A DNA stretch of 64,000 nt from Nitrospirota bacterium (GTDB lineage: Bacteria; Nitrospirota; Thermodesulfovibrionia; UBA6902). Below the pieces are notes generated by a model. The model was not told the origin of the DNA. It made no database searches and saw only the letters and a list, made by a program, of their open reading frames with translations. Made by a program: the position numbers and the translations under genes. Where the stretch lies: the NCBI GenBank assembly GCA_016214845.1, contig JACRMS010000032.1, positions 82,655 to 146,654 on the forward strand, read 5' to 3'. Shown piece after piece: positions 1 to 64,000 of this stretch (positions within the stretch are counted from its first letter, which is position 1; each line of letters begins with the position of its first letter).

Positions 1-483
1 CGTAGCAGTGGCGCCTGTGCCTGTGCCGTAAACATCGTCGATGGTGACAACAGGATCGGTGTATCCACTGCCACCAGCCTCAACCGTGACGACAGAGACG
101 GCCCCTGTCGGAAGCGGGCTGTAAGCCCAGTTACCATAAGGCCCGAAATAATGCGGTACCCCGCCGGGGTCGAGAGCGAAAGCTGCAGGAGCTGCTGCAG
201 CCGCAAGTGGAGCTGCAAGCTGCCAGCTCTGTATTCTCTGAGTAGCCGTTGCCGCAAGTGGATCTACAGGCTGACCGACCTGTATTTTCTGAGCGCGCAT
301 CGCTTTGAAACGGGCTGCCGCGGCCTTCTTCTCGGCCTGTGTAGCTCGTCCGCGATACTTAAGTACCTGTTTGGCACCGGCGCTGTTATTCGTTGTCTGC
401 GCCCAGCCCATGTCAATGCCCAATGAAAGGGCGACCACTGTAAATACCACACTTATAAAATTCAAAAAGTTATGCATCTTCAT
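1..483 (-). CDS. Secreted protein, N-terminal part (gene runs off the left edge)
   Basis: The fragment starts with ATG at 483 behind a strong ribosome site (AAAGGAGAGAT, 487-497). It encodes a signal peptide: basic start MKMHNF, hydrophobic core to about residue 24, then a likely cleavage after GWAQ near residue 29. The mature part is Ala/Gln-rich, followed by an aromatic stretch (HYFGPYGNWAYSPLPTG) and a VTVEAGGSGYTDPVVTI segment of the beta-strand type seen in large secreted proteins. The start resembles N-termini I associate with secreted multicopper oxidases, but no copper motif lies inside the window, so no function is assigned. The reading frame is continuous with the receiver-domain gene upstream; see that entry. 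Expression probably depends on the sigma54 promoter at 1012-1027. Confidence 0.6.
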   Translation of the reverse strand, partial: MKMHNFLNFISVVFTVVALSLGIDMGWAQTTNNSAGAKQVLKYRGRATQAEKKAAAARFKAMRAQKIQVGQPVDPLAATATQRIQSWQLAAPLAAAAAPAAFALDPGGVPHYFGPYGNWAYSPLPTGAVSVVTVEAGGSGYTDPVVTIDDVYGTGTGATAT

Positions 484-999
484 TTTATCTCTCCTTTCGT
501 GTTTGTTTTTGATGTTATTTGTTTGTTGGTTTTCTTCACATTTTTCATCCCCCTTTTTCACTGAAGTTAACCCGGCAATACGCCGTTTATTTTTTTGTCC
601 GGCTGAGATACCGGACACCCTTTTGTTTCCCGCCCCGTTGCTCAGCAGACTGCATATCATTTCAATAAGCGCTTCAAATCTGAAAGGTTTTGCGATGTAA
701 TCGCTGACGTTAAGCTGCTTAAGCATCTCTTCTGCCTCATCAGTAAGCCCGGCAGACATCACGATTACCGGTATTTCAACGCGTTTCTCAAGCAGATAAG
801 CTAAAAGCTCAAAGCCGTTTTTAACGGGCATATTCAGATCTGTTATCAAAAGGTCTATCTGACCGGATTCGAGAATTTTCTCCGCCTGCTCGCCGTTTTC
901 CGCCGTGATGATATTGAAATTTTTATCATAAAGCCTGAGTGCCTCGGACAAACTGGACAAAGTCAATTTCTCATCATCAACAAGCAGTAACGTTTTCAT
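484..999 (-). CDS. Receiver-domain response regulator, reading frame open into the secreted-protein gene
   Basis: ATG at 999 opens a CheY-like receiver domain: acidic pair D8/D9, phospho-acceptor D54 in ITDLNMP, the MSAG switch region and the conserved Lys in IAKPF near residue 104. About residues 125-172 form a charged, low-complexity tail (KKGDEKCEENQQTNNIKNKH). No stop codon separates this gene from the secreted protein below it: the frame from 999 to position 1 is fully open, and 483 lies exactly 172 codons after 999. Either the receiver gene has lost its stop, or a receiver-signal-peptide fusion exists. The internal ATG with its own strong ribosome site argues for independent translation of the downstream part. 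The sigma54 promoter lies so close that the transcript would start within a few bases of this ATG. Confidence 0.7.
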
Positions 1000-1011
1000 T
1001 ACACTTCTTAC

Positions 1012-1027
1012 TGCAAGGACAATGCCA
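1012..1027 (-). promoter_or_regulatory. Sigma54 (-24/-12) promoter
   Basis: Read on the minus strand the site is TGGCATTGTCCTTGCA, matching TGGCAY-N5-TTGCA at every conserved position, including the GG and GC doublets with correct spacing. It lies 12 bases upstream of the ATG at 999. The adjacent gene is an NtrC-family activator with an intact GAFTGA loop, the obvious candidate activator. The predicted start of transcription is near 1001. Confidence 0.8.
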
Positions 1028-1104
1028 CTTTTAAATAGTAGGTAGAATTACGCAGTTACAATTTTTGGGGTTTCCGGGAAGGTGATATCAGTTTATTTGG
1101 GACG

Positions 1105-1136
1105 GTCCATATTGAACGGACAGGTCCATTTTGGAC
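1105..1136. promoter_or_regulatory. Tandem inverted-repeat enhancer-type sites for the sigma54 promoter
   Basis: Two related dyads lie 80-125 bases upstream of the sigma54 promoter. One is GTCC-N9-GGAC at 1105-1121; the other is GTCCATTTTGGAC at 1124-1136. Their repeat arms and their distance from the -24/-12 element fit upstream activator sites for an NtrC-type protein. They sit just beyond the stop codon of the activator gene. Binding by that activator is inferred. Confidence 0.55.
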
Positions 1137-1144
1137 TATGAATT

Positions 1145-2500
1145 TTATTTTAGGCCGTACTCTTTGATCTTCCTCTTTAGAGTGGAAAGAGATATTTGCA
1201 GTGCTGCCGCAGTCTTGGAAACATTGAATGAAAGTTTTTTGAGTGTGGAATGGATATATTGTTTCTCCACCTCCTCAAGAGGCAGGATGGTGTCCCCGGT
1301 GAGTTCTTCATTACAGGCCGGGGCAGGATTGCGGGCCTCACTCAGAAGCACGGAGGGAGTGATAAAGTTCCCGCTCTGAAGGAGACAAGTCCTCTCAAGA
1401 ATGTTTCTCAACTCACGCACGTTTCCGGGCCACTTATAATTCATGAGCTTCTCAAACTCTGAATCCTCAATTTTAATGTCACGGCAGTTTGTTATCTTTT
1501 TCAGAAGATAAGAGCAGATTTCGGGTATGTCCTGCTTTCTTTCCCGCAGCGGGGGGATATGTATCCTGATGACGCTTAACCTGTAGTAGAGGTCGCTCCT
1601 GAATTTCGAACCCATAACGTTTTCAAGGTCTGCGGACGTGGCGGCTATAACACGGAAATTTACAGGCCGGATAAGGTCTCCGCCAAGCCTTTTTATTTTT
1701 TTATCTTCAAGGACGCTGAGGAGCTTTGACTGGAGGTGCAAGGGCATTTCTCCTATTTCATCAAGCAGGAGGGTCCCGCCTTCAGCCATTTCAAATATTC
1801 CCCGTTTGGAAGAGGCAGCGCCCGTGAATGCGCCTTTTTCATAGCCGAAGAGCTCCGCCTCTATCAGGTTCTCAGGAAGCGCGGCGCAGTTGATGCTTAT
1901 AAACGCGTCTTCCTTGGCAGGGCTTTTATAGTGAATGGCCTTGGCCGCAACATTTTTGCCGGTGCCGGTTTCCCCTGTAATTAAGACCGGGGCGTCCGTT
2001 GAGGCGGCAAGGTCCACGGCCTTCAGGATTTCCGAAAACTCCCTGCTGCCGCCCACAAGGACAGCATCTTCGCTGTCTTTTACTTTTCTGTAACTCTCAA
2101 TTTGAGCGGTCTTCTCAAGGCTGAGGGTCTTTAAGGCCTGTTTTACGGCAAGGTACAGCTCCTCCATCTCAAAGGGTTTTGACAGATAGTTATGGGCGCC
2201 TGCCTTAATGGCCCTGACCGCGTTCTCGAAACTGGGATAGGCAGTGATAAATATTATCTTCGTCTGGTCGTTGTATTTCAGGATCGAGGGGCAAATGGTG
2301 TGTCCCTCGCCATCAGGCAGGTTCTGATCGAGCATGACAATATCAACCTTGTTCTGCGAGCAGGCGGCGGTCCCGTCCGCGATTGAATGCGCGGCAAGGA
2401 CCTTCAGGTTGTCTTTATTCAGGTGGTCTTTGATGACGTCGCACAACAGCCTGTCGTCATCTATTATAAGCAGGACCCTTTTGTCTCTATCGCTGTTCAC
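1145..2500 (-). CDS. NtrC-family sigma54-dependent response regulator
   Basis: The protein has 451 residues in the canonical three-domain order. The receiver domain (1-120) has D14/D15/D16 and phospho-acceptor D58. The AAA+ domain (about 145-370) has Walker A GETGTGKN and the GAFTGA loop that contacts sigma54. A C-terminal Fis-type helix-turn-helix follows (about 410-451, with TAAALQISLSTLKRKI). It overlaps the 3' end of the histidine kinase gene by 14 bases, so the two form a translationally coupled two-component pair. The only good sigma54 promoter seen in the window lies immediately downstream with paired dyad sites, so its target is probably the receiver/secreted-protein ORF. The signal sensed is not known. 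Confidence 0.93.
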   Translation of the reverse strand: MNSDRDKRVLLIIDDDRLLCDVIKDHLNKDNLKVLAAHSIADGTAACSQNKVDIVMLDQNLPDGEGHTICPSILKYNDQTKIIFITAYPSFENAVRAIKAGAHNYLSKPFEMEELYLAVKQALKTLSLEKTAQIESYRKVKDSEDAVLVGGSREFSEILKAVDLAASTDAPVLITGETGTGKNVAAKAIHYKSPAKEDAFISINCAALPENLIEAELFGYEKGAFTGAASSKRGIFEMAEGGTLLLDEIGEMPLHLQSKLLSVLEDKKIKRLGGDLIRPVNFRVIAATSADLENVMGSKFRSDLYYRLSVIRIHIPPLRERKQDIPEICSYLLKKITNCRDIKIEDSEFEKLMNYKWPGNVRELRNILERTCLLQSGNFITPSVLLSEARNPAPACNEELTGDTILPLEEVEKQYIHSTLKKLSFNVSKTAAALQISLSTLKRKIKEYGLK

Positions 2501-4688
2501 TCAGGACCTCAGCGACAAATATGTCAACTTCCGTGCCTTCATTTATCCGGCTTTTCACCTCTATTGAGGAATTCATTTTCGCAAGCATTTTTCTCGCAAT
2601 GACCAGGCCCAGTCCGGTCCCGCTCGATTTGGTAGTATAAAAGGGTTTGAATAAATTTCCAAGATGCTCCCCGGTTATGCCGCAGCCGTTGTCGGAGAAC
2701 CTGAGCCGTATCATACCTGAAGACTTTGAAACAGTGATGGAAATTTTCGGGTCTGGCCTGCCTTCGCATGCGTCAATTGCGTTGGTAAAAATATTTAAAA
2801 GCACCTGCTGGAGCGCGCGCGGGTCCGCATGGCATAACTCCGCATCCGGATCCACAGAGCATGTTATGGCGATACCCTTTCTCTCGTAATCCTCTTTAAA
2901 CAGAGAAAGAAATTTCTCCAAAAAATCCGTCATCCTTATGTCCTGTAACGCAGGTGTTTCATACATATTGAAAGTCTTCAGGCTTTTCAGCAGATATTCA
3001 ACCCGTGACAGCTCATCCTGTATGCGCTGAATATAATTCAGAACAGACTCCTTTGAATAATTGTCCAGGTTTGTCTGGAGCACCGTCAGGGCCATTTTTA
3101 TTGAGTTGATGGGATTGCCTATTTCGTGCCTGATCCCGGAGAAGATGTAGCCGATATTGTTCATGGTATTTACAGCCTCTGCAATGGATTCAAGCCTGAG
3201 TTTTTCACTCACATCACGCCTGACAGAGACGTAGTTTATGATCTTTCCGGCGGCATCATTAACCGGGGAGATAGTGCAATCTTCATGATAAAGCGAGCCG
3301 TCCTTCTTTTTACTTATCAGAAGGCCGTTCCAGATATTCCCCAGTTTCATCGATTCCCTGATGACCTGATAAAAAGCCTCGTCATGCCTGCCGCTGTCAA
3401 GTATATGCAGATCATGCCCGGCAGCGTCCTGACGTGAAAAACCTGTTATGCGTTCAAAGGCCGGATTGGCATACTGGATCTTCCCTTTGATGTCGGTTAT
3501 TACAAATGCGTCAGGCGCGGATTCGGCTGCTGCCATAAGGCGAGTGCGGTCTTCTTCTATGCTGAACCTGTGAATGACTTCTCCGACAATAGGGGCCATC
3601 ACCTCCATGAACTCAACATCCTTCCCTGACAGCCTTCCTTCATTTTTATCGGCAAGGTAAAATGCCCCGAGTGTCCTGTTTTGATGGCGGATGGGGACAA
3701 CTGCTATTGACGCAAAGCCATTTTGAGCGCATACACCTCTGAAACATTTCTTTCCGTTTTCCTCCGATGAGTTCATAAGTTCACGCGAGTTGTTGCAGAA
3801 GAAAGAACCGTTCGGAGTAATAAAAGGGGCGTCACAGCGCTCGAATTTTCCGGTTATCACCCTGATGCAGGCACACTGGTCCGTCTTGACCGAGAGACAA
3901 TTTTCCCTTTCCCAAAACTCCCTGCTGTAACCAACGTATGACTCATAAGGGATCCCCCCGTTTTCATCCAATATCCTTACGCCTACGCACCGGCATTTGC
4001 TCCATACTCTTACAAGGTCTACCACAGAATCCAGGTAGTCATTTCTTGAAAAGCTGCGAGTGAACAGTTGCAGCAGGTCGTTGCTTGCGCGGGCCATCTC
4101 GTTGGCCCGGAGAAGTTCAGCGGTCCTCTCCCGGACCCTGAGCTCCAGCTCTTCTTTTGCCTTTTGTAACGCCTCTTCCATCTTCTTGCGCTCCGTGATA
4201 TCCATAAGCATACCAGACAAAATATCCCCGTCAAGGGTCGCGCTTAAAAGTATATTTTTTATTTCCCCTGTTCTTGTAAGCAATTCGACTTCGAAATGGT
4301 CCACCCTGGCGTCCTTCTTGATCCTTTGGATCAACGCAACCCTGTCCTCCGGATTTTTATAGCTGGACAATATGTTGTGATGCTTTAATTTTTGAAGAGT
4401 CTCATATTCGAAAATGCGCAATAGCGCTTCGTTTGCGTAAATAAGGTTGCCATTTAAATTCGTAGTAAAAATGCCTACAAGGGAAGTATCTACAAGATGT
4501 CTGTACTTCTTTTCGGACTCAATAAGCTTTTGCTCGATCTCTCTCCGCTCGCTGATGTCGCTTACAGTGGACTCCTGACTGCCGGCGGGCTGGTCCGGCA
4601 TTTTCCTGTCCGCCTTTTTTCGGTGGACAGGAAAATTGCTGGATGCAGGATTGGTCCTTTTCATTTTTGTTTTGGTGTTCCGGGGCAT
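2487..4688 (-). CDS. PAS-GAF-PAS sensor histidine kinase
   Basis: This is a soluble kinase of about 733 residues from ATG 4688. In order it has an N-terminal PAS domain (starting near KKYRHLVDTSLVGIF), a coiled coil (KAKEELELRVRERTAELL), a Cys-rich GAF domain (CRCVGVRILDE, DQCACIRVI), a second PAS (ESAPDAFVITD), a HisKA domain with H-box GIRHEIGNPINS, and a HATPase domain (NIFTNAIDA, SSGTGLGLVIARK). There is no membrane segment, so the input is cytoplasmic; the many Cys in the GAF region could bind a metal or sense redox. The frame is open back to a GTG at 4718, but a TTGCGG-N17-TATAAT promoter spans 4695-4723. That makes ATG 4688 a likely leaderless start. The partner is the NtrC-type regulator that overlaps its 3' end. 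Confidence 0.9.
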   Translation of the reverse strand: MPRNTKTKMKRTNPASSNFPVHRKKADRKMPDQPAGSQESTVSDISERREIEQKLIESEKKYRHLVDTSLVGIFTTNLNGNLIYANEALLRIFEYETLQKLKHHNILSSYKNPEDRVALIQRIKKDARVDHFEVELLTRTGEIKNILLSATLDGDILSGMLMDITERKKMEEALQKAKEELELRVRERTAELLRANEMARASNDLLQLFTRSFSRNDYLDSVVDLVRVWSKCRCVGVRILDENGGIPYESYVGYSREFWERENCLSVKTDQCACIRVITGKFERCDAPFITPNGSFFCNNSRELMNSSEENGKKCFRGVCAQNGFASIAVVPIRHQNRTLGAFYLADKNEGRLSGKDVEFMEVMAPIVGEVIHRFSIEEDRTRLMAAAESAPDAFVITDIKGKIQYANPAFERITGFSRQDAAGHDLHILDSGRHDEAFYQVIRESMKLGNIWNGLLISKKKDGSLYHEDCTISPVNDAAGKIINYVSVRRDVSEKLRLESIAEAVNTMNNIGYIFSGIRHEIGNPINSIKMALTVLQTNLDNYSKESVLNYIQRIQDELSRVEYLLKSLKTFNMYETPALQDIRMTDFLEKFLSLFKEDYERKGIAITCSVDPDAELCHADPRALQQVLLNIFTNAIDACEGRPDPKISITVSKSSGMIRLRFSDNGCGITGEHLGNLFKPFYTTKSSGTGLGLVIARKMLAKMNSSIEVKSRINEGTEVDIFVAEVLSEQR

Positions 4689-4694
4689 GGTTAA

Positions 4695-4723
4695 ATTATA
4701 TAATGGAAAACAATCCACCGCAA
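4695..4723 (-). promoter_or_regulatory. Sigma70-type promoter in front of the histidine kinase
   Basis: On the minus strand the -35 element is TTGCGG (4718-4723) and the -10 element is a perfect TATAAT (4695-4700), with a 17-base spacer. Only TTAACC separates the -10 from ATG 4688, so transcription would begin at or next to the start codon. No ribosome-binding sequence is present there. Confidence 0.55.
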
Positions 4724-4729
4724 TTTTTT

Positions 4730-5965
4730 TTATGACAGGTAAAAAATAACGGATTCTTTGATGGCAGGCAGTTCCTCTTCTGTGAGGCCAAAATGTTTCA
4801 AGTCTGCCGGGTCAGCCTCGGGGACGCGGAAATTGCCGCTTGAGCCCAGCTCAAATTTTTGCACAAGCACATTGGAGACATGCACTGCAGCGACAATATC
4901 CTGGTTGGTCTTACAGAGGCGCGGCTCGTGGTGCCATCTTATTGCGTTCACCAGAAATGACGGCATGCTCCACCACTCGGCAAGATGCCTGCCTATCTCC
5001 TCGTGGTTTGTCTCCAGGATATCGTATTCGGCTTCTATCAATAACGATTTCTTCAAGCGGGCAGTGTCCATAATTTTCCTGAAATCGTCGGCAAGGCACA
5101 TTTCCTCGACAAGCTTTCCCATGTCATGCAGTAACCCGGCGGTAAAGGCCCTTTCAGCTTCCTTGTCGTCCAAATGCGGCAGCCTGCCGGCAAGCATTTT
5201 TGCCAGAATGCCGCATGAAAGTGAATGGGTCTGAAAATCCTTCAGGTCAAAGCCCGTGTCCGACTGAGATCCGGGCGACATAGGGCTGAAAATCGAATAT
5301 GAGAGGACCAGTCCTTCAACAATGTCTATACCTAGGACCATCAAGGCGCGTTCAACAGTGTCAACCTTATGCCTCTGGCCGAAGAGGGATGAGTTGGCCC
5401 AGCGCAGGAGTTCAGCAGAGATGGACGTGTCCTGCTCGATGATCTCCGCAAGGTGTTCTATGGATACGGTATTTATATGCGAAAAACATTTTTTAATTTC
5501 AAAATAGGTTTGCGGCATAGTCCTAAGAGTGGAGATGGAGTTGATGATCTTCTGCAGCCCTTTGCCCTTTTGCTTCAACTCCTCTGCCTGAAGGAGGGCG
5601 TCCCGTATGATTCCTTTAAGCTCGTCGTCCCTCCACGGTTTTGAGACAAGCTGCTGGGCGCATCCCTCCGAGAGGGCCTGGACTATTGCGCCGCGGTCTG
5701 CATATCCGCTTAAAAAAATACGGACGACATGGGGATAAAGCTCCCGGACCTGTTTTAGAAAGGTTATGCCGTCCATGCCCGGCATCCGCACGTCGGAGAT
5801 AACAAGGTCAACGTCCTCTTTTTTCAGGACGTCTATTGCCTTTTCCCCGCTTTCAGCAAAGCGGAGGTCCCATGCCTCATCCTGAAGCAGCCGCCGGAGG
5901 GAATTAAGAATACTCAACTCGTCATCCACAAAAAGTATGGTCTGGCGCTCTTTATCCATTATCAA
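4730..5965 (-). CDS. Response regulator with HDOD output domain
   Basis: The protein has 411 residues. It has an N-terminal receiver domain (1-125: D14/D15, phospho-acceptor D58 in ISDVRMPG, switch LSGYADRGAI, Lys in SKPW). An HDOD domain follows (about 150-370: FSHINTVSIEHLAEIIEQD, SAELLRWANSSLFG, and a degenerate HD-type LLHDMGKLVEEM). HDOD proteins act in cyclic-nucleotide or developmental signalling, and the HD motif here is mostly regulatory in the family. It lies directly upstream of the kinase on the same strand. The kinase also has its own promoter in the 40-base gap, so this gene may or may not share its transcript. Possible starts are ATG 5965 and the in-frame ATG two codons later; AGAGAG lies upstream. 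Confidence 0.9.
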   Translation of the reverse strand: MIMDKERQTILFVDDELSILNSLRRLLQDEAWDLRFAESGEKAIDVLKKEDVDLVISDVRMPGMDGITFLKQVRELYPHVVRIFLSGYADRGAIVQALSEGCAQQLVSKPWRDDELKGIIRDALLQAEELKQKGKGLQKIINSISTLRTMPQTYFEIKKCFSHINTVSIEHLAEIIEQDTSISAELLRWANSSLFGQRHKVDTVERALMVLGIDIVEGLVLSYSIFSPMSPGSQSDTGFDLKDFQTHSLSCGILAKMLAGRLPHLDDKEAERAFTAGLLHDMGKLVEEMCLADDFRKIMDTARLKKSLLIEAEYDILETNHEEIGRHLAEWWSMPSFLVNAIRWHHEPRLCKTNQDIVAAVHVSNVLVQKFELGSSGNFRVPEADPADLKHFGLTEEELPAIKESVIFYLS

Positions 5966-6100
5966 ATCTCTCTGTTCCGCTTGCAGCGCATTTAAATTAT
6001 GATATCACTTTAAAATTGCTATCTCAAATTAACCGCAAGCCTTTCACCTTATATATCGGATGTTATACGCGGGAGATTAAAGCGGGGAAACACAATAAAG

Positions 6101-6520
6101 TTACAGGTTATATCTCAGAACGACAGCCTTGCAAAAATTGTCGATATCTCTCAGATGCTTTTTCCAGACAGTGTAGACGATTTTCATGTCAGTCTTTTCG
6201 TATTCATGCACGATTCTGTTTCTGAATCCCGACATCTGGACCATTTTTTTTGCGAGAGGCTTTGAAATGATCTTGTTCTTTGAAAGCATTTCAAAGACCT
6301 CCGCCTGTGTTGCAGGAGTCTCCCATTCCGAATCACTTATGATGTGAGCGCCGATATCAATACATGTCTGTATCGCCTGAATAAGATTAAAAAGAACAAT
6401 GCTCTGGAGGTCCCTGTCATTTGCAAACGACTTGATCCCGGGGTCCTTTTTCTGACGGACCTGGTTAAGGTAGGTTTCCATCCTTTCGAGTTTCCTGCTG
6501 ATAAGGGATTTATCAACCAA
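6101..6520 (-). CDS. hepT: HepT-like HEPN RNase toxin
   Basis: The protein has 139 residues, is all-helical, and belongs to the DUF86/HepT type. The active-site motif R-x4-H-x-Y is intact (RNRIVHEY, near residue 100). In characterised HepT/MntA pairs, the Arg and His cut RNA and the Tyr is the residue AMPylated by the antitoxin. The gene overlaps the upstream nucleotidyltransferase gene by 8 bases, the usual order for type VII pairs. The conserved Tyr implies the antitoxin-by-AMPylation mechanism, which is inferred from the family. Confidence 0.88.
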   Translation of the reverse strand: MVDKSLISRKLERMETYLNQVRQKKDPGIKSFANDRDLQSIVLFNLIQAIQTCIDIGAHIISDSEWETPATQAEVFEMLSKNKIISKPLAKKMVQMSGFRNRIVHEYEKTDMKIVYTVWKKHLRDIDNFCKAVVLRYNL

Positions 6521-6947
6521 CTGCTGCCCTCCTGAAACGGTTAGCGACAGCTTTGTTAAAGATGTCCTCTATCGGCTTGAAATCAAGATACTCAATAATC
6601 GCCTTTGCAGTAAAGTTCACCCTCAGTTCCCTGTCTTGGTCAAAGAGTATCCTCCCGGTTTTAAGAACGCGATGTTTCAGATAAGGCGAAGCGGTATTTA
6701 GAATTATAATGTCCACCAGGCGCAAAGTAAAAGACGGCGAAGCGAGATAGTATTCATTTTTCAAACGCTCAAAGTTCCTTCTTTTCAATTTCTTTTCATT
6801 GACGAGAACAGCTATATCAATATCGCTTTCCTTTGTTCCTCTGCTCCTGGCAAGGCTTCCGAAAAGATATAATGCTGATACCTCTTCCCTGCGTTTAAAA
6901 TAGTTCACGATTCTTTTTATGTCGCTATCCATATCGGGCTTTTTCAT
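6513..6947 (-). CDS. mntA: MntA-like nucleotidyltransferase antitoxin
   Basis: The 144-residue minimal nucleotidyltransferase has the fold motif GSx10DxD (GSLARSRGTKESDID) near residues 29-43. Members paired with HepT transfer AMP to the toxin's Tyr and so neutralise it. It is the first gene of the pair and overlaps hepT by 8 bases. The N-terminus (MDSDIKRIVNYFKRREEVSALYLFG after the first residues) matches the family. The pair lies next to an accessory island, typical for such modules, but outside the direct repeats that bound it. Confidence 0.88.
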   Translation of the reverse strand: MKKPDMDSDIKRIVNYFKRREEVSALYLFGSLARSRGTKESDIDIAVLVNEKKLKRRNFERLKNEYYLASPSFTLRLVDIIILNTASPYLKHRVLKTGRILFDQDRELRVNFTAKAIIEYLDFKPIEDIFNKAVANRFRRAAVG

Positions 6948-6971
6948 TTTCAGATTATAGCATATGCACAG

Positions 6972-7027
6972 CTATCTCCAACACACTCCGCGGGGACAGA
7001 TACGGCGCAGAAGCTGCGCTCGATTGC
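6972..7027 (-). pseudogene. Degenerate fragment of a glutamate-synthase ferredoxin tail
   Basis: This stretch aligns with the 3' end of the oxidoreductase gene at about 12402-12460, with scattered substitutions and small gaps. The shared core is GGCGCAGAAGCTGC. Translated on the minus strand it gives I-E-R-S-F-C-A-V-S-V-P, a decayed form of the cluster I-G-C-S-F-C-A-G-I-C-P. It is a third, older copy next to the perfect repeat that begins at 7146. Confidence 0.6.
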
Positions 7028-7145
7028 TGGCGCTGGAAGATATTTATGAGTGAAAATGGATGGGAATAGGCGGTCCAATCAACAAAATTGAACCAGCAAG
7101 ATCATTTCCGGATTTCGGTTTTCACAGGAATGACAAAAAGGAAAG

Positions 7146-7252
7146 CCTTAAATATTCTCCGTCATCTCCCACACGCCGCAGGGGCAGATGCCGGCGCAGA
7201 AGCTGCATCCGATGCAGAGGTTTTCGTCAACCACGTATTCGTATGAACCGTC
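7146..7252. repeat. Left copy of a perfect 107-bp direct repeat
   Basis: Every base of 7146-7252 equals 12388-12494, in the same orientation, 5242 bases apart. Flanking bases differ at both ends (G7145 versus C12387; T7253 versus G12495). The two copies bound the AT-richer island. The right copy is the functional 3' end of the glutamate-synthase oxidoreductase gene. Confidence 0.97.
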
Positions 7253-7344
7253 TTTGTAAAGGATTCATTCACGCATGTTGTAAGCGGGAATCCGGTTTTT
7301 ATATACAATTCCCCTGTAATGGATTGCTTCGTACATACAGCACG
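7146..7344 (-). pseudogene. 3' fragment of a second oxidoreductase (gltB-like) copy
   Basis: Positions 7146-7252 are identical to the last codons of the gene at 12390. Beyond 7252 the identity stops, but a decayed version of the preceding coding sequence can still be traced. On the minus strand about 7300-7344 gives C-M-Y-E-A-I-H-Y-R-G-I-V-Y-K, comparable with E-A-T-C-Y-Y-G-A-I-S-R-K in the intact gene. The stop codon is kept. It is therefore a truncated paralogue or remnant rather than a simple target-site copy. The 6948-7392 gap holds no other gene. Confidence 0.6.
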
Positions 7345-7392
7345 TTTTTACCTGAAAAATCCCAGCCGATTAGTATAAAATGGTTCTTATAA

Positions 7393-8487
7393 ATGCCTCG
7401 TAAAAGCGACCAATATAAGCCATCAAAAAATATTTGGATAACTACGGGCATTTTCTCAAGCCATTATCTTCTTGAACGCCTGCCGCAGACAGGAACAAAA
7501 TTATGGCCCTCAGATGAAGAAGTATCTCCAATATTTAAGGCAATTCAGGATTTATACAAGGCGAATATTGTCGGATTGAGAAAAGGCAATGAAGCCAATA
7601 CCGAGAGGAGATTTATCGATAAAGTTATTAATGAATTGGGTTATGGTTTTCTTAATCAGAACCAAATTCCAGAAGCGGAGCGCAGACAGGTTCCCGATTA
7701 TTTCCTCTATTCCTCCCGTAAGGACGCTGACAAAGCCTTTGAGTTATCTTCGCATATGAAATATAAGTTGGCGCTTTCAATTACCGAGGCAAAGCGATGG
7801 GACCATAACCTGGACAAACCTTCTTCCGGTAAAGGCAAAGCTCCAGGGGGCAGGTATCCGCATCAACAGATAAGAGATTATCTGAACGAGTCAGAGCACA
7901 TTAAATGGGGAATTCTTACCAATGGCAAAGAGTGGCGGCTTTATTTCAAAGAGGGACGCTCAAGCAAGTTCTTCGAGATAGATATTGAAGATTGTCTTGA
8001 AGATATTCAGAGGTTTAAGTATTTCTATGCTCTCTTCAGACCCTTAGCTTTTATAAAAGACAGCTCCGGCAGATGTCTCCTTGATAATATTTTTGATGAA
8101 TCCCTGAGATTTCAGGAAGACATTGAAAAAGACCTTAGAGTAAAAGTATTTAAATGTGTTGAATGGCTTGGCCACGGGTACCTTTCCAGAGAAGAAAACC
8201 ATCTTTCGGAAAAAGACCTCGACTCGATTTACCATCACAGTCTTATTCTTTTATACAGGATACTCTTTGTGCTCAATGCAGAGGCAAGGGACTTGCTGCC
8301 TACTAATCCACTGACAAAATATTACAAGCATTACGGGTTTCAGCGAATAAAAGACAGGGCAAGACAGGAGAAAGGCGAGTTTATCAGCGCCAAGACAGTC
8401 TTGTATGATGAGCTTTTGGCTCTTTTTCATCTGATAAACGGCAGCAATGAAAAGCTCAATAAGGATATGAATATCCCCCGATACAAC
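7393..8487 (+). pseudogene. Type IIG restriction-modification enzyme, N-terminal remnant
   Basis: About 365 codons match the front part of Eco57I-like fused restriction-methylases. There is an amino-terminal nuclease-type region (VPDYFLYSSRKDADKAF, LALSITEAKRWD, WGILTNGKEWRLYF) and a helical linker. It ends at MNIPRYN, which in intact relatives leads into the methylase domain (IPRYNGGLF). At 8487 the homology stops exactly where the antiparallel PLD gene ends. The frame then reads 24 unrelated codons to 8559. The methylase core (NPPY motif and SAM site) is missing, and the specificity end reappears at 9481. Function is probably lost unless the fragment works alone as a nuclease. Confidence 0.7.
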
Positions 8488-9401
8488 TATCTTCCACGAT
8501 ATTGTTTGCCATATTCAGTAAATTTAAATAAGCCAGTATATTTCCCTTTCGTTTCATAAAGCCCTTTGTTGTACGCATTGTCGAAACCAACTAAGTCATC
8601 ATAAATTGCACCTCGTATATTTGCCCTGAAGTTTGTCAAATTGAAATCAAGTTTCTCATCCTGAATTCTTGTTAAAACATAATTCCCGATTTCTTGTAAT
8701 TTAGCATATTCGGCATTTTGTGTTAAATGTTTTATCGCTTCAATAATCAAAGATTTAAATGTAGGTACTGTTCCAGGTAATTCTTTTTCCCTCCGTTCAA
8801 TGTCTGCTATTACTTTCTTTAACCCTTTATCATTTCTCGCTTTCTCTTCACTCTTTGAAAATGCAGAATAGATATCGGAGTAGCCGCTTAAATATTCTTC
8901 ATCAGGCTCAAAAATAGACGGAGTAAATTTTACAGAATTATAGATTGCTTCAAGCTGAGAAAAATAAAGCGGTTTGTCTTCTTTGATAACTGTATTTACT
9001 TCAAAATTTGAAAGCAAACCGCCGCCTGTTAGGTTTGTGCTGCCAATAATCGATGTCGTCTCTTTTTTGTTATTAAAGAGGTAAATTTTCGGATGAAAAA
9101 CGATATCAGTTTTGTTGTCTTTTTTATCGCCGAAGCAAAAGAAAGTCAAATTTGGAAATGACTTCTTAATATTAAGTAAAAAGTTTATTGCTTGAGGGTC
9201 GGTCGTTTTAAAATCTAACCCCGCAATGATTTCGACATTGCTTTTCTTTGATAAACAACTATTCAATGACTGCTCAATCACCTTCAATCCAGAATATTTC
9301 ATAAATGCAACAGCTATTCTTGCCTGAGTTGAATTTGCCAATTCTTGATTGATGATGTTGCCGATAGGATAATTTAAGTTGGACAGTATTTGCAGTTTCA
9401 T
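8487..9401 (-). CDS. PLD-family (phospholipase D-like) protein, possible nuclease
   Basis: The protein has 304 residues. The N-terminal half is a PLD-like fold with a single HKD-type motif: HPKIYLF, then IIGSTNLTGGG (H-x-K and G-S-x-N). This arrangement is common in dimeric PLD nucleases and in defence-linked helicase/nuclease partners. The C-terminal half (from about residue 190) is charged and helical, with RANIRGAIYDDLVG and a basic end. It has its own ATG at 9401 preceded by AAAAGAGA. The gene sits antiparallel in the place of the methylase core of a type IIG gene. A DNA-processing or defence role is inferred. Confidence 0.65.
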   Translation of the reverse strand: MKLQILSNLNYPIGNIINQELANSTQARIAVAFMKYSGLKVIEQSLNSCLSKKSNVEIIAGLDFKTTDPQAINFLLNIKKSFPNLTFFCFGDKKDNKTDIVFHPKIYLFNNKKETTSIIGSTNLTGGGLLSNFEVNTVIKEDKPLYFSQLEAIYNSVKFTPSIFEPDEEYLSGYSDIYSAFSKSEEKARNDKGLKKVIADIERREKELPGTVPTFKSLIIEAIKHLTQNAEYAKLQEIGNYVLTRIQDEKLDFNLTNFRANIRGAIYDDLVGFDNAYNKGLYETKGKYTGLFKFTEYGKQYRGR

Positions 9402-9480
9402 TATGATGTCTCTTTTTATCTTTCTGTTACCAGTTTACAAAAAAATTACACAAAGTTACAAGAAAAAGTTGCTTTCCTGA

Positions 9481-10497
9481 AATAGTTGTTTTCCTTCTCA
9501 ACGCACATTTGAAAAAAGAATTAACATAGCACTAAAATTAAACACAGTTTCTAATGAAATAATTGTTATGGAATTTTTGACAGACGAAGAAAAAGGCCCG
9601 ATCATTTTTAGAGGCGCACATGTAAATAGGTATGAATTTCAGGAAGAACCTAAACAAGGAACACCTATGTATCTTGATGTCCAAAAATATCTTGATGCAC
9701 ATGGTAAAAATACAAAGGCATATGATTACAAATACATCAGAATCGGCTATCAGAGAGGAGCTGCAATAGATAACTGGCGCAGAATCATTGCAACCATTAT
9801 TGCGAAAGACAGTTTTTGCTCGGATACAATTAATTATATCATCAATCCTAAAGAGTACGCTCTCTTTTCTATTCTCGCCATGTTAAATTCATCATTATGG
9901 GAATGGAGATTCCGTCTTACAAGCACAAATAATCATGTAAACTCTTATGAGATTGACTCCATGCCAATGCCTCCAATTTTATTCACAACTCCAGAAAAAG
10001 AAAGAAAAGAATTCTACATGGAAGCTGTCACACTGTATAGACGTTCAAAATATGAAGACATTTCAAAATGGGCTGATTATGAATTAGCGATGGACAGAAA
10101 CGACACCAGTCATGACTTTCTCGCCTACCTTGCCGAGCAGATGATTGAATTAAATAAAACCAAGAACGAGGAGATCAAAGGCTTCCTCATATGGCTTGAG
10201 CGTGAGATCGGAACAGACATTGACGGCTTAACAAATAAAACTGCAATCAAAGAATATCATGAGCATAGCTTTGATCACTTTCTTGAAGTCCTCAAAAGAA
10301 ATAAAAACAAACTTTCTATAAACTCTTCCGACAGAAAGAAACAGGAACTCCTTGAGAATCATTTCATGAAAAGCATGTCGGTTCTTGAGCCGGTGAAAAA
10401 TAGAATCAAGACAGCCGATGAATTGATAGATCAGATTGTTTATAAGCTCTACGGTCTAACACCGGAGGAGATTACGATTGTGGAGGGGGAAAAGTAA
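9481..10497 (+). pseudogene. Type IIG restriction-modification enzyme, C-terminal specificity remnant
   Basis: The frame is open from 9481, after a stop at 9478-9480; an ATG lies at 9568. The conserved segment starts as EKGPIIFRGAHVNRYEF and continues with the target-recognition region of Eco57I-like enzymes (YKYIRIGYQRGAAIDNWRR, FSILAMLNSSLWEWRF, NHVNSYEIDSMPMP). It ends with the helical tail (TADELIDQIVYKLYGLTPEE). No ribosome site precedes ATG 9568. With the N-terminal remnant at 7393 it frames a missing methylase core of several hundred codons. It could be translated as an orphan recognition domain, but a broken gene is more likely. Confidence 0.7.
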
Positions 10498-10579
10498 AAA
10501 TAACCATTGAAGATATTGTGTTATGTTGCTAATATATTACGTATAGGCAGACCCACATGTAAGATCATTCAGGAGAATT

Positions 10580-11896
10580 ATGACGGCTGAAATTGCAATA
10601 ATGAATAAAACGGCAGTGGCTCTTGCGGCTGATAGCGCAGTTACGATTGAACAGAACAAAGGGCATAAGATTTTCAATACGGTCAACAAGCTGTTTACCC
10701 TGTCAAAATTTCATCCGGTTGGAATAATGATCTATGGCAGTGCTAATTTTATGGATATCCCATGGGAATCGATTATTAAGATATACAGAGCAAGATTAGG
10801 TAAGCAGAAGTTTGCTACTTTAAAAGAATATGCCGATAGTTTCATTTCTTTCCTATCTGAAAATATTACTTTGTTCCCAGAAGCCGAACAGAAAAAGTAT
10901 TTCTTCAGGGCCATTGCTGGGTATTTTACAGACTTACGGGGTGAAATAGATGAGCAGGTAAAAGAAAAAATATCTTGTGATAAGAAAATTACGGAAACAT
11001 CAGTAAAGGAAATAGTTGAACAGACTATCAGAAAGCATTACGAGGTATGGAATAAAGTTGAAAAGTTAACCCATATCAGTAGCGATTTTGATAAAACCCT
11101 GATTGATAACTATGGCGATCTAATTATAAAGGCTAAGGATGAAATTTTTCAGCAATTGCCGATTTCGGAGAAAACTGTTGAAGATTTGCAGATTATTTGT
11201 GCAGGTATCTTTTCAAAAGATAGGTTTGCGAGAAATTCTTCCGGTTTGGTTATAGCCGGATTTGGCGAAGAAGAAACATTCCCGGCGCTTGTTTCATTTG
11301 CTATGGAAGCCAAAATTAATAATACGCTTAAATTTAAGAAAGAAAAAGACGCGGCTATTAACGTTGACTCCTTAGCATGGATTATTCCTTTTGCACAAAG
11401 CGAAATGGTTGCCACGTTTATCGAAGGCGTTGATCCCGGATACAATAAAATCATATCTGACTATCTTTCGGAATATTTCGAGAAGTATCCTGATTATATT
11501 GTGGATAGCATTGAAAATATTAATGCTGCCAGAAAGCAAGAGTTTTCAAAAAAGCTGAAAGAAATCGGTCTTTCAATACTTGCAGATTTTAATAAAAAAT
11601 TGCAGGAGTATAGGCAGGTTTCTCACATTAATCCCATCACCAGTGCGGTATCATTTCTTCCGAAAGATGAACTTGCTGCAATGGCGGAATCGCTTGTCAA
11701 TCTAACTTCCTTTAAAAGAAAAATATCTTTAGATGCTGAAACCGTTGGTGGCCCCGTTGACGTTGCCGTAATCTCGAAAGGTGATGGATTCATCTGGATC
11801 AAAAGAAAACATTATTTCAAGCCGGAATTAAACCCTGGGTTTTTTGCTAATTATTTTCGGAAAAATAGAGAGGAGCACGATAATGAAAAAGTCTAA
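10580..11896 (+). CDS. Proteasome-like Ntn-hydrolase of unknown role
   Basis: The protein has 438 residues; I know of no assigned function. The N-terminus aligns by eye with proteasome beta subunits. Thr2 would become Thr1 after Met removal, Asp18 (VALAADSAV) matches the beta-subunit position 17 acid, and Lys37 (NTVNKLF) matches Lys33. The following YGSANF resembles the next strand. A helical insert (about 60-200) and further strands (SGLVIAGFGEEETFPAL; VGGPVDVAVISKGDGFIW near the end) make it about twice as long as a beta subunit. Ribosome site AGGAGAATT precedes ATG 10580. The next gene overlaps by 14 bases. Peptidase or amidase activity is inferred from the putative Thr-Asp-Lys triad only. 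Confidence 0.6.
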   Translation: MTAEIAIMNKTAVALAADSAVTIEQNKGHKIFNTVNKLFTLSKFHPVGIMIYGSANFMDIPWESIIKIYRARLGKQKFATLKEYADSFISFLSENITLFPEAEQKKYFFRAIAGYFTDLRGEIDEQVKEKISCDKKITETSVKEIVEQTIRKHYEVWNKVEKLTHISSDFDKTLIDNYGDLIIKAKDEIFQQLPISEKTVEDLQIICAGIFSKDRFARNSSGLVIAGFGEEETFPALVSFAMEAKINNTLKFKKEKDAAINVDSLAWIIPFAQSEMVATFIEGVDPGYNKIISDYLSEYFEKYPDYIVDSIENINAARKQEFSKKLKEIGLSILADFNKKLQEYRQVSHINPITSAVSFLPKDELAAMAESLVNLTSFKRKISLDAETVGGPVDVAVISKGDGFIWIKRKHYFKPELNPGFFANYFRKNREEHDNEKV

Positions 11897-12071
11897 AATA
11901 AAGGTGAAAGAGTATCATTCAATGAAAGAGTACGAGAAAAAGTATTATCCGGAATCTTTCAAGAAACAATCTATTAAGATTAGTGACCCTTCAACTCTCG
12001 GCATTATTCTGGCAAGGGAATCTTTAAATAAGTTTAAGCATCTGATCCAAAAGCAAAAAGTGTGCATTTAA
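11883..12071 (+). CDS. Small basic protein coupled to the Ntn-hydrolase
   Basis: The 62-residue, Lys-rich protein starts MKKSKIKVKEYHSMKEY. It starts at ATG 11883 inside the last codons of the Ntn-hydrolase gene, behind GAGAGGAGC. The 14-base overlap and the good ribosome site imply coupled expression and a joint role. No known domain is recognised. The frame is open upstream to 11844, but the overlapping ATG with its ribosome site is preferred. A basic, partly helical partner or substrate tag is possible; this is speculation. Confidence 0.6.
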   Translation: MKKSKIKVKEYHSMKEYEKKYYPESFKKQSIKISDPSTLGIILARESLNKFKHLIQKQKVCI

Positions 12072-12086
12072 CATGAGAGAAGTAAA

Positions 12087-12377
12087 TTAGATCAAATTGT
12101 AGTTGTAGACAAAATACTGCCGCTTTTCTTTTTTAACCAGCTTCCTGAGTTTCTTTATAAACATGTCTTCGGAGTGAAGAACATTTTCGACGCTGTCATT
12201 AATTGTAATTATAAAAGAAATATGGCGGTAATCAGGAATTTCCGGGTCTTTGCTTATGAATATATTGATGTTCTGTATATGCTTAAAAGTCTCTATAAAA
12301 AGACTGTAGTATTTACAGCATTCCTGGAATACATTTTGATTTAAACAAAAACCGAACACTTCTTCTGAGAATATCAA
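12087..12377 (-). CDS. Hypothetical 96-codon ORF, probably 5'-truncated
   Basis: The encoded product is a small aromatic-rich protein (VFGFCLNQNVFQECCKYYS, RHISFIITINDSVENVL, RQYFVYNYNLI) with alternating strand-like and helical stretches and no recognised domain. The frame opens right after the stop codon of the oxidoreductase gene. It has only a TTG as possible start (12377), 10 bases inside the right direct-repeat boundary at 12388. This suggests the original 5' end was cut off by the event that placed the repeat. An ATG-started shorter protein is not obvious. Base composition matches the AT-rich island. Confidence 0.4.
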   Translation of the reverse strand: MIFSEEVFGFCLNQNVFQECCKYYSLFIETFKHIQNINIFISKDPEIPDYRHISFIITINDSVENVLHSEDMFIKKLRKLVKKEKRQYFVYNYNLI

Positions 12378-12387
12378 ACTTCCAACC

Positions 12388-12494
12388 CCTTAAATATTCT
12401 CCGTCATCTCCCACACGCCGCAGGGGCAGATGCCGGCGCAGAAGCTGCATCCGATGCAGAGGTTTTCGTCAACCACGTATTCGTATGAACCGTC
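12388..12494. repeat. Right copy of the perfect 107-bp direct repeat
   Basis: This copy is identical to 7146-7252. It includes the stop codon and last 34 codons of the oxidoreductase gene, covering the final ferredoxin cluster (CIGCSFCAGICPCGVW). Confidence 0.97.
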
Positions 12495-14723
12495 GGGATT
12501 GTCCTTCCTGCTGATCGCTCCGTAATAACATGTCGCCTCGCACATGTGGCAGTCCCTGCATACGGCGCAGGACATGCAGCGGTTGGCCTCGGTCTCCGGC
12601 TTGAAGGGTTCGCCTTTGCAGATGTCGTAATAGGAGGTTTTTATCTTTTCATAGGGGACCAGCGGTTTTTTTGCAGGCATATAATAAGACCTTCCCGCAA
12701 GCAGTGCGTGCACAGCATCCGCAGCTTTTCTCCCGTGACCGATGGCGTGCGTTACGAGTCCGAGCTTGGTTGCATCGCCGATCGCATAAACCTTGGGGTC
12801 GGAGGTATGCCCGACTTCGTCAGCTTCTATCCAGCCGTTTTTGTTTGTGTGAATGCTTGGCGTCAGGAACTCAGTCATTGGCGTATCGCCAATTGATATC
12901 ACGACAACATCTGCATCAAGCGATGAGCCGTCGGTGAAGTAGATCTTCTTGTCTTTCTTTACAAATTTTTCGGTGAACTTCGGCCAGAGGATCTTCGTGC
13001 CCAATGACTGGGCGATCTCAAGCTCCTTGCCGAATGCAGCGGGTTTCTGGATATCAACTGCTGTCACCTCTTTTGCGCCGCAGTGGAAGGCCTGGGCCGC
13101 AACGTCCATTCCTACATTTCCAGCGCCGATGACGACAACCCTCTTGTCTTTCAATTTCGGGGCATCGCCGATATTTATTCCCTTCAAAAAGTCATATGCG
13201 GAAACCGTGTCCTCCGCCCCGGTGACATTCATCATCCTCGGTTTGTGCGCCCCGCACGCCACTACTACCGCGTCATGCTTTTTGTATATATCTTCAAACT
13301 TCTTTTTATTCACCGCCGCCTTCAAATGGACCTTCACTCCGATCTTTTCAAAACGCGAAAGTTCATTTATAAGGACCTCCTGAGGAAGCCTTTCTCTTGG
13401 GATGCAGAGTTCGAGTTTACCGCCAAGCTTTTCCGCTGCCTCGTAAAGGTCAACGTCATGCCCTTTCAGCGCAAGCTGCCAGGCTGCGGACAACCCGCCG
13501 GGGCCGCCGCCGATGATCGCAACTTTTTTATTCGTCTTTTTCTCGCGCTTCGGAAGCTTCAGGTCAACGCTTGCCCTGCCCAGTTCCTTGATATTGAAGG
13601 GCGTATCAACCTGCGCCCTTGTGCATGTCTGCATACAGAGGTTGGGACATATCTCGCCGCATACTGAAGCGGGAAGAGGGCTGTATTGAAGAACAAGCTC
13701 CAATGCCTCATGGAGTTTTCCGGCCCGGATAAGCTGCGCGCGTTTTTGCGTAGGTATCCCGCTTGGGCACGCGTATTCGCAGGGCGGAGCGTATTTATAA
13801 TTGTTCCAGACAGGCTTGTATCTCCTGTCTTCGCCGGTTGTTATGTAAGGAAGAACTGTGAAAGGATGGTTCAGGTACTCCGCGAAGATCCCGCCCTTGC
13901 CGACGCCCGTTTCCCAAATATTGTTACGGAACTCGGTGATGGACATCTTGAAGACTTTCTTCTTCGCGCGTTCCTGCGCGGCGAAGGGCACGAGTTTTTT
14001 CCAGTCGTCTTTTGAGCGGGTAAGCGTATCGAGATATTCCGTGCGCTCAATTGCTTCAAGATACGGCTTCATGTTCTCTGTGAGCCATTGCCAGTCTTGG
14101 TCCGTAAGATCAAGGAGCCTGACGTCGCCTTCGCTGTAGCCCTGGATCGGCCCGCGGAAATAAACCATGCCGCCAACCATTCCGACACACGGGCGGTAGC
14201 CCAAGACATTCTCCGGATTCCTCGGATCAACCCCGCAGACAACTGCAATGCCGCCTGCCTTGAATTCAGCGAATGTATCTCCCACGTCCCTGAAATACCA
14301 TGACTGCGGAGGGTCGAATTTCGGGTTGTGCTTTGTCATCGTATCGCAGCGCGCGCCTCCGCTTCCCTGCACATAGAGTATCCCCTGTGCGGCGGCATTG
14401 TGGGCGCCGTTAGTGACATCACCGAGAACAGTAATCTTCGCGCCGCAGTTTATCCAGCCCACATCGTCAGAGGCGCTTCCCTTTAGAACTATCTCGGTCC
14501 CGAAAAAGCCCATACTGCCGAGCCTCTGCCCGACAGGACCTTCCACTGTAAGCTTTACAGCCTCGCCTTTTGGCCAGACCCTTCCGCCGATGCCGTGCTG
14601 CCCGTCTGCGATGATCCGGATCTCTCTCGCGCCCTGTCTGACTGCGTCCTGTATCTCTTCTTCAAAGATCCTTGACGGGGTGCGCTTGCCGTTTATGTTC
14701 CCTTTTAAAGTTATCTTTTTCAT
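12390..14723 (-). CDS. Archaeal-type glutamate synthase subunit: GXGXG domain fused to NAD(P)H oxidoreductase and ferredoxin
   Basis: The protein has about 777 residues from ATG 14723. Residues 1-230 form the glutamate-synthase beta-helix (GXGXG) domain (DGQHGIGGRVWPKG, GWINCGAKITVLGDV). A GltD-like part follows, with an N-terminal Fe-S region (CEYACPSGIPTQKRAQ, CGEICPNLCMQTC), an FAD site (VAIIGGGPGGLSAAW), an NAD(P)H site (VVVIGAGNVGMDVAA) and an FAD-closing motif (VYAIGDATKLG). The end is a 2[4Fe-4S] ferredoxin (CMSCAVCRDCHMC; CIGCSFCAGICPCG). It supplies electrons and the C-terminal structural domain to the FMN subunit encoded 93 bases upstream. The frame extends to 14750 inside a heptamer repeat, so ATG 14723 is preferred. 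The last 107 bases occur again at 7146. Confidence 0.9.
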   Translation of the reverse strand: MKKITLKGNINGKRTPSRIFEEEIQDAVRQGAREIRIIADGQHGIGGRVWPKGEAVKLTVEGPVGQRLGSMGFFGTEIVLKGSASDDVGWINCGAKITVLGDVTNGAHNAAAQGILYVQGSGGARCDTMTKHNPKFDPPQSWYFRDVGDTFAEFKAGGIAVVCGVDPRNPENVLGYRPCVGMVGGMVYFRGPIQGYSEGDVRLLDLTDQDWQWLTENMKPYLEAIERTEYLDTLTRSKDDWKKLVPFAAQERAKKKVFKMSITEFRNNIWETGVGKGGIFAEYLNHPFTVLPYITTGEDRRYKPVWNNYKYAPPCEYACPSGIPTQKRAQLIRAGKLHEALELVLQYSPLPASVCGEICPNLCMQTCTRAQVDTPFNIKELGRASVDLKLPKREKKTNKKVAIIGGGPGGLSAAWQLALKGHDVDLYEAAEKLGGKLELCIPRERLPQEVLINELSRFEKIGVKVHLKAAVNKKKFEDIYKKHDAVVVACGAHKPRMMNVTGAEDTVSAYDFLKGINIGDAPKLKDKRVVVIGAGNVGMDVAAQAFHCGAKEVTAVDIQKPAAFGKELEIAQSLGTKILWPKFTEKFVKKDKKIYFTDGSSLDADVVVISIGDTPMTEFLTPSIHTNKNGWIEADEVGHTSDPKVYAIGDATKLGLVTHAIGHGRKAADAVHALLAGRSYYMPAKKPLVPYEKIKTSYYDICKGEPFKPETEANRCMSCAVCRDCHMCEATCYYGAISRKDNPDGSYEYVVDENLCIGCSFCAGICPCGVWEMTENI

Positions 14724-14730
14724 AAATTCA

Positions 14731-14812
14731 GAGCACAGAGCACAGAGCACAGAGCACAGACTGAGACACTATTATTAGTAGTCTGAGTTCTGTATTCTGA
14801 CATCTGTGCTCT
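14731..14812. repeat. Heptamer array and imperfect hairpin between glutamate synthase genes
   Basis: Positions 14731-14758 are exactly four copies of GAGCACA. They are followed by GACTGAGACAC and, after TATTATTAGTA, by a right arm rich in the reverse complement (GTCTGAGTTCTG, CATCTGTGCTCT), giving a long imperfect hairpin. The same heptamer, reverse-complemented, forms a four-unit array inside cbiD at 44885-44912. Confidence 0.8.
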
Positions 14813-14816
14813 ATCT

Positions 14817-16478
14817 TCAACATACATAATTTATCTGCAATCTCTCTGCGATCGCATGGTCGTCCGTGCTGATACCGTCCGACATGCCGATCGGCAGTTC
14901 CGTGCTTCTGCCCATCGGGGCGAATATCTTCTTCAACTCTATATCCAGTGATTTATATACCTCAACCACTCTCTCTGCAACCTTGTCGGGGTCGAGCCTT
15001 CTATAAAGCTTCGGGTCCTGAGTCGTGATGCCTCTCGGACATTTTCCCAGGTTGCAAACATTGCAGCGGTTCATTTCATCTCCGTGACAGGCTGCTGCGG
15101 CCTGCATGATATATTTTCCGATCGAAACAGCGGATGCGCCGAGCATAAAAAGCGCTGCCGCGTTCGCAGCAAGGTTGCCTTTCTTTCCGACACCCCCTGC
15201 TGCAATGAGGGGCAGTTCATTCTGTTTGCCAAGTTTCACCAGGTCAAGGTAGCACTCCCTTATATTTGATGCAATAGGATGCCCCATCGTATCCATTGAT
15301 ACCGTGTATGCAGCTCCTGTCCCGCCGTCCTCACCGTCAATGGAAAGTGCAGCGGCATACTGGTTTCTAACCAGATTATTCAGGACCGCCTTTGCAGTTC
15401 TCGTTCCAGATATCTTCGGATAAACAGGGACCCTGAAGCCCCATGCCATGGACATTGACTGGATCATCTTTGCGACAGACTCTTCAATGGAATATTTCGT
15501 CTGGTGCGTCGGAGGCGACGGAAGGTCTACGCCCATAGGCACTCCACGTATCTCAGAAATTAATTTCAAAACCTTGTGCGCCATCAGGAGTCCGCCATCT
15601 CCGGGCTTTGCTCCCTGTCCGTATTTAATCTCGATCGCGCAGGGGTCTTCAATCATATGAGGGAGTGTCCTGACAATTTCGTCCCAGCCGAAATAGCCTG
15701 AGGCGATCTGAGGAATAAAATATTTGATGAACCTCGACTTGAGAAGCCTCTGCGGCATTCCGCCTTCACCCGAGCACATGACGACCGGCATTCCTTCAAC
15801 TTCATTGAGATACGTAATGCCCATCGCAAGCCCTTCCCACATGGTGGGGGAAAGCGCGCCTATGGACATGCTGCCTATCATCACAGGATATATTTCCCGG
15901 ACTGGCGGTATGAATTTACCGGTAGTCTTGTCAGCGGCAAGCTTGCCGTCAATCATTTTCAGCGGCAGCTCTTCCGCGGGAAGGATCCTGCCCAAATAAG
16001 TCCTTATCCTGAATTCATGCCTGCCTGCGTCAAGCGCGGGGTCGGTGAGCATGGAGATCCTGGTGAATTTGAGCCTGTCCAGGGTTGAAGGCATCGGATC
16101 GTTTCTCCTGCCGCCCCTTCTGTAAGGCTGCCCGCCCTTGTTTTTATGGAAGTTGAATTTATGCTGCGGGTTAAACTCCGGCTCAATTGCCTCGTTTGGG
16201 CAAACAAGAGTGCAGGTACCGCAGCCAATGCAATAGCGCTCGATGTTTGTTGTCTGTTTGACCATAGTGGTGACCAGCCGCGATGCTTTGGGTTCAGGTA
16301 CCATTCCCTCTGACTGTAAAACCCGTTTTACAACGACAACCGGTTCTATTGAAAGCATCGGGCAAACAGCCGTGCACCTGCCGCAGCGTTTGCACCTGTC
16401 GTCACGCCATCTTACTATGTATGGTAAATCTTTTACGGAAAGCTCATGATTATGGTCTAAGCGTGAAGCTGGTTCCAT
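14817..16478 (-). CDS. Archaeal-type glutamate synthase FMN-domain subunit
   Basis: The protein has 553 residues. Two [4Fe-4S] motifs lead (CKRCGRCTAVCP near 31-42 and CIGCGTCTLVCP near 83-94). The FMN/(beta-alpha)8 glutamate synthase domain follows (MIGSMSIGALSPTMWEGLA, CAIEIKYGQGAKPGDGG, LSIDGEDGGTGAAYTVS, IAAGGVGKKGNLA). It ends with a Cys-rich CNVCNLGKCPRGI segment that fits the 3Fe-4S site. This subunit converts 2-oxoglutarate plus ammonia to glutamate at FMN. The gene overlaps the upstream amidotransferase gene by 22 bases, and the oxidoreductase follows. Three genes thus share the domains of one bacterial GltB/GltD pair. Confidence 0.93.
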   Translation of the reverse strand: MEPASRLDHNHELSVKDLPYIVRWRDDRCKRCGRCTAVCPMLSIEPVVVVKRVLQSEGMVPEPKASRLVTTMVKQTTNIERYCIGCGTCTLVCPNEAIEPEFNPQHKFNFHKNKGGQPYRRGGRRNDPMPSTLDRLKFTRISMLTDPALDAGRHEFRIRTYLGRILPAEELPLKMIDGKLAADKTTGKFIPPVREIYPVMIGSMSIGALSPTMWEGLAMGITYLNEVEGMPVVMCSGEGGMPQRLLKSRFIKYFIPQIASGYFGWDEIVRTLPHMIEDPCAIEIKYGQGAKPGDGGLLMAHKVLKLISEIRGVPMGVDLPSPPTHQTKYSIEESVAKMIQSMSMAWGFRVPVYPKISGTRTAKAVLNNLVRNQYAAALSIDGEDGGTGAAYTVSMDTMGHPIASNIRECYLDLVKLGKQNELPLIAAGGVGKKGNLAANAAALFMLGASAVSIGKYIMQAAAACHGDEMNRCNVCNLGKCPRGITTQDPKLYRRLDPDKVAERVVEVYKSLDIELKKIFAPMGRSTELPIGMSDGISTDDHAIAERLQINYVC

Positions 16479-17566
16479 ACCATTACCTCCTGCGCGCCCG
16501 GCTTGACGATGACCATGTCGTATTTCATGGGGAATACATCCTGTGATTTATCTCTTTGAGAAATTACACTGTCAAGCCCGCACTCCTCGGACATAAATCC
16601 GTATTTGCCTTTCACACCGCCGACAACACCCGGCCTGAGTTTCTTTGCGTCCTGAACCATAATGCAAGTCCCGTCCGGAGTAAAGGCAATGACACAGTTC
16701 GGGCCGTCTATGCAGAGCGGCCTCAGCGATATCTTCAGCATTCTCGCAACCTCGCTGTCAGACCTTTTATCGATCTCCGACTGTTTCAGCGGAGTGATCA
16801 CGTCTTTATAATATGTAAGCGGATAACCAAGCTGCTTGCAGGTGTAGTGAAGGATATGACAAAACACCTCGCTGTCGCTGTTGTAACCGATATAGCCGGG
16901 AAAGTTTCTGCTTATTAAAAATTCCCTGATCGGCACGAAAGCGGTATTCTCGCCGTTTGTCATCGAGCCGTAACCCTGAATGAAAAAAGGATGACACGCG
17001 TACATGTTGATCGCGTAATTGGTATTCTGTCTTCCCTGGGCGAATATGATCTTTGCCTTGAGCGGGGATTTATCAAGACCGAAAAACTCACTGAGCTCAA
17101 GCGGGTCGCCGACCTCTTTCAGCGTCAGTATATCGGGATAGAATGAGAAAACTATAATTGATTCATCACTCTCCCCCAGTTTTCTGAGGGCGAGCCTTGT
17201 CTTCAGGAGCAGCCCCCCCTTGTCATCGAATGACCTGTCTTTATAAGAATCGGGATAATCGTAGACACGCGCGAAGTAATGGTCGCGGCCTTCAACCCCT
17301 TTAACCGGCTTTATCTTGGGGGTCCACGCATATTTCAATTTGAAACCGAGCTTGTTCATGTAATCATCGAGGGTGTGCATGCCGTTCTTGGAACAGATGC
17401 CTGAAAGGATGGGGTAGTCCTTTAATTCTTCAAATTCACCGCCGAGGCTTTTCAGGATAAGCCCCATGCCGGAGCCGTCATGTCCTTCTTTCATAGTTTC
17501 AAGGGCGAGGATGTTCTCCATCGGCGAGAAGTATTCACTTGATGTTATCGCGGCAAGCCTGCACAT
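16457..17566 (-). CDS. Glutamate synthase glutamine-amidotransferase subunit (class II)
   Basis: The protein has 369 residues and starts MCRLAAIT. Cys2 is the expected N-terminal nucleophile after Met removal. Typical class-II features follow (GHDGSGMGLIL, the MTNGENTAFVP strand with Asn-Gly, and YNSDSEVFCHILHY). It releases ammonia from glutamine for the FMN subunit encoded next. It is first in the three-gene minus-strand operon. A GGAG ribosome site lies 6 bases from the ATG, and the predicted promoter at 17678-17707 gives a leader of about 100 bases. A palindrome lies at the predicted start of transcription. Confidence 0.9.
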   Translation of the reverse strand: MCRLAAITSSEYFSPMENILALETMKEGHDGSGMGLILKSLGGEFEELKDYPILSGICSKNGMHTLDDYMNKLGFKLKYAWTPKIKPVKGVEGRDHYFARVYDYPDSYKDRSFDDKGGLLLKTRLALRKLGESDESIIVFSFYPDILTLKEVGDPLELSEFFGLDKSPLKAKIIFAQGRQNTNYAINMYACHPFFIQGYGSMTNGENTAFVPIREFLISRNFPGYIGYNSDSEVFCHILHYTCKQLGYPLTYYKDVITPLKQSEIDKRSDSEVARMLKISLRPLCIDGPNCVIAFTPDGTCIMVQDAKKLRPGVVGGVKGKYGFMSEECGLDSVISQRDKSQDVFPMKYDMVIVKPGAQEVMVWNQLHA

Positions 17567-17653
17567 ATTGTGTCTCCAGATTTAATTATAAACCCTTTTT
17601 GGCAAAAAAAAACGTTGACGCCGGACAAATTACCATGGCATCTAACGCTTTAG

Positions 17654-17671
17654 ACGGCAACCGTTTGCCGT
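17654..17671. promoter_or_regulatory. Palindromic operator candidate (ACGGCAA-N4-TTGCCGT)
   Basis: The two seven-base arms are perfectly complementary around CCGT. The site covers about +1 to +18 of the predicted minus-strand promoter, a classical repressor position. The string CCGTTTGCC inside it recurs at 17843-17851, across the start of the divergent regulator gene, suggesting one protein reads both sites. Confidence 0.6.
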
Positions 17672-17677
17672 GCTGAA

Positions 17678-17707
17678 ATAATAACAATTAATTTTAACGT
17701 TTGTCAA
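17678..17707 (-). promoter_or_regulatory. Predicted promoter of the glutamate synthase operon
   Basis: On the minus strand there is a perfect TTGACA (17702-17707), an 18-base spacer and TATTAT (17678-17683). Transcription would begin near 17671, at the edge of the palindrome. Confidence 0.55.
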
Positions 17708-17794
17708 ATAAACCGGGAGCAAGGTATATGAAATGCTGGTTCTTATGATTTTCAGCAGGGGATTTTATCTAAGGCACTGTTGAATAATAAAATC

Positions 17795-17822
17795 TTGACA
17801 ACGGAAATCCGCCTCATATAAA
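17795..17822 (+). promoter_or_regulatory. Predicted promoter of the fused regulator gene
   Basis: A perfect TTGACA (17795-17800), a 16-base spacer and TATAAA (17817-17822) lie just upstream of ribosome site AAAGGTGA (17835-17842) and ATG 17852. The partial operator copy (CCGTTTGCC, 17843-17851) lies between the ribosome site and the start codon, which would suit self-repression. Confidence 0.6.
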
Positions 17823-17851
17823 GTTAGTACTGCAAAAGGTGACCGTTTGCC

Positions 17852-19108
17852 ATGCAAAAAATATCGTCCGGCGTTAAAAATCTTGATACCCTCATAGACT
17901 CTCTGTATATTGGGGACAATATAGTCTGGGAAGTTGATGCCGGAACTTCCTATGATGTCTTTATGCAGAATTTCATTAAGCAATCCTTCCAGGAATCCCA
18001 AACAATAGTTTATGTGAGTTTCAACAGTTCGCCCCAGAGTATCCTGAGCAAGCTGAAAGATTTTATTGTCCCGGAACATTTGATACTGTTTGATTGTTTT
18101 ACCTCAGGCAAAGGTAAAAATGATGATACGTTTCTCAAGTTTTACAAAAACAAACCTGACCTGAATATCGTCAGGATCGAAAACCCCAAAAGCATTGAAC
18201 AGTTTACCCAGAAGCTCAATCAAATAGAGGAAAGCCTGCCGCCGGGCGCAAGATATGTTTTTAACAGTCTTACGGGCATGCAGGACCTCTGGGGGACTGA
18301 AGACGATACGTACAAGTTTTTCACTTATATGTGCCCGAGATTATATGACCTTGAGACCGTAGCTTACTGGATACTTGAAAAAGATGCTCACAGCCAGAAG
18401 TTCAAGGCGAATCTCAGGCATATAACCCAGGTTGTCTTTGAGCTGTACAAGAGAAGGGAAGAACTGTACATCAAGGCGCATAAACTCGAAGGCAGGCAGG
18501 ACAGGGAGCCTTTCAAGCCTCATGCCTATGAAATTAAGGATTCTGCGATCACCATCAGCTTCCCGAAGAAAGTGGTGTCAACCGAGATAGGCAACCGTAT
18601 CAAAGAGGCGAGAATAAGGCTCGGCATGAACCAGAAGGAGCTTGCGGACAAAGTGGACCTGACACCCAGTTTTATTTCACAGGTTGAGAGCAATCAGATA
18701 AGTCCTTCATTGAGTTCTTTTGTCCTCATATGCAACGCCCTCGGCGTGAATCCGGGACAGTTCCTGGAGGAAAAAGGTCTTAACAAAGCTTCATGGCTGC
18801 TGAGAAAAGAAAAAGTATTGGCGGGCGCCGCTGTCAACGAAGAAGGTGTTCTGATTTATCCTGTTACAAGCGATGATAATAAATTCGTTAAATTGGTTGT
18901 CTTCCCGCCAAACACATCTTTGGGCAAACACTTTCTATATCAACGGACCGAAGAATTCATATATGTGCTGAAGGGCAAACTGTCGGTGACTGTCGAAAGC
19001 AAAGAAGAGAAAGTGAAGGAAGGAGACAGTATCTATCTAAAAGAAGATTTTCCATCGCAATGGAAAAACGAAGGAGGTGATGAAGCAGAGCTGTTGGTAG
19101 TATGCTGA
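17852..19108 (+). CDS. RecA/KaiC-like, XRE helix-turn-helix and cupin fusion regulator
   Basis: The protein has 418 residues in three parts. Residues 1-220 resemble a RecA/KaiC-type core (SSGVKNLDTLIDSLYIGDNI, QTIVYVSFNSSPQSIL, LPPGARYVFNSLTGM), but the Walker A glycines and Lys are replaced (EVDAGTSYDVF), so ATP binding is doubtful. Residues about 248-305 are an XRE helix-turn-helix (IKEARIRLGMNQKELADKV, SFISQVESNQISPSLSS). Residues about 330-418 are a cupin (RTEEFIYVLKGKLSVTVES). XRE-cupin proteins are transcription factors with a small-molecule pocket. Its place between divergent glutamate synthase genes makes it their likely regulator, and a shared operator candidate supports this. A hairpin follows the gene. 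Confidence 0.85.
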   Translation: MQKISSGVKNLDTLIDSLYIGDNIVWEVDAGTSYDVFMQNFIKQSFQESQTIVYVSFNSSPQSILSKLKDFIVPEHLILFDCFTSGKGKNDDTFLKFYKNKPDLNIVRIENPKSIEQFTQKLNQIEESLPPGARYVFNSLTGMQDLWGTEDDTYKFFTYMCPRLYDLETVAYWILEKDAHSQKFKANLRHITQVVFELYKRREELYIKAHKLEGRQDREPFKPHAYEIKDSAITISFPKKVVSTEIGNRIKEARIRLGMNQKELADKVDLTPSFISQVESNQISPSLSSFVLICNALGVNPGQFLEEKGLNKASWLLRKEKVLAGAAVNEEGVLIYPVTSDDNKFVKLVVFPPNTSLGKHFLYQRTEEFIYVLKGKLSVTVESKEEKVKEGDSIYLKEDFPSQWKNEGGDEAELLVVC

Positions 19109-19143
19109 AAGCTGAAAAATGATTTTATCAGCGTTATTTTTTA

Positions 19144-19172
19144 GCAAAAAAATACCTTTGGTATTTTTTTGC
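19144..19172. terminator. Perfect 13-bp hairpin between the regulator and FMN paralogue genes
   Basis: Arms GCAAAAAAATACC (19144-19156) and GGTATTTTTTTGC (19160-19172) pair perfectly around TTT. It lies 35 bases after the regulator's stop codon. The AT-rich stem with T-runs could terminate transcription. It could also be an operator, since GCAA/TTGC ends occur in the upstream palindrome. Confidence 0.55.
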
Positions 19173-19239
19173 CCTCTCGGGTAATAAATACTTAATTTTC
19201 TTATCCGGGAATTCAGTATTACTTTAATGGAGGTGTTTT

Positions 19240-20817
19240 ATGAATAACGGTTATGGTCGGCCAAACGCGAGCACCGCAACTTTAACACGCAACAGGGTTC
19301 CGGACCCTGCGCCTTCCGGAATATGCTCAACATGCCTTGACGGATGTCCGGGCCCCTGTGAGATCGCAAAATCTTCCTATAGGGGAAGAGAGGTAATTTA
19401 TCCAAAGCCTTTCGGAAAGATAACGGCAGGCGCAACAAAAAAATATCCTGTTGATTATTCTCATCTCAACATCCAGGGAACCTGTGTCGGGGCCGTCGGT
19501 ATAAAGGCCGATTCCGACAAGGCCATATTTCCGGCAGTGTCCACGGAAACAACAGTCGGCAACAAATATAAAGTAAAGCTCAGCCTCCCGGTTTTTACCG
19601 GCGCGCTGGGATCAACGGACATAGCCAAAGACAACTGGGAAGGGCTTGCCATCGGTGCGGCGATCTCAGGGATCATTGTTGTTATCGGCGAAAATGTTGT
19701 GGGCATGGACCCAAAGTCGGAATATAAAAAAGGCAGGGTGGTCCGCTCGCCTGAATTGGAAAGAAGGGTCAATTCTTTCAAGGATTGGCATGACGGTGCA
19801 GGTGACATAATCCTTCAGCAAAACGTAGAGGACACAAGACTCGGCTCCGCTGAATACGCAATTGAAAAACTCGGCGTTAATTGCATCGAACTGAAATGGG
19901 GGCAGGGGGCAAAGAATATAGGCGGAGAGGTAAAACTAAAGACCCTCGAACGGGCGCTGGAACTGAAAAGCAAAGGCTATATCGTAATGCCTGATCCTCA
20001 AGACCCTGCTGTGAAAAAGGCATTTGAAGAAGAGGAGATCAGGGAATTTGAGAGGCATTCAAGACTTGGCATGGTCGACCATGAGGAATTCATCAAGGCG
20101 GCCAATCACTATAGAAAAGCAGGGGCTAAATTCGTCTCACTGAAGACCGGAGCATACAGGATATCGGACCTTGCAAGGGCCATAAGGTACGCCTCTGACG
20201 CGGAGATCGATCTGTTGACCATTGACGGCGCTGGCGGCGGCACCGGAATGAGTCCCTGGAGGATGATGAATGAATGGGGGATCCCGACGATCTACCTGCA
20301 GTCCTTAGCTTATAAATTTGCATCGCAGTTAAAGGCAAAGGGCAAATATGTTCCTGACCTCGCGATAGCAGGAGGATTCTCTCTTGAAGACCATGTGTAT
20401 AAGGCGCTTGCCTTAGGGGCCCCGCATTTCAAGGCAGTATGCATGGGCAGGGCGCTGATGGTGCCGGCATTCATAGGGAAAAATATCCAGAACTGGATCA
20501 AGGAGGACAAGCTGCCGCCGGACATAAAAAAATACGGAGACGTGGCGGAGAGGATATTCATCACGATCGAAACATTAAAGGTGAAGTTTGGTAAAGACTT
20601 CAGCAAGCTGCCTCTCGGCGCTGTGGCGATGTATACCTTTGCGGACAGACTCAAGGCAGGGCTCCAGCAGTTCATGGCAGGCTCAAGGAAGTTCGCGCTT
20701 CAATACCTTGACAGAAGCGACCTCGTCGCCCTGACAAAGGAAGCCGCGGATGTGACAGGGATAACTTATGTGATGGAATCCGATATGGAAGAGGCACAGA
20801 GGATTCTATTCTGTTAG
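19240..20817 (+). CDS. FMN-binding glutamate synthase family protein (second paralogue)
   Basis: The protein has 525 residues. It starts with a compact Cys cluster C-x2-C-x3-C-x3-C (CSTCLDGCPGPC, near 29-40). The FMN glutamate-synthase barrel follows (LPVFTGALGSTDIAKDNWEG, CIELKWGQGAKNIGG, LTIDGAGGGTGMSPWRMMNEW, LAIAGGFSLEDHVYKALA). Its arrangement differs from the 14817 subunit: the Cys cluster is shorter, and no amidotransferase or oxidoreductase is encoded beside it. Such stand-alone paralogues are common in anaerobes with split glutamate synthase, and their exact reaction is not settled. GGAGGTG precedes the ATG. The next gene is the NrpR-like regulator, 142 bases on. Confidence 0.85.
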   Translation: MNNGYGRPNASTATLTRNRVPDPAPSGICSTCLDGCPGPCEIAKSSYRGREVIYPKPFGKITAGATKKYPVDYSHLNIQGTCVGAVGIKADSDKAIFPAVSTETTVGNKYKVKLSLPVFTGALGSTDIAKDNWEGLAIGAAISGIIVVIGENVVGMDPKSEYKKGRVVRSPELERRVNSFKDWHDGAGDIILQQNVEDTRLGSAEYAIEKLGVNCIELKWGQGAKNIGGEVKLKTLERALELKSKGYIVMPDPQDPAVKKAFEEEEIREFERHSRLGMVDHEEFIKAANHYRKAGAKFVSLKTGAYRISDLARAIRYASDAEIDLLTIDGAGGGTGMSPWRMMNEWGIPTIYLQSLAYKFASQLKAKGKYVPDLAIAGGFSLEDHVYKALALGAPHFKAVCMGRALMVPAFIGKNIQNWIKEDKLPPDIKKYGDVAERIFITIETLKVKFGKDFSKLPLGAVAMYTFADRLKAGLQQFMAGSRKFALQYLDRSDLVALTKEAADVTGITYVMESDMEEAQRILFC

Positions 20818-20854
20818 AAGTTTATTCGCATAACAACTGCAATGACGGGCCGAT

Positions 20855-20880
20855 GGAGAAACCGCGTGCGCGGTTTCTCC
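20855..20880. promoter_or_regulatory. Perfect 12-bp inverted repeat upstream of the NrpR-like gene
   Basis: GGAGAAACCGCG (20855-20866) and CGCGGTTTCTCC (20869-20880) pair perfectly around TG. There is no T-tract. It may be an operator or a mRNA hairpin in the leader of the nrpR-glnB-glnA operon. It does not fit the GGAA-N6-TTCC site known for methanogen NrpR. Confidence 0.5.
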
Positions 20881-20959
20881 GCTCGCCTGATCTGAGTTTG
20901 TGAGGAATAATGAGGGCCATGTTTTTGCCCTTAAACCATAATTCGGCAGAGGAATGACA

Positions 20960-21922
20960 ATGACCAAGACAATGTACTCCATCCTCAAAATTTTAGACAA
21001 ACAGGCAGACATAACAGGAGCAAAAGAAATATCCAATCAGTTGAAGATGCACGGGGTGGACCTTACCGAAAGGACGGTCCGTTACCATCTGAAGATCCTT
21101 GATGAGCGCGGATATACGGAAGTATTCGGCAAGGAAGGCAGGAGGATCACAAAGGAAGGCAAAAATGAGATCCGGCATGCTCACGTGTCGGACAAGCTCG
21201 GATTCGTCATAAGCAAGATCGAGTCTCTTTCCTATCTTACGTCGATCAACCTTGATACATTAAAGGGAGATATTATCCTCAACATCTCTTTTTTCCCTGA
21301 AGATGAACTGACAAATGTAATGAGGACGCTAAAGCCGGTCTTTTCATCCCCGTATGTGATGAGCGACAGGATCATTTTTGCGCGCGGAGGGGGCAGGATC
21401 GGCGATGTCGTAATTCCCAAGGGCAAGGTCGGCATCGGGACCGTATGCAGTGTTACCATCAACGGCATATTTTTAAAGGCCGGGATACCGGTAACATCAA
21501 AATTCGGAGGGGTCGTTGAAATAATCGCGGGGAAGCCCGCGAGGTTCGTGTCGCTGATAAGTTATGAGGGGTCATCGCTTGACCCGCTCGAAATATTCAT
21601 CAAAAGCAAAATGACCAATGTCTCAGGCCTGGTAAAAGGGACTTCCGGCAGGATATTAGCGAGTTTCAGGGAGATCCCGGTTGTTTGTGCCGATGCGGCT
21701 AAAAGGCTTACAGAAATTATGGCGGCACGTGGCATAAAAGGTGTCATCCATATGGGCGACCCTAACAAGGCGCTTCTGGAAATTCCTGTTGGAATAGATA
21801 AGGTAGGGATGGTTATCGTCGGGGGATTGAATCCCATTGCCGCACTGGAAGAAAACGGCATATTCACTGAAAGCAGCGCCATGTCAACCTTGTATGAGTA
21901 TTCAAAACTGGTGCCTTTCTAA
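20960..21922 (+). CDS. nrpR: NrpR-like nitrogen repressor (winged helix plus one NrpR/DUF128 domain)
   Basis: The protein has about 320 residues. A winged helix-turn-helix at 1-70 (LDKQADITGAKEISNQLK, VDLTERTVRYHLKILDERGY) is followed by one NrpR domain (about 85-320: FFPEDELTNVMRTLKPVF, VGIGTVCSVTINGIFLKAG, GVVEIIAGKPARFVSLISYEG, IPVGIDKVGMVIVGGLNP). In methanogens NrpR represses nitrogen genes and is relieved by 2-oxoglutarate. It heads an operon with PII and glutamine synthetase, so the same role is very likely. Two ATGs are possible: 20954 touches the AGAGGA ribosome sequence, so 20960 is preferred. Confidence 0.85.
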   Translation: MTKTMYSILKILDKQADITGAKEISNQLKMHGVDLTERTVRYHLKILDERGYTEVFGKEGRRITKEGKNEIRHAHVSDKLGFVISKIESLSYLTSINLDTLKGDIILNISFFPEDELTNVMRTLKPVFSSPYVMSDRIIFARGGGRIGDVVIPKGKVGIGTVCSVTINGIFLKAGIPVTSKFGGVVEIIAGKPARFVSLISYEGSSLDPLEIFIKSKMTNVSGLVKGTSGRILASFREIPVVCADAAKRLTEIMAARGIKGVIHMGDPNKALLEIPVGIDKVGMVIVGGLNPIAALEENGIFTESSAMSTLYEYSKLVPF

Positions 21923-21930
21923 AACGCTCT

Positions 21931-22275
21931 ATGAAAAAAATTGAAGCTGTTATAAAGCCGTCAAACCTGAATGAGGTCAAAGACGGCCTGAATAAAATAG
22001 GCATTCAGGGCATGACCTTTACCGAGGTCAAGCTCCACGAGGCGGGGGGATGGAACGCCCTCAGGCTTTTTACCACGATGCAGCATTGCCTCGATTTTAT
22101 ACCAACCGTAAAGATAGAGATCATAGTGCCGGACAACATCGCGGCAAAAGCTATAGAGATAATTACCAAGAATGCTAAAACAAACACAGCCGGTGACGGC
22201 AAAGTTTTTGTAAGCCATATCGAGGAAGCGATAAGAATAAGAACAGGAGAGAAAGGAGAAGGAGCTATACAATGA
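21931..22275 (+). CDS. glnB: PII-family nitrogen regulatory protein with unusual T-loop
   Basis: The 114-residue protein has the PII beta-alpha-beta fold. The start MKKIEAVIKPSNLNEVKDGL and the nucleotide-binding B/C-loop region (TAGDGKVFVSHIEEAIRIRT) are well conserved. The T-loop differs: where classical PII has GRQKGHTELYRG, this protein has a Trp/Leu-rich stretch (LHEAGGWNALRLFTTMQHC) without the uridylylated Tyr. It should still bind ATP/ADP and 2-oxoglutarate-type signals but contact a different partner or escape UMP modification. It follows nrpR by 8 bases and overlaps glnA by 4. Confidence 0.88.
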   Translation: MKKIEAVIKPSNLNEVKDGLNKIGIQGMTFTEVKLHEAGGWNALRLFTTMQHCLDFIPTVKIEIIVPDNIAAKAIEIITKNAKTNTAGDGKVFVSHIEEAIRIRTGEKGEGAIQ

Positions 22276-23600
22276 TGAAAGCGAAAGAGGTGCTGGAAAA
22301 AGCAAAGGCGGACAAAGTGACTTTTTTAAACCTTCAGTTTACGGACATCCTGGGTTCATTAAAACAGGTGACCGCTCCGGTGAAAAGCCTTCCGGACATC
22401 TTAAAGTACGGGGCCTGGTTTGACGGTTCTTCAATAGAAGGTTTCGCCAGGATCCACGAGAGCGACCTGTATTTAAAACCGGACCCGGACACATATTCAC
22501 TCATCCCGTGGCTGAATTCCACAGAAGGCAATACCGCGCGGCTTATATGCGACATATACAAACCGGACGGGAGGCCGTTTGAAGGGGACCCGAGATTCAT
22601 TTTGAAAAAGGCATTAAAAAAGGCGCGCGCGATGGGGTTCGACTATTACGCGGGTCCGGAGCTTGAATTCTTCCTCTTTAAAAATGACTTTGCAAATTTA
22701 GAGCCTAATGACAGCGGCGGATATTTTGACATTGCCACTGATGAGGCCCACACAATAAAGAGGGAGATAACAACCGCGCTTGATTATTTCGGGATAGATG
22801 TCGAAGCTTCACATCACGAGGTTGGCGCAGGGCAGCATGAGATAGATTTTAAATACGGAGAAGCGCTCCCAACGGCCGACCGCTTACTGACATTGAGGGT
22901 CACGGTAAAAGCTATTGCACAGAGGCATGGCCTGAGGGCGTCCTTTATGCCGAAACCCATCATGGGCCTGCCGGGTTCAGGGATGCATGTCCATCAGAGC
23001 CTCTTTGACACAAAGAAGAAAAAAAACGCGTTCTTTAATCCCGGGGACAAATATAACCTCTCAAAGACAGCGTATCAATTCATTGCCGGACAGCTTCATC
23101 ACATAAAAGGCATGATGGCGGTCTTATGCCCTACCGTTAATTCATATAAACGGTTGGTGACCGGTTTTGAAGCGCCCGTGTATATCTCCTGGGCCAGGAT
23201 CAACAGGTCGGCGCTGGTGAGGGTCCCCCACTGGTTTGATGACAAACCAAGCACTGCACGCATGGAACTAAGATGCCCTGATCCAGCTTGCAACCCTTAT
23301 CTGGCCTTTGCTGTAATGGTTACCGCTGGACTTGACGGCGTAAAAAAGAACATGAAGCTGCTTGATCCCGTTGAAGAGGACCTGTATGAATTTGATGAAG
23401 CCAAGCTGATATCTAAAAAAATAGACACTCTCCCATCGTCCCTTTTTGAGGCAATACTTGAGCTGAAAAATAACAGGCTGATACAAAGTGTATTGGGAGA
23501 GCATCTGTACAAAAGATACATTGATATCAAGACAAAAGAGTGGAACGTTTTTAAAATGCAGGTGACCCCGTGGGAGATAGAAAAGTATATTGATATTTAA
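22272..23600 (+). CDS. glnA: Glutamine synthetase type I
   Basis: The protein has 442 residues and the length of GSI-alpha. Signatures are WFDGSSIEGFARI (near 50-62), GPELEFFLF, SHHEVGAGQHEIDF, GLPGSGMHVHQSLF, and NSYKRLVTGFEAPVYISW with RINRSALVRVP. No typical GSI-beta adenylylation segment is apparent near the C-terminus, so control by feedback or by partner proteins is more likely. It catalyses ATP-dependent glutamine formation from glutamate and ammonia. Its product feeds the amidotransferase subunit of the split glutamate synthase. The start ATG ATG overlaps the PII stop codon, making a coupled nrpR-glnB-glnA operon. Confidence 0.96.
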   Translation: MMKAKEVLEKAKADKVTFLNLQFTDILGSLKQVTAPVKSLPDILKYGAWFDGSSIEGFARIHESDLYLKPDPDTYSLIPWLNSTEGNTARLICDIYKPDGRPFEGDPRFILKKALKKARAMGFDYYAGPELEFFLFKNDFANLEPNDSGGYFDIATDEAHTIKREITTALDYFGIDVEASHHEVGAGQHEIDFKYGEALPTADRLLTLRVTVKAIAQRHGLRASFMPKPIMGLPGSGMHVHQSLFDTKKKKNAFFNPGDKYNLSKTAYQFIAGQLHHIKGMMAVLCPTVNSYKRLVTGFEAPVYISWARINRSALVRVPHWFDDKPSTARMELRCPDPACNPYLAFAVMVTAGLDGVKKNMKLLDPVEEDLYEFDEAKLISKKIDTLPSSLFEAILELKNNRLIQSVLGEHLYKRYIDIKTKEWNVFKMQVTPWEIEKYIDI

Positions 23601-23679
23601 CACATCCCCTGTAAGCATGACGTGATCCCGGATTAATTATAGTGGTTGCGCTTTTCTTATTTCGCACTATAATTGAATT

Positions 23680-24162
23680 ATGAAACGTCTCATATTTCTG
23701 TTCGCCATTATTGTTTTTGTCTCAGGCTGCGCCCATGTAGTGCCGCAGGAATTGAGGGACAGAGCGGAGCAGGGAACATCAATCCCCGCGCTCTTCAAGG
23801 ACCCTGATGAATACAAAGGCAGGCTGTTCATTCTTGGAGGCGCTATTGTAAGTTCTTTAAACACGCAGGACGGGACCTATCTCGAGGTGATCGAAAAGCC
23901 GCTCGACTATCGTGAAAGGCCGGAGTACACGGACATATCCCGCGGCAGGTTCCTTGTTCTATACGAAGGGTATCTCGACACGGCAGTGTTCTCTCCCGGC
24001 AGGGAAGTGACAGTAGCCGGCGAGGTCATAGGGACAAAGGTCCGCCCTCTCGGAGAAATTAACTACTCATATCTTCTTTTAAGAAGCAGGGGGCTTTATT
24101 TATTGAAAGGCGGTTCCGGCATCCCTATACAATTTGGAATAGGCGTATGGCACAGCTTTTAG
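23680..24162 (+). CDS. slp: Slp-family outer membrane lipoprotein
   Basis: The 160-residue protein has a lipoprotein signal: MKRLIFLFAIIVFVSGC, with Cys17 in the lipobox VSGC. Slp-type features follow (VPQELRDRA, FKDPDEYKGRLFILGGAIV, YLEVIEKPLDYRERP, GRFLVLYEGYLD, GREVTVAGEVIG). Slp lipoproteins are starvation- or acid-inducible outer membrane proteins of unclear biochemical role. It is transcribed alone, after a gap of about 80 bases following glnA. Confidence 0.87.
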   Translation: MKRLIFLFAIIVFVSGCAHVVPQELRDRAEQGTSIPALFKDPDEYKGRLFILGGAIVSSLNTQDGTYLEVIEKPLDYRERPEYTDISRGRFLVLYEGYLDTAVFSPGREVTVAGEVIGTKVRPLGEINYSYLLLRSRGLYLLKGGSGIPIQFGIGVWHSF

Positions 24163-24204
24163 TGCGAGTAATAAAACATATTAATAATTATTTAAGGTCT
24201 TTCA

Positions 24205-24370
24205 GCAGGCATGAAAGCCTGTTCCATAATTTCTATAATCGACAAACAACTTATTACATTTTTGCTTCAGGGCAAAATGTATTCATACTTTTTCTCTTAG
24301 CACTCTGCTCTTTGCCCTCTGCTTTTAAAAGGTGTCGTATAGAAATTTTTCCACAGGCTTTCATGCCTGC
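24205..24370. repeat. Intergenic element with perfect 18-bp terminal inverted repeats
   Basis: GCAGGCATGAAAGCCTGT (24205-24222) and its exact reverse complement (24353-24370) enclose 130 bases of AT-rich sequence with no gene. The termini suit a small non-autonomous element or a large hairpin. The 24163-24447 gap holds nothing else apart from the tpx ribosome site. Confidence 0.7.
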
Positions 24371-24447
24371 AACCATTGGAATGGAGTTCACTAAAATATG
24401 CACAGTCTGCAGGCGGGCGGCCCCGTCCTGTAACTAAGGAGGAAATG

Positions 24448-24948
24448 ATGGCGGAAATAACATTTAAAGGTTCACCGGTAAATACTATTGGAGAGCTGCC
24501 TAAGGCGGGAGAACAGGCGCCGGATTTTGTTCTTACAAAGACCGACCTGTCCGACATATCGTTAAAGGACCTGGCCGGGAAGAGGGCGGTCCTGAATATT
24601 TTCATCAGCGTTGACACCTCTGTCTGCGCGGCCTCTGTGCGGAGGTTCAACGCAGAGGTTGATAAGTTGAAAAATACGGTTGTTCTATGTGTCTCCTTGG
24701 ACCTGCCTTTTGCGCTTTCACGTTTCTGCGGCGCGGAAGGTCTCAATAACGTCATCCCAGTATCTGAACTGCGCAACAGGTCCTTTGGCAACCGTTACGG
24801 GGTCAGGATAGCCGAAGGCCCTCTCGCGGGGCTGTTGGCGCGCTCAGTAGTTATCATTGATGAAAAAGGGAAGGTGATATACACCGAGCTGGTAAAAGAG
24901 ATTGCTGAAGAACCTGACTACGAAAAGGCGCTGCAAGTATTGCGATAG
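24448..24948 (+). CDS. tpx: Thiol peroxidase (Tpx)
   Basis: The protein has 166 residues from the second of two adjacent ATGs, with AAGGAGG at 24436-24442. Atypical 2-Cys peroxiredoxin features are KAGEQAPDFVLTKTDL, peroxidatic Cys in SVDTSVCAASVRRFN (near residue 61), and resolving Cys in FALSRFCGAEG (near 95). The Tpx C-terminus is typical (SVVIIDEKGKVIYTELV). It reduces peroxides using thioredoxin-type donors in the cytoplasm. The frame extends upstream to 24376 through the repeat element, but the ribosome site decides the start. Confidence 0.94.
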   Translation: MAEITFKGSPVNTIGELPKAGEQAPDFVLTKTDLSDISLKDLAGKRAVLNIFISVDTSVCAASVRRFNAEVDKLKNTVVLCVSLDLPFALSRFCGAEGLNNVIPVSELRNRSFGNRYGVRIAEGPLAGLLARSVVIIDEKGKVIYTELVKEIAEEPDYEKALQVLR

Positions 24949-24959
24949 TCTATGAAAGA

Positions 24960-25085
24960 GTTGCTACGAATGCACACTAATAAACACGAATGAATAAAAC
25001 AGATAAAATAATTTTCTCTTAACCAAAATATGTAATAGAGGCACTGTTTATATCTTCTCTATTCGAGTCAATTCGTGACAGTGGC
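24960..25085. repeat. Imperfect inverted repeat of ACGAAT-type units
   Basis: The left arm GCTACGAATGCACACTAAT/AAACACGAATG and the right arm TTCGAGTCAATTCGTGACAG contain partly complementary ATTCGTG/CACGAAT units. This gap between tpx and the Usp gene holds no ORF. The Usp ribosome site AGGAGGG begins after it. Confidence 0.45.
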
Positions 25086-25117
25086 TGATTTTTAATATAA
25101 AAAAACAAGGAGGGTTT

Positions 25118-25567
25118 ATGATCTCAAAGATTCTCGTGCCCACAGATGGTTCCGGCACGTCACAGAAGGCCGTTGACTTTGCAGTAGGGCTTGCAAAACA
25201 GACAAATGCATCCATAATTCTTATCAGCGTGATCGACCAGAGCGCTTATATCGCCACATCCATCTCAGCGGAGGCCGCGCCTACTCACCTCATAGAACCA
25301 ATAGGAGAATATCTCAGGATCGCTGCCGAGGCGTATCTTGAAGAGGGAAAAAAACTGTGCAAGAAAAACGGTGTCAAGGCTACAAAAATTATAAGCACCG
25401 GTCATCCCGTTGAGGAAATAATAAATGAAGCGGAAAAGGCAAACGTTGATCTCATCGTCATCGGCTCTCACGGAAGAAGCGCCATCGCCTCAGCGGTCCT
25501 CGGCAGCGTGACATTCGGGATCATTCACAAAGAGGCGAGATTCCCTGTCCTCGTAGTAAGAAGGTAG
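25118..25567 (+). CDS. Universal stress protein (UspA family)
   Basis: The 149-residue single Usp domain begins MISKILVPTDGSGTSQKAVD. It ends with the nucleotide-binding signature GSHGR-x8-GSVT (VIGSHGRSAIASAVLGSVTF) and PVLVVRR. The G-2x-G-9x-G(S/T) pattern predicts ATP binding. Ribosome site AAGGAGGG lies in front. Usp proteins help cells survive stress or starvation; the specific role here is unknown. It stands alone, with palindromic repeats after its stop codon. Confidence 0.93.
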   Translation: MISKILVPTDGSGTSQKAVDFAVGLAKQTNASIILISVIDQSAYIATSISAEAAPTHLIEPIGEYLRIAAEAYLEEGKKLCKKNGVKATKIISTGHPVEEIINEAEKANVDLIVIGSHGRSAIASAVLGSVTFGIIHKEARFPVLVVRR

Positions 25568-25629
25568 AGGCGGTCCGGCGGGTCGCCTCATTTGTATTAC
25601 CGTAGGGCGGGTTTAAAACCCGCCCCTAC
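25567..25629. repeat. Two adjacent palindromic repeats after the Usp gene
   Basis: The first is GAGGCG...CGCCTC (25567-25589) with core GTCCGGCGGGT. The second is 25602-25629, GTAGGGCGGG-TTTAAAA-CCCGCCCCTAC. Both belong to dispersed families seen elsewhere in the window: the first resembles 54984-55012, the second 29725-29753 and the trpE copies. They may also serve as terminators for the convergent Usp and MFS genes. Confidence 0.75.
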
Positions 25630-25630
25630 A

Positions 25631-27070
25631 TTAAACACATTCTTTGTTCAATGTGGTTTCAGGGACATGCGTATAATTCTTCAATGACGCGACGTGCTGC
25701 AGCGCGTGCAAACTTTCGACTTCCACTGGTTGAGATAAATCCTGCAACCTTGCCCTTGCCAGGCCCCAGACAACTACGGAACAGCCTGCTGCTATAAAAC
25801 ATAAAATTCCCGCAAAGACAAATGCCATGATGTACTGGTGGGTTGCGTCATAGAGAACGCCGCCTACGACAGGGCCGAGGATGCCCGCAACGCCGTAAGC
25901 CGTAAATATCCAGCCGTAGTTTACCCCGAGATTTTTTGTCCCGAAATAGTCAGCGGTTGCTGACGGAAAGAGCGCGAATATCCCGCCGAAATTAAGCCCT
26001 ACCCATGCGGAGGCAAGAAAGACCGCCACGTGAGACTCAACGCTAACAAGGAGCATGAAAGCCATGCCCTGCGCGAGGAACATTATCATCATGGCCCTCG
26101 GGCGGTCAATGAAATCGCTCACCTTGCCCCAGAAAATTCGTCCGAGCGCGTTGAATATAGCGAGGATGCCTATAGGCTCGACAAAGCGTCCAAAGGTCCC
26201 CAGCCATTCGGGGGCGAAAGTCCTCCCTTTAAGAATGGCGCTCATCAACGGGTTCCACTGTCCTATGGCCATTAATCCTGATGTTGCTCCGAAAATGAAA
26301 GTCAGCCAGAGCATACAGGAAAGAGGAGTGTTGAGCATCTCTCTCCAGGCAACGTCATTTGAAGCCTTGTTCCCTGATTTATTTGCGTTCCATCCCGAAG
26401 GCTGCCACCCGGCAGGCGGGTTACTAAGAAGCGACGCGCCGAGAATAACGAACACTGCGCTGGTGATACCGTGAAGCACAAAGAATGTCTTCCAGCCGAT
26501 CCCGAATCCGCTTCCCTTTGAGATGCCCAGCGCTACCAGGAGTATCTGTGACAATCCCATGGCCTCTCCGCCCGTTCCCGGCTGCTGTAATAGTATGGAT
26601 GCAGGTCCGGCAAAAAAGAGTGCGCCTGCTCCGAAGCCAGCTACTGCAAGACCGGTGATCAAACCCTTTTTGTCAGGGAACCATTTTACTGCAGCGGCAA
26701 TCGGACAAACATAGGCAAATCCAATTCCGGCCCCGCCGATAATTCCGTAGGTCAGATAAAGCGCCCAGGGGCGGCTTTGATCAACCAGCAATGAGCCAAG
26801 CAGAAAAGAAACACCGAGCAGAATGCCGCCGATAGAGGCGACCTTGCGCGGGCCGATTTTATCCTGCAAACGGCCCGCGGGGATCATGACTATCGCGAAG
26901 GTCAGCAGGGCAAAAGAGAACGCCCACTGGGTAGTTGTGCGGCTCCATCCGAATTCCCCCTCAAGAGGTTTCACAAAAACGCTGAATGCGTAAACGGTCC
27001 CTAAAATTATCTGGACGATCAATGCCCCGGCTAAAACAGTCCAGCGGTTTTTACTTTTTTCTTTATTCAT
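25631..27070 (-). CDS. MFS transporter, OFA (oxalate/formate antiporter) family
   Basis: The protein has 479 residues and 12 predicted membrane segments. It starts WTVLAGALIVQIILGTVYAF, which together with GEFGWSRTTTQWAFS is typical of the OFA family. The loop motif G-R-L-Q-D-K-I-G-P-R-K and GIGFAYVCPIAAAVKWFPDK are also characteristic. OFA carriers exchange small carboxylates. Nearby acetyl-CoA synthetase genes suggest acetate, formate or a similar acid, which is inference. Ribosome site GGGAGAAAA precedes ATG 27070. Confidence 0.88.
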   Translation of the reverse strand: MNKEKSKNRWTVLAGALIVQIILGTVYAFSVFVKPLEGEFGWSRTTTQWAFSFALLTFAIVMIPAGRLQDKIGPRKVASIGGILLGVSFLLGSLLVDQSRPWALYLTYGIIGGAGIGFAYVCPIAAAVKWFPDKKGLITGLAVAGFGAGALFFAGPASILLQQPGTGGEAMGLSQILLVALGISKGSGFGIGWKTFFVLHGITSAVFVILGASLLSNPPAGWQPSGWNANKSGNKASNDVAWREMLNTPLSCMLWLTFIFGATSGLMAIGQWNPLMSAILKGRTFAPEWLGTFGRFVEPIGILAIFNALGRIFWGKVSDFIDRPRAMMIMFLAQGMAFMLLVSVESHVAVFLASAWVGLNFGGIFALFPSATADYFGTKNLGVNYGWIFTAYGVAGILGPVVGGVLYDATHQYIMAFVFAGILCFIAAGCSVVVWGLARARLQDLSQPVEVESLHALQHVASLKNYTHVPETTLNKECV

Positions 27071-27103
27071 GTTTTTTTCTCCCGAATAATTATTATGGTG
27101 TCA

Positions 27104-27128
27104 GCAAGGCGGGGTAACCCCGGCCCTA
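27104..27128. repeat. Palindromic repeat of the GTAGGGCCGGGG type
   Basis: AAGGCGGGGTAACCCCGGCCCTACT contains GGGGTAACCCC and, read on the other strand, begins GTAGGGCCGGGG. It is a diverged member of the intergenic palindrome family, upstream of the OFA carrier gene. Confidence 0.5.
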
Positions 27129-27222
27129 CTGAACTAATCGGGTAATGAAGGGGGAATCTTTAATAGAATTGGTTTTTCTTTTGAAGGGGTGATTCGGTGA
27201 ATTGCCCTTTGCGATTACAATT

Positions 27223-27250
27223 GTAGGGGCGAACGGCCGTTCGCCCCTAC
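27223..27250. repeat. Perfect 28-bp palindrome
   Basis: GTAGGGGCGAACGG and its exact complement CCGTTCGCCCCTAC lie back to back, one base before the stop end of the isochorismatase gene. It belongs to the GTAGGGGCG...CGCCCCTAC family. As a hairpin it could act as a terminator or mRNA 3' stabiliser. The rest of the 27071-27251 gap shows nothing further. Confidence 0.85.
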
Positions 27251-27251
27251 G

Positions 27252-27803
27252 TTATTTTATTCTCTTAACTATCGTAATAAACTCTGGCGTGCCGGCTTTT
27301 TCGAGGAGCTGGAACAAGACCGTTTCAGTACAGGTGATCACCGCGCCTGCATCGCGCATGAGTTCTCTGCCGGAGAGGAAATTATCTTTCTTTCTTGAGC
27401 AGGCAGCGTCGCTGACGAGATGAACAAAGTATCCTTTTTCCAAAAGTCCCAGACAAGTCTGCAAAACACAAACATGCGTTTCCATCCCGGTGAGGATGAT
27501 ATGTGTTTTTCTCAATGAGGCGATTTTCTCTAAAAACCCGTCTCCCTTGCAGCAGTCGAATGTGACTTTTTCCAGAGGCTCGTAGTGCGGTATGGCTTCT
27601 TTAATTTCCTTAACTGTCTGGCCGAGTCCTTTTGGATATTGCTCGGTAACAAGAAGGGGGATGTCCAGGAGCTTTGCGGCTTCAATGAGGTGAAGGCAGT
27701 TATCGGTCACCCGCTGTTTGTGTTTCATCACAACCGCGAGCTTGTCCTGAATGTCCACAATAACGAGTACGGAGTTGTTTTTGTCGGGGGTGAATTTTTT
27801 CAT
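27252..27803 (-). CDS. Isochorismatase/nicotinamidase-family hydrolase
   Basis: The 183-residue cysteine hydrolase has catalytic Asp in VLVIVDIQDKLA (near residue 19), a Lys in the middle region, and the nucleophile Cys in TGMETHVCVLQT (near 115) preceded by the usual cis-peptide. The protein resembles YcaC/isochorismatase-like hydrolases whose substrates are mostly unknown. It follows an acetyl-CoA synthetase gene by 6 bases, so they share a transcript. Confidence 0.88.
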   Translation of the reverse strand: MKKFTPDKNNSVLVIVDIQDKLAVVMKHKQRVTDNCLHLIEAAKLLDIPLLVTEQYPKGLGQTVKEIKEAIPHYEPLEKVTFDCCKGDGFLEKIASLRKTHIILTGMETHVCVLQTCLGLLEKGYFVHLVSDAACSRKKDNFLSGRELMRDAGAVITCTETVLFQLLEKAGTPEFITIVKRIK

Positions 27804-27809
27804 TTCGAA

Positions 27810-29708
27810 TTAATCCTCCATCGTTGAGATATCGCCGATATCAAGGCCCATCTCTTTTGCCCTCAGGACCCTCCGCATAATTTTGCCCGACCTCGTCTTT
27901 GGCAGTTTGTCAACAAAGGCTACTTCGGGAGTGGCAATCGGGCCAAGCTCTCTGCGTACATGGCGAACAATGGAATCCCTTAATGCGTCAGACGTTTTGT
28001 TGCCGGCTCTCAAAATGACAAAGGCCTTAATGGTCTCTCCCTTTATTTCATCGGGCTTGCCGATAACAGCCGCCTCGGCGACTGAAGGGTGGCTGACAAG
28101 CGCTGATTCAACTTCTGCGGTGCCTATCCTGTGGCCTGCGACGTTCATCACGTCGTCCGCCCTGCCGAGCACGGAGATATATCCGTGTTCATCTTTTACC
28201 GCGATATCTCCGGTGAAATAAGCGCCCGGTATGGTCTCCCATGCCTTTTCATATCTCTTGGGGTCGTTGTAAACAGTGCGGAGCATATAGGGCAGCGGTT
28301 CTTTTATTATGAGCAGTCCGCCCTTGCCGTTTTCAACAGGCTTGCCGCTCCTGTCAACTATCTCGGCCTGAAGGCCGGGCACCGGGACCCCGGCCCTTCC
28401 GGGTCTCGCGGTCATGCACGGGAATGTTGCGATCATAGGGCCTGCAACTTCCGTCTGCCAGAAGTTGTCCATTACAAAGCCGTGGTCTGCACAGATATGC
28501 TCCTGCGTCCATTTCCATGCCTCCGGATTCAACGGTTCACCGGCGCACGCAAGAAGCCTGAGGCTTTTCTTGTTATATTTGTTTGTAAATTTTGTTCCGA
28601 ATTTCATGAACATCCTGACAGCGGTCGGCGCGGTGAACATAACCGATACGCCGTATTTTTCAACAGTGGACCAGACAATGCCGGGGTTGGGGTAATCAAT
28701 GGTCCCTTCCCTGCAGAGCACTGTTGCTCCTGCAACAAGAGGACTGTACACGATATAACTATGACCTACGATCCATCCGATGTCCGATGTGGACCAGTAG
28801 ACATCCTCATCCTTAATATCGAAAAAGGCCTTTGCAAGATAATATGTTCCTACCATATATCCGCCGTGAACATGGACGACCCCTTTAGGTTTCCCTGTTG
28901 TCCCTGAGGTATAGAGGATGAACAGAGGGTCTTCGGAATCCATTGTCTCGGCTTCACATTCCGCAGGCTGCGAATTGAACAGCTCATAAAAATCCATCTC
29001 CCTGCCGTTATAAAGCTCGATCTTTTCTTCAGCCCTTCTATGCACTATCACCTTTTCAATATAAGGGATGTCCGCAATGGCCTCATCCACAATAGGCTTC
29101 AACGCTATCGCTTTCCCTCTCCTGTATGTTATATCAGAGGTTATTATTATCTTTGCCTTGCTGTCCTCAATGCGGGCCTGAAGCGCGTGATGACCCATCC
29201 CGGCAAAGACAACGCTGTGGATCGCACCGATCCTCGCGCATCCAAGCATGGATATAATACCCTCAGGAGTAAGCGGCATATAAATCACGACCCTGTCGCC
29301 CTTTTTCACGCCGAGGGATTTAAGGCCGTTGGCCATTTTGTTAACAGCCCTGTAAAGCTGGTGGTATGTAATTATCTTTTCTTCGCCTGTCTCGCAGAGC
29401 CAGATAAGGGCGACTTTGTTTCTTCTCCATGTAGAAAGGTGTCTGTCAAGGGCGTTTTGGGTAATATTCAGTTTTCCGCCGACAAACCATTTGTGGCTGG
29501 GTTTCTTAATTGCTGAAACTGTTTTCCATTGTTTGATCCAGTGCAGTTCCGATGCGGTTTTGGCCCAGAACTCATCAGGGTCTTTTATGGATTGTTTATA
29601 AATTTTTTGATAGTCCCTGAGATAGGCATTGTCTTTTATTTTTTTGGGCGGCTCATATGTCTGTGTTATTTCCGACAGGATATGGATCTTTTCATCGTGA
29701 GTCTTCAT
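27810..29708 (-). CDS. acs: Acetyl-CoA synthetase (first of two)
   Basis: The protein has about 632 residues. ANL-family motifs are present: ATP loop ILYTSGTTGKPKGVVH (P-loop-like, near 270), FWQTEVAGPM, YFTGDIAVKDEHGYI, GRADDVMNVAGHRIGTAEVE and the C-terminal Lys in [10 protein letters not shown], the site acetylated in characterised Acs. It activates acetate or a related short acid to the CoA ester with ATP to AMP. ATG 29708 with AGGGGA upstream is chosen. An open TTG start at 29741 would lie inside a palindromic repeat. Its paralogue is encoded directly upstream on the same strand; this one may prefer a different acid. Confidence 0.93.
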   Translation of the reverse strand: MKTHDEKIHILSEITQTYEPPKKIKDNAYLRDYQKIYKQSIKDPDEFWAKTASELHWIKQWKTVSAIKKPSHKWFVGGKLNITQNALDRHLSTWRRNKVALIWLCETGEEKIITYHQLYRAVNKMANGLKSLGVKKGDRVVIYMPLTPEGIISMLGCARIGAIHSVVFAGMGHHALQARIEDSKAKIIITSDITYRRGKAIALKPIVDEAIADIPYIEKVIVHRRAEEKIELYNGREMDFYELFNSQPAECEAETMDSEDPLFILYTSGTTGKPKGVVHVHGGYMVGTYYLAKAFFDIKDEDVYWSTSDIGWIVGHSYIVYSPLVAGATVLCREGTIDYPNPGIVWSTVEKYGVSVMFTAPTAVRMFMKFGTKFTNKYNKKSLRLLACAGEPLNPEAWKWTQEHICADHGFVMDNFWQTEVAGPMIATFPCMTARPGRAGVPVPGLQAEIVDRSGKPVENGKGGLLIIKEPLPYMLRTVYNDPKRYEKAWETIPGAYFTGDIAVKDEHGYISVLGRADDVMNVAGHRIGTAEVESALVSHPSVAEAAVIGKPDEIKGETIKAFVILRAGNKTSDALRDSIVRHVRRELGPIATPEVAFVDKLPKTRSGKIMRRVLRAKEMGLDIGDISTMED

Positions 29709-29724
29709 TGGTTTCCCCTGAAAT

Positions 29725-29753
29725 GTAGGGGCGGGTTTCAAACCCGCCCCTAC
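29725..29753. repeat. 29-bp palindrome between the two acs genes
   Basis: GTAGGGGCGGGTTT, C, then AAACCCGCCCCTAC gives fourteen-base arms with a one-base centre. It is the best copy of the family that also occurs inside trpE. Confidence 0.9.
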
Positions 29754-29764
29754 ACAAGATTTCT

Positions 29765-31738
29765 CTACAATCTTTCCTTCACAAGATTATCCACCACTGA
29801 CGGGTCGGCAAGGGTTGATGTGTCGCCGAGTTCATCGACGTCGCCCTTTGCGATCTTCCTGAGGATCCTTCTCATGATCTTGCCGCTTCTGGTCTTCGGC
29901 AATCCCGGTGCGAACTGTAATTTGTCAGGCGTTGCAATCGGACCGATGACGGTCCTGACATGGCCCACGAGGATCTTTTTCAAATCATCGGACGGCTTCT
30001 GCCCGTCTTTCAGCGTAACGTAAACGTAAATGCCTTCGCCTTTGATCTCATGAGGGAATCCGACAACAGCGGCTTCAGCAACTGCCTCGTGGCTGACAAG
30101 GGCCGATTCAACTTCCGCTGTTCCCAGCCTGTGGCCGGAGATATTGATAACGTCATCTATTCTTCCCATGAGCCAGTAGTCGCCGTCTTTATCAACACGC
30201 GCGCCGTCGCCGGTGAGATATTTGCCTGCGAATCTTGCGAAGTAAACTTCCTTCACCCGCTTTTGCTCAGGGTCTCCGTATGTGCCTCGTATCATTCCGG
30301 GCCACGGCTTATCAATTACAAGATAACCGCCTTCATCAACTCCAGCAGTCGAGCCGTCCTCTTTGAGGATCTTCGGCACAACACCGGGGAAAGGCCTGTT
30401 TGCGGAGCCTGGCTTCAGCGTCATCGCGCCGGGAAGCGCAGTGATCAATATTCCGCCTGTCTCTGTCTGCCACCATGTGTCAACGATCGGCAGTTTTTCT
30501 TTCCCGACATTGACGTGATACCACATCCACGCCTCAGGATTGATGGGCTCTCCAACCGAGCCGAGGACACGGAGTGATGAAAGGTCATGCTTATGCACAT
30601 GGCTTTCACCTTCTTTCATTAATGCCCTTATCGCGGTAGGCGCTGTGTAGAAAATATTGACCTTATGTTTATCACAGATCTGCCAGAATCTTCCGGCATC
30701 AGGATATGTCGGGATTCCTTCAAACATCAGGCTCGTGGCTCCCTCGGCAAGCGGGCCGTACACAATGTAACTATGCCCGGTGACCCATCCGATATCCGCG
30801 GTACAGAAGTGTATGTCTTCTTCATGATAGTCGAATATCCATTTGAACGTAAGCTGGGCGTAAAGAAGGTATCCGCCGGTCGTATGCAGAACACCCTTGG
30901 GCTTGCCAGTCGAACCGGATGTGTAGAGGATGAAGAGCGGGTCTTCCGCGTCCATCTGCTCGGGCTCGCAGTAGTTTGAGATGTCCGGCTCCTTCATATC
31001 ATCATGCCACCATGAATCCCGGTTAGTCTCCATCTCTATCCTGTCCGCCCTCCTTACCACTATGACCTTCTCAATTGTAGGGCATTCCTGCAGCGCAACA
31101 TCCGCGTTGGATTTCAACGGCACAAGTTTTCCGCCTCTCACTCCTCTGTCAGCAGTGATAAGGAGCTTCGACTTACAGTCCTGTATCCTGTCCCGCAAGG
31201 CCTGAGAGCTGAAGCCTCCGAATACTATGCTGTGTATGGCCCCGATGCGAGCGCACGCCAACATGGAGATCGCAAGTTCCGGGATCATGGGCAGATAGAT
31301 GGTCACCCTGTCGCCCTTCGTCACGCCCTTTTTCTTAAGGACGTTGGCAAACCGGTTTACCTCAAGATGCAATTGCTGATATGTATATGTCTTATAGGAG
31401 CCGTCATCGGCCTCCCAGATTATCGCGGCCTTGTTTCTTCTTGCGCTTGTCAGGTGGCGGTCGAGGCAGTTGTAGGATGCGTTGAGCTTTCCGCCCTGAA
31501 ACCATTTTATCGAAGGTATGGTGAAGTCAGACTCAAGCACCTTGTCCCACTTCTTGTACCACGTGAGATTTTCCTCCGCCATCTGCGCCCAGAAGCCCTC
31601 AGGATCTTCCACGGAACGCTTATAGAGCTTTTCATAATCAGCCATGCTCTTGATATGCGCCTTGCTGCTGAATTCCTTTGACGGCGGAAAGGTCCTGCCT
31701 TCTGCCATTAGCACCTCGATCTTTTTGTCGTCTGCCAT
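29765..31738 (-). CDS. acsA: Acetyl-CoA synthetase (second)
   Basis: The protein has 657 residues, the usual Acs length. Motifs are [28 protein letters not shown] (typical of true acetate enzymes, with Trp in the acid pocket), [36 protein letters not shown] and [10 protein letters not shown] at the C-terminus. The WWQTETG motif makes acetate the likely substrate. A strong ribosome site (AAAGGAGG) precedes ATG 31738. Acetate activation would fit with the MFS carriers nearby and the CrbS-like kinase at 55-58 kb. Confidence 0.96.
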
Positions 31739-31852
31739 TATTGCGCCTCCTTTGTTATTTTGAGTTTATTTAATGTTTTTTTTCGAAATGTATAGTTGTA
31801 GTTACTATTAAACGGACAATCGAGATATAAACTTTATCGCTGTTCCTGTTAC

Positions 31853-33001
31853 TTACCACCTTAAATTCCTTACGACAACCGGAGTGATTACGGTAGTCAC
31901 CAAAGACATCAGCACTATTGAAACATACAAATTCTGGCTTATTATGTTTGACGTCAAACCGATCAGGGCCACTATCATCGCAACCTCGCCCCGTGGAGAC
32001 ATGCCAAACCCGATGATCAAAGATTCCGAATTACTGAAACGGACCATTTTTGCCGCAATCCCGCATCCGATGACCTTTGTTAAAACCGCTACTAAAATTA
32101 ATGCCGCAAAAAAAGGCAGGATGCTAAATGACAGCTCCTTCAAATTCACCAGTATTCCCAGGCTGATGAAGAAAATCGCGCCGAAAATTACGTGCAAGTA
32201 TTCAGCGCCTTCTTTAAGGTCCTTGCTGTTTTTAAATTTCAGGCCCTCCAGCACCACCCCGGATAAAAAAGCCCCGACAATCGCTGACAGGCCGATTATC
32301 TCCGCAACAGACGCATACAGGAAACAGAACATGATCGACATGATGAATAAAAAATCCGGGAATTCTTTAGCGACTCCCTGCTCATCAAGTTTCATGAACA
32401 ATTTTTTGATGTACGGGGCCGCAAAGATCCCAGCGATCAAAAAGGCCGCCGCTTTCATTGCTGTCAAAACTATTTTCATAAGCTCAATGTTGCCTTCTTT
32501 TACGGATTGCGCGGCTATTGACAGCGCCAATAGACCGAGGACATCGTCTATCACCGCCGCTCCGATTATCGCCTGTGCAGCCGGCGTATTCAGTTTCTTC
32601 ATCTCTTTTAATACGCTTGCCGTGATGGCTATGCTGGTTGCGGTCAGCGATACTCCGATGAACATTGACTCCTGAAAATTATAATCAAAAATATTTCCGA
32701 GGAAATAACCTGCCGTCCATGGAAGGATTATGCCTATAAACGCGATTAGTAAATATTTTGTCTGGTAGATTTCCCTGTTCTTAAATTCAAGCCCTATTGC
32801 GAACAAGAGCATTATCGCGCCGAGATGCGCCAGCATCTTGATGGCGTCGCTGTATTTTATGATCGCAAGGAAGCTCGGGCCTATTATTATTCCGACTATG
32901 ATTATGCCGACAACAGCGGACTGATTTATTCTTGAGGAAAGCAGATATCCCGCTAATGCAAACAGCAGGATCAAACTTATCTGTAATTCAATCGTGGCCA
33001 T
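31853..33001 (-). CDS. CPA2-family cation/proton antiporter (Kef/NapA type)
   Basis: The protein has 382 residues and about 12 membrane segments. The CPA2 core is visible: SAVVGIIIVGIIIGPSFL near the start, and the paired acidic residues in AVIDDVLGLLALS (near 150) that bind Na+/H+. GFGMSPRGEVAMIVALIGL, near the C-terminus, matches the last conserved transport helices. The DD pair predicts electrogenic sodium-proton exchange. No RCK/TrkA domain is present. It is transcribed on its own, 71 bases after the kinase-Usp gene. Confidence 0.9.
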   Translation of the reverse strand: MATIELQISLILLFALAGYLLSSRINQSAVVGIIIVGIIIGPSFLAIIKYSDAIKMLAHLGAIMLLFAIGLEFKNREIYQTKYLLIAFIGIILPWTAGYFLGNIFDYNFQESMFIGVSLTATSIAITASVLKEMKKLNTPAAQAIIGAAVIDDVLGLLALSIAAQSVKEGNIELMKIVLTAMKAAAFLIAGIFAAPYIKKLFMKLDEQGVAKEFPDFLFIMSIMFCFLYASVAEIIGLSAIVGAFLSGVVLEGLKFKNSKDLKEGAEYLHVIFGAIFFISLGILVNLKELSFSILPFFAALILVAVLTKVIGCGIAAKMVRFSNSESLIIGFGMSPRGEVAMIVALIGLTSNIISQNLYVSIVLMSLVTTVITPVVVRNLRW

Positions 33002-33073
33002 ATGCTTAGTGATTAAATGTTCTCATTTTAACATGCGTTTAAATATACCATGTATTTGTAAACAATGCCTCTT

Positions 33074-34504
33074 CTAACCCGCAGCTTCGCCTCCTGATTC
33101 AGGGCCTCCGGTCTGGTGCGCCCTCACAACGGTCACTGTGCAGGGCGCTTCCGCAACAACCTGCGAAGACACGCTGCCGAGAAAACGTCTGAGCGTTGAG
33201 CTGCTGCGAGCGCCTATGACGATATGATCAACATGGTTCGCCTTAGCGTAATTGATGAGGGCCGTTGCAGGGTCGGGAAATTCAAGCACATGAAACGATA
33301 TCCTGTCAGCAGGGATTTGCAAAGTGCGCGCCCAGTGCTTAAGCTCTATCAGAAATTGCACGTGCAAATTTTTTCCCGCTTCGTCGACGCCGAGGTCGAG
33401 GCCGACAAGAGGCGTTTTGCGGACAGTGACGCAGGTAAGGCGGGCGTTTCTTTCTGTATGAAAAATACGCTTTACGGCTTTGCGCAAAGAATCGGAGAGT
33501 GCCTCCATTTCAGGAGAGGTATCCACGGCGGCCATGATAATCGGCACCGTATCAAGATGTCTGGCTATCGACCTGTTTGCGGATGAACCGAATTTTTTAT
33601 AATTCATCCAGCGCTTAAATATCGTCCAGTGACTGTCCCGCCTGCCTCGTTCCGCGCGTGGCGTAAGCGTAACTTGTTCAGGATGCTGAAGGGCAAAGGC
33701 AAGCTGGGCAGCGCTGCCGTAACGCTCCGCAGGATTTACTTCAAGGCATCTTAAAATTATCTCTTGCAGCCAGCGCGGACATTCTTTGTTTAATGCACGT
33801 GGAGGAACGGGATCCACATATAAGCGTCTCCTGAGGCCAGCCTTACTTTTCGGGTCGCCGAAAGGCTGTTCCCCGGTGCTCAATTCATACAAGATCACTC
33901 CGAGGGCGAAAATGTCGCTGCGCGGATCACTGCGCACATTCAGCACCTGCTCAGGCGAGATATACGGAGCAGTGCCCATCGGCAGGTGAAACTCCTCGGC
34001 CATCAGGTCGGGAAGCTGATCATGACGTGACAGGCCGAAGTCAATCAGCACAGCTTCTCCGCTTTTACGGAAGAGTATGTTGTCCGGCGTAAGATCGAGG
34101 TGGATGACGCGCTGACGGTGAAGATCATGCAGGGCCTTGGCAGTTTTTGCTCCGATGGCCGCTGCTTCATCCGGCGGCAGCGGTGATTCAGGAAGGCGGG
34201 ATTCAAGCGATCCGCCCGGAATATGTTCCATGACGAGGAACGGCTGCTGCGAGAAATCGCCGGAAGCGATGAAGCGCGGGACATGCGGACCTGTAAGTTT
34301 AGGCAGGACCATCTGCTCGACTTCAAAGCTTACAATAAATGACGGATCATCTCCGTCCTTAAGACGCGGGACCTTCATTACCATCGGGATAGACAGGTCT
34401 TCCCTCGTCACCTTCCATATGGTTGCCATCCCGCCCGCGTGAATTCTATTTTCAAGCTTGAAGCCGCCCAGGAATGCCCCAGCTGAAAGTGATTCCGCAA
34501 CCAC
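33074..34504 (-). CDS. Serine/threonine kinase-like domain fused to a universal stress domain
   Basis: The protein has 476 residues. The kinase-like domain (about 12-270) keeps the Gly-loop (NRIHAGGMATIWKV), the VAIK-type Lys (MVMKVPRL), DFG (VLIDFGLSR) and APE-type SPEQV. Its catalytic loop reads HLDLTPDN, replacing the usual HRDLKPxN Arg and Lys. A Usp domain (about 318-465) ends VIGARSSSTLRRFLGSVSSQV and PCTVTVVRAH, near the nucleotide-binding pattern. It may be a low-activity kinase or pseudokinase sensing ATP. The start is GTG 34504, 6 bases after the stop of the phosphoesterase gene, whose last codons supply GGGAG. Confidence 0.87.
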   Translation of the reverse strand: MVAESLSAGAFLGGFKLENRIHAGGMATIWKVTREDLSIPMVMKVPRLKDGDDPSFIVSFEVEQMVLPKLTGPHVPRFIASGDFSQQPFLVMEHIPGGSLESRLPESPLPPDEAAAIGAKTAKALHDLHRQRVIHLDLTPDNILFRKSGEAVLIDFGLSRHDQLPDLMAEEFHLPMGTAPYISPEQVLNVRSDPRSDIFALGVILYELSTGEQPFGDPKSKAGLRRRLYVDPVPPRALNKECPRWLQEIILRCLEVNPAERYGSAAQLAFALQHPEQVTLTPRAERGRRDSHWTIFKRWMNYKKFGSSANRSIARHLDTVPIIMAAVDTSPEMEALSDSLRKAVKRIFHTERNARLTCVTVRKTPLVGLDLGVDEAGKNLHVQFLIELKHWARTLQIPADRISFHVLEFPDPATALINYAKANHVDHIVIGARSSSTLRRFLGSVSSQVVAEAPCTVTVVRAHQTGGPESGGEAAG

Positions 34505-34510
34505 CCTAAG

Positions 34511-35254
34511 TTATACTCCCTGTTCCAAACGCGTCCCAAACCATTCAGGCAGTCCAGCCTCTTTTATTTTTCTTGCTGCCGCTTCCACGTTGAAGGGCAC
34601 ACGAAAATATGTCAGCATGTTACGAGCTGAATCGTATACAGCATAACATGCCGCAGGGTTTCCGTCACGCGGCTGCCCAACGGACCCAGCGTTGATAAGC
34701 CAGCGGCGATGCGTGCTGAGCGGGATGTCTACGTCCGGTTGAGGAACAAAGGCACTAACGCTCCTGCTGCCGTTCTGGTGATACAGGTGCGGTTCATGAA
34801 CATGGCCGCAGAATGTTAAACGGCAGCGGGTAAAGGCAAGGCTGCGCGCTGCATCAAACGAATCAGTTATATAGCCCCATTGACCCGGGGCCCAGGCGTT
34901 TGCGTGAACGTACAAGCGGTCATGCTCCTCAAATTGGAGCGGAAGTCCGGACAGAAATTTCATCTGAGGGCCATTAAGACGGGTACGCGTCCATTCAACA
35001 GCATAGCGAGCGTCTTCGTGCATACCGTTACGTGATTTCTGCAATACCGCCTCATCGTGGTTGCCGAGAACGACTATCGCTCCGTTCTCATGGTAATGCA
35101 TGACAGTTCCGAGTACCCATTCCGGATCAGCGCCATAGCCGATCAAGTCCCCTAAGAAAACATTCCTCTCAACACCTTGCAGGATTGAGTGAGCGAGGCA
35201 TGCTTCCAAAGCCTCACGGTTGGCGTGAATATCTGCAAAAAAAGCTATTCGCAT
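34511..35254 (-). CDS. Calcineurin-like metallophosphoesterase
   Basis: The 247-residue protein has the ordered metal motifs of the YfcE/ApaH-like superfamily: FFADIHANREAL (D-x-H), FLGDLIGYGADP (GD-x2-G), VVLGNHDEAV (GNHD), and later FCGHVHEPHLY (GH-x-H). It hydrolyses phosphate esters or diesters using two metals; its substrate is unknown. It is coupled to the kinase-Usp gene downstream, so it may reverse or balance that protein's action, which is inference from context. Confidence 0.88.
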   Translation of the reverse strand: MRIAFFADIHANREALEACLAHSILQGVERNVFLGDLIGYGADPEWVLGTVMHYHENGAIVVLGNHDEAVLQKSRNGMHEDARYAVEWTRTRLNGPQMKFLSGLPLQFEEHDRLYVHANAWAPGQWGYITDSFDAARSLAFTRCRLTFCGHVHEPHLYHQNGSRSVSAFVPQPDVDIPLSTHRRWLINAGSVGQPRDGNPAACYAVYDSARNMLTYFRVPFNVEAAARKIKEAGLPEWFGTRLEQGV

Positions 35255-35270
35255 ATCAAATTAATAAAAA

Positions 35271-35303
35271 GCCATCCGGCGGGATGGCAAGCGCCATCCG
35301 CCG
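35271..35303. terminator. Strong GC-rich inverted repeats between phosphoesterase and MFS genes
   Basis: GCCATCC-GGCG-GGATGGC (35271-35288) is followed by a second arm GCCATCCGCCGG, so 35275-35303 can also fold as a long stem with a one-base bulge. No T-run follows. It may stop or stabilise MFS mRNA, or be another dispersed palindrome. The core CCGCCGG resembles the 54984-55012 element. Confidence 0.5.
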
Positions 35304-35347
35304 GACATCTCAAGTGAAAGAAAGGGTCTTCCCAACAACAGTACGAA

Positions 35348-36976
35348 TCAATGTTCGTAAGAGGTAATGTCCCTTTCCTTTGTTTCTTTCAAAAAGAGCG
35401 CTCCAATGACTACTGTTACAATCGAAACAACGATCGGATACCATAGTCCGTAATAGATATCCCCTGTTGCCGCTACCATTGCCGTAGCCGTAAGCGGCAG
35501 CAAGCCGCCGAACCAGCCATTGCCTATGTGATACGGCAAAGACATGGACGTGTAACGGATACGTGTCGGGAACAGTTCGACCAGGAACGCCGCGATCGGG
35601 CCATAAACCATGGTAACGTAGATAACGAAGATAAACAGGATGAGCAGAACCATCGGATAGTTGATTTTGCTCTTGTCAGCTTCAGCAGGATAGCCCTGGG
35701 CTTTCAGAGCATCTTTTACTGCCTGCTCGTTCCAGCCCACGATCTCGGTCCCTCCAATAGTCGTTACAACATCCTTGCCCTCTACTCCAGGCAATGTTTT
35801 GAAGCTCAATCCCTGTTTGGTCATGTAGTCCTTGGCGCGGTCACAGTTGCTGAACTTGCTCCACGGGCCGACAAAAATGTGGAAGTTGCAATCGGCTTCG
35901 TTTGCTGCAACAGTGATCTCCGTCCTGTTCTGAAACTCCTCCAGCGCGGGGTTGACATAGTGCGTCAGCGCCTTAAACATCGGGAAGTAGGTCACTGCCG
36001 CGATCAGACAGCCGGCCAGGATGATCTTAAGCCGGCCTATCTTGTCCGACAGCTTGCCGAAGACGATGAAAAAGGGTGTTCCAAGAAGCAGAGACGCGCC
36101 TATCAGTGTGTAAGTTGTGAGGAAGTCGAGCTTCAGCGTGATCTGCATAAAGAAAAGCGCATAAAATTGTCCGGTGTACCAGACAACGCCCTGTCCTGCG
36201 GTTGCGCCAAGCAGCGCCAGTAGCACGTATTTATTGTTCGGATAGCGCAGGAAGCTGTCGGTAAGCGGAGCCTTGGAAGTCTTGCCTTCTGACTTTATAC
36301 GCTGGAAGACCGGTGACTCTTGCAGCTTGAGACGGATATAGATCGAGACGCCCAGAAGAATTATTGACAACCAGAAGGGAACTCTCCATCCCCAGGTTGC
36401 GAAAACCTCTTTGGTCATATTGATCCGGCAGAGGCCGATTACAAGCAAAGCAAGGAAAAAGCCGACCGTTGCCGTGGTCTGGATCCAGCTGGTACTGTAC
36501 CCCCGTCGATGATGAGCAGAGTGTTCAGCGACATATGTGGCCGCACCTCCGTATTCGCCGCCAAGCGCAAGTCCCTGAAGCAGACGCAGAGTCACCAGAA
36601 TAACAGGCGCAAACCAGCCGACAGACTCGAACGTCGGCAGCAGGCCGCAACCGAAAGTCGCAAGACCCATGACGACGATCGTTACCAGGAATGTGTATTT
36701 GCGGCCTACAAGGTCGCCGATGCGTCCGAACACGAGCGCGCCGAAGGGACGAACTAAAAAGCCTGCCGCGTATGTTGCGAAAGCAGAAAGGAGCGCCGCA
36801 GTTTCATTTCCTTTCGGAAAGAACAATGCAGCAAAGAACGGCGCCAGTGTTGCGTACAGGTAAAAGTCATACCACTCGAACACTGTTCCAACGGATGAAG
36901 CTACGATAACTAATTTTTCCTCTTTGGATATCGGAGCTTTTTCTGCTACTTGATCTGTTACTATAGTTGTGCTCAT
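35348..36976 (-). CDS. MFS transporter, metabolite:H+ symporter (MHS) family
   Basis: The protein has 542 residues. MHS signatures are FEWYDFYLYATLAPFFAALFF, GRIGDLVGRKYTF and LALGGEYGGAATYVAEH. Twelve membrane segments are predicted. Unusually, about 100 extra residues lie between two helices in the second half (from NPALEEFQNRTEI to SKINYP). They carry two Cys (ADCNFHIF, FSNCDRAKDY) and look like a small folded extracytoplasmic domain. MHS carriers take up organic acids or osmolytes with protons. AGGAGG lies 8 bases before ATG 36976. The cNMP-binding gene lies upstream on the same strand. Confidence 0.9.
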   Translation of the reverse strand: MSTTIVTDQVAEKAPISKEEKLVIVASSVGTVFEWYDFYLYATLAPFFAALFFPKGNETAALLSAFATYAAGFLVRPFGALVFGRIGDLVGRKYTFLVTIVVMGLATFGCGLLPTFESVGWFAPVILVTLRLLQGLALGGEYGGAATYVAEHSAHHRRGYSTSWIQTTATVGFFLALLVIGLCRINMTKEVFATWGWRVPFWLSIILLGVSIYIRLKLQESPVFQRIKSEGKTSKAPLTDSFLRYPNNKYVLLALLGATAGQGVVWYTGQFYALFFMQITLKLDFLTTYTLIGASLLLGTPFFIVFGKLSDKIGRLKIILAGCLIAAVTYFPMFKALTHYVNPALEEFQNRTEITVAANEADCNFHIFVGPWSKFSNCDRAKDYMTKQGLSFKTLPGVEGKDVVTTIGGTEIVGWNEQAVKDALKAQGYPAEADKSKINYPMVLLILFIFVIYVTMVYGPIAAFLVELFPTRIRYTSMSLPYHIGNGWFGGLLPLTATAMVAATGDIYYGLWYPIVVSIVTVVIGALFLKETKERDITSYEH

Positions 36977-37075
36977 TAAGCAAACCTCCTTTTTTATTTT
37001 GTTGTTTGGAAACAGGGTTGAATCAACACCTGGATAAGCGCTTTGACTGGTTTTTTTACATATAAACTTCCTCCT

Positions 37076-37543
37076 TTATTTTTTACTGCGGCGCGCCGTG
37101 AGTGCCCCAGTTTTTCTGTCCGTTGTCAGCGCCAGCCCTGAATATCCTGACATTGACGGATGTGTTTCAAGAATTCCGAATAATATTTCTTTACCGATTA
37201 GGTAGCAAGTAGTATCTTCAACTGCTGAGACCCTGATTTTTGATCCGGCCTTGTCCCGGAGACAGCCGAATGAATTGCCTTCTCCCCTGTATTCAGTGGC
37301 ATCCTTATCACCCTTTTTAAACTTCACTTTTACATTCCCTTTTTTAATAATCTGAAGATATTCGCAAGGCGGATTTTCTTCAAGAATGATCACGCTGTCT
37401 TTAGGATAGAATTCCACTATGACGCCCCCGGCAATTTGTCTTAAGGCTTTATCTTCAAGTTCCTGAAAGGGTTTAAGCTTACTGAGAAATTCTTTTACTT
37501 CTTCGATGGTCATCTTATGATGACTAAAAGAAGAGCAAATCAT
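37076..37543 (-). CDS. Cyclic nucleotide-binding-fold protein
   Basis: The protein has 155 residues. A single cNMP-binding beta-roll (FQELEDKALRQIAGGVIVEF, DSVIILEENPPCEYLQIIKK, GNVKVKF, GNSFGCLRD, CYLIGKEILFGIL) is followed by a short basic tail. The phosphate-binding cassette lacks the full GE-x-A-L-x3-P-R-A-A pattern, so nucleotide binding is uncertain. No DNA-binding domain is attached. ATG 37543 is used; ATG 37513 (MTIEEVKEFL) is an alternative start. It may control the neighbouring transporter, but this is only positional. Confidence 0.8.
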   Translation of the reverse strand: MICSSFSHHKMTIEEVKEFLSKLKPFQELEDKALRQIAGGVIVEFYPKDSVIILEENPPCEYLQIIKKGNVKVKFKKGDKDATEYRGEGNSFGCLRDKAGSKIRVSAVEDTTCYLIGKEILFGILETHPSMSGYSGLALTTDRKTGALTARRSKK

Positions 37544-38141
37544 ATGCCTGAAAAAATCAGAACCGTATTGACTGTTTAACTCATTGCAATAAAAAGAAAT
37601 AATGGGAACAAGGAGTTTTCCCGGATACCAGTAGATGTTTAAACAAAAAGACTGAATGATACTTTATGTAGCAATGCAGGGGGGTATTTAATATAATCTT
37701 TATTTTTCAAGGTAGTTACGATAGTTACTTTTTGTAATACAAATTTGTGCTTGACGTAGAGATAAGTAACATGCCAACCCCTATTTTTGTCTTGATAGTT
37801 GAATTAGTGCCTGTCCTTAACGCCCGATTACGAAATTTGAGAGCAGGCTTCGGGCATGACGAAAATAGAAAACACTAGTTTATGAACAGAGCTAACTAAT
37901 ACATCAAAAAGGTCAGACAGATGAGTTCAGAAAATCCATTAATCAAGAAATGATGCCGCAGTCTCTTATCTGCTCTGAGGTGTCTTGTGATACTGAATTA
38001 TACTATCTCAGGTATCCACGAAACACATTATCATTTAAGGGAAAGTTTGATTTGCCCTCTTTCAATAACTCCTGCAACATGGTAGAATAAAAAATATTTT
38101 TTCTCTGTTTTTTTTGCCAAAATCACAAAGGAGAAAAGTGC
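37544..38141. other. Gene-free gap of about 600 bases before galU
   Basis: No convincing ORF, RNA gene or strong hairpin was seen. The gap is AT-rich and contains a doubled GTAGTTAC/ATAGTTAC motif near 37712-37726 and the predicted galU promoter near its right end. Confidence 0.5.
38060..38088 (+). promoter_or_regulatory. Predicted sigma70 promoter of galU-lon
   Basis: TTTCAA (38060-38065), a 17-base spacer and TAGAAT (38083-38088) precede galU by about 50 bases. The ribosome site AAAGGAGAA follows at about 38129-38137. Confidence 0.5.
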
Positions 38142-39029
38142 ATGCCTAAGATCGTGAAGAAAGCTGTATTCCCTGCTGCAGGGTTAGGCACAAGGTTTTT
38201 ACCTGCAACAAAGGCATCTCCCAAAGAGATGCTGCCCATTGTTGATAAGCCGTTGATACAGTACGCAGTTGAAGAAGCGGAGAATTGTGGCATAAAAGAA
38301 TTTATCATGATTACAGGTAAATCCAAGAGGGCAATTGAAGACCACTTTGATTCTGCCTGGGAGCTTGAGGAAAACCTTAAAAGCAAAGGCAAACATGCAA
38401 TGCTTGAAGAAATTCGCAGGCTGTCACGGCATCAATTTGCTTACATAAGACAGGGTGCCCCGCTGGGACTTGGTCATGCGATTCTCTGTTCCAAGGCGTT
38501 TGTAAATGACGAACCGTTTGCAGTGATCCTGAGTGATGATATAATTGATCCAGAGGACAATCTTCTTGGAGAGATGCTGAAAATATATAATGAACATGAG
38601 GCAACGGTGCTCGCACTGCAAAGAGTGCCAAAGGAAGAAGTACACCGTTACGGAATAATAGCCGGAAAAGAAGTCAAAAAAAATATTTTCAGGATAACCG
38701 ATATGGTTGAAAAGCCGAAACAGTCTTCCGCTCCTTCTGACATTGCCGTCATCGGAAGGTATATACTAACTCCGGATATTTATAATTTCCTTGAAAAAAC
38801 ATTACCGGGCAAGGGCGGTGAAATTCAATTGACCGACGCATTGAATGCGCTTTTGCAAAAGAAACCGGTTTATGGCTACCTTTTTGAGGGAACACGCTAT
38901 GACGCGGGAGACAAGCTTGGTTATCTAAAGGCAACGGTTGAATTTGCATTAAAGACCCCGACTGTCAGAGACGAGTTTAAGAAATATCTTTTATCCACAG
39001 TTTCATCAATCATAAACAAGGAGCAATAA
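38142..39029 (+). CDS. galU: UTP-glucose-1-phosphate uridylyltransferase
   Basis: The protein has 295 residues. Nucleotidyltransferase signatures are [22 protein letters not shown] (the UTP-binding loop at the N-terminus), [23 protein letters not shown] (metal-binding Asp) and [14 protein letters not shown]. It makes UDP-glucose for cell-surface polysaccharide and glycogen-type metabolism. Its stop codon overlaps the lon start (TAATG). The predicted promoter at 38060-38088 would serve both genes. Confidence 0.96.
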
Positions 39030-41395
39030 TGGCCGAAATTGATGTAAAAGAAGAGCGCGAAATTGAGATCCCGACATCCTTGCCGATCTTGCCCGTAAGA
39101 GACGTTGTTATTTTCCCCTACATGATTCTTCCGCTTTTTGTGGGACGGGACATATCGATAAAGGCGATTGAGCATGCCGTCGGGGAAAACAAGATGATAC
39201 TGCTTGTTTCACAAAAAGACGTTAATATCGAAGTCCCCTCCAAAGAAGACCTTTATACCGTTGGAACAGTCGGAACAATTCTGAGGATGCTGAAACTCCC
39301 TGACGGGCGTCTCAAGATACTTGTGCAGGGCGTTGCAAAGGCAAAGATACTTAATTATACCCAGACGGACCCGTTCTATATCGGCGAAATTGGAAAAGTC
39401 ATTGACCAGCAACAACCCGAGATGACACTTGAAGTTGAGGCCCTGATGCGCAATGTAAAAGAGCTTGTGGACAAATCATTAGCGCTCGGAAAGTCTTTTC
39501 TTCCCGATATTATAGTCCTTATAGAAAACATAGAGGACCCCGGAAGGCTTGCAGACTTAGTTGCATCGAATCTCGGCTTAAAGGCCGACCAGGCCCAATC
39601 ATTACTGGAGCAGACAGACCCTATTCTCAGGCTTAAAAAAATCAGCGAGCTGCTCAGCAGGGAGGTTGAACTCCTGTTGGTGCAGCAGAAAATACAGTCC
39701 GACGTCAAGGGGGAAATTGACAAGACCCAGCGCGAATATTTCCTGAGAGAACAGATGAAGGCCATCCAGAGAGAGCTCGGCGAGATAGACGAAAAAGCCG
39801 AGGAGGTCATGGAACTTCGTAAAAAGATTGAAAAGGCGAAGATGCCGGAGAAGGTCGAGAAGGAGGCCATAAAACAGATCAACCGTCTCGAAAAGATGCA
39901 TCCGGACAGCGCTGAGGCAGGCACTATAAGAACATATGTGGACTGGCTTGTTGAACTGCCGTGGTCGAAGAGCTCAAAAGACATCCTCGACCTGAAAAAG
40001 GCGAAGAAGATCCTCGACGACGACCATTACGATCTTGAAAAGGTCAAAGAGCGCATACTCGAATATCTCGGGGTGAGAAAGCTCAAAGAGAAAATGAAAG
40101 GCCCCATCCTCTGTTTCGTAGGGCCGCCCGGCGTAGGCAAGACCTCGCTCGGCAAATCCATTGCGCGCTCATTAGGACGAGAATTCTTCAGGATGTCCCT
40201 CGGCGGGATGAGAGACGAAGCCGAAATAAGGGGGCACAGGAGGACGTATGTCGGGGCGATGCCCGGCAGGATCATTCAGGGCATTAAAACATCAGGCAAA
40301 AACAATCCCGTATTCATGCTCGATGAGGTCGATAAAATAGGCATGGATTTTAGAGGCGATCCCGCATCCGCGCTGCTTGAAGTGTTGGACCCGGAACAGA
40401 ATTATGCTTTTGCAGACCATTATCTCGGAGTCCCTTTTGATCTAAGCAACGTGATGTTCATAACAACCGCTAACCTCATAGACCCCATTCCTTCTCCTTT
40501 AAGGGACAGGATGGAGGTGATCGCATTGTCGGGATATACCGCCGAGGAAAAAATCGGCATAGCAAGAAATTATCTTATCCCCAAGCAGTTAAAAGAACAC
40601 GGCATCTCGGATAAAAACATAAGAATTTATGACAGTGCGCTCCTCAGCATTACCACAAATTATACCGCCGAGGCAGGCGTGAGAAATCTTGAACGCGAGA
40701 TCGCAAACCTCTGCAGGAAGGTAGCGAGAAAGATCGCCGAGGGGAAGATTAAAAAATACGTTATTTCATCAAAGAATATTTCAAAGTATCTCGGCGTACA
40801 GAAATACATGCCTGAAGAAGAGATCAAAAAAGACGAGATCGGGGTCTCTACAGGGCTTGCGTGGACGGAGAGCGGCGGAGACATAATATATATCGAAGCC
40901 ACGATAATGAAGGGCAAGGGCAACCTGACACTTACGGGGCAGCTCGGCGATGTTATGAAGGAATCGGCCCATGCGGCGTTAACTTATGTGCGTTCAAGGG
41001 CCAAAACGCTCGGCATAAACAACTCGATGTTTTCACAAAATGATATCCACATTCATGTCCCCGCAGGAGGGATCCCCAAAGACGGGCCTTCCGCAGGTAT
41101 AACAATGGCCACCGCTATCGCCTCGGTTTTTACCGGCAAGCCTGTTCATAAGAGCGTTGCCATGACAGGCGAGGTAACACTGCGCGGGAAGGTGCTTCCG
41201 ATAGGAGGCCTGAAAGAGAAGTCTCTGGCGGCAAAGAGGATGGGAATCAAGAAGGTGATAATTCCAAAACGAAATGAAAAGGACCTCGAAGATATTCCCA
41301 AGTACGTGAAAAAAGACATGCAGTTTATTCCGGTGGAGACAATGGATGAAGTTTTAAAGAATGCCCTTATTACGAGCAAGAAAAAGAGAAAATGA
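39029..41395 (+). CDS. lon: ATP-dependent protease Lon
   Basis: The protein has 788 residues, full length. The N-terminal LON substrate domain starts [21 protein letters not shown] coiled-coil linker ([16 protein letters not shown]) follows, then AAA+ with Walker [14 protein letters not shown] and Walker [12 protein letters not shown], the sensor and lid region, and a protease domain with catalytic Ser in [13 protein letters not shown] and Lys in [14 protein letters not shown]. It degrades misfolded and regulatory proteins in the cytoplasm. It is coupled to galU by a one-base overlap, an unusual pairing. No heat-shock promoter was identified. Confidence 0.97.
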
Positions 41396-41525
41396 AAAAT
41401 ACAATGCACTGCTGAGACACTGAGAAGATTAAATAAATTCTTGCCTTTTTCTTTCTCACTTTTCGTTACAAAATTTTTGTATTTTCCTCAGTGCCTCTGT
41501 GACCTCTGTGGTTAATTTTTAAACT
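41396..41525. repeat. Inverted repeat of CTGAGACACTGAG / CTCAGTGCCTCTGTG units
   Basis: The left side reads GCTGAGACACTGAGAAG and the right side CCTCAGTGCCTCTGTGACCTCTGTGG, partly complementary. The right-hand phrase CCTCTGTGGTTAATTT recurs at about 45310-45327. No gene lies in this gap; thiL starts directly after it without a clear ribosome site. Confidence 0.5.
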
Positions 41526-42509
41526 ATGCTGCTTTCTGAACTTGGCGAATTCGGCCTTATAAAAAGAATCAGGGCCAAATGCAAAAATGCCTCCCCTGAG
41601 ATCATTGAAGGCATTGGCGACGACGCGGCAGTTATAAAAGCGGGGGCAAAAAGAATTCTCGTCACCGCTGACATGATGCTCGAAGGGACCCATTTCGACC
41701 TTTCATTTACAACGTTCTCACAACTGGGCCACAAATTTTTAGCGGTGAACATCAGCGATATCTTTGCAATGGGCGGAAGCCCGGAATATTTTTTTATCAG
41801 CCTCGGCATTCCAAAGAAATGCAATGCGGAAGATATTGATGAACTGTACTCGGGAATATTAAGGCTCGCGAAAAGGTCCGGAGTTACAATTGCAGGCGGC
41901 GATACATGTTCATCAAAAGACGGACTCGTGCTGAGCGGAACTCTCATCGGGACCGCTGACAGGATAATTACACGCTCAGGAGCAAAAGAAGGCGACGGGA
42001 TTTTCGTCACGGACACGGTAGGGGATTCCGCGATGGGACTTATACTTTTGAAAAGTCAGAAGTCAGAAGTCAGAAGTCAGAAGTTAAAAAACAAGAAGCT
42101 GAAATTTGGAACTCAAAACCCAAAACTCATCACGAAACACCTGATGCCCGAGCCGTTCCCTATGAAAAACACGTCTAAGGTTACATCAATGATTGATATT
42201 AGCGACGGGCTTCTGATAGATTTAAGTCATATTTGTGACGAAAGCAAAGTCGGCGCTGTAATTTATAAAGATAAAATTCCGGTGTCAAAGGGGCTTGCAA
42301 AAGCTGCCGGGACACTGCGACTGCATCCTTTAGACTTTGCGTTAAAAGGCGGGGAAGATTACGCGCTGCTTTTCACCGCGCCGCAGGGCATAAAAACAGA
42401 TGCATTTAAAATCGGCGAAATTATAAAGACGGGCCGTTTCATAATAGACGAAAGAGGGAGAAAGAGAAGATTTCAGGCGGAAGGATATGAACACTTTAAA
42501 GGAAAGTAG
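41526..42509 (+). CDS. thiL: Thiamine-monophosphate kinase with an internal repeat-derived insertion
   Basis: The protein has 327 residues. ThiL features are GEFGLIKRIR at the start, GIGDDAAVIKAG (ATP/Mg site), VTADMMLEGTHFDL, HKFLAVNISDIFAMGG, AGGDTCSSKDGLVLS and MIDISDGLLIDLSHICDES. It phosphorylates thiamine monophosphate to the diphosphate cofactor. Residues about 176-208 (KSQKSEVRSQKLKNKKLKF and following) are a low-complexity insert encoded by four AGTCAGA heptamers plus further repeat. They sit between two conserved blocks without breaking the frame, presumably as a surface loop. Confidence 0.93.
   Translation: MLLSELGEFGLIKRIRAKCKNASPEIIEGIGDDAAVIKAGAKRILVTADMMLEGTHFDLSFTTFSQLGHKFLAVNISDIFAMGGSPEYFFISLGIPKKCNAEDIDELYSGILRLAKRSGVTIAGGDTCSSKDGLVLSGTLIGTADRIITRSGAKEGDGIFVTDTVGDSAMGLILLKSQKSEVRSQKLKNKKLKFGTQNPKLITKHLMPEPFPMKNTSKVTSMIDISDGLLIDLSHICDESKVGAVIYKDKIPVSKGLAKAAGTLRLHPLDFALKGGEDYALLFTAPQGIKTDAFKIGEIIKTGRFIIDERGRKRRFQAEGYEHFKGK
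42054..42145. repeat. Four-heptamer array and following low-complexity repeat inside thiL
   Basis: Positions 42054-42081 are exactly four copies of AGTCAGA. AT-rich repetitive sequence (AACTCAAAACCCAAAACTC) follows to about 42130. The whole insert is in frame in thiL. Confidence 0.8.
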
Positions 42510-42600
42510 TCAGTAGCCAGTAGTTAGAAGTTAGTACAATGGTAGTTAAGATAAGACGTGCTGCATTTATTTCCTTAACTACTTACTACCTAACTACTCT
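42498..42600. repeat. Hairpin element of TAGTCAGTAG / CTACTTACTACCTAACTACT units
   Basis: A left arm of AGTAGTCAGTAGCCAGTAG and TTAGAAGTTAG units is answered by CTTAACTACTTACTACC and TAACTACTC on the right. They form a long imperfect hairpin between thiL and the DUF2062 gene. Confidence 0.65.
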
Positions 42601-42619
42601 CTGCTTGTTCCCAATTAAC

Positions 42620-43108
42620 ATGTCATACATAAGAGATAAATTCAGGGCCATATTCCAGGTGAAAGACACGCCGCACCGCATCGCTATGGCTTTTGCGCTC
42701 GGCGTGTTCATGGGCATTTCACCTTTATTGGGACTTCACTATGTCGGAGGATTTTTTATGGCATGGCTTTTCCGCCTGAATAAACTCGTCACTCTTGTAG
42801 GAGTGAGCGTAAATAACCCCTGGACTATTGTTCCGTTGTCCTCCTTTTGCGTCTGGTTCGGGGCGAAATTAATCGGAATAAAACAGGTGTTGCCTGACGT
42901 GGAATGGGGCAGCATAACTTTCGGTAAAATTGCGGGCAAGCTGACGGACCTGAATAGTTTAATGACTCTCGTCAAAGAGTTAATGCCTCTCATAGCATCT
43001 TTTTTTGTCGGCGCCACCATCGTCGGTGCGGTGTCAGCGGTTGCGGGCTATTTTATTGTCCACAACCTGGTAACCAGATACCAGCAGAAAGCACATGACG
43101 CCGCATAA
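42620..43108 (+). CDS. DUF2062 membrane protein
   Basis: The protein has 162 residues from ATG 42620. DUF2062 is recognised by PHRIAMAFALGVFMGISPLLGLH, LNKLVTLVGVSVNNPWTIVP and two or three C-terminal hydrophobic helices (PLIASFFVGATIVGAVSAVAGYF). Its biochemical role is unknown. An upstream in-frame ATG at 42539 lies in a repeat hairpin and is less likely. It overlaps the next gene by 14 bases, implying coupled expression with the membrane protease. Confidence 0.82.
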   Translation: MSYIRDKFRAIFQVKDTPHRIAMAFALGVFMGISPLLGLHYVGGFFMAWLFRLNKLVTLVGVSVNNPWTIVPLSSFCVWFGAKLIGIKQVLPDVEWGSITFGKIAGKLTDLNSLMTLVKELMPLIASFFVGATIVGAVSAVAGYFIVHNLVTRYQQKAHDAA

Positions 43109-43934
43109 ACTGACCCGCACGCATGTCCTGCTTTTCATCGCGACTTTTATAACAACCACTCTTGCGGGCGCGCTGATGAAAAACGTCATACCGTGGGAGC
43201 ATCCTGAAAAACTCTACCTCGGACTGCCGTTTTCACTTACGCTGCTCCTTATTTTAATGACACATGAATTATCGCATTACTTCATGTCCCTGAAGCACAA
43301 CGTCTCAGCAACTCTTCCGTATTTCATCCCGGCCCCTTCCATAATCGGTACGTTTGGCGCTGTTATCAAAATGAAACCCCCGATTCCCGACAGGCGGTCG
43401 CTTATCGACATAGGCGCCTCAGGGCCGATCGGCGGATTCATCATAGCAGTGATCGCCACGGTCATAGGATTAAATTTTTCTGAGGTCAAACCGATGGGAG
43501 AATTGCAGGAAGGACTTTCATTCGGCAGTTCAATACTATTTAATTTTTTATCCGAAATAATTCTCAATATCGATCCTGACAAATACGACGTACTGCTCCA
43601 CCCTGTTGCCTTTGCCGGCTGGATTGGCCTTCTGGTCACATCGTTGAACCTGCTTCCAATCGGCCAGCTTGACGGCGGCCATATTACTTACGCCCTGCTT
43701 GGAGACAAACATGCGTGGATCTCAAAGGGCATGATCCCTGTATTGATTATCCTCGGCATTTTGTTCTGGAGCGGGTGGATTGTATGGGCGGTGATAATGA
43801 TCTTTTTAGGCTACAGGCATCCGCCTGTGGTTTATCCCTATATTCAGCTTGACAGGAAAAGAAAGGTCATCGGATGGATCACGTTTGTAATTTTCATCTT
43901 GACCTTCACTCCCGCGCCTGTGAAGGGGATGTAG
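43095..43934 (+). CDS. Site-2-type zinc membrane protease (peptidase M50)
   Basis: The protein has 279 residues and about 7 membrane segments. The zinc motif HExxH is in LMTHELSHYFMSL (near residue 57), and the third ligand region is NLLPIGQLDGGHITYAL (near 195). An Ala/Gly-rich segment (IDIGASGPIGGFIIAVIATV) lies between. It cuts substrates within the membrane. There is no PDZ domain, so it belongs to the short M50 group; the substrate is unknown. It converges with cbiD, with only 9 bases between the stop codons. Confidence 0.9.
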   Translation: MTPHKLTRTHVLLFIATFITTTLAGALMKNVIPWEHPEKLYLGLPFSLTLLLILMTHELSHYFMSLKHNVSATLPYFIPAPSIIGTFGAVIKMKPPIPDRRSLIDIGASGPIGGFIIAVIATVIGLNFSEVKPMGELQEGLSFGSSILFNFLSEIILNIDPDKYDVLLHPVAFAGWIGLLVTSLNLLPIGQLDGGHITYALLGDKHAWISKGMIPVLIILGILFWSGWIVWAVIMIFLGYRHPPVVYPYIQLDRKRKVIGWITFVIFILTFTPAPVKGM

Positions 43935-43943
43935 CCTTTTCGT

Positions 43944-45185
43944 TCAACTGCCCGAAATAATCTTTCCCTCGTATGATACAAGATGTGTGGTAACAGGGAT
44001 CCCATCCGCAATCTCTTCAGCGTATATTTTTGCATGAGCGCAGACTTTCGAGAATAGTAACAAGTGACGGGTGACGGGTGACGAGTTAATAAAGTCAAAA
44101 ATTTCTCTTGCGGTATTGAATTCCTGGTCCTCAGGCACAGCAATTCCGAGAGAGTTTAAAAATTCAACGGCCTTCCTCATATCAATCGCTCCGAATCTCA
44201 CATGGGTCTGCGGGGTCGCCATTGCAATCTTGACCATCTTGGCCCACTGCGCGCAGAGATGGATTTTTTTAAATCCAAGTTTTTTTGCCTCCCGCAGCGA
44301 GTATTCGAGATAGTCGCCGATGAGGACATATGATTCTTCGGGAAGATTATATTCCGCCATATGCGCCTTTTCAGATGTCCGTCCCGCAGAAAGGACTATC
44401 TCCTGAAGCCCCACCGCCTTTGCCACTTTCATTGAAGAAGTAATTGTAGCTGTCCACGCTTCGGCAGATACAGGTTTGACAATACCCGTTGTTCCCAGTA
44501 TCGAGATGCCGCCCGTTATGCCGAGCCGGGCGTTTAAAGTCTTCTTTGCCAGCTCCTCACCCTGCGGGACGGAGATGGTAACTTCAAGAAGTACAGAAGT
44601 GCAGAAGTGCAGAAGCGCAGAAGATATGTTGGTTTCCGAGTAGCTTTTCTCATCTTTCGCTTTTGCACTTTTATACTTCTGCACTTTTGCACTATTATCC
44701 AGCAACGCTTCCCTTACTGCCTCTTCAATCATCTTTCTCGGTACGGGGTTGATTGCCGCTTCACCAACAGGGACGGGAAGTCCGGGCTTCGTTACAATGC
44801 CAACGCCCTTGCCGCCTTTGATTAAAATCAGGGATTGGGGATTGGGGATTGGGGATTGCGCCCCATCCCCTTGCTGAGGGGGTTCTGTGCTCTGTGCTCT
44901 GTGCTCTGTGCTCTGAATTTTGACTTCCGCCGCTATCTCCGCGCCGTTTGTTATATCAGGGTCATCTCCCGCGTCCTTGATAACGGATGCGCGGGCGATT
45001 AGTTGAGAGTTAAGAGTTATGAGTTCAGAGTGATGAATTTTAAAACTAACCCTGCTGCCGTCAGGGAAGGGAATGTCAACATCAGTGACGGGTGACGGGT
45101 GACGGGTGACGAGCAAGGCTGCCGCCTTCGCCGCCGCTGCCGCGCATGCGCCTGTTGTATATCCTGAACGTAAATGCTTTTTCAT
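43944..45185 (-). CDS. cbiD: Cobalt-precorrin-5B C1-methyltransferase with several repeat-derived insertions
   Basis: The protein has 413 residues, longer than most CbiD. Family blocks are LRSGYTTGACAAAAAKAAALLV, VSFKI, VIKDAGDDPDITNGAEI, IKGGKGVGIVTKPGLPVPVGEAAINPVPR, LGITGGISILGTTGIVKPVS and IVLSAGRTSEKAH. It makes the C1 methylation in anaerobic cobalamin synthesis. The extra length comes from short in-frame inserts such as TRHPSPVT, HSELITLNSQLI, STEHRAQSTEP, SPIPNPQS and KVQKYKSAKAKDEKSYSE. Each corresponds to a tandem repeat in the DNA. Conserved blocks are intact, so function may persist. No cobalamin riboswitch or other cob genes lie nearby. Confidence 0.93.
   Translation of the reverse strand: MKKHLRSGYTTGACAAAAAKAAALLVTRHPSPVTDVDIPFPDGSRVSFKIHHSELITLNSQLIARASVIKDAGDDPDITNGAEIAAEVKIQSTEHRAQSTEPPQQGDGAQSPIPNPQSLILIKGGKGVGIVTKPGLPVPVGEAAINPVPRKMIEEAVREALLDNSAKVQKYKSAKAKDEKSYSETNISSALLHFCTSVLLEVTISVPQGEELAKKTLNARLGITGGISILGTTGIVKPVSAEAWTATITSSMKVAKAVGLQEIVLSAGRTSEKAHMAEYNLPEESYVLIGDYLEYSLREAKKLGFKKIHLCAQWAKMVKIAMATPQTHVRFGAIDMRKAVEFLNSLGIAVPEDQEFNTAREIFDFINSSPVTRHLLLFSKVCAHAKIYAEEIADGIPVTTHLVSYEGKIISGS
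44064..45112. repeat. Cluster of heptamer/octamer arrays inside cbiD
   Basis: Arrays seen are three GTGACGG units at 44064-44084; four GTGCAGAA-type octamers at 44591-44622 with a complementary right arm near 44660-44697; exactly four GGGATTG at 44831-44858; exactly four CTGTGCT at 44885-44912; TTAAGAGTTATGAGTTCAGAG units at about 45002-45041; and exactly four GTGACGG-type heptamers at 45085-45112. Confidence 0.85.
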
Positions 45186-45339
45186 TGATCAAAATTAAAC
45201 CATATAGAAAATGATAAAATCATCCGCAGATTCCGCAGATTAAACACACGAATTAATATTTTTAAATCTGTGTAGCTCTGTGTAATCTGTGGATGGAGTT
45301 TTCTCCGTGCCTCTGTGGTTAATTTGTTTATAGCGGAAT
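45186..45339. repeat. Intergenic inverted element (ATCCGCAGAT ... ATCTGTGGAT)
   Basis: ATCATCCGCAGATTCCGCAGATT at about 45219-45241 is answered by AATCTGTGTAGCTCTGTGTA and ATCTGTGGATG near 45268-45294. The phrase CTCTGTGGTTAATTTG follows. The same arms occur near 52795-52867, 54950-55081 and 60335-60466. No gene lies in the gap. Confidence 0.65.
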
Positions 45340-46752
45340 CTACTTCCTGCCAAAGTCGTCGTCAAAACGGATGATGTCGTCCTCTTCAAGATAGTTTCCA
45401 ATCTGCACTTCTATGAGATGAAGAGGGATCTTGCCCGGATTTTCAAGGCGATGAGGCGAGGTCTTGGCAACATAGGTGGACTGGTTTTCTTCAAGGAAAA
45501 TGGTCTGGTCGCCATTTACAATTTTAGCTGTGCCCTGGACCACGATCCAGTGTTCGCTTCTGTGGTGGTGCATTTGCAGGGACAGTTTTGCCCCCGGATA
45601 AACTACGATGCGCTTTATCTTGGAAGTTTTATTTTCTTCAAGCACCGTATAAGTCCCCCATGGGCGATAGGCAGTGGTATGCGCCTTATATTCATTGCGT
45701 CCCTGTTTCTTGAGCTCCTGCACTATGGACTTAACGTTCTTGCTTTTTTCAAGGTCTGATACAAAAACCGTATCGGGCGTTTCCACCACCACAATGTTTT
45801 CAATATCGTTTGTTACAACCAGACGGTTATTGCCGCGTATCAAACAATTTTTGGTGTTCTTGAGAATTACGTCACCTTCAACAACATTGTTGTTTGCCCC
45901 CTTCGGTAAAAAATCGTAAAGGGATTTCCAGGAGCCGATGTCGCTCCACCCGAAATCAGACGGGAGCACAACGCCTTTTTTTGTCTTCTCCATTATGGCG
46001 TAATCAATGGAGATATCAGGCAGGGACTGATATTTGCTCAGAGGTACGGAGGCCGCCTTTGAAACCATCCGTTGCATGTTTTTAAAAAGGTCCGGTGCAT
46101 ATGCCCTGAATTCGTTCAAGAGCACAGATGCCTTGAAGGCAAACATTCCGCTGTTCCAGAAAAAGTTCCCTGCTTTGAGATAATACCGTGCGGTCTTATC
46201 ATCGGGTTTCTCCACAAACCGTTTGATGGCAAAGGCGCCGTTTTGCACAGGTTTGGCCCCTTCTATATATCCATAGCCCGTTTCCGGGTAGTCGGGTTTT
46301 ATGCCGAACGTTACGATGTAGTCTTTTTTTGCGAGTGACACCGCTGTCATCAATCTCGCCTGAAATCCTTCAACATCTTTAATTACATGATCAGAGGGGA
46401 ATATCAAAATCACCGCATCTTTTTCAGTCTTCAGAATATTCATGACCGCAAGAAGTATGGCTGGGGCTGTGTTGCGTCCGCAGGGCTCGGCAATGATCTT
46501 CCCTTTGGACGGTACGCCGATTTCCTCAAGGTGCCGCGCTATTTCAAAAAAATGTTCATCTCCGCAGACAACCCGGATATCTTTCGCCTCAAAGAGGGGG
46601 AACAATCTTTTGATCGTGCCTTGAATCAACGAGTCGGACCCGACAAGACTAACTAATTGTTTCGGGAAAAGCTCTCTGGAAACGGGCCATAATCTTGAGC
46701 CGCTGCCGCCTGCCAACAGGACGGGAAATGTTTTAATTTCTTTTTTTGACAT
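45340..46752 (-). CDS. manC: Mannose-1-phosphate guanylyltransferase / mannose-6-phosphate isomerase (class II)
   Basis: The protein has 470 residues. The N-terminal nucleotidyltransferase starts FPVLLAGGSGSRLWPVSREL and has FPKQ, ILIFPSDHVI and RFVEKPD, together with FGWSDIGSWKSLYDF. The C-terminal cupin isomerase region has RPWGTYTVLEE, LSLQMHHHRSEHWIVVQG (metal-binding His/Glu) and PHRLENPGKIPLHLIEVQ. It makes GDP-mannose for surface polysaccharide and can interconvert mannose- and fructose-6-phosphate. It is encoded alone here. Confidence 0.95.
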   Translation of the reverse strand: MSKKEIKTFPVLLAGGSGSRLWPVSRELFPKQLVSLVGSDSLIQGTIKRLFPLFEAKDIRVVCGDEHFFEIARHLEEIGVPSKGKIIAEPCGRNTAPAILLAVMNILKTEKDAVILIFPSDHVIKDVEGFQARLMTAVSLAKKDYIVTFGIKPDYPETGYGYIEGAKPVQNGAFAIKRFVEKPDDKTARYYLKAGNFFWNSGMFAFKASVLLNEFRAYAPDLFKNMQRMVSKAASVPLSKYQSLPDISIDYAIMEKTKKGVVLPSDFGWSDIGSWKSLYDFLPKGANNNVVEGDVILKNTKNCLIRGNNRLVVTNDIENIVVVETPDTVFVSDLEKSKNVKSIVQELKKQGRNEYKAHTTAYRPWGTYTVLEENKTSKIKRIVVYPGAKLSLQMHHHRSEHWIVVQGTAKIVNGDQTIFLEENQSTYVAKTSPHRLENPGKIPLHLIEVQIGNYLEEDDIIRFDDDFGRK

Positions 46753-46870
46753 GTATTTTTTTGACCCCTAATGCTGAAAAAAATAGTTTCAAGGTTTCAA
46801 GTCCTTAAAACATTATATTGGTTTACAACCGGTAAGGTCAACAAATTGAATGTTATCAAGTAATCTCAAT

Positions 46871-47866
46871 TTACAAAAGCCCTATGCCCCAGGGATGCGC
46901 ATTTTTCCCAAGCTGGATGGTATCTATTACTTTATTGTTTTTCAGATCAATCACCGAAATGCTGTTGTCGGCCTTGTTGGCTACATAGGCTTTCCTGGCA
47001 GCAGGATCTATCGCAATTCCTTTTGGCGATGCCCCGACCTTTATTGATCCTGCCGCGGTATTAGTGGCGGTATCAATTACTGCCACACTGTTGTCACCGG
47101 CGCAAGTAACGTAAATCTTGTTGGCAGACGCATCAATGCCTATATACCAGGGATTTAATCCAACCTGCACCGTCCCTTCAACCTTATTGGCTGCCGTATC
47201 TATAATAGAAACGGCGCTATCATCATGACTTGTTACATATATTTTTTTGCTTGCGGGACTGTAAGCCGCCCCAAGAGGTATCTTGCCGACCGGTATCTTT
47301 GCAGTTTCGGAATGGTCTTTGAGATTGATTACTGAAACATACCGGCCGCCCGAAATAACAACAAATGCAAGTTTCTTGTCAGGGACAAGCGCCGTTTCAA
47401 AAGGCCCGGTCCCATCAAATTTTATTCTGCCTTTTATTGAATCATTTGTAATATCAATGATGGTTACGCTTTTATTTTCCTTATCATCGGTATTTGTGAC
47501 ATAAGCGAGATTTGCCTCAGGATCAATTGCCATATGCATCGGTCCAATGTCTGTTTTAATGGTGTTCACAACCTTATTGGTTGACGTGTCAATAACAGAT
47601 ACCGAACTGCTTTCGGCATTTGAATTAAGGACGTATATCTTTTTTTTGTCAGGACTGACCGCAAGGCCCGCAGGCCATTTTCCTACTTGAATTGTTTCCA
47701 GTATCTGATTATTCGCAGTATCTATTACAGCTACATTCTCAGCTCCTGAATTCACTACATAAAGCCTTGCGGCTTTTGCAGAGCGGGTGGCATCGCTTCC
47801 GCTTACTGTAACAGGAGGTATTGCAAGCGACAAGAACAGAAGCAGAAAGATTCGCAGTGAGTTCAT
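46871..47866 (-). CDS. Secreted YVTN-type beta-propeller protein
   Basis: The protein has 331 residues. The signal peptide is about residues 1-24 (FLLLFLSLAIPPVTVSGS). Seven repeats of about 42 residues follow, each with a strand like LYVVNSGAENVAVIDTAN followed by a G-x-x-P-x-G turn (VGKWPAGLAVSPDKKKIYV). These build a seven-bladed propeller located in the periplasm or outside the cell. The ligand and function are unknown. A paralogue lies at 59340. A possible start codon is ATG 47866. Confidence 0.85.
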   Translation of the reverse strand: MNSLRIFLLLFLSLAIPPVTVSGSDATRSAKAARLYVVNSGAENVAVIDTANNQILETIQVGKWPAGLAVSPDKKKIYVLNSNAESSSVSVIDTSTNKVVNTIKTDIGPMHMAIDPEANLAYVTNTDDKENKSVTIIDITNDSIKGRIKFDGTGPFETALVPDKKLAFVVISGGRYVSVINLKDHSETAKIPVGKIPLGAAYSPASKKIYVTSHDDSAVSIIDTAANKVEGTVQVGLNPWYIGIDASANKIYVTCAGDNSVAVIDTATNTAAGSIKVGASPKGIAIDPAARKAYVANKADNSISVIDLKNNKVIDTIQLGKNAHPWGIGLL

Positions 47867-47933
47867 TAGTTATACCCTTCCTATAATTGCAATCAAAAGA
47901 AGTTATTGAAGCTCTGCATAGGGGTAGAATATT

Positions 47934-48218
47934 TTATCCTTCTAACTTTCTCCAGCAATCATCGCTGTCCAAAGTTTCCTGCAATATGTCCATTAACTCC
48001 TGCTCGGCGGCCGGACTGCCGTTTTTCAAATCCAGGAGCAGCTTCTTAGAAAGCTCCACAATGCACATAGTGTCCTTCTTTATCAACTGTACCCTGTAAA
48101 TAAGGGTATCCAGCAAATAAAATACCCTGAACAATATTACCGTATTGTCAATCTGCCGGATCTTTGCTTCAATTATGTCATATGCCGGCACTTTATCATC
48201 CGGGACTCGTGGATCCAT
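47934..48218 (-). CDS. Hypothetical small protein
   Basis: The 94-residue, mostly helical protein starts MDPRVPDDKVPAYDIIEAKI. A hydrophobic middle (TVILFRVFYLLDTLIYRV) and an acidic C-terminal half (SPAAEQELMDILQETLDSDD) follow. No known family is recognised. The coding frame is clean and the start has an AGGAAAGG-type ribosome site. It stands alone between the propeller gene and the two-CW gene. Confidence 0.5.
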   Translation of the reverse strand: MDPRVPDDKVPAYDIIEAKIRQIDNTVILFRVFYLLDTLIYRVQLIKKDTMCIVELSKKLLLDLKNGSPAAEQELMDILQETLDSDDCWRKLEG

Positions 48219-48439
48219 GGCCTTTCCTGTTAGGACCTTATCAATATTTTTTTAAAGTGTAATTTTACATTTATCATTATGTTTTGTCACTTAAAAAATA
48301 TTGAATTAAAAAATAATAATACCCCTCCTCAATTGCCCAATTATTCCCGGACATTAATAAAGAAAGGCGCGCTTAGAGGAACTCTTTTGATTACGTGCTG
48401 ACAGGGGGGCAATTCAAAGGGTAAGTCAGAAATGGAAAA
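48219..48439. other. Gene-free AT-rich gap
   Basis: The gap holds the presumed promoter region of the small gene at 47934-48218 and the 3' side of the two-CW gene. No hairpin or ORF of note is present. Confidence 0.4.
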
Positions 48440-48760
48440 TCAAGTTTTATGAACATTATTAATAAGATGTAAAAAGGTCCCTACCGTGCGACAAATGTTT
48501 GCCAATCCTTCCTCGCCCTTAACCTTAATATGAAATTCACATGTTGCACAGGAGCAAACTTTGTATAAAGGTGAACACCTTAACGGGGTATTGAATTTCC
48601 CGGCAATTATCCAGCAAATTCTACCTCCGTTGGTCCCGCTGTTCAGGCCATCAGCCAAGATTTCGGTTGCAACCGGACAGAGAGCGAATGTGTTACCGTT
48701 TTCATCAAATGACGGCCCTTGTCCGCACTTCATAAATTCCCAGCAGTTAATTTTCCCCAT
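48440..48760 (-). CDS. Two-CW-domain small cysteine-rich protein
   Basis: The 106-residue protein has paired Cys-Trp motifs (INCWEFMKCGQGP near the start and GGRICWIIAGKF in the middle), plus C-SPLYKVCSCATCEFH. This matches the two-CW arrangement seen in small proteins and at the ends of signalling proteins in deltaproteobacteria and Nitrospirota. The eight or more Cys suggest metal or redox binding. The role is unknown. Ribosome site AAAAAAAGG lies directly before the ATG. Confidence 0.75.
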   Translation of the reverse strand: MGKINCWEFMKCGQGPSFDENGNTFALCPVATEILADGLNSGTNGGRICWIIAGKFNTPLRCSPLYKVCSCATCEFHIKVKGEEGLANICRTVGTFLHLINNVHKT

Positions 48761-49042
48761 CCTTTTTTTCCATCAATTGTGCAATTCTTTTATATGTTAA
48801 ATAATTATTTCATTATCCAGATGCTAAGTAAAGGTAAAATTCACATCAAAGAAACTGCCCTTACAGACATACGCAGGCTTCGGCATAATGCTGCACAAAA
48901 CGTTATAGTGAATGGTGTCCCGAGTTGATTCATATTTTAAAGTCAGAGAGCTCTGTTGTAAAAAAATAAGGCATTATGTTACCCTTTGGAAATCATAAAA
49001 TCCTCTCTAAAAGATACAGTTATTCGCAAAGGAGAAACCCCG
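48761..49042. other. Gene-free gap before dcd
   Basis: No supported gene is present. The frame of dcd is open upstream to 48986, but AAAGGAG at 49028-49034 marks ATG 49043 as the start. The gap should carry promoters for the divergent two-CW gene and for dcd-pyrF. Confidence 0.5.
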
Positions 49043-49591
49043 ATGGTAAAGAATGACCGCTGGATAAAGTCAATGGCAAAAAAAGGCATGATAACCCCGT
49101 TTTCGGACAAACAGGTGAGAAAGGGTGTTATCTCATATGGAGTGAGTTCATACGGCTATGATATGAGGATAACCGATGAGTTCAAGATATTTACCAACAT
49201 AAACACAACCGTGATCGACCCCAAAAAATTCGACCCTCAGAGCTTTATTGATTTTAAAGGGGACGTCTGTATAATACCGCCGAACTCTTTTGCCCTTGCC
49301 ACGTCTGTGGAGTATTTTAAAATTCCGAGGGAAACGATCATCATCTGCCTTGGCAAATCAACGTATGCGAGATGCGGGATAATCGTCAACGTCACTCCTC
49401 TTGAGCCGGAATGGGAGGGCCACGTGACAATAGAAATATCCAACACTACGCCGCTGCCCGTGAAGGTGTATGCCAATGAAGGGATTGCCCAGCTAATATT
49501 TTTAGGAGCGGATGAAGTATGCGAAAGGTCCTATGCCGACAAGGCGGGTAAATATCAGGCCCAGAAAGGGATAACGCTGGCCAAGATTTAA
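49043..49591 (+). CDS. dcd: dCTP deaminase
   Basis: The 182-residue trimeric dUTPase-fold enzyme has [14 protein letters not shown], the nucleotide loop [18 protein letters not shown], catalytic Glu in [15 protein letters not shown], and GIAQLIFL near the C-terminus with YQAQKGITL. It deaminates dCTP to dUTP for thymidylate synthesis. It could be the bifunctional deaminase/dUTPase, which I cannot tell from the motifs alone. pyrF follows by 2 bases, so two pyrimidine genes form an operon. Confidence 0.93.
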
Positions 49592-49593
49592 TC

Positions 49594-50316
49594 ATGAAAC
49601 CAAAAGAGCGCATAATCCTTGCCCTCGACGTCGCTGATTACACCGAGGCGATCAGGACTGCTAAAAAATTTAAAGACCACATTGAACTGTTCAAGGTAGG
49701 CTCTGAACTCTTTACCGCCGCCGGCCCAAGGATCGTGGAAAAGATCAATTCAATGGGCAAGAAGGTCTTTCTTGATCTGAAATTTCACGACATCCCGACC
49801 ACTGTAGCGAAGTCTGCCTCTGTCGCGGCTAAACTCGGCGTGTTCATGTTTAACGTACACACATCGGGCGGACTTGAAATGATGAAGCAGGCGGCCCAGG
49901 CGATCAGAAAGATATCGCTCAAGGAGAATATCGAAAGACCGAAACTCATTGGCGTGACCATATTGACCAGCATTGACCAGGCTGCCCTGCAGGACGAACT
50001 TGGGGTCGGACTTCGCATGAGCGCTCAGGTTAAAAACCTCGCGGGACTTGCCCATAAATCAGGGCTCGACGGAGTTGTCGCATCCCCGGAGGATGCTGAG
50101 ATGATACGTTCAAAATTCGGGAAGAAATTCCTGATCGTTACCCCCGGTATCAGGCCGTCATGGGCAGCGGCTGACGATCAAAAAAGGATGCTTACTCCAA
50201 GGCAGGCGCTGATAAAAGGGGCCGATTACCTTGTCATCGGAAGGGCCATCACGTCACAGCCTGATCCAGTCAAGGCGTTAAAACGTATCGAAGAGGAAAT
50301 AGGGAGCTTGAGTTAG
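49594..50316 (+). CDS. pyrF: Orotidine-5'-phosphate decarboxylase
   Basis: The 240-residue barrel enzyme has substrate residues in LALDVADYTEA, the catalytic Lys-Asp array in VFLDLKFHDIPTTVA (near 60), GVTILTS, and the phosphate loop in IVTPGIRPSW with DYLVIGRAIT. It makes UMP in the last step of de novo pyrimidine synthesis. Its start is 2 bases after the dcd stop. The 50317-50370 gap carries a short inverted repeat of AGAGTTGAAAGTTAAG / CTTCACTCTTCACTT type. Confidence 0.96.
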   Translation: MKPKERIILALDVADYTEAIRTAKKFKDHIELFKVGSELFTAAGPRIVEKINSMGKKVFLDLKFHDIPTTVAKSASVAAKLGVFMFNVHTSGGLEMMKQAAQAIRKISLKENIERPKLIGVTILTSIDQAALQDELGVGLRMSAQVKNLAGLAHKSGLDGVVASPEDAEMIRSKFGKKFLIVTPGIRPSWAAADDQKRMLTPRQALIKGADYLVIGRAITSQPDPVKALKRIEEEIGSLS

Positions 50317-50370
50317 AAGTTTAAAATCAAGAGTTGAAAGTTAAGCGAACTTCTTCACTCTTCACTTGTT

Positions 50371-51876
50371 ATGTTAATCTTTCCCTCAAAAACCAACTTC
50401 ATTGAAAGCGCGATGACCGGTAAACCCTCCCCTGTCTATGCAGAGCTGCCTTTTATTCCACCGCAGCAGATTTTCGAATGTGTAAACTCCCCGTTCAGTT
50501 TTTTGCTTGAAAGTATAAAAGGGCCTGAAAAGATCGCCAGATATTCATTTATAGGCGCAGGACCTTTCCTTACTTTCAAGGTAAAAAACGGTTTTGTTGA
50601 AGTAGACGGCAGAATGGAATTTGTAGGGGCGGGTTTCAAACCCGCCCTAAAGGACAGCATCTCCCCTCTAAAGAAACTAAAGGAAATCCTCACAACCTTC
50701 AAAATTGAATCATCCGCGGACCTGCCGCCATTTATCGGCGGCGCTGTCGGGACCATAAGTTATGACTTCGTGCATTATTTTGAAAACCTGCCGAAGACCG
50801 TGGTTGATGATCTCAAAATACCAGATGCCCACTTCATGCTCGTTGACACAGTTATAGCCGTTGACCACAAGCTGCGAATGACATTTATCATTTCCTGCCC
50901 TCTGCAAAGCACAAATGTAGGGGCGGGTTTCAAACCCGCCCTCGGTGAATGGGAAACTGCTTATGACAGAGCCTGTGAGAAAATAAACGCACTTTGTGAA
51001 AAGCTAAATCCGGTCCCCTCCCTTGAGGGTTTTAACCCCTCCCATGCCAAGGTCCGCATTCATCACGAGATGGGCAAAGAGGCCTACATGAATATAGTGA
51101 GAAGGGCGAAAGAATACATCCGCGCAGGGGATATCTTTCAGGCAAATCTTTCGCAGAGGGTGTCCGCATATCTCGGTGACATCAAACCGTGGCAGGTTTA
51201 CAAAACTCTGAGCAGGATCAATCCCTCGCCCTTTGCGGCGTATCTTGACCTGGGAGACTACCACATCGCAAGCTCATCGCCGGAGAGGCTGGTTAGGGTT
51301 TCGGGCAATACAGTTGAAACACGGCCTATCGCGGGCACGCGGCCGAGAGGTAAAGATGCTGAAAGCGACCATCAGATGAGGACAGACCTTTTGCTGAATG
51401 AAAAAGAGCGCGCGGAACATCTCATGCTGATTGACCTTGAAAGAAACGATCTGGGGAAGATATCCGATTACAGCACAGTGGAAGTTGATGAGTTCATGAT
51501 TACCGAGGACTACTCCCATGTCATTCATATCGTGTCAAACGTGAAGGGGACGCTTGCAAAAGGCAGGGACTGTTTCGACGCGATAAGGGCCACCTTCCCC
51601 GGAGGAACGATAACGGGAGTGCCGAAAGTGCGCTGCATGGAGATCATTGACGAACTCGAGCCGGTCGCGCGCGGGCCGTATACAGGTTCGATCGGCTACA
51701 TAAGTTTTACCGGCGACATGGACTTGAACATTATCATTAGAACGTTTGTGATTAAAGATAAGACCGCGTACGTCCAGGCGGGCGCCGGGATTGTCGCAGA
51801 TTCAGACCCGGAGAGGGAATATTACGAGAGCCTCAAAAAGGCCGAGGCCCTGATACGCACGCTGGAGACGTTATAG
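50371..51876 (+). CDS. trpE: Anthranilate synthase component I carrying two identical inserted peptides
   Basis: The 501-residue chorismate-utilising enzyme has YSFIGAGPFLTFKV at the N-terminus and catalytic blocks GDIFQANLSQRVSA, RPIAGTRPRGKDAESD, LIDLERNDLG, FPGGTITGVPKVRCMEIIDE, GPYTGSIGYIS and VQAGAGIVADSDPE. The Ala in PIAGT (rather than PIKGT of PabB) points to anthranilate synthase. Residues 85-93 and 183-191 both read VGAGFKPAL and are encoded by dispersed palindromes in the same frame. They lie in the less conserved N-terminal half. No trpG follows within the window. Confidence 0.9.
   Translation: MLIFPSKTNFIESAMTGKPSPVYAELPFIPPQQIFECVNSPFSFLLESIKGPEKIARYSFIGAGPFLTFKVKNGFVEVDGRMEFVGAGFKPALKDSISPLKKLKEILTTFKIESSADLPPFIGGAVGTISYDFVHYFENLPKTVVDDLKIPDAHFMLVDTVIAVDHKLRMTFIISCPLQSTNVGAGFKPALGEWETAYDRACEKINALCEKLNPVPSLEGFNPSHAKVRIHHEMGKEAYMNIVRRAKEYIRAGDIFQANLSQRVSAYLGDIKPWQVYKTLSRINPSPFAAYLDLGDYHIASSSPERLVRVSGNTVETRPIAGTRPRGKDAESDHQMRTDLLLNEKERAEHLMLIDLERNDLGKISDYSTVEVDEFMITEDYSHVIHIVSNVKGTLAKGRDCFDAIRATFPGGTITGVPKVRCMEIIDELEPVARGPYTGSIGYISFTGDMDLNIIIRTFVIKDKTAYVQAGAGIVADSDPEREYYESLKKAEALIRTLETL
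50623..50649. repeat. GTAGGGGCGGGTTT palindrome inside trpE, first copy
   Basis: The sequence starts GTAGGGGCGGGTTTC and closes AAACCCGCCCTA, nearly the full 29-bp palindrome. It begins exactly on codon 85 and encodes VGAGFKPAL. Confidence 0.9.
50917..50943. repeat. GTAGGGGCGGGTTT palindrome inside trpE, second copy
   Basis: The same core begins exactly on codon 183 and again encodes VGAGFKPAL. The copies are 294 bases apart. Confidence 0.9.
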
Positions 51877-52000
51877 TTATTTGATCTTCCCGCATCCCTT
51901 CCTTCTTTTTCAAAGAAAGCTTAAAAGATGCAGCTTAACGCTGAAGTGAAGCAAATCCGTCAGCTAAGCGATAATGAAAATTCAGTCAACGAAGCAATAA

Positions 52001-52029
52001 TTGACTTTACGTCAGGTGATATGTTAAAA
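52001..52029 (+). promoter_or_regulatory. Weak predicted promoter of rplU-rpmA
   Basis: TTGACT (52001-52006), a 17-base spacer and TTAAAA (52024-52029) lie 32 bases before the rplU start codon. The ribosome site TTGGAGGAATTT follows. The remaining 51877-52000 sequence shows no clear structure. Confidence 0.35.
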
Positions 52030-52061
52030 AATATATCTATTTTTTCAGTTGGAGGAATTTC

Positions 52062-52370
52062 ATGTACGCTATAATAGAAACAGGCGGAAAACAATACAGG
52101 GTCTCCGAGGGAGACGTCCTGAAGATAGAAAAGGTTGAAGAAACAGGCGCTGTCACCTTTGATAAGGTCCTGGCTGTCTCTGACGGAGACAAGCTTTCTG
52201 TCGGCAACCCGTTCATTTCATCTGCAACAGTGACTGCCGATGTTGTCAGTACCGGCAAAGGGAAAAAGGTCCTCGTGTTTAAAATGAGGCCGAGGAAAAA
52301 TTACAGGAAAACAAGAGGGCACAGGCAGCCTTATACGGAAGTTAAGATTAAAGAGATCAAAGTTTCATAA
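52062..52370 (+). CDS. rplU: Ribosomal protein L21
   Basis: The protein has 102 residues, standard length. L21 signatures are [18 protein letters not shown] at the start, [16 protein letters not shown] in the middle and [23 protein letters not shown] at the end. It binds 23S rRNA in the large subunit. It is first in the conserved L21-L27 pair, with rpmA 21 bases on. Confidence 0.98.
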
Positions 52371-52391
52371 CTATATCTTGGAGGAAGTAAC

Positions 52392-52661
52392 ATGGCCCAT
52401 AAAAAAGGCGTAGGAAGCTCACGGAACGGTCGCGATAGTCAATCACAACGCCTCGGTGTAAAAAGATACGGCGGCGAGCTTGTGAAGGCCGGCAATGTCC
52501 TTGTAAGGCAGAGAGGCACAAAATTCCATCCCGGCTTTAATGTAGGCAAGGGAAGCGACGACACACTTTTTGCCATGGTCGGCGGGATTGTGAAGTTCGA
52601 GCGCAAGGACAAAGACAGACAGCAGATAAGCGTTTATCCGGCAGCAGAGCAAAGCGCGTAG
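52392..52661 (+). CDS. rpmA: Ribosomal protein L27
   Basis: The protein has 89 residues. [20 protein letters not shown] is the usual start, followed by [20 protein letters not shown], and [19 protein letters not shown] is the core. There is no N-terminal Firmicutes-type propeptide, since it starts directly MAHKKG. GGAGGAAG precedes the ATG. A strong terminator follows the stop codon. Confidence 0.98.
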
Positions 52662-52687
52662 CTGCAAAAAAACATATTAGCAATTCT

Positions 52688-52713
52688 AAAAGGCGGATTT
52701 TTGTCCGCCTTTT
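52688..52713 (+). terminator. Rho-independent terminator after rpmA
   Basis: The stem arms AAAAGGCGGA (52688-52697) and TCCGCCTTTT (52704-52713) enclose TTTTTG, and a T-run continues to about 52716. It separates rplU-rpmA from obgE. Confidence 0.9.
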
Positions 52714-52789
52714 TTATTTTTTATCTTAATATTCTGTATCCTATATTCAAAAGAACAAAGATATTAAAAGAAAATTAATCTTAAAGGAA

Positions 52790-53880
<1,091 letters not shown>

Positions 53881-54086
53881 GAGTTGTGACCCTGAAGCTG
53901 CAGGTTTATGAGAGGGGCGGTAATAAGAGGGGAAAATTCTGCTACAGCTCTGATCAAATCTTGAAACGTCCCGGGCTTGAAGACTTTGAAGGCGAATAGC
54001 CAATTCAGTTGCTTATCCTGAAAGATGGAGAAGTTTGTTTTGCAATCTTTTCAAACTAATGCCTTTGGCTTACAATGATATGTACT
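53881..54086. other. Gap after obgE
   Basis: A GTG-started 37-codon frame (53886-53999) exists but its ribosome spacing is poor, so no gene is called. Otherwise nothing is evident. Confidence 0.4.
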
Positions 54087-54263
54087 TTACCTGAGAAACG
54101 TAATGAAAAATGATATAGCCAGGGACCCCGTAATAATTATTAAAATTTTGGCAAAATCTATTAGTTCTTTAAATGACTTTTTTGACCGGGACCCATCTGC
54201 GGCGTAATTGGAACATTCTAATAGATTTAAATCGTTTCTAACTTCCTTTAGAAAAACTGTCAT
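54087..54263 (-). CDS. Small predicted membrane-anchored protein
   Basis: The 58-residue protein starts MTVFLKEVRNDLNLLEC at ATG 54263, with GGGGG seven bases upstream. It has a charged N-terminal part (ADGSRSKKSFKELIDF) and one C-terminal hydrophobic segment (AKILIIITGSLAISFFITF) ending in LR. No family is recognised. It lies downstream of a receiver-only regulator gene on the same strand. Two TGTGCC-type palindromes lie 180-230 bases upstream of its start, with a weak -24/-12-like sequence (TGGCATATTTCTTGAG, 54335-54350) between. Regulation by sigma54 is thus possible but unproven. Confidence 0.5.
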   Translation of the reverse strand: MTVFLKEVRNDLNLLECSNYAADGSRSKKSFKELIDFAKILIIITGSLAISFFITFLR

Positions 54264-54446
54264 TTGATGCCCCCTTTTTGAAAGTTCGATTCTGTCTTCT
54301 CATCTTTTTTGGATGAGTTAATTAAATTTTATAACTCAAGAAATATGCCAGCATGATTGAACAATATAAGTTTATTTTTTTATCAAACAAAATAAATGGT
54401 TAGGTCATAAAGAAGGGATAATTAAAATTTTCAGGAGGCGTTTATA

Positions 54447-54494
54447 TGTGCCATGGCACAAGAATTCATTGTCACAAATGTGTGCCATAGCACA
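54447..54494. promoter_or_regulatory. Pair of related palindromes (TGTGCCATGGCACA and TGTGCCATAGCACA)
   Basis: The first palindrome (54447-54460) is perfect over 14 bases. The second (54481-54494) has arms TGTGC/GCACA and differs in one base. Their centres are 34 bases apart, about three helical turns, as for paired activator or repressor sites. They lie between the receiver gene and the small membrane protein gene. Confidence 0.6.
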
Positions 54495-54546
54495 GCCCTG
54501 ATCATGTGTCATATTGTTTCGCAATCAGGCATATAGGCAGCACATT

Positions 54547-54924
54547 CTACTTTTGCGGCGTCTCCCGCGTGAGGGCGTTTTTGACGATCTGTTTTATCTC
54601 TTCATGCATCACCGGCTTAACAATATAATCATAAGCTCCTGCACTTAGCGCCTCTTCAGCTGTTTCCAGCGACGCATATGCCGTCATTACCACAACTGTC
54701 TGCTCCGGATTTTTCTCTTTGATCCTCTTTATCAGCTTTATCCCGTTAAGGCCCGGAAGTATGATGTCGGTGATTATCAGGTCATACTCTTTTTCTTCCA
54801 GCATGTTGAAGGCGTCTTCAGCGGAGTTGACCGCGTCAACGGTATAGCCTTCCCTTGTGAGCACCCTCTTCAGGGATTCACACAAGGTCTCTTCGTCCTC
54901 AACGATGATTAGCCGTTTCTCCAT
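54547..54924 (-). CDS. Receiver-only response regulator
   Basis: The protein has 125 residues from ATG 54924 (GGAG six bases upstream). It is a complete receiver domain: E9/D10, phospho-acceptor D53 in LIITDIILPG, switch Thr in VVMTAYAS, and Lys in IVKPV. It resembles the receiver of NtrC-type regulators but ends after 10 further residues (NALTRETPQK), so there is no output domain. An in-frame GTG at 54960 is less likely as start. Its partner is probably the transporter-fused kinase encoded upstream. A phospho-relay or protein-binding role is inferred. Confidence 0.88.
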   Translation of the reverse strand: MEKRLIIVEDEETLCESLKRVLTREGYTVDAVNSAEDAFNMLEEKEYDLIITDIILPGLNGIKLIKRIKEKNPEQTVVVMTAYASLETAEEALSAGAYDYIVKPVMHEEIKQIVKNALTRETPQK

Positions 54925-54949
54925 GTATTCTCCATTGAGCCTAAAAAAA

Positions 54950-55081
54950 CATTTATCCACAGATTGACGCAGATTATCACAGAGTAGAGACGATCCGCCG
55001 GGTCGTCTCTACACCTTTTGGATGATAAACAATATGTGTTTATTTATTTCATTGTCTTTATCTGTGAAATCTGTGGATATA
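54950..55081. repeat. Composite repeat: ATCCACAGATT...AATCTGTGGAT arms enclosing a 29-bp palindrome
   Basis: Left arm ATTTATCCACAGATTGACGCAGATT and right arm TTTATCTGTGAAATCTGTGGATAT are inverted. Between them 54984-55012 is GTAGAGACGA-TCCGCCGGG-TCGTCTCTAC with perfect ten-base arms. This looks like one repeat inserted in another. Confidence 0.75.
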
Positions 55082-55099
55082 CTCTTAATTTTTCATGCC

Positions 55100-58048
55100 T
55101 CATATTGTTTTAGGCAGTCTTATTATAAATGTTGTTCCCTTTCCCTTTTTGCTCTTCACGTTAATTGTGCCGTTATGGTCCTTTATTATGCCATAGCAGA
55201 TACTCAAACCGAGCCCCGTGCCTTTACCCGGGGTCTTTGTCGTGTAGAAGGGGTCGAATATCCGGTCTAAAACTGAATCTTCTATCCCGGCCCCGGTGTC
55301 GCTGAAGATTATCTCGACAAAGCCGTCCGTCTCTTTTATGGAAACAGCGAGCGTCCCGCCTTCAGGCATCACATCAAGGGCGTTGAGTATGAGGTTGAAA
55401 AAAACCTGCTGCATCTGGTCGGGATTTACTTTCAGGGGCGGGATACTGTCGACATCAAGCTTCATGCGGATGTTCTTGAACCTTTTATCAAAGCTCACCA
55501 GGCTGATGGTCCTGTCGAGTATCTCGGCGATTTTTATATCGGTCTTTTCCGACGCGGATATCCTGGCAAAATCCCCGAGGCTCCTGACAATCTTTACAAT
55601 CCTTTCAATATGGCTGTTGATGGTCTTCAGCGACTCCTCTGTAAAGCTCACGTCCTCCGGCGAATCGAGCTTCATCGACCTGATCTCCTGAACAAGGGAG
55701 GATATGGAAGCAAGGGGGTTTCCTATCTCATGGGAAATGCCCGCTGTCAGCCTGCCGATGCTGGCGAGTTTTGAAGAATGCAGGAGCTGCTCCTCCATTT
55801 TTTTCTTCTCTGTTATGTCCTCGATGATCACAACAAATCCTCCGGACGGGTCTTTGAGGGGATTGATGTTTATCTTGAACGACTGCATCGCTGCGGTCTG
55901 CACTATCATCTCGCCGAGCATGTTCTGTGTAAACAATTCCCTCTTGATCCAGGGCAGCAGATTTAGTACGGACGTGTTAAAGGCGGAAGAATTTTTTATG
56001 CCCGTGATAGTTTCCATTTCCCTGTTCCAGTACTTCACCATCAATAAAGAATCAACGGTCACAATGCCGACCGGCGCGCTCTCGATTATGTTTTCGCTGA
56101 ATTCTTTAAGATACGCAAGGTTCCTGTTTGCCTCCGCAAGCTCCTGCCTCGAAAGCCTGAGGGTGTCGGTTATTTGTTTTATGGAGCTTGAAAGCTCTCC
56201 CCTTTCCCGCTCGGTAAGCGTCAATTTGTCCTCCAGGATAATCGCGGCGATTGGAGAGCCCAGCGCCCCGGACAATATTTTCTCAGCCTCGTTCCTCATC
56301 CTGATGAGGTCGTCCTGGGAAATGGGATCCCTCTGAATATTATTGCGTGCAATAAAAACCTCAATGAATTCTCTTGACTCTCTCTTCCCGATATACTGGC
56401 CAAGGACATCCTCTATTTGCCTGATGCTGTAAATGCCTCTTGCGGGCAGCATCCTTGAAGAATGCGATTCGACAAACCTGAAAGCCTGCCTCTCCTCTTC
56501 GCTGTCCTGTGAAGTGAATATTGAAACACCTACGTAAAGCAAGACGTTCAAAAGAAGCCCCCAGAACAGCGAGTGGCTCCAGCGGTCCATACCTTCAAGG
56601 CCGAAGAGGGCTGTCGGGTTTAGAAGTTTCGAGTGGAACACGCCTCCCCAAAAGCCTTCGTGCTCGATGATGCCCGCCCGCATCAGGGCCGGTATCATGA
56701 GCGTATACATCCATACGCTGAAACCCGCAAGGATGCCGGCGATGGCGCCTTTTTTGTTGCCGCCCTTCCAGAAAATGCCGAACAGCAGAGGGGGCGCAAA
56801 GATTGTGACAGCTTCAAATGATTTAAGCCCGATGTCTACGAGGCTGTAAAAATTCCCGATATAGATGGCAAAGGCATAGCCTAAAAATACAAGCCCGATA
56901 ATGATGACCCTCCTCGTATTCAGGATCATTGCATAAAAACCCTTCATTGCGTTCATCCGCCAGAGAGCGGGCATCACAAAGCTGTTCATCACCATAGTGC
57001 TCAGCGCAAGCGATTCAACGATCACCATGGCAGTGGCCGCCGAGAAACCGCCGATGAATGCAAAGAGCGCAAGCAGCGGCATGCCCCTGTTTAGAGGGAT
57101 GCTGAGGACAAAAAAGTCCGCGCTTTGCTGCGGCTCGCCGAGCAAAAGCCCGCCGTAAGCAATGGGCAGGACAAAGATGTTGATGAGAAAAAGATAAAGG
57201 GGGAACAGCCACATGGCTTTTTTAATGTGCTCATGTGAAGAGTTTTCAACAACAGACACGTGAAACTGTCTCGGCAGAAACATAATAGCCATCATCGAGA
57301 GGAACGTCAGGGAAGTCCATTCAGTAAAACTCACGTTTGAATCCTGCCCAAGGAGCATAAGATTTGAAAATTGCGAATTCCTTATCTTCTCGAATATGCC
57401 GCCCACTCCGTCAAACAGCCCGTAGGTCACAAAAAGCCCGACGGATATGAAGGCCACGAGCTTTATCGCCGATTCAAAGGCAATGGCAAAGATAAGGCCG
57501 CCGTGACGCTCTGAGACGTCAACCTTTCTCGCCCCGAAAAAGATCGCAAAGACGCCTAACACGAGTGTGATAAACCATCCCGCGAAATGGCTCCCCTCCG
57601 GTTCACCCGAAAGGATAACGAAGGTGGTCATGACTGCCTTGAGCTGCAGTCCGAGGTACGGCGTTATGCCTATAACGGCAACGAGGGTCACGAGGGCTGA
57701 AAGGAAAAGCGAGTTGCCGTAGCGCGACGCTATGAAGTCCGACATCGTAGTGATCCTGTTCTCTTTGCAGATGTAAACGATCTTTCTCAGGACCACCCAC
57801 CACAGAGCGGCCATGAGAGTGGGGCCTATATAAATCGTCAGAAAGCTCAGGCCCGCGTTTGCCGCCTTGCCAACGCTGCCGTAGAAGGTCCACGACGTGC
57901 AGTAGACCGCGAGGGAAAGCGAATACACATAAGGGTTTGATACGAGATTGCTGCCTTTGCGCTCTTTCCTTTCAGCGTAATAGGCGATCAGAAAGAGCAG
58001 CACCAGATAGGCGAATATGATGGAGATCAGGACCGCGGGAGAAAACAA
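55100..58048 (-). CDS. Sodium/solute symporter-fused sensor histidine kinase (CrbS/PutP-kinase type)
   Basis: The protein has 982 residues. Residues about 1-500 form a solute:sodium symporter domain of about 13 membrane segments (YSLSLAVYCTSWTFYGSVGKA, TTMSDFIASRYG, GGFSAATAMVIVESLALSTM). A linker, a PAS domain (SAPVGIVTVDSLLMVKYWNRE), HisKA (GRLTAGISHEIGNPLASI) and HATPase (NLILNALDV, PGKGTGLGLSICYGI) follow. CrbS-type proteins of this build control acetyl-CoA synthetase in Vibrio and Pseudomonas, so acetate or a similar solute is a plausible signal, given two acs genes in the window. The start is TTG 58048, right after the small gene's TGA, with GGAGGAT as ribosome site. Confidence 0.93.
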   Translation of the reverse strand: MFSPAVLISIIFAYLVLLFLIAYYAERKERKGSNLVSNPYVYSLSLAVYCTSWTFYGSVGKAANAGLSFLTIYIGPTLMAALWWVVLRKIVYICKENRITTMSDFIASRYGNSLFLSALVTLVAVIGITPYLGLQLKAVMTTFVILSGEPEGSHFAGWFITLVLGVFAIFFGARKVDVSERHGGLIFAIAFESAIKLVAFISVGLFVTYGLFDGVGGIFEKIRNSQFSNLMLLGQDSNVSFTEWTSLTFLSMMAIMFLPRQFHVSVVENSSHEHIKKAMWLFPLYLFLINIFVLPIAYGGLLLGEPQQSADFFVLSIPLNRGMPLLALFAFIGGFSAATAMVIVESLALSTMVMNSFVMPALWRMNAMKGFYAMILNTRRVIIIGLVFLGYAFAIYIGNFYSLVDIGLKSFEAVTIFAPPLLFGIFWKGGNKKGAIAGILAGFSVWMYTLMIPALMRAGIIEHEGFWGGVFHSKLLNPTALFGLEGMDRWSHSLFWGLLLNVLLYVGVSIFTSQDSEEERQAFRFVESHSSRMLPARGIYSIRQIEDVLGQYIGKRESREFIEVFIARNNIQRDPISQDDLIRMRNEAEKILSGALGSPIAAIILEDKLTLTERERGELSSSIKQITDTLRLSRQELAEANRNLAYLKEFSENIIESAPVGIVTVDSLLMVKYWNREMETITGIKNSSAFNTSVLNLLPWIKRELFTQNMLGEMIVQTAAMQSFKININPLKDPSGGFVVIIEDITEKKKMEEQLLHSSKLASIGRLTAGISHEIGNPLASISSLVQEIRSMKLDSPEDVSFTEESLKTINSHIERIVKIVRSLGDFARISASEKTDIKIAEILDRTISLVSFDKRFKNIRMKLDVDSIPPLKVNPDQMQQVFFNLILNALDVMPEGGTLAVSIKETDGFVEIIFSDTGAGIEDSVLDRIFDPFYTTKTPGKGTGLGLSICYGIIKDHNGTINVKSKKGKGTTFIIRLPKTI

Positions 58049-58225
58049 TCATCCTCCATTGTTTCTCTTTTTTGAGTATATGGTTGCAAAGAAGATCAGG
58101 CCGATAAAAATAAGCCACGCCACGAAAAAATATTTCGACAGATCGTATTTGAATATGCTGATGACGGGCCAACTGAAAAGGACAGCCCCGAGGACAAAAA
58201 GAAATATCCAGATATCCCTCTTCAT
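58049..58225 (-). CDS. Two-TM small protein coupled to the transporter-kinase
   Basis: The 58-residue protein starts MKRDIWIFLFVLGAVLFSWP. The first helix is followed by VISIFKYDLSKYF, a second helix (VAWLIFIGLIFFATIY) and a basic tail. Such two-helix proteins often precede symporter-type kinases or carriers. Its last codons hold the GGAGG ribosome site of the kinase, and the stop touches the kinase's TTG. An upstream open frame to 58276 runs through a repeat and is not used. It probably stabilises or modulates the symporter domain. Confidence 0.75.
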   Translation of the reverse strand: MKRDIWIFLFVLGAVLFSWPVISIFKYDLSKYFFVAWLIFIGLIFFATIYSKKRNNGG

Positions 58226-58242
58226 ATACGGGATATTATAGC

Positions 58243-58365
58243 AGAAGAGCAGAAGTGCAAAAGAGCAATAGCGCAAAAGTTAAAAAAATAAAGTCCCTGT
58301 CGTTTTTTACTTCTGCACTTTTGCTCTATTGAACTTTCGCACTTTTGCACTTTTGCACTTTTCAA
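58243..58365. repeat. Hairpin element of AGAAGTGCAAAAG / CTTTTGCACTTCT units
   Basis: The left arm AGCAGAAGTGCAAAAGAGCAA and the right arm CTTCTGCACTTTTGCTCTATTG, followed by TTGCACTTTTGCACTTTTGC units, are inverted repeats built from octamers like those inside cbiD at 44591-44697. The gap to 58431 contains no gene. Confidence 0.75.
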
Positions 58366-58431
58366 AAATTCTGTTGCATTTAATGGCCTTAAAAATTACA
58401 ATAAAGCAATTCCATTATTAGGGTTGCTCTT

Positions 58432-59295
58432 ATGACTCTCTTTAAAAAGATTGCTGACTATCTGCGGCTGATAAAATTCTCGCATTCCATCTTTGCGCTT
58501 CCTTTCGCGTTTACTTCAGCGATAATTGCCGCGGGGGGCCTGCCGTCCCTTGATCAGATATTCTGGATCACGGTTGCGATGGTGAGCGGCCGGACCGGCG
58601 CGATGGGCATGAACAGGATAGTTGACAAGAACATCGACGCGCTTAATCCGAGGACCAGAAACAGGGAGCTCCCAAGGGGGGTCATAAAAACATGGGAGGC
58701 CTTTATCTTTACTGCCATTGCGTTCGCCCTCCTGCTGCTTTCCGCTTACAAGCTTAATCCCCTCTGCTTCAAAATTTCGCCGCTGTTCCTCCTGGTGCTT
58801 TTTTCTTATTCATATACGAAAAGATTCACATGGCTTTGTCACATCGTCTTGGGAATCGCGCTTTCACTCGCCCCCCTGGGCGCGTGGATTGCCGTGAAGG
58901 GGACTTTCGACACAGAGATACTGCCGCTCTGTTTCGCGGTCATGTTCTGGGTCGCGGGCTTTGACGCGCTTTACGGCCTGCAGGACATTGACTTCGACAA
59001 AACACACGGCATCTATTCCATCCCGAGCATCTTCGGCGTAAACGCCTCGCTCTGGACTGCGCGCGTATTCCATATAATCACCATAGGGCTGCTGTTAAGC
59101 CTGATACCTATTTTTAAATTGAACGGTTTTTATTTATTCGGGGTTTTACTGGCCACAGGGCTTCTGCTTTATGAGCATTCACTCGTTAAGCCCCATGACT
59201 TAAGCAAGCTCAACATCGCCTTTTTCAATATGAACGGCTACATAAGCGTCACGGTCTTTGTCTCCACCCTGTTTAATTACGTGATACCTTTATAG
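58432..59295 (+). CDS. UbiA-family polyprenyltransferase (menaquinone-type, MqnP/UbiA-like)
   Basis: The protein has 287 residues and about 8 membrane segments. The two Asp-rich motifs are AMGMNRIVDKNIDALNPRT (near 62-80) and GLQDIDFDKTHGIYSIP (near 183-199), both needed for Mg-diphosphate binding. It starts FKKIADYLRLIKFSHSIFALPFAF, the usual UbiA beginning. It attaches a polyprenyl chain to an aromatic acid in quinone synthesis. In lineages without ubiquinone this would be the futalosine menaquinone pathway; the assignment is inferred because no mqn gene lies nearby. Confidence 0.9.
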   Translation: MTLFKKIADYLRLIKFSHSIFALPFAFTSAIIAAGGLPSLDQIFWITVAMVSGRTGAMGMNRIVDKNIDALNPRTRNRELPRGVIKTWEAFIFTAIAFALLLLSAYKLNPLCFKISPLFLLVLFSYSYTKRFTWLCHIVLGIALSLAPLGAWIAVKGTFDTEILPLCFAVMFWVAGFDALYGLQDIDFDKTHGIYSIPSIFGVNASLWTARVFHIITIGLLLSLIPIFKLNGFYLFGVLLATGLLLYEHSLVKPHDLSKLNIAFFNMNGYISVTVFVSTLFNYVIPL

Positions 59296-59339
59296 CCTGT
59301 TATGCTCTTTGCCCTATGCTTTTTCTTAAAGGAAGCGAA

Positions 59340-60332
59340 ATGAAAACGAAGAACCTGATACTTCTCATTTGTCTTTTTTTACTGTCAACAATTTCCGTAA
59401 ACAAGGTCTCGGCCCAGCCTTTGCCCAAACGTGTTTATATAACCAACGTCGGCAACAATACGGTCTCGGTCCTTGACACATTAAAGAATGAAGTAGCGAT
59501 GACCCTGAGAGTCGGCGTATGGCCTTCCGGTGTAGCTATCGATCAAAATACCGGCCGGATGTATGTCGTCAATTCAAATCCCGGCGACAGCAGCATCTCC
59601 GTTATCGGTTTAAACAGTAATTCGGTGCTGTCAACGATAAAGGTAAGCAGCAGCCCCATGCATATAGTAATTGATTCCGCTGCAAGGCTTGCATATGTGA
59701 CCCATCCCGAAAACAAGGAGCGGATTATTTCGATAATAGATCTTGAGAAAAACACAGTTGCCGGGAAAATAAAGGTTGGTATGGGCGCCTTTGACGCGGG
59801 CATTATCGGTGATAAGCTTTATGTCAGCAATTCAGGCGATAAAACGGTTTCGGTCATCAGTACACAAAGCAGGACAGTAACAAAAACTATAAAGGTCAAT
59901 GAGACGCCGCTCGGCGTAGCCGCAAACCCTGTCAACCGGAAGGTGTACGTGGCCAATCACGGCAAAAATACAGTTACCGTCATCGATGCCGGAGAAGACA
60001 GGGTCTCAGCAACCATAGAGGTTGATAAGAAGCCCTGGCACATAGGAATTGATCCATCAAGGAACATGGCCTATGTTACCAACAGAGGCTCTAACACCGT
60101 TTCGGTCATAGACACCGCAGCTAATAAAGTCATAGATACAATCAGGGTGGGCAGGGAGCCGATCGGCATAGCTATAGACAGCAATAAAAATAAAGCATAC
60201 GTGGTCAACCATGCGGACAGCAGCGTATCAATAATCTACATGAGGACCAATGAAGTTACCGGCACGGTAAAGCTTGGGCTTACCCCGAACAGCCCCTACT
60301 CCGGTTCCCCGTGGGGCGCTGCCGTGTTTTAA
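59340..60332 (+). CDS. Secreted YVTN-type beta-propeller protein (paralogue)
   Basis: The protein has 330 residues from ATG 59340 (AAAGGAAG upstream). The signal peptide is about 1-25 (LILLICLFLLSTISVNKVSA). Seven blades of about 42 residues follow, for example RVYITNVGNNTVSVLDTLKN and AVDIDQN-like turns (VGVWPSGVAIDQNTGRMYV). It is similar throughout to the protein at 46871-47866, so the two arose by duplication. It is likely periplasmic or extracellular; the ligand is unknown. It directly follows the prenyltransferase gene on the same strand. Confidence 0.85.
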   Translation: MKTKNLILLICLFLLSTISVNKVSAQPLPKRVYITNVGNNTVSVLDTLKNEVAMTLRVGVWPSGVAIDQNTGRMYVVNSNPGDSSISVIGLNSNSVLSTIKVSSSPMHIVIDSAARLAYVTHPENKERIISIIDLEKNTVAGKIKVGMGAFDAGIIGDKLYVSNSGDKTVSVISTQSRTVTKTIKVNETPLGVAANPVNRKVYVANHGKNTVTVIDAGEDRVSATIEVDKKPWHIGIDPSRNMAYVTNRGSNTVSVIDTAANKVIDTIRVGREPIGIAIDSNKNKAYVVNHADSSVSIIYMRTNEVTGTVKLGLTPNSPYSGSPWGAAVF

Positions 60333-60334
60333 AT

Positions 60335-60466
60335 CATCCGCAGATGACGCAGATGACCGCAGATTTAAAAAATTTGATTAACTTATTCCTTGCTTTGCTC
60401 CAGAAACGTATGTCTGCCATTATACCGTGACCGGACGAGATTAATCTGTGTAAATCTGTGGATGAT
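60335..60466. repeat. Intergenic inverted element after the propeller gene
   Basis: ATCATCCGCAGATGACGCAGATG at the left and TTAATCTGTGTAAATCTGTGG, then ATGATA, at the right form the same arms as at 45219-45294 and 52795-52867. It lies between convergent genes and could act as a two-way terminator. Confidence 0.7.
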
Positions 60467-60468
60467 AT

Positions 60469-61539
60469 TCAATCTCTGATTCTAAGATACAAAACACTGC
60501 CTGTTATGCCGAAGACGATCAGCCCGATCCACGGGGCAAACCAGGCGGGCAGGGCGCCTGTGTTGCCGAGCGCTATGCTGACGGAATAGATCAGCCAGTA
60601 GGCCACGCTTACAAGTACCCCTATGCCGGCGGCCTTGATGCCTCCGCCCAGTCTTGAGTTTAAAGCGAGGGCCACGCCAAAGAGGACCATGATAAAATTT
60701 ATCGCGGGATAGGAAAGTTTTTCATAGAGGCGCACTGCGTATCTCAGGTTTTTAAATCCGGCCCTCTCAAGCCTCGTGTAATAAGAGTAAAGCTCGGCAA
60801 AATTCATCTCCGCGGGTTTTTTCATTTCATCGTCGAACATTTTGGGCTCCTCGATCGCGGAGGATATGAGAGAATCATATTTCCTTGACGTGTTGGCGGT
60901 GAAATCAAAGACGGTCACGTTTTTTAGTTTCCATACCCCGTCTTCCCACACAGCCTCCGCGGCTTCGGTCCTCTTTTCCAGAACAAAAGAAGGATTAAAA
61001 CTGAATATGCTCGTTTTTAAAATTTTATTCTGGTCTGCAACAAAACCATCGATACGGACCAGGCTTTTATCAATGCCCTTCAGCCACAGGGCGCCTTCCC
61101 TGAAACTGATCCTGGGCGATTCTTTCAGGATCTTCACCTTCCTTATCCATGCCGCTTTTCTGGCAGCCGCAGGCACTGCCGTCTCGCCTAACAACAGGGC
61201 GAGCAGGCTGAAAATGACCCCGATTAAAAGAAAACCCGAAAAGAGTCTCTTCGTGCTGCACCCTGAGGCCTTGATGATCAAGACCTCTCTCCATTTTGAG
61301 GCCATTCCGATAGTCATGAGGACGGAGAAAAGAGAGGCAAACGGAAGGGCATACAACATAACGCCCGGGGCCTGCAATAAGAAATACTGGCCTATCAGGT
61401 GAGCAGGGGCCTTGTGGGTGTAGAACTCGTTTATCTTGTCAAAAAACTCGGCAACGATCGCGATACTCGTAAAACTCAGAAGGAGAATTACCAGATACCG
61501 GATGAATTCTTTTAAAAAGTATTTCCTTAGAATTTTCAT
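60469..61539 (-). CDS. lptG: LPS export permease LptG
   Basis: The 356-residue YjgP/YjgQ family protein starts MKILRKYFLKEFIRYLVILL from ATG 61539. Three N-terminal membrane helices, a beta-jellyroll periplasmic domain (about 110-260) and three C-terminal helices are predicted. Family blocks are FASLFSVLMTIGMASKWREVLIIKASG, with the coupling helix towards LptB, and YEKLSYPAINFIMVLFGVALAL. With LptF it forms the inner-membrane part of the lipopolysaccharide exporter. An open frame extends to 61839 inside lptF but is not needed. The lptF stop lies 5 bases upstream. Confidence 0.88.
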   Translation of the reverse strand: MKILRKYFLKEFIRYLVILLLSFTSIAIVAEFFDKINEFYTHKAPAHLIGQYFLLQAPGVMLYALPFASLFSVLMTIGMASKWREVLIIKASGCSTKRLFSGFLLIGVIFSLLALLLGETAVPAAARKAAWIRKVKILKESPRISFREGALWLKGIDKSLVRIDGFVADQNKILKTSIFSFNPSFVLEKRTEAAEAVWEDGVWKLKNVTVFDFTANTSRKYDSLISSAIEEPKMFDDEMKKPAEMNFAELYSYYTRLERAGFKNLRYAVRLYEKLSYPAINFIMVLFGVALALNSRLGGGIKAAGIGVLVSVAYWLIYSVSIALGNTGALPAWFAPWIGLIVFGITGSVLYLRIRD

Positions 61540-61544
61540 GATGC

Positions 61545-62624
61545 CTAAAATTTCCTGATCGGCTTGTCCATATATGCCCTGTAAAAAAACAGCACCGTAA
61601 GGGCGCTGAAAAAAACGTTGGGGGCCCATTCTCCCACAAAAGCAGGAAGCTTCCCGGCCTTCACAAAAGATTCGCCCGTTATAAGAAGCAGGTAGTAAAG
61701 CATAAGCACCGACATGCTCATGGAAAAACCGCCGAGGCGGCCTACCTTTCCGATCCTGCCGGAGAGCGCCGGTCCGAGAATGCCGAAAATTATACAGGTA
61801 AACGGCAGCGCCAGCCTCCTGTGCAGTTCTATCGCCCACGAAGTTGAGCTTCCGCTTTCCTTCCAGAGCTTGCCGGTTTTTATCTCTTCGGGCTTTGCCT
61901 TGTCCATCGGATCTAACCCTGTCATAAGCACCAGATCAAAAGTTGAAAATATAATTTCCGATGAACTGTTCCCCGAGTATGTGTGTATCAGTCCTTTGTT
62001 CATGGTCAGTTTTATCTGGCCTTCACCGGGATTAGAGGTCAATACGCCGTTCTCAGCGACGATCACTACAGGGTCTTTGAATGTTTTATCACCCTCCCTG
62101 TAGACAAAGATCCCCTTCAATTCGTCTTTACCGGGTATTCCCTTCACATAAATGACCGTGTCCTTGAATACATCGGAGAATGTCTCCTCCTCAAAGGTCA
62201 TGGAGGCCTTTTTTACTATCGTCTCATATAATGTCTTTTTAAATGCAAACATGCCGCGCGGCAATAAATAAATGCTGATGAATAAAAGGACCATGCAGGA
62301 CAAGACCGAGAGGATAACGGCGGCCCTGGATATCCCCCAGAAACTCATGCCGCTTGCCTTTAATACAACTATTTCACTGTCAGCCGCCATTCTGCCGTAT
62401 GTGAGAAAGACTGCCATGAGCAGCGACATGGGGATGGAAAGCAATAAAAGCGAGGGCTGGATATACACAAATATCTTGACGATGTCCAGAATGTCCGCCC
62501 CTCTCCCCATGAAGAGCCTTGACAGCCTCACGAACTTTTCCATGAATAGTATCACCGAAAGGGAAAAGACTATGACGAGCAGGTTTACCAGGAGCTCTTT
62601 AAATATTTTTCTCTGAATAATCAT
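61545..62624 (-). CDS. lptF: LPS export permease LptF
   Basis: The protein has 359 residues from ATG 62624 (MIIQRKIFKELLVNLLVIVF). The YjgP/YjgQ fold is recognised by QPSLLLLSIPMSLLMAVFLT, YGRMAADSEIVVLKASGMSFWG (coupling helix) and LHRRLALPFTCIIFGILGPAL in the C-terminal bundle. It pairs with LptG downstream. The longer frame to 62657 is an alternative start; neither has a strong ribosome site. An LPS exporter indicates a true outer membrane. Confidence 0.88.
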   Translation of the reverse strand: MIIQRKIFKELLVNLLVIVFSLSVILFMEKFVRLSRLFMGRGADILDIVKIFVYIQPSLLLLSIPMSLLMAVFLTYGRMAADSEIVVLKASGMSFWGISRAAVILSVLSCMVLLFISIYLLPRGMFAFKKTLYETIVKKASMTFEEETFSDVFKDTVIYVKGIPGKDELKGIFVYREGDKTFKDPVVIVAENGVLTSNPGEGQIKLTMNKGLIHTYSGNSSSEIIFSTFDLVLMTGLDPMDKAKPEEIKTGKLWKESGSSTSWAIELHRRLALPFTCIIFGILGPALSGRIGKVGRLGGFSMSMSVLMLYYLLLITGESFVKAGKLPAFVGEWAPNVFFSALTVLFFYRAYMDKPIRKF

Positions 62625-62740
62625 TTCTTGCGCCAAGCAGTGTTCTACGGAATTCAATTATAACAACTAATGAAACCAAAAGGTAGGCAGCCTGAGCCTC
62701 TCTCTTGTAATCTCCGGCCCGTGTATGAGAGTATAAGAGC

Positions 62741-63505
62741 GTGATTGCGATCTCCCTTCAATCCGGAAGCAGCGGCAACTGTATTTACGTTGAGACAGGC
62801 GGCGTGAAGCTGCTGTTTGACGCCGGCATCTCCGGCATCGAGGCCTCCCGCAGGCTCGCCGCATTTGGACGCGATATCAGGGAAGTCGATGCCCTGATCA
62901 TCTCACACGACCATTCCGACCACGCGCGTTACGCAGGTGTATATCAGAGGAAGTTCGGCCTGCCGGTCTTTATCACGCCGAAGACACTTGAAAAGGCAAA
63001 TGAAAGAAACGGGTTGGGACGTCTGGACAATATCAACTGCTTTCGATCAGGAGAAATACTTCATTTCAACGGTGTGTCCATTCAGACCATCCCCTGCCCT
63101 CACGACGGGGTTGACGGCGTGGCATTTGTTGTCGCCTCCAGCAAAAAACAATTAGGCATATTGACAGACCTCGGACATGTATTTAAGGACCTCGTTTCAG
63201 CAATGGCATCGCTTGATGCGGTCTTCATTGAGAGCAATTATGACCCGGTGATGCTTGAAAGGGGGCCTTATCCCGCTTTTCTTAAAAGAAGGATACGGGG
63301 ATTTCAGGGACACCTCTCCAATGCCGAAGCTGCTGAACTGCTTCTTCAGTCCGGCAGCCGCCTGAAATGGGCCTGCCTTGCCCATATCTCCGAGAACAAC
63401 AACACTCCTGCCACAGCCCTCAGGACACACCAGAAAATTGTGGGTGAACGCCTAACCTTATACACCGCAAGCCGCTACAAGGCAACAGGGATATTCAGTT
63501 TGTAG
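62741..63505 (+). CDS. MBL-fold hydrolase, YycJ/WalJ-like
   Basis: The protein has 254 residues. The metallo-beta-lactamase motif is HDHSDH (in ALIISHDHSDHARYAG, near 54-59), with further ligands in IPCPHDGVDGVAFV, LTDLGHV and LAHISENNNTP. The start ISLQSGSSGNCIYVETGG is typical of YycJ-like proteins, thought to be DNA-directed nucleases or exonucleases. The start codon is GTG 62741. It is transcribed divergently from lptF, 116 bases away. Confidence 0.88.
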   Translation: MIAISLQSGSSGNCIYVETGGVKLLFDAGISGIEASRRLAAFGRDIREVDALIISHDHSDHARYAGVYQRKFGLPVFITPKTLEKANERNGLGRLDNINCFRSGEILHFNGVSIQTIPCPHDGVDGVAFVVASSKKQLGILTDLGHVFKDLVSAMASLDAVFIESNYDPVMLERGPYPAFLKRRIRGFQGHLSNAEAAELLLQSGSRLKWACLAHISENNNTPATALRTHQKIVGERLTLYTASRYKATGIFSL

Positions 63506-63547
63506 TTTTACAATCAGCGATTTTCTTGTTCGATCTGCTTGAATGGT

Positions 63548-64000
63548 TTAGACGATCACAACCGAGTCTTTGGAGCCTTCATCATTGCGGACGAACCTGT
63601 CGGCATACCAGTCATTCTCCCAGCGCTGGCCGTCGATAAGATATTTAAATCTGTATCTTCTCTTGCAGAACAGCTCCAGGGTTATGACAAAGTCTCCGTT
63701 GTCGAGCCTGGTCATGGGCGACTTTGAAGCGTCCCAGTTATTAAACTCTCCCGCAAGCGCGACATTCTGTGAATTCTTTGCCATCTCCTTCAGCAGCCTG
63801 AAGGTGACCTTGCACTTTTTGCCGTCCCCGTTATACTGTTTTATAAAGCCCAATTTGTTCGGCAGCAGTAAAGCCTTCTTGTTTTTCTTTTCGGCTTCCT
63901 TATGGATCTTATATTCCCAGTCACAGTTGTACATATCGATCTCCGGGACATTTGAGGCGGAGAAGATCTTTGCCAGCGCTTCTTCCTGAACTGCCTTATC
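63548..64000 (-). CDS. CBM48 / glycogen-recognition domain protein, 3' part (5' end outside window)
   Basis: The last 150 codons of a gene that enters from the right edge; the frame is open to 64000. The C-terminal 90 residues are an isoamylase-N/AMPK-type carbohydrate-binding domain: KCKVTFRLLKEMAKNSQNVAL, AGEFNNWDASKSPMTRLDNG, RRYRFKYLIDGQRWENDWYAD. Upstream sequence (EALAKIFSASNVPEIDMYN) is helical. Such proteins bind glycogen or act as regulators of starch-type enzymes. An internal ATG (63934) could start a shorter protein, but the frame continues without stop, so the gene is probably longer. Confidence 0.8.
   Translation of the reverse strand, partial: DKAVQEEALAKIFSASNVPEIDMYNCDWEYKIHKEAEKKNKKALLLPNKLGFIKQYNGDGKKCKVTFRLLKEMAKNSQNVALAGEFNNWDASKSPMTRLDNGDFVITLELFCKRRYRFKYLIDGQRWENDWYADRFVRNDEGSKDSVVIV

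Follow-up and report, generated by a model that had tools for sequence, protein, structure and literature searches.

A mobile two-gene cassette pairing a proteasome-like threonine hydrolase with a small basic partner, a candidate anti-phage module

A 64,000-nucleotide stretch of a Nitrospirota bacterium contig (GenBank accession number JACRMS010000032.1; here, the window) carries a two-gene cassette in which the first ORF (10580-11896) encodes a protein distantly related to proteasome beta subunits and the second a small basic partner. The cassette is rare, scattered and horizontally spread over unrelated bacteria, and its carriage by prophages, phage satellites, plasmids and restriction-system islands makes it a probable protease module of an undescribed anti-virus (or toxin-like) kind. 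With a probability of roughly 0.6, we read it as a protective module that works autonomously, most likely in anti-phage defense or superinfection immunity. The fold, the conserved Thr/Asp/Lys, the two-gene unit, its own terminator, the horizontal spread and the cargo positions are well supported by computation. Proteasome-like protein families are known, and many members of the wider family have no assigned function, whereas the mobile two-gene system has not been described. As a conserved unit with clear cargo behavior, it gives one of the largest new families of proteasome homologues a function that can be tested.

Table 1. Features of the cassette and its surroundings, in window coordinates
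Feature	Position	Strand	Evidence
HepT-like ribonuclease and MntA-type nucleotidyltransferase, toxin-antitoxin pair	6101-6520, 6513-6947	-	
Direct repeat, left copy, 107 bp, perfect	7146-7252		
Type IIG/DrmMI-like restriction-modification (R-M) protein, N-terminal fragment	7393-8559	+	PADLOC DrmMI 1.6e-20, REase_MTase_IIG 6.5e-17
PLD-domain protein (DrmC/NgoFVII-like), occupying the missing middle of the R-M gene	8487-9401	-	
R-M methyltransferase C-terminal fragment (TaqI_C-like)	9568-10497	+	
Ribosome site of protease gene, AGGAG	10571-10575	+	Sequence
Proteasome-like N-terminal-threonine hydrolase (phrog_5990; probable PMI-4 type), 438 aa	10580-11896	+	PHROG profile E 5e-126, residue conservation, AF2 model, Foldseek, PDB profile match
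Thr2 codon; predicted Thr1 nucleophile once Met is removed	10583-10585	+	Invariant, 83/83
Asp18 codon (proteasome Asp17)	10631-10633	+	Invariant, 83/83
Lys37 codon (proteasome Lys33)	10688-10690	+	Invariant, 83/83
Helical insertion 1, residues 101-212, 3′ of first core helix pair	10880-11215	+	AF2 model; sequence poorly conserved
Helical insertion 2, residues 316-358, H3/H4 interval	11525-11653	+	AF2 model
ETVGGPVD motif, residues 387-394; strand-start motif, aligned to archaeal proteasome beta SGGMID	11738-11761	+	Conservation and profile alignment
Ribosome site of partner, GAGGAG, within end of protease gene	11870-11875	+	Sequence
Small basic partner, 62 aa, charge +10; KKYYPES aromatic/Pro motif near N-terminus; predicted C-terminal helix 36-60	11883-12071	+	
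Direct repeat, right copy, 107 bp, 3′ end of glutamate-synthase-like gene	12388-12494		

Single-protein searches of Pfam, NCBIfam, PADLOC and PDB returned nothing useful, PADLOC having no model for the protease family, and a single-sequence viral scan gave no matches; proteasome beta was reached by the family profile alone. With a 73-sequence profile, the best sequence matches in PDB were archaeal proteasome beta subunits (E value, 3.3e-4), the alignment taking in the Thr1 to Lys33 region and the GG-x-x-D-V-A-V-I strand in the same order, with the Thr-to-Lys region of the family aligned to 1pma/3c91. Asp17 of the Thermoplasma acidophilum beta subunit was covered by the local alignment with a letter that was not identical, so Asp18 is assigned from its position and invariance. 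An AlphaFold2 model built from the same number of sequences (pLDDT, 90.6; pTM, 0.85) and its Foldseek matches in PDB, of which 48/48 at an E value of ≤1e-3 were 20S proteasome subunits or Anbu, both show the four-layer Ntn fold, and the best viral match was a phage "proteasome beta type-2." The initial annotation, which had aligned the N-terminus by eye with the proteasome triad and proposed a structure prediction and fold search of the Ntn core, is thus borne out. In the model, the added length is two helical insertions within one proteasome-like domain, and there is no second domain. Matches to a Borrelia lipoprotein and a type III effector were discarded as noise, being weak, far below cut-offs and confined to a helical insertion.

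Thr2, Asp18 and Lys37 lie at the residues originally claimed for them and were invariant in 83/83 non-redundant homologues. Neither of the two outcomes named beforehand as refuting the annotation, a model lacking the Ntn fold or homologues that do not conserve Thr2 and Lys37, was observed. Also invariant among these members were Ala16, Ser19, Met50, Pro61, Gly222, Gly227, Gly229 and Gly283 and, toward the C terminus, Val389, Gly391, Asp394, Gly403, Trp406, Lys410, Tyr412, Phe413 and Asn418. Since C-terminal patterns were used in 2/3 of the productive scans, the N-terminal invariance does not simply reflect how the members were found. The initiator codon (ATG in 83, TTG in 10 and GTG in 8 of 101 unique proteins) abuts the Thr, where the conserved part begins. 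Other catalytic positions of the 20S subunits are less well kept. The candidate equivalent of Gly47 is position 53 (Gly in 60/83, Asn in 16, Ser in 5), where the role would be that of the backbone and where 23/83 members are substituted. The accessory set Ser129/Asp166/Ser169 is not preserved as a whole in the family: the Ser169 position is an invariant Val (Val389 in the window protein) and that of Asp166 is variable, while the counterpart of Ser129 could be placed only tentatively. As the equivalents of Gly47, Ser169 and Asp166 are not strictly kept, peptidase activity is not assured. No promoter above the scan threshold was found 5′ of the protease gene in the window.

The protease resembles archaeal and eukaryotic 20S beta subunits in Thr1-Asp17-Lys33, the beta-sandwich fold and the strand named above, and departs from them in being twice as long, with two helical insertions, Val in place of Ser169 and no alpha subunit or ATPase. 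None of the latter was found near the protease gene, in agreement with the first reading of the sequence. The only PF00227 match in the genome is HslV (G000:C9:40279-40800), which forms an ordinary HslUV pair on a different contig. HslV is likewise bacterial and proteasome-like with an N-terminal Thr near the start; however, it is a 177-aa protein whose gene overlaps hslU, whereas the window protease has no unfoldase and, in its place, a small partner. Profile comparison of the protease family with this HslV was weak (24 columns).

The family had been judged to have no described function. This holds insofar as its probable counterparts are uncharacterized or labeled function unknown, but the family itself was already in the literature. 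Proteasome homolog with Multiple Insertions 4 (PMI-4; representative, HDY66466.1) was reported in 2021 by Fuchs, Alva & Lupas as an uncharacterized family, the only PMI family marked for phages, and no gene contexts or co-occurrences hinting at function were reported for the new homologues (PMC8665760). PMI-4 and the window family share a proteasome-like core that is interrupted by a long insertion after H1/H2 and again between H3 and H4, both lack a propeptide, and both range widely (Proteobacteria, Firmicutes, Bacteroidetes, other bacteria and phages for PMI-4; similarly wide, phages included, for the window family). The two are most likely the same, a match made by described insertion sites and not by sequence. 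Unlike in the published account of PMI-4, a small partner, a terminator and cargo or defense-island positions were found here. By profile, the window family is also PHROG 5990, since 18/18 aligned members match and the window protein matches over 425/438 residues; that entry is labeled function unknown and has no partner attached.

The 62-residue partner is encoded by a true gene. It was originally described as overlapping the protease gene by 14 bases with a good ribosome site, and the overlap is exactly 14 nt (11883-11896); the ribosome sites of both genes are good. Its co-occurrence with the protease, which had been proposed as a check, proved almost universal: a Shine-Dalgarno (SD)-led small ORF lies 3′ of the protease at 73/81 non-redundant loci compared with 58/328 control gene ends, and six of the remaining eight loci have a small ORF without an SD by the same test. 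In 19 related partner pairs, omega was 0.06 to 0.31 wherever computable, indicating purifying selection. A chance ORF was ruled out by the 18% control rate together with omega of at most 0.31. The partners (n = 79) had a median length of 58 aa and a median pI of 9.7, 67 were positively charged, and they fell into 36 sequence clusters, with cluster membership following the protease lineage (0/1000 permutations). The structural model of the window partner was mostly of low confidence, with the C-terminal helix as its single confident element. No partner without a protease was found among 60 relatives of the source genome. A terminator-like hairpin followed the partner at 39/68 loci (39/328 in controls), and with an SD-led partner and a terminator of its own the pair looks like a separate transcription unit.

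The variability of the partners also bears on whether the enzyme could be a specific amidase or a connectase-like protein ligase with the small partner as its substrate. Other proteasome-like homologs do not form barrels, and one of them, connectase, is a ligase that acts as a monomer (PMC8665760); the loss of the accessory Ser169 and the absence of a linked unfoldase fit such an activity as well. However, the insertions here lie after H1/H2 and between H3/H4, whereas that of connectase lies between S3 and S4, and no acceptor motif is conserved among partners of 36 clusters, which leaves a ligase very improbable.

The partner is best read as an inhibitor/sensor or a targeting factor of a protease. 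Methionine aminopeptidase removes Met before small second residues as an established rule, and would in this way free Thr1 as the nucleophile acting with Asp18 and Lys37; a propeptide or self-processing would therefore be unnecessary. The helical insertions would hold the enzyme outside a 20S-type barrel. With ring stacking perhaps hindered by the insertions, as argued previously (PMC8665760), and without a linked unfoldase, the enzyme is likely to act on a small number of exposed targets. The small, basic and mostly disordered partner would be made from the same transcript by translational coupling and would dock by way of the aromatic/Pro motif and the C-terminal helix, keeping the protease inactive or aiming it. 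Prophages, satellites, plasmids and restriction islands would carry the cassette in a silent state until infection released or redirected the complex and a phage or host protein was cut. Proteolysis, partner contact and role, trigger, target and defense phenotype are what we infer here. Taken whole, as a new anti-phage system spread across phyla in which the effector is a threonine protease of the proteasome family that has neither barrel nor ATPase and is checked or aimed by a dedicated, rapidly diversifying small partner, the proposal is tentative, a little short of an even chance. If true, it would to our knowledge be the first known proteasome relative acting in phage-bacterium conflict.

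In the window, which belongs to a draft genome of 3.4 Mb, the cassette sits in a stretch of 34 to 43% GC with flanks of 47 to 53%. The 107-bp repeats bound a 5.2-kb island that begins with the R-M fragment, ends with the partner and showed no integrase; they look like the product of integration that recurred at one gene end. A third, partial repeat copy lies near 6962-7017. The restriction remnants and PLD protein first noticed beside the protease were identified as such (Table 1). The HepT/MntA pair opens the low-GC stretch just outside the repeats and is also present in a sister genome (L235), and a 96-aa ORF with a TTG start (12087-12377, minus strand), convergent with the partner and without a Pfam match, may not be a gene. 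In the closest sister genome (L235, 4303-5561), the two ends of the same R-M gene are fused by deletion, and a DUF5615 gene stands where the window has the protease cassette, i.e., the same slot with different cargo. No protease was found in the other searched genomes of the genus, although nearly all have the flanking glutamate-synthase-like gene.

Across the Nitrospirota class, the cassette occurred in 4/230 genomes, every one from a different family, and related Nitrospirae MAGs encode proteins with 81 to 87% identity to the window protein. The protease lies 3′ of a type IIG R-M/methylase gene in the window and at two further loci (L002 and L004), and near a PDC-S02 gene at a third (L003). 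Besides the protease cassette, the L004 island (356-12984) holds an HKD+Snf2 helicase, PDC-S13, a split type IIG R-M, a PDC-M36A-like protein and a ClpP-like protease of the SDH type. Using tblastn, copies were found in 10/72,556 plasmid records and 13/50,697 phage records (∼30 to 38% identity, mostly full length), and alignment-based scans of IMG/VR yielded up to 164 loci.

In Escherichia coli, the cassette was present in 22/5,426 genomes, so a function could be tested in ordinary laboratory strains, given that the carriers are E. coli prophages. In one prophage it lies antisense between Q and the lysis genes; in another it is just 3′ of a repressor-like gene on the same strand, with its own terminator. 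RexAB is a prophage-encoded phage defense beside a repressor. The prophage defense gene bstA is located directly 3′ of the repressor (PMC8585504), and of the 21 systems that came out of a functional screen, 12 resided in prophages (PMC9519451). The likeness of the E. coli cassette to BstA and RexAB is one of position only; no kinship in sequence or fold is known, and the mechanism differs.

Among the neighbors at 60-odd IMG/VR prophage loci were repressors, Q antiterminators, endolysins and holins, and a copy in a Providencia phage lies on the late strand between dam and holin. Such neighbors would suit a regulatory or lytic-cycle protease that cuts a repressor, antirepressor or late protein, be it of its own or of a competing phage, and so sets the lysis-lysogeny switch or lysis timing, and late-strand copies that could be lytic genes count against defense. 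However, nearly all phage records are without the protease, it is often antisense to both nearest neighbors (19/60 loci by simple, approximate ORF calling), it frequently has its own terminator, and it is found in satellites, on plasmids and in R-M islands without adjoining phage genes (the window, L002 and L004); we consider this reading quite unlikely. Rarity, frequent antisense placement and presence in satellites and non-phage islands were also grounds for rejecting a structural or head-maturation phage protease.

In streptococcal satellites, the protease closes the cargo at the element end, in most cases together with its partner; the cassette follows a HigB-like/HTH pair, and sibling elements carry the same pair without the cassette. 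This arrangement, the presence on both plasmids and satellites and the coupling of two genes, the partner being small, basic and fast-evolving with one predicted helix, are what a toxin-antitoxin-like addiction system might show, with a host-toxic protease, a small downstream inhibitor and, as the main effect of the pair, stabilization of prophages, satellites and plasmids in place of combat against phages. Yet the partner has no DNA-binding domain and is located downstream, presence in ∼0.01 to 0.03% of plasmid and phage records is low for an addiction module, and the repeated repressor-proximal and satellite cargo slots suit defense at least equally. Addiction therefore ranks as the main rival to defense, and an unlikely one, although the two overlap and are not exclusive.

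Defense is placed first. The cassette is associated with defense islands and with prophage and satellite cargo slots, positions that are those of lysogenic accessory genes and defense genes. Prophage cargo can also be virulence or fitness genes, PADLOC lacks a model for the family, and the R-M gene adjoining the window cassette is itself broken, all of which counts against defense. The initial annotation had called the pair accessory and possibly defense-related from its island; the defense-linked location stands and extends far beyond the window, while defense itself we infer. A literature search, with most subscription papers outside its reach, returned no paper tying the protease family to phage defense and no report of the protease paired with a small partner.

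Some plasmid copies of the protease (L018, L020 and L023) are frameshifted or truncated, and the cassette is thus also lost by decay. On Rhizobium and Mesorhizobium plasmids (L006, L015, L019 and L020), multiubiquitin/ThiF (E1-like) operons lie within ∼1 to 2 kb of the protease, and in Rhizobium a ClpP-like gene is also near; a possible link to the multiubiquitin/E1/ClpP-like operons was considered, with two independent cases only.
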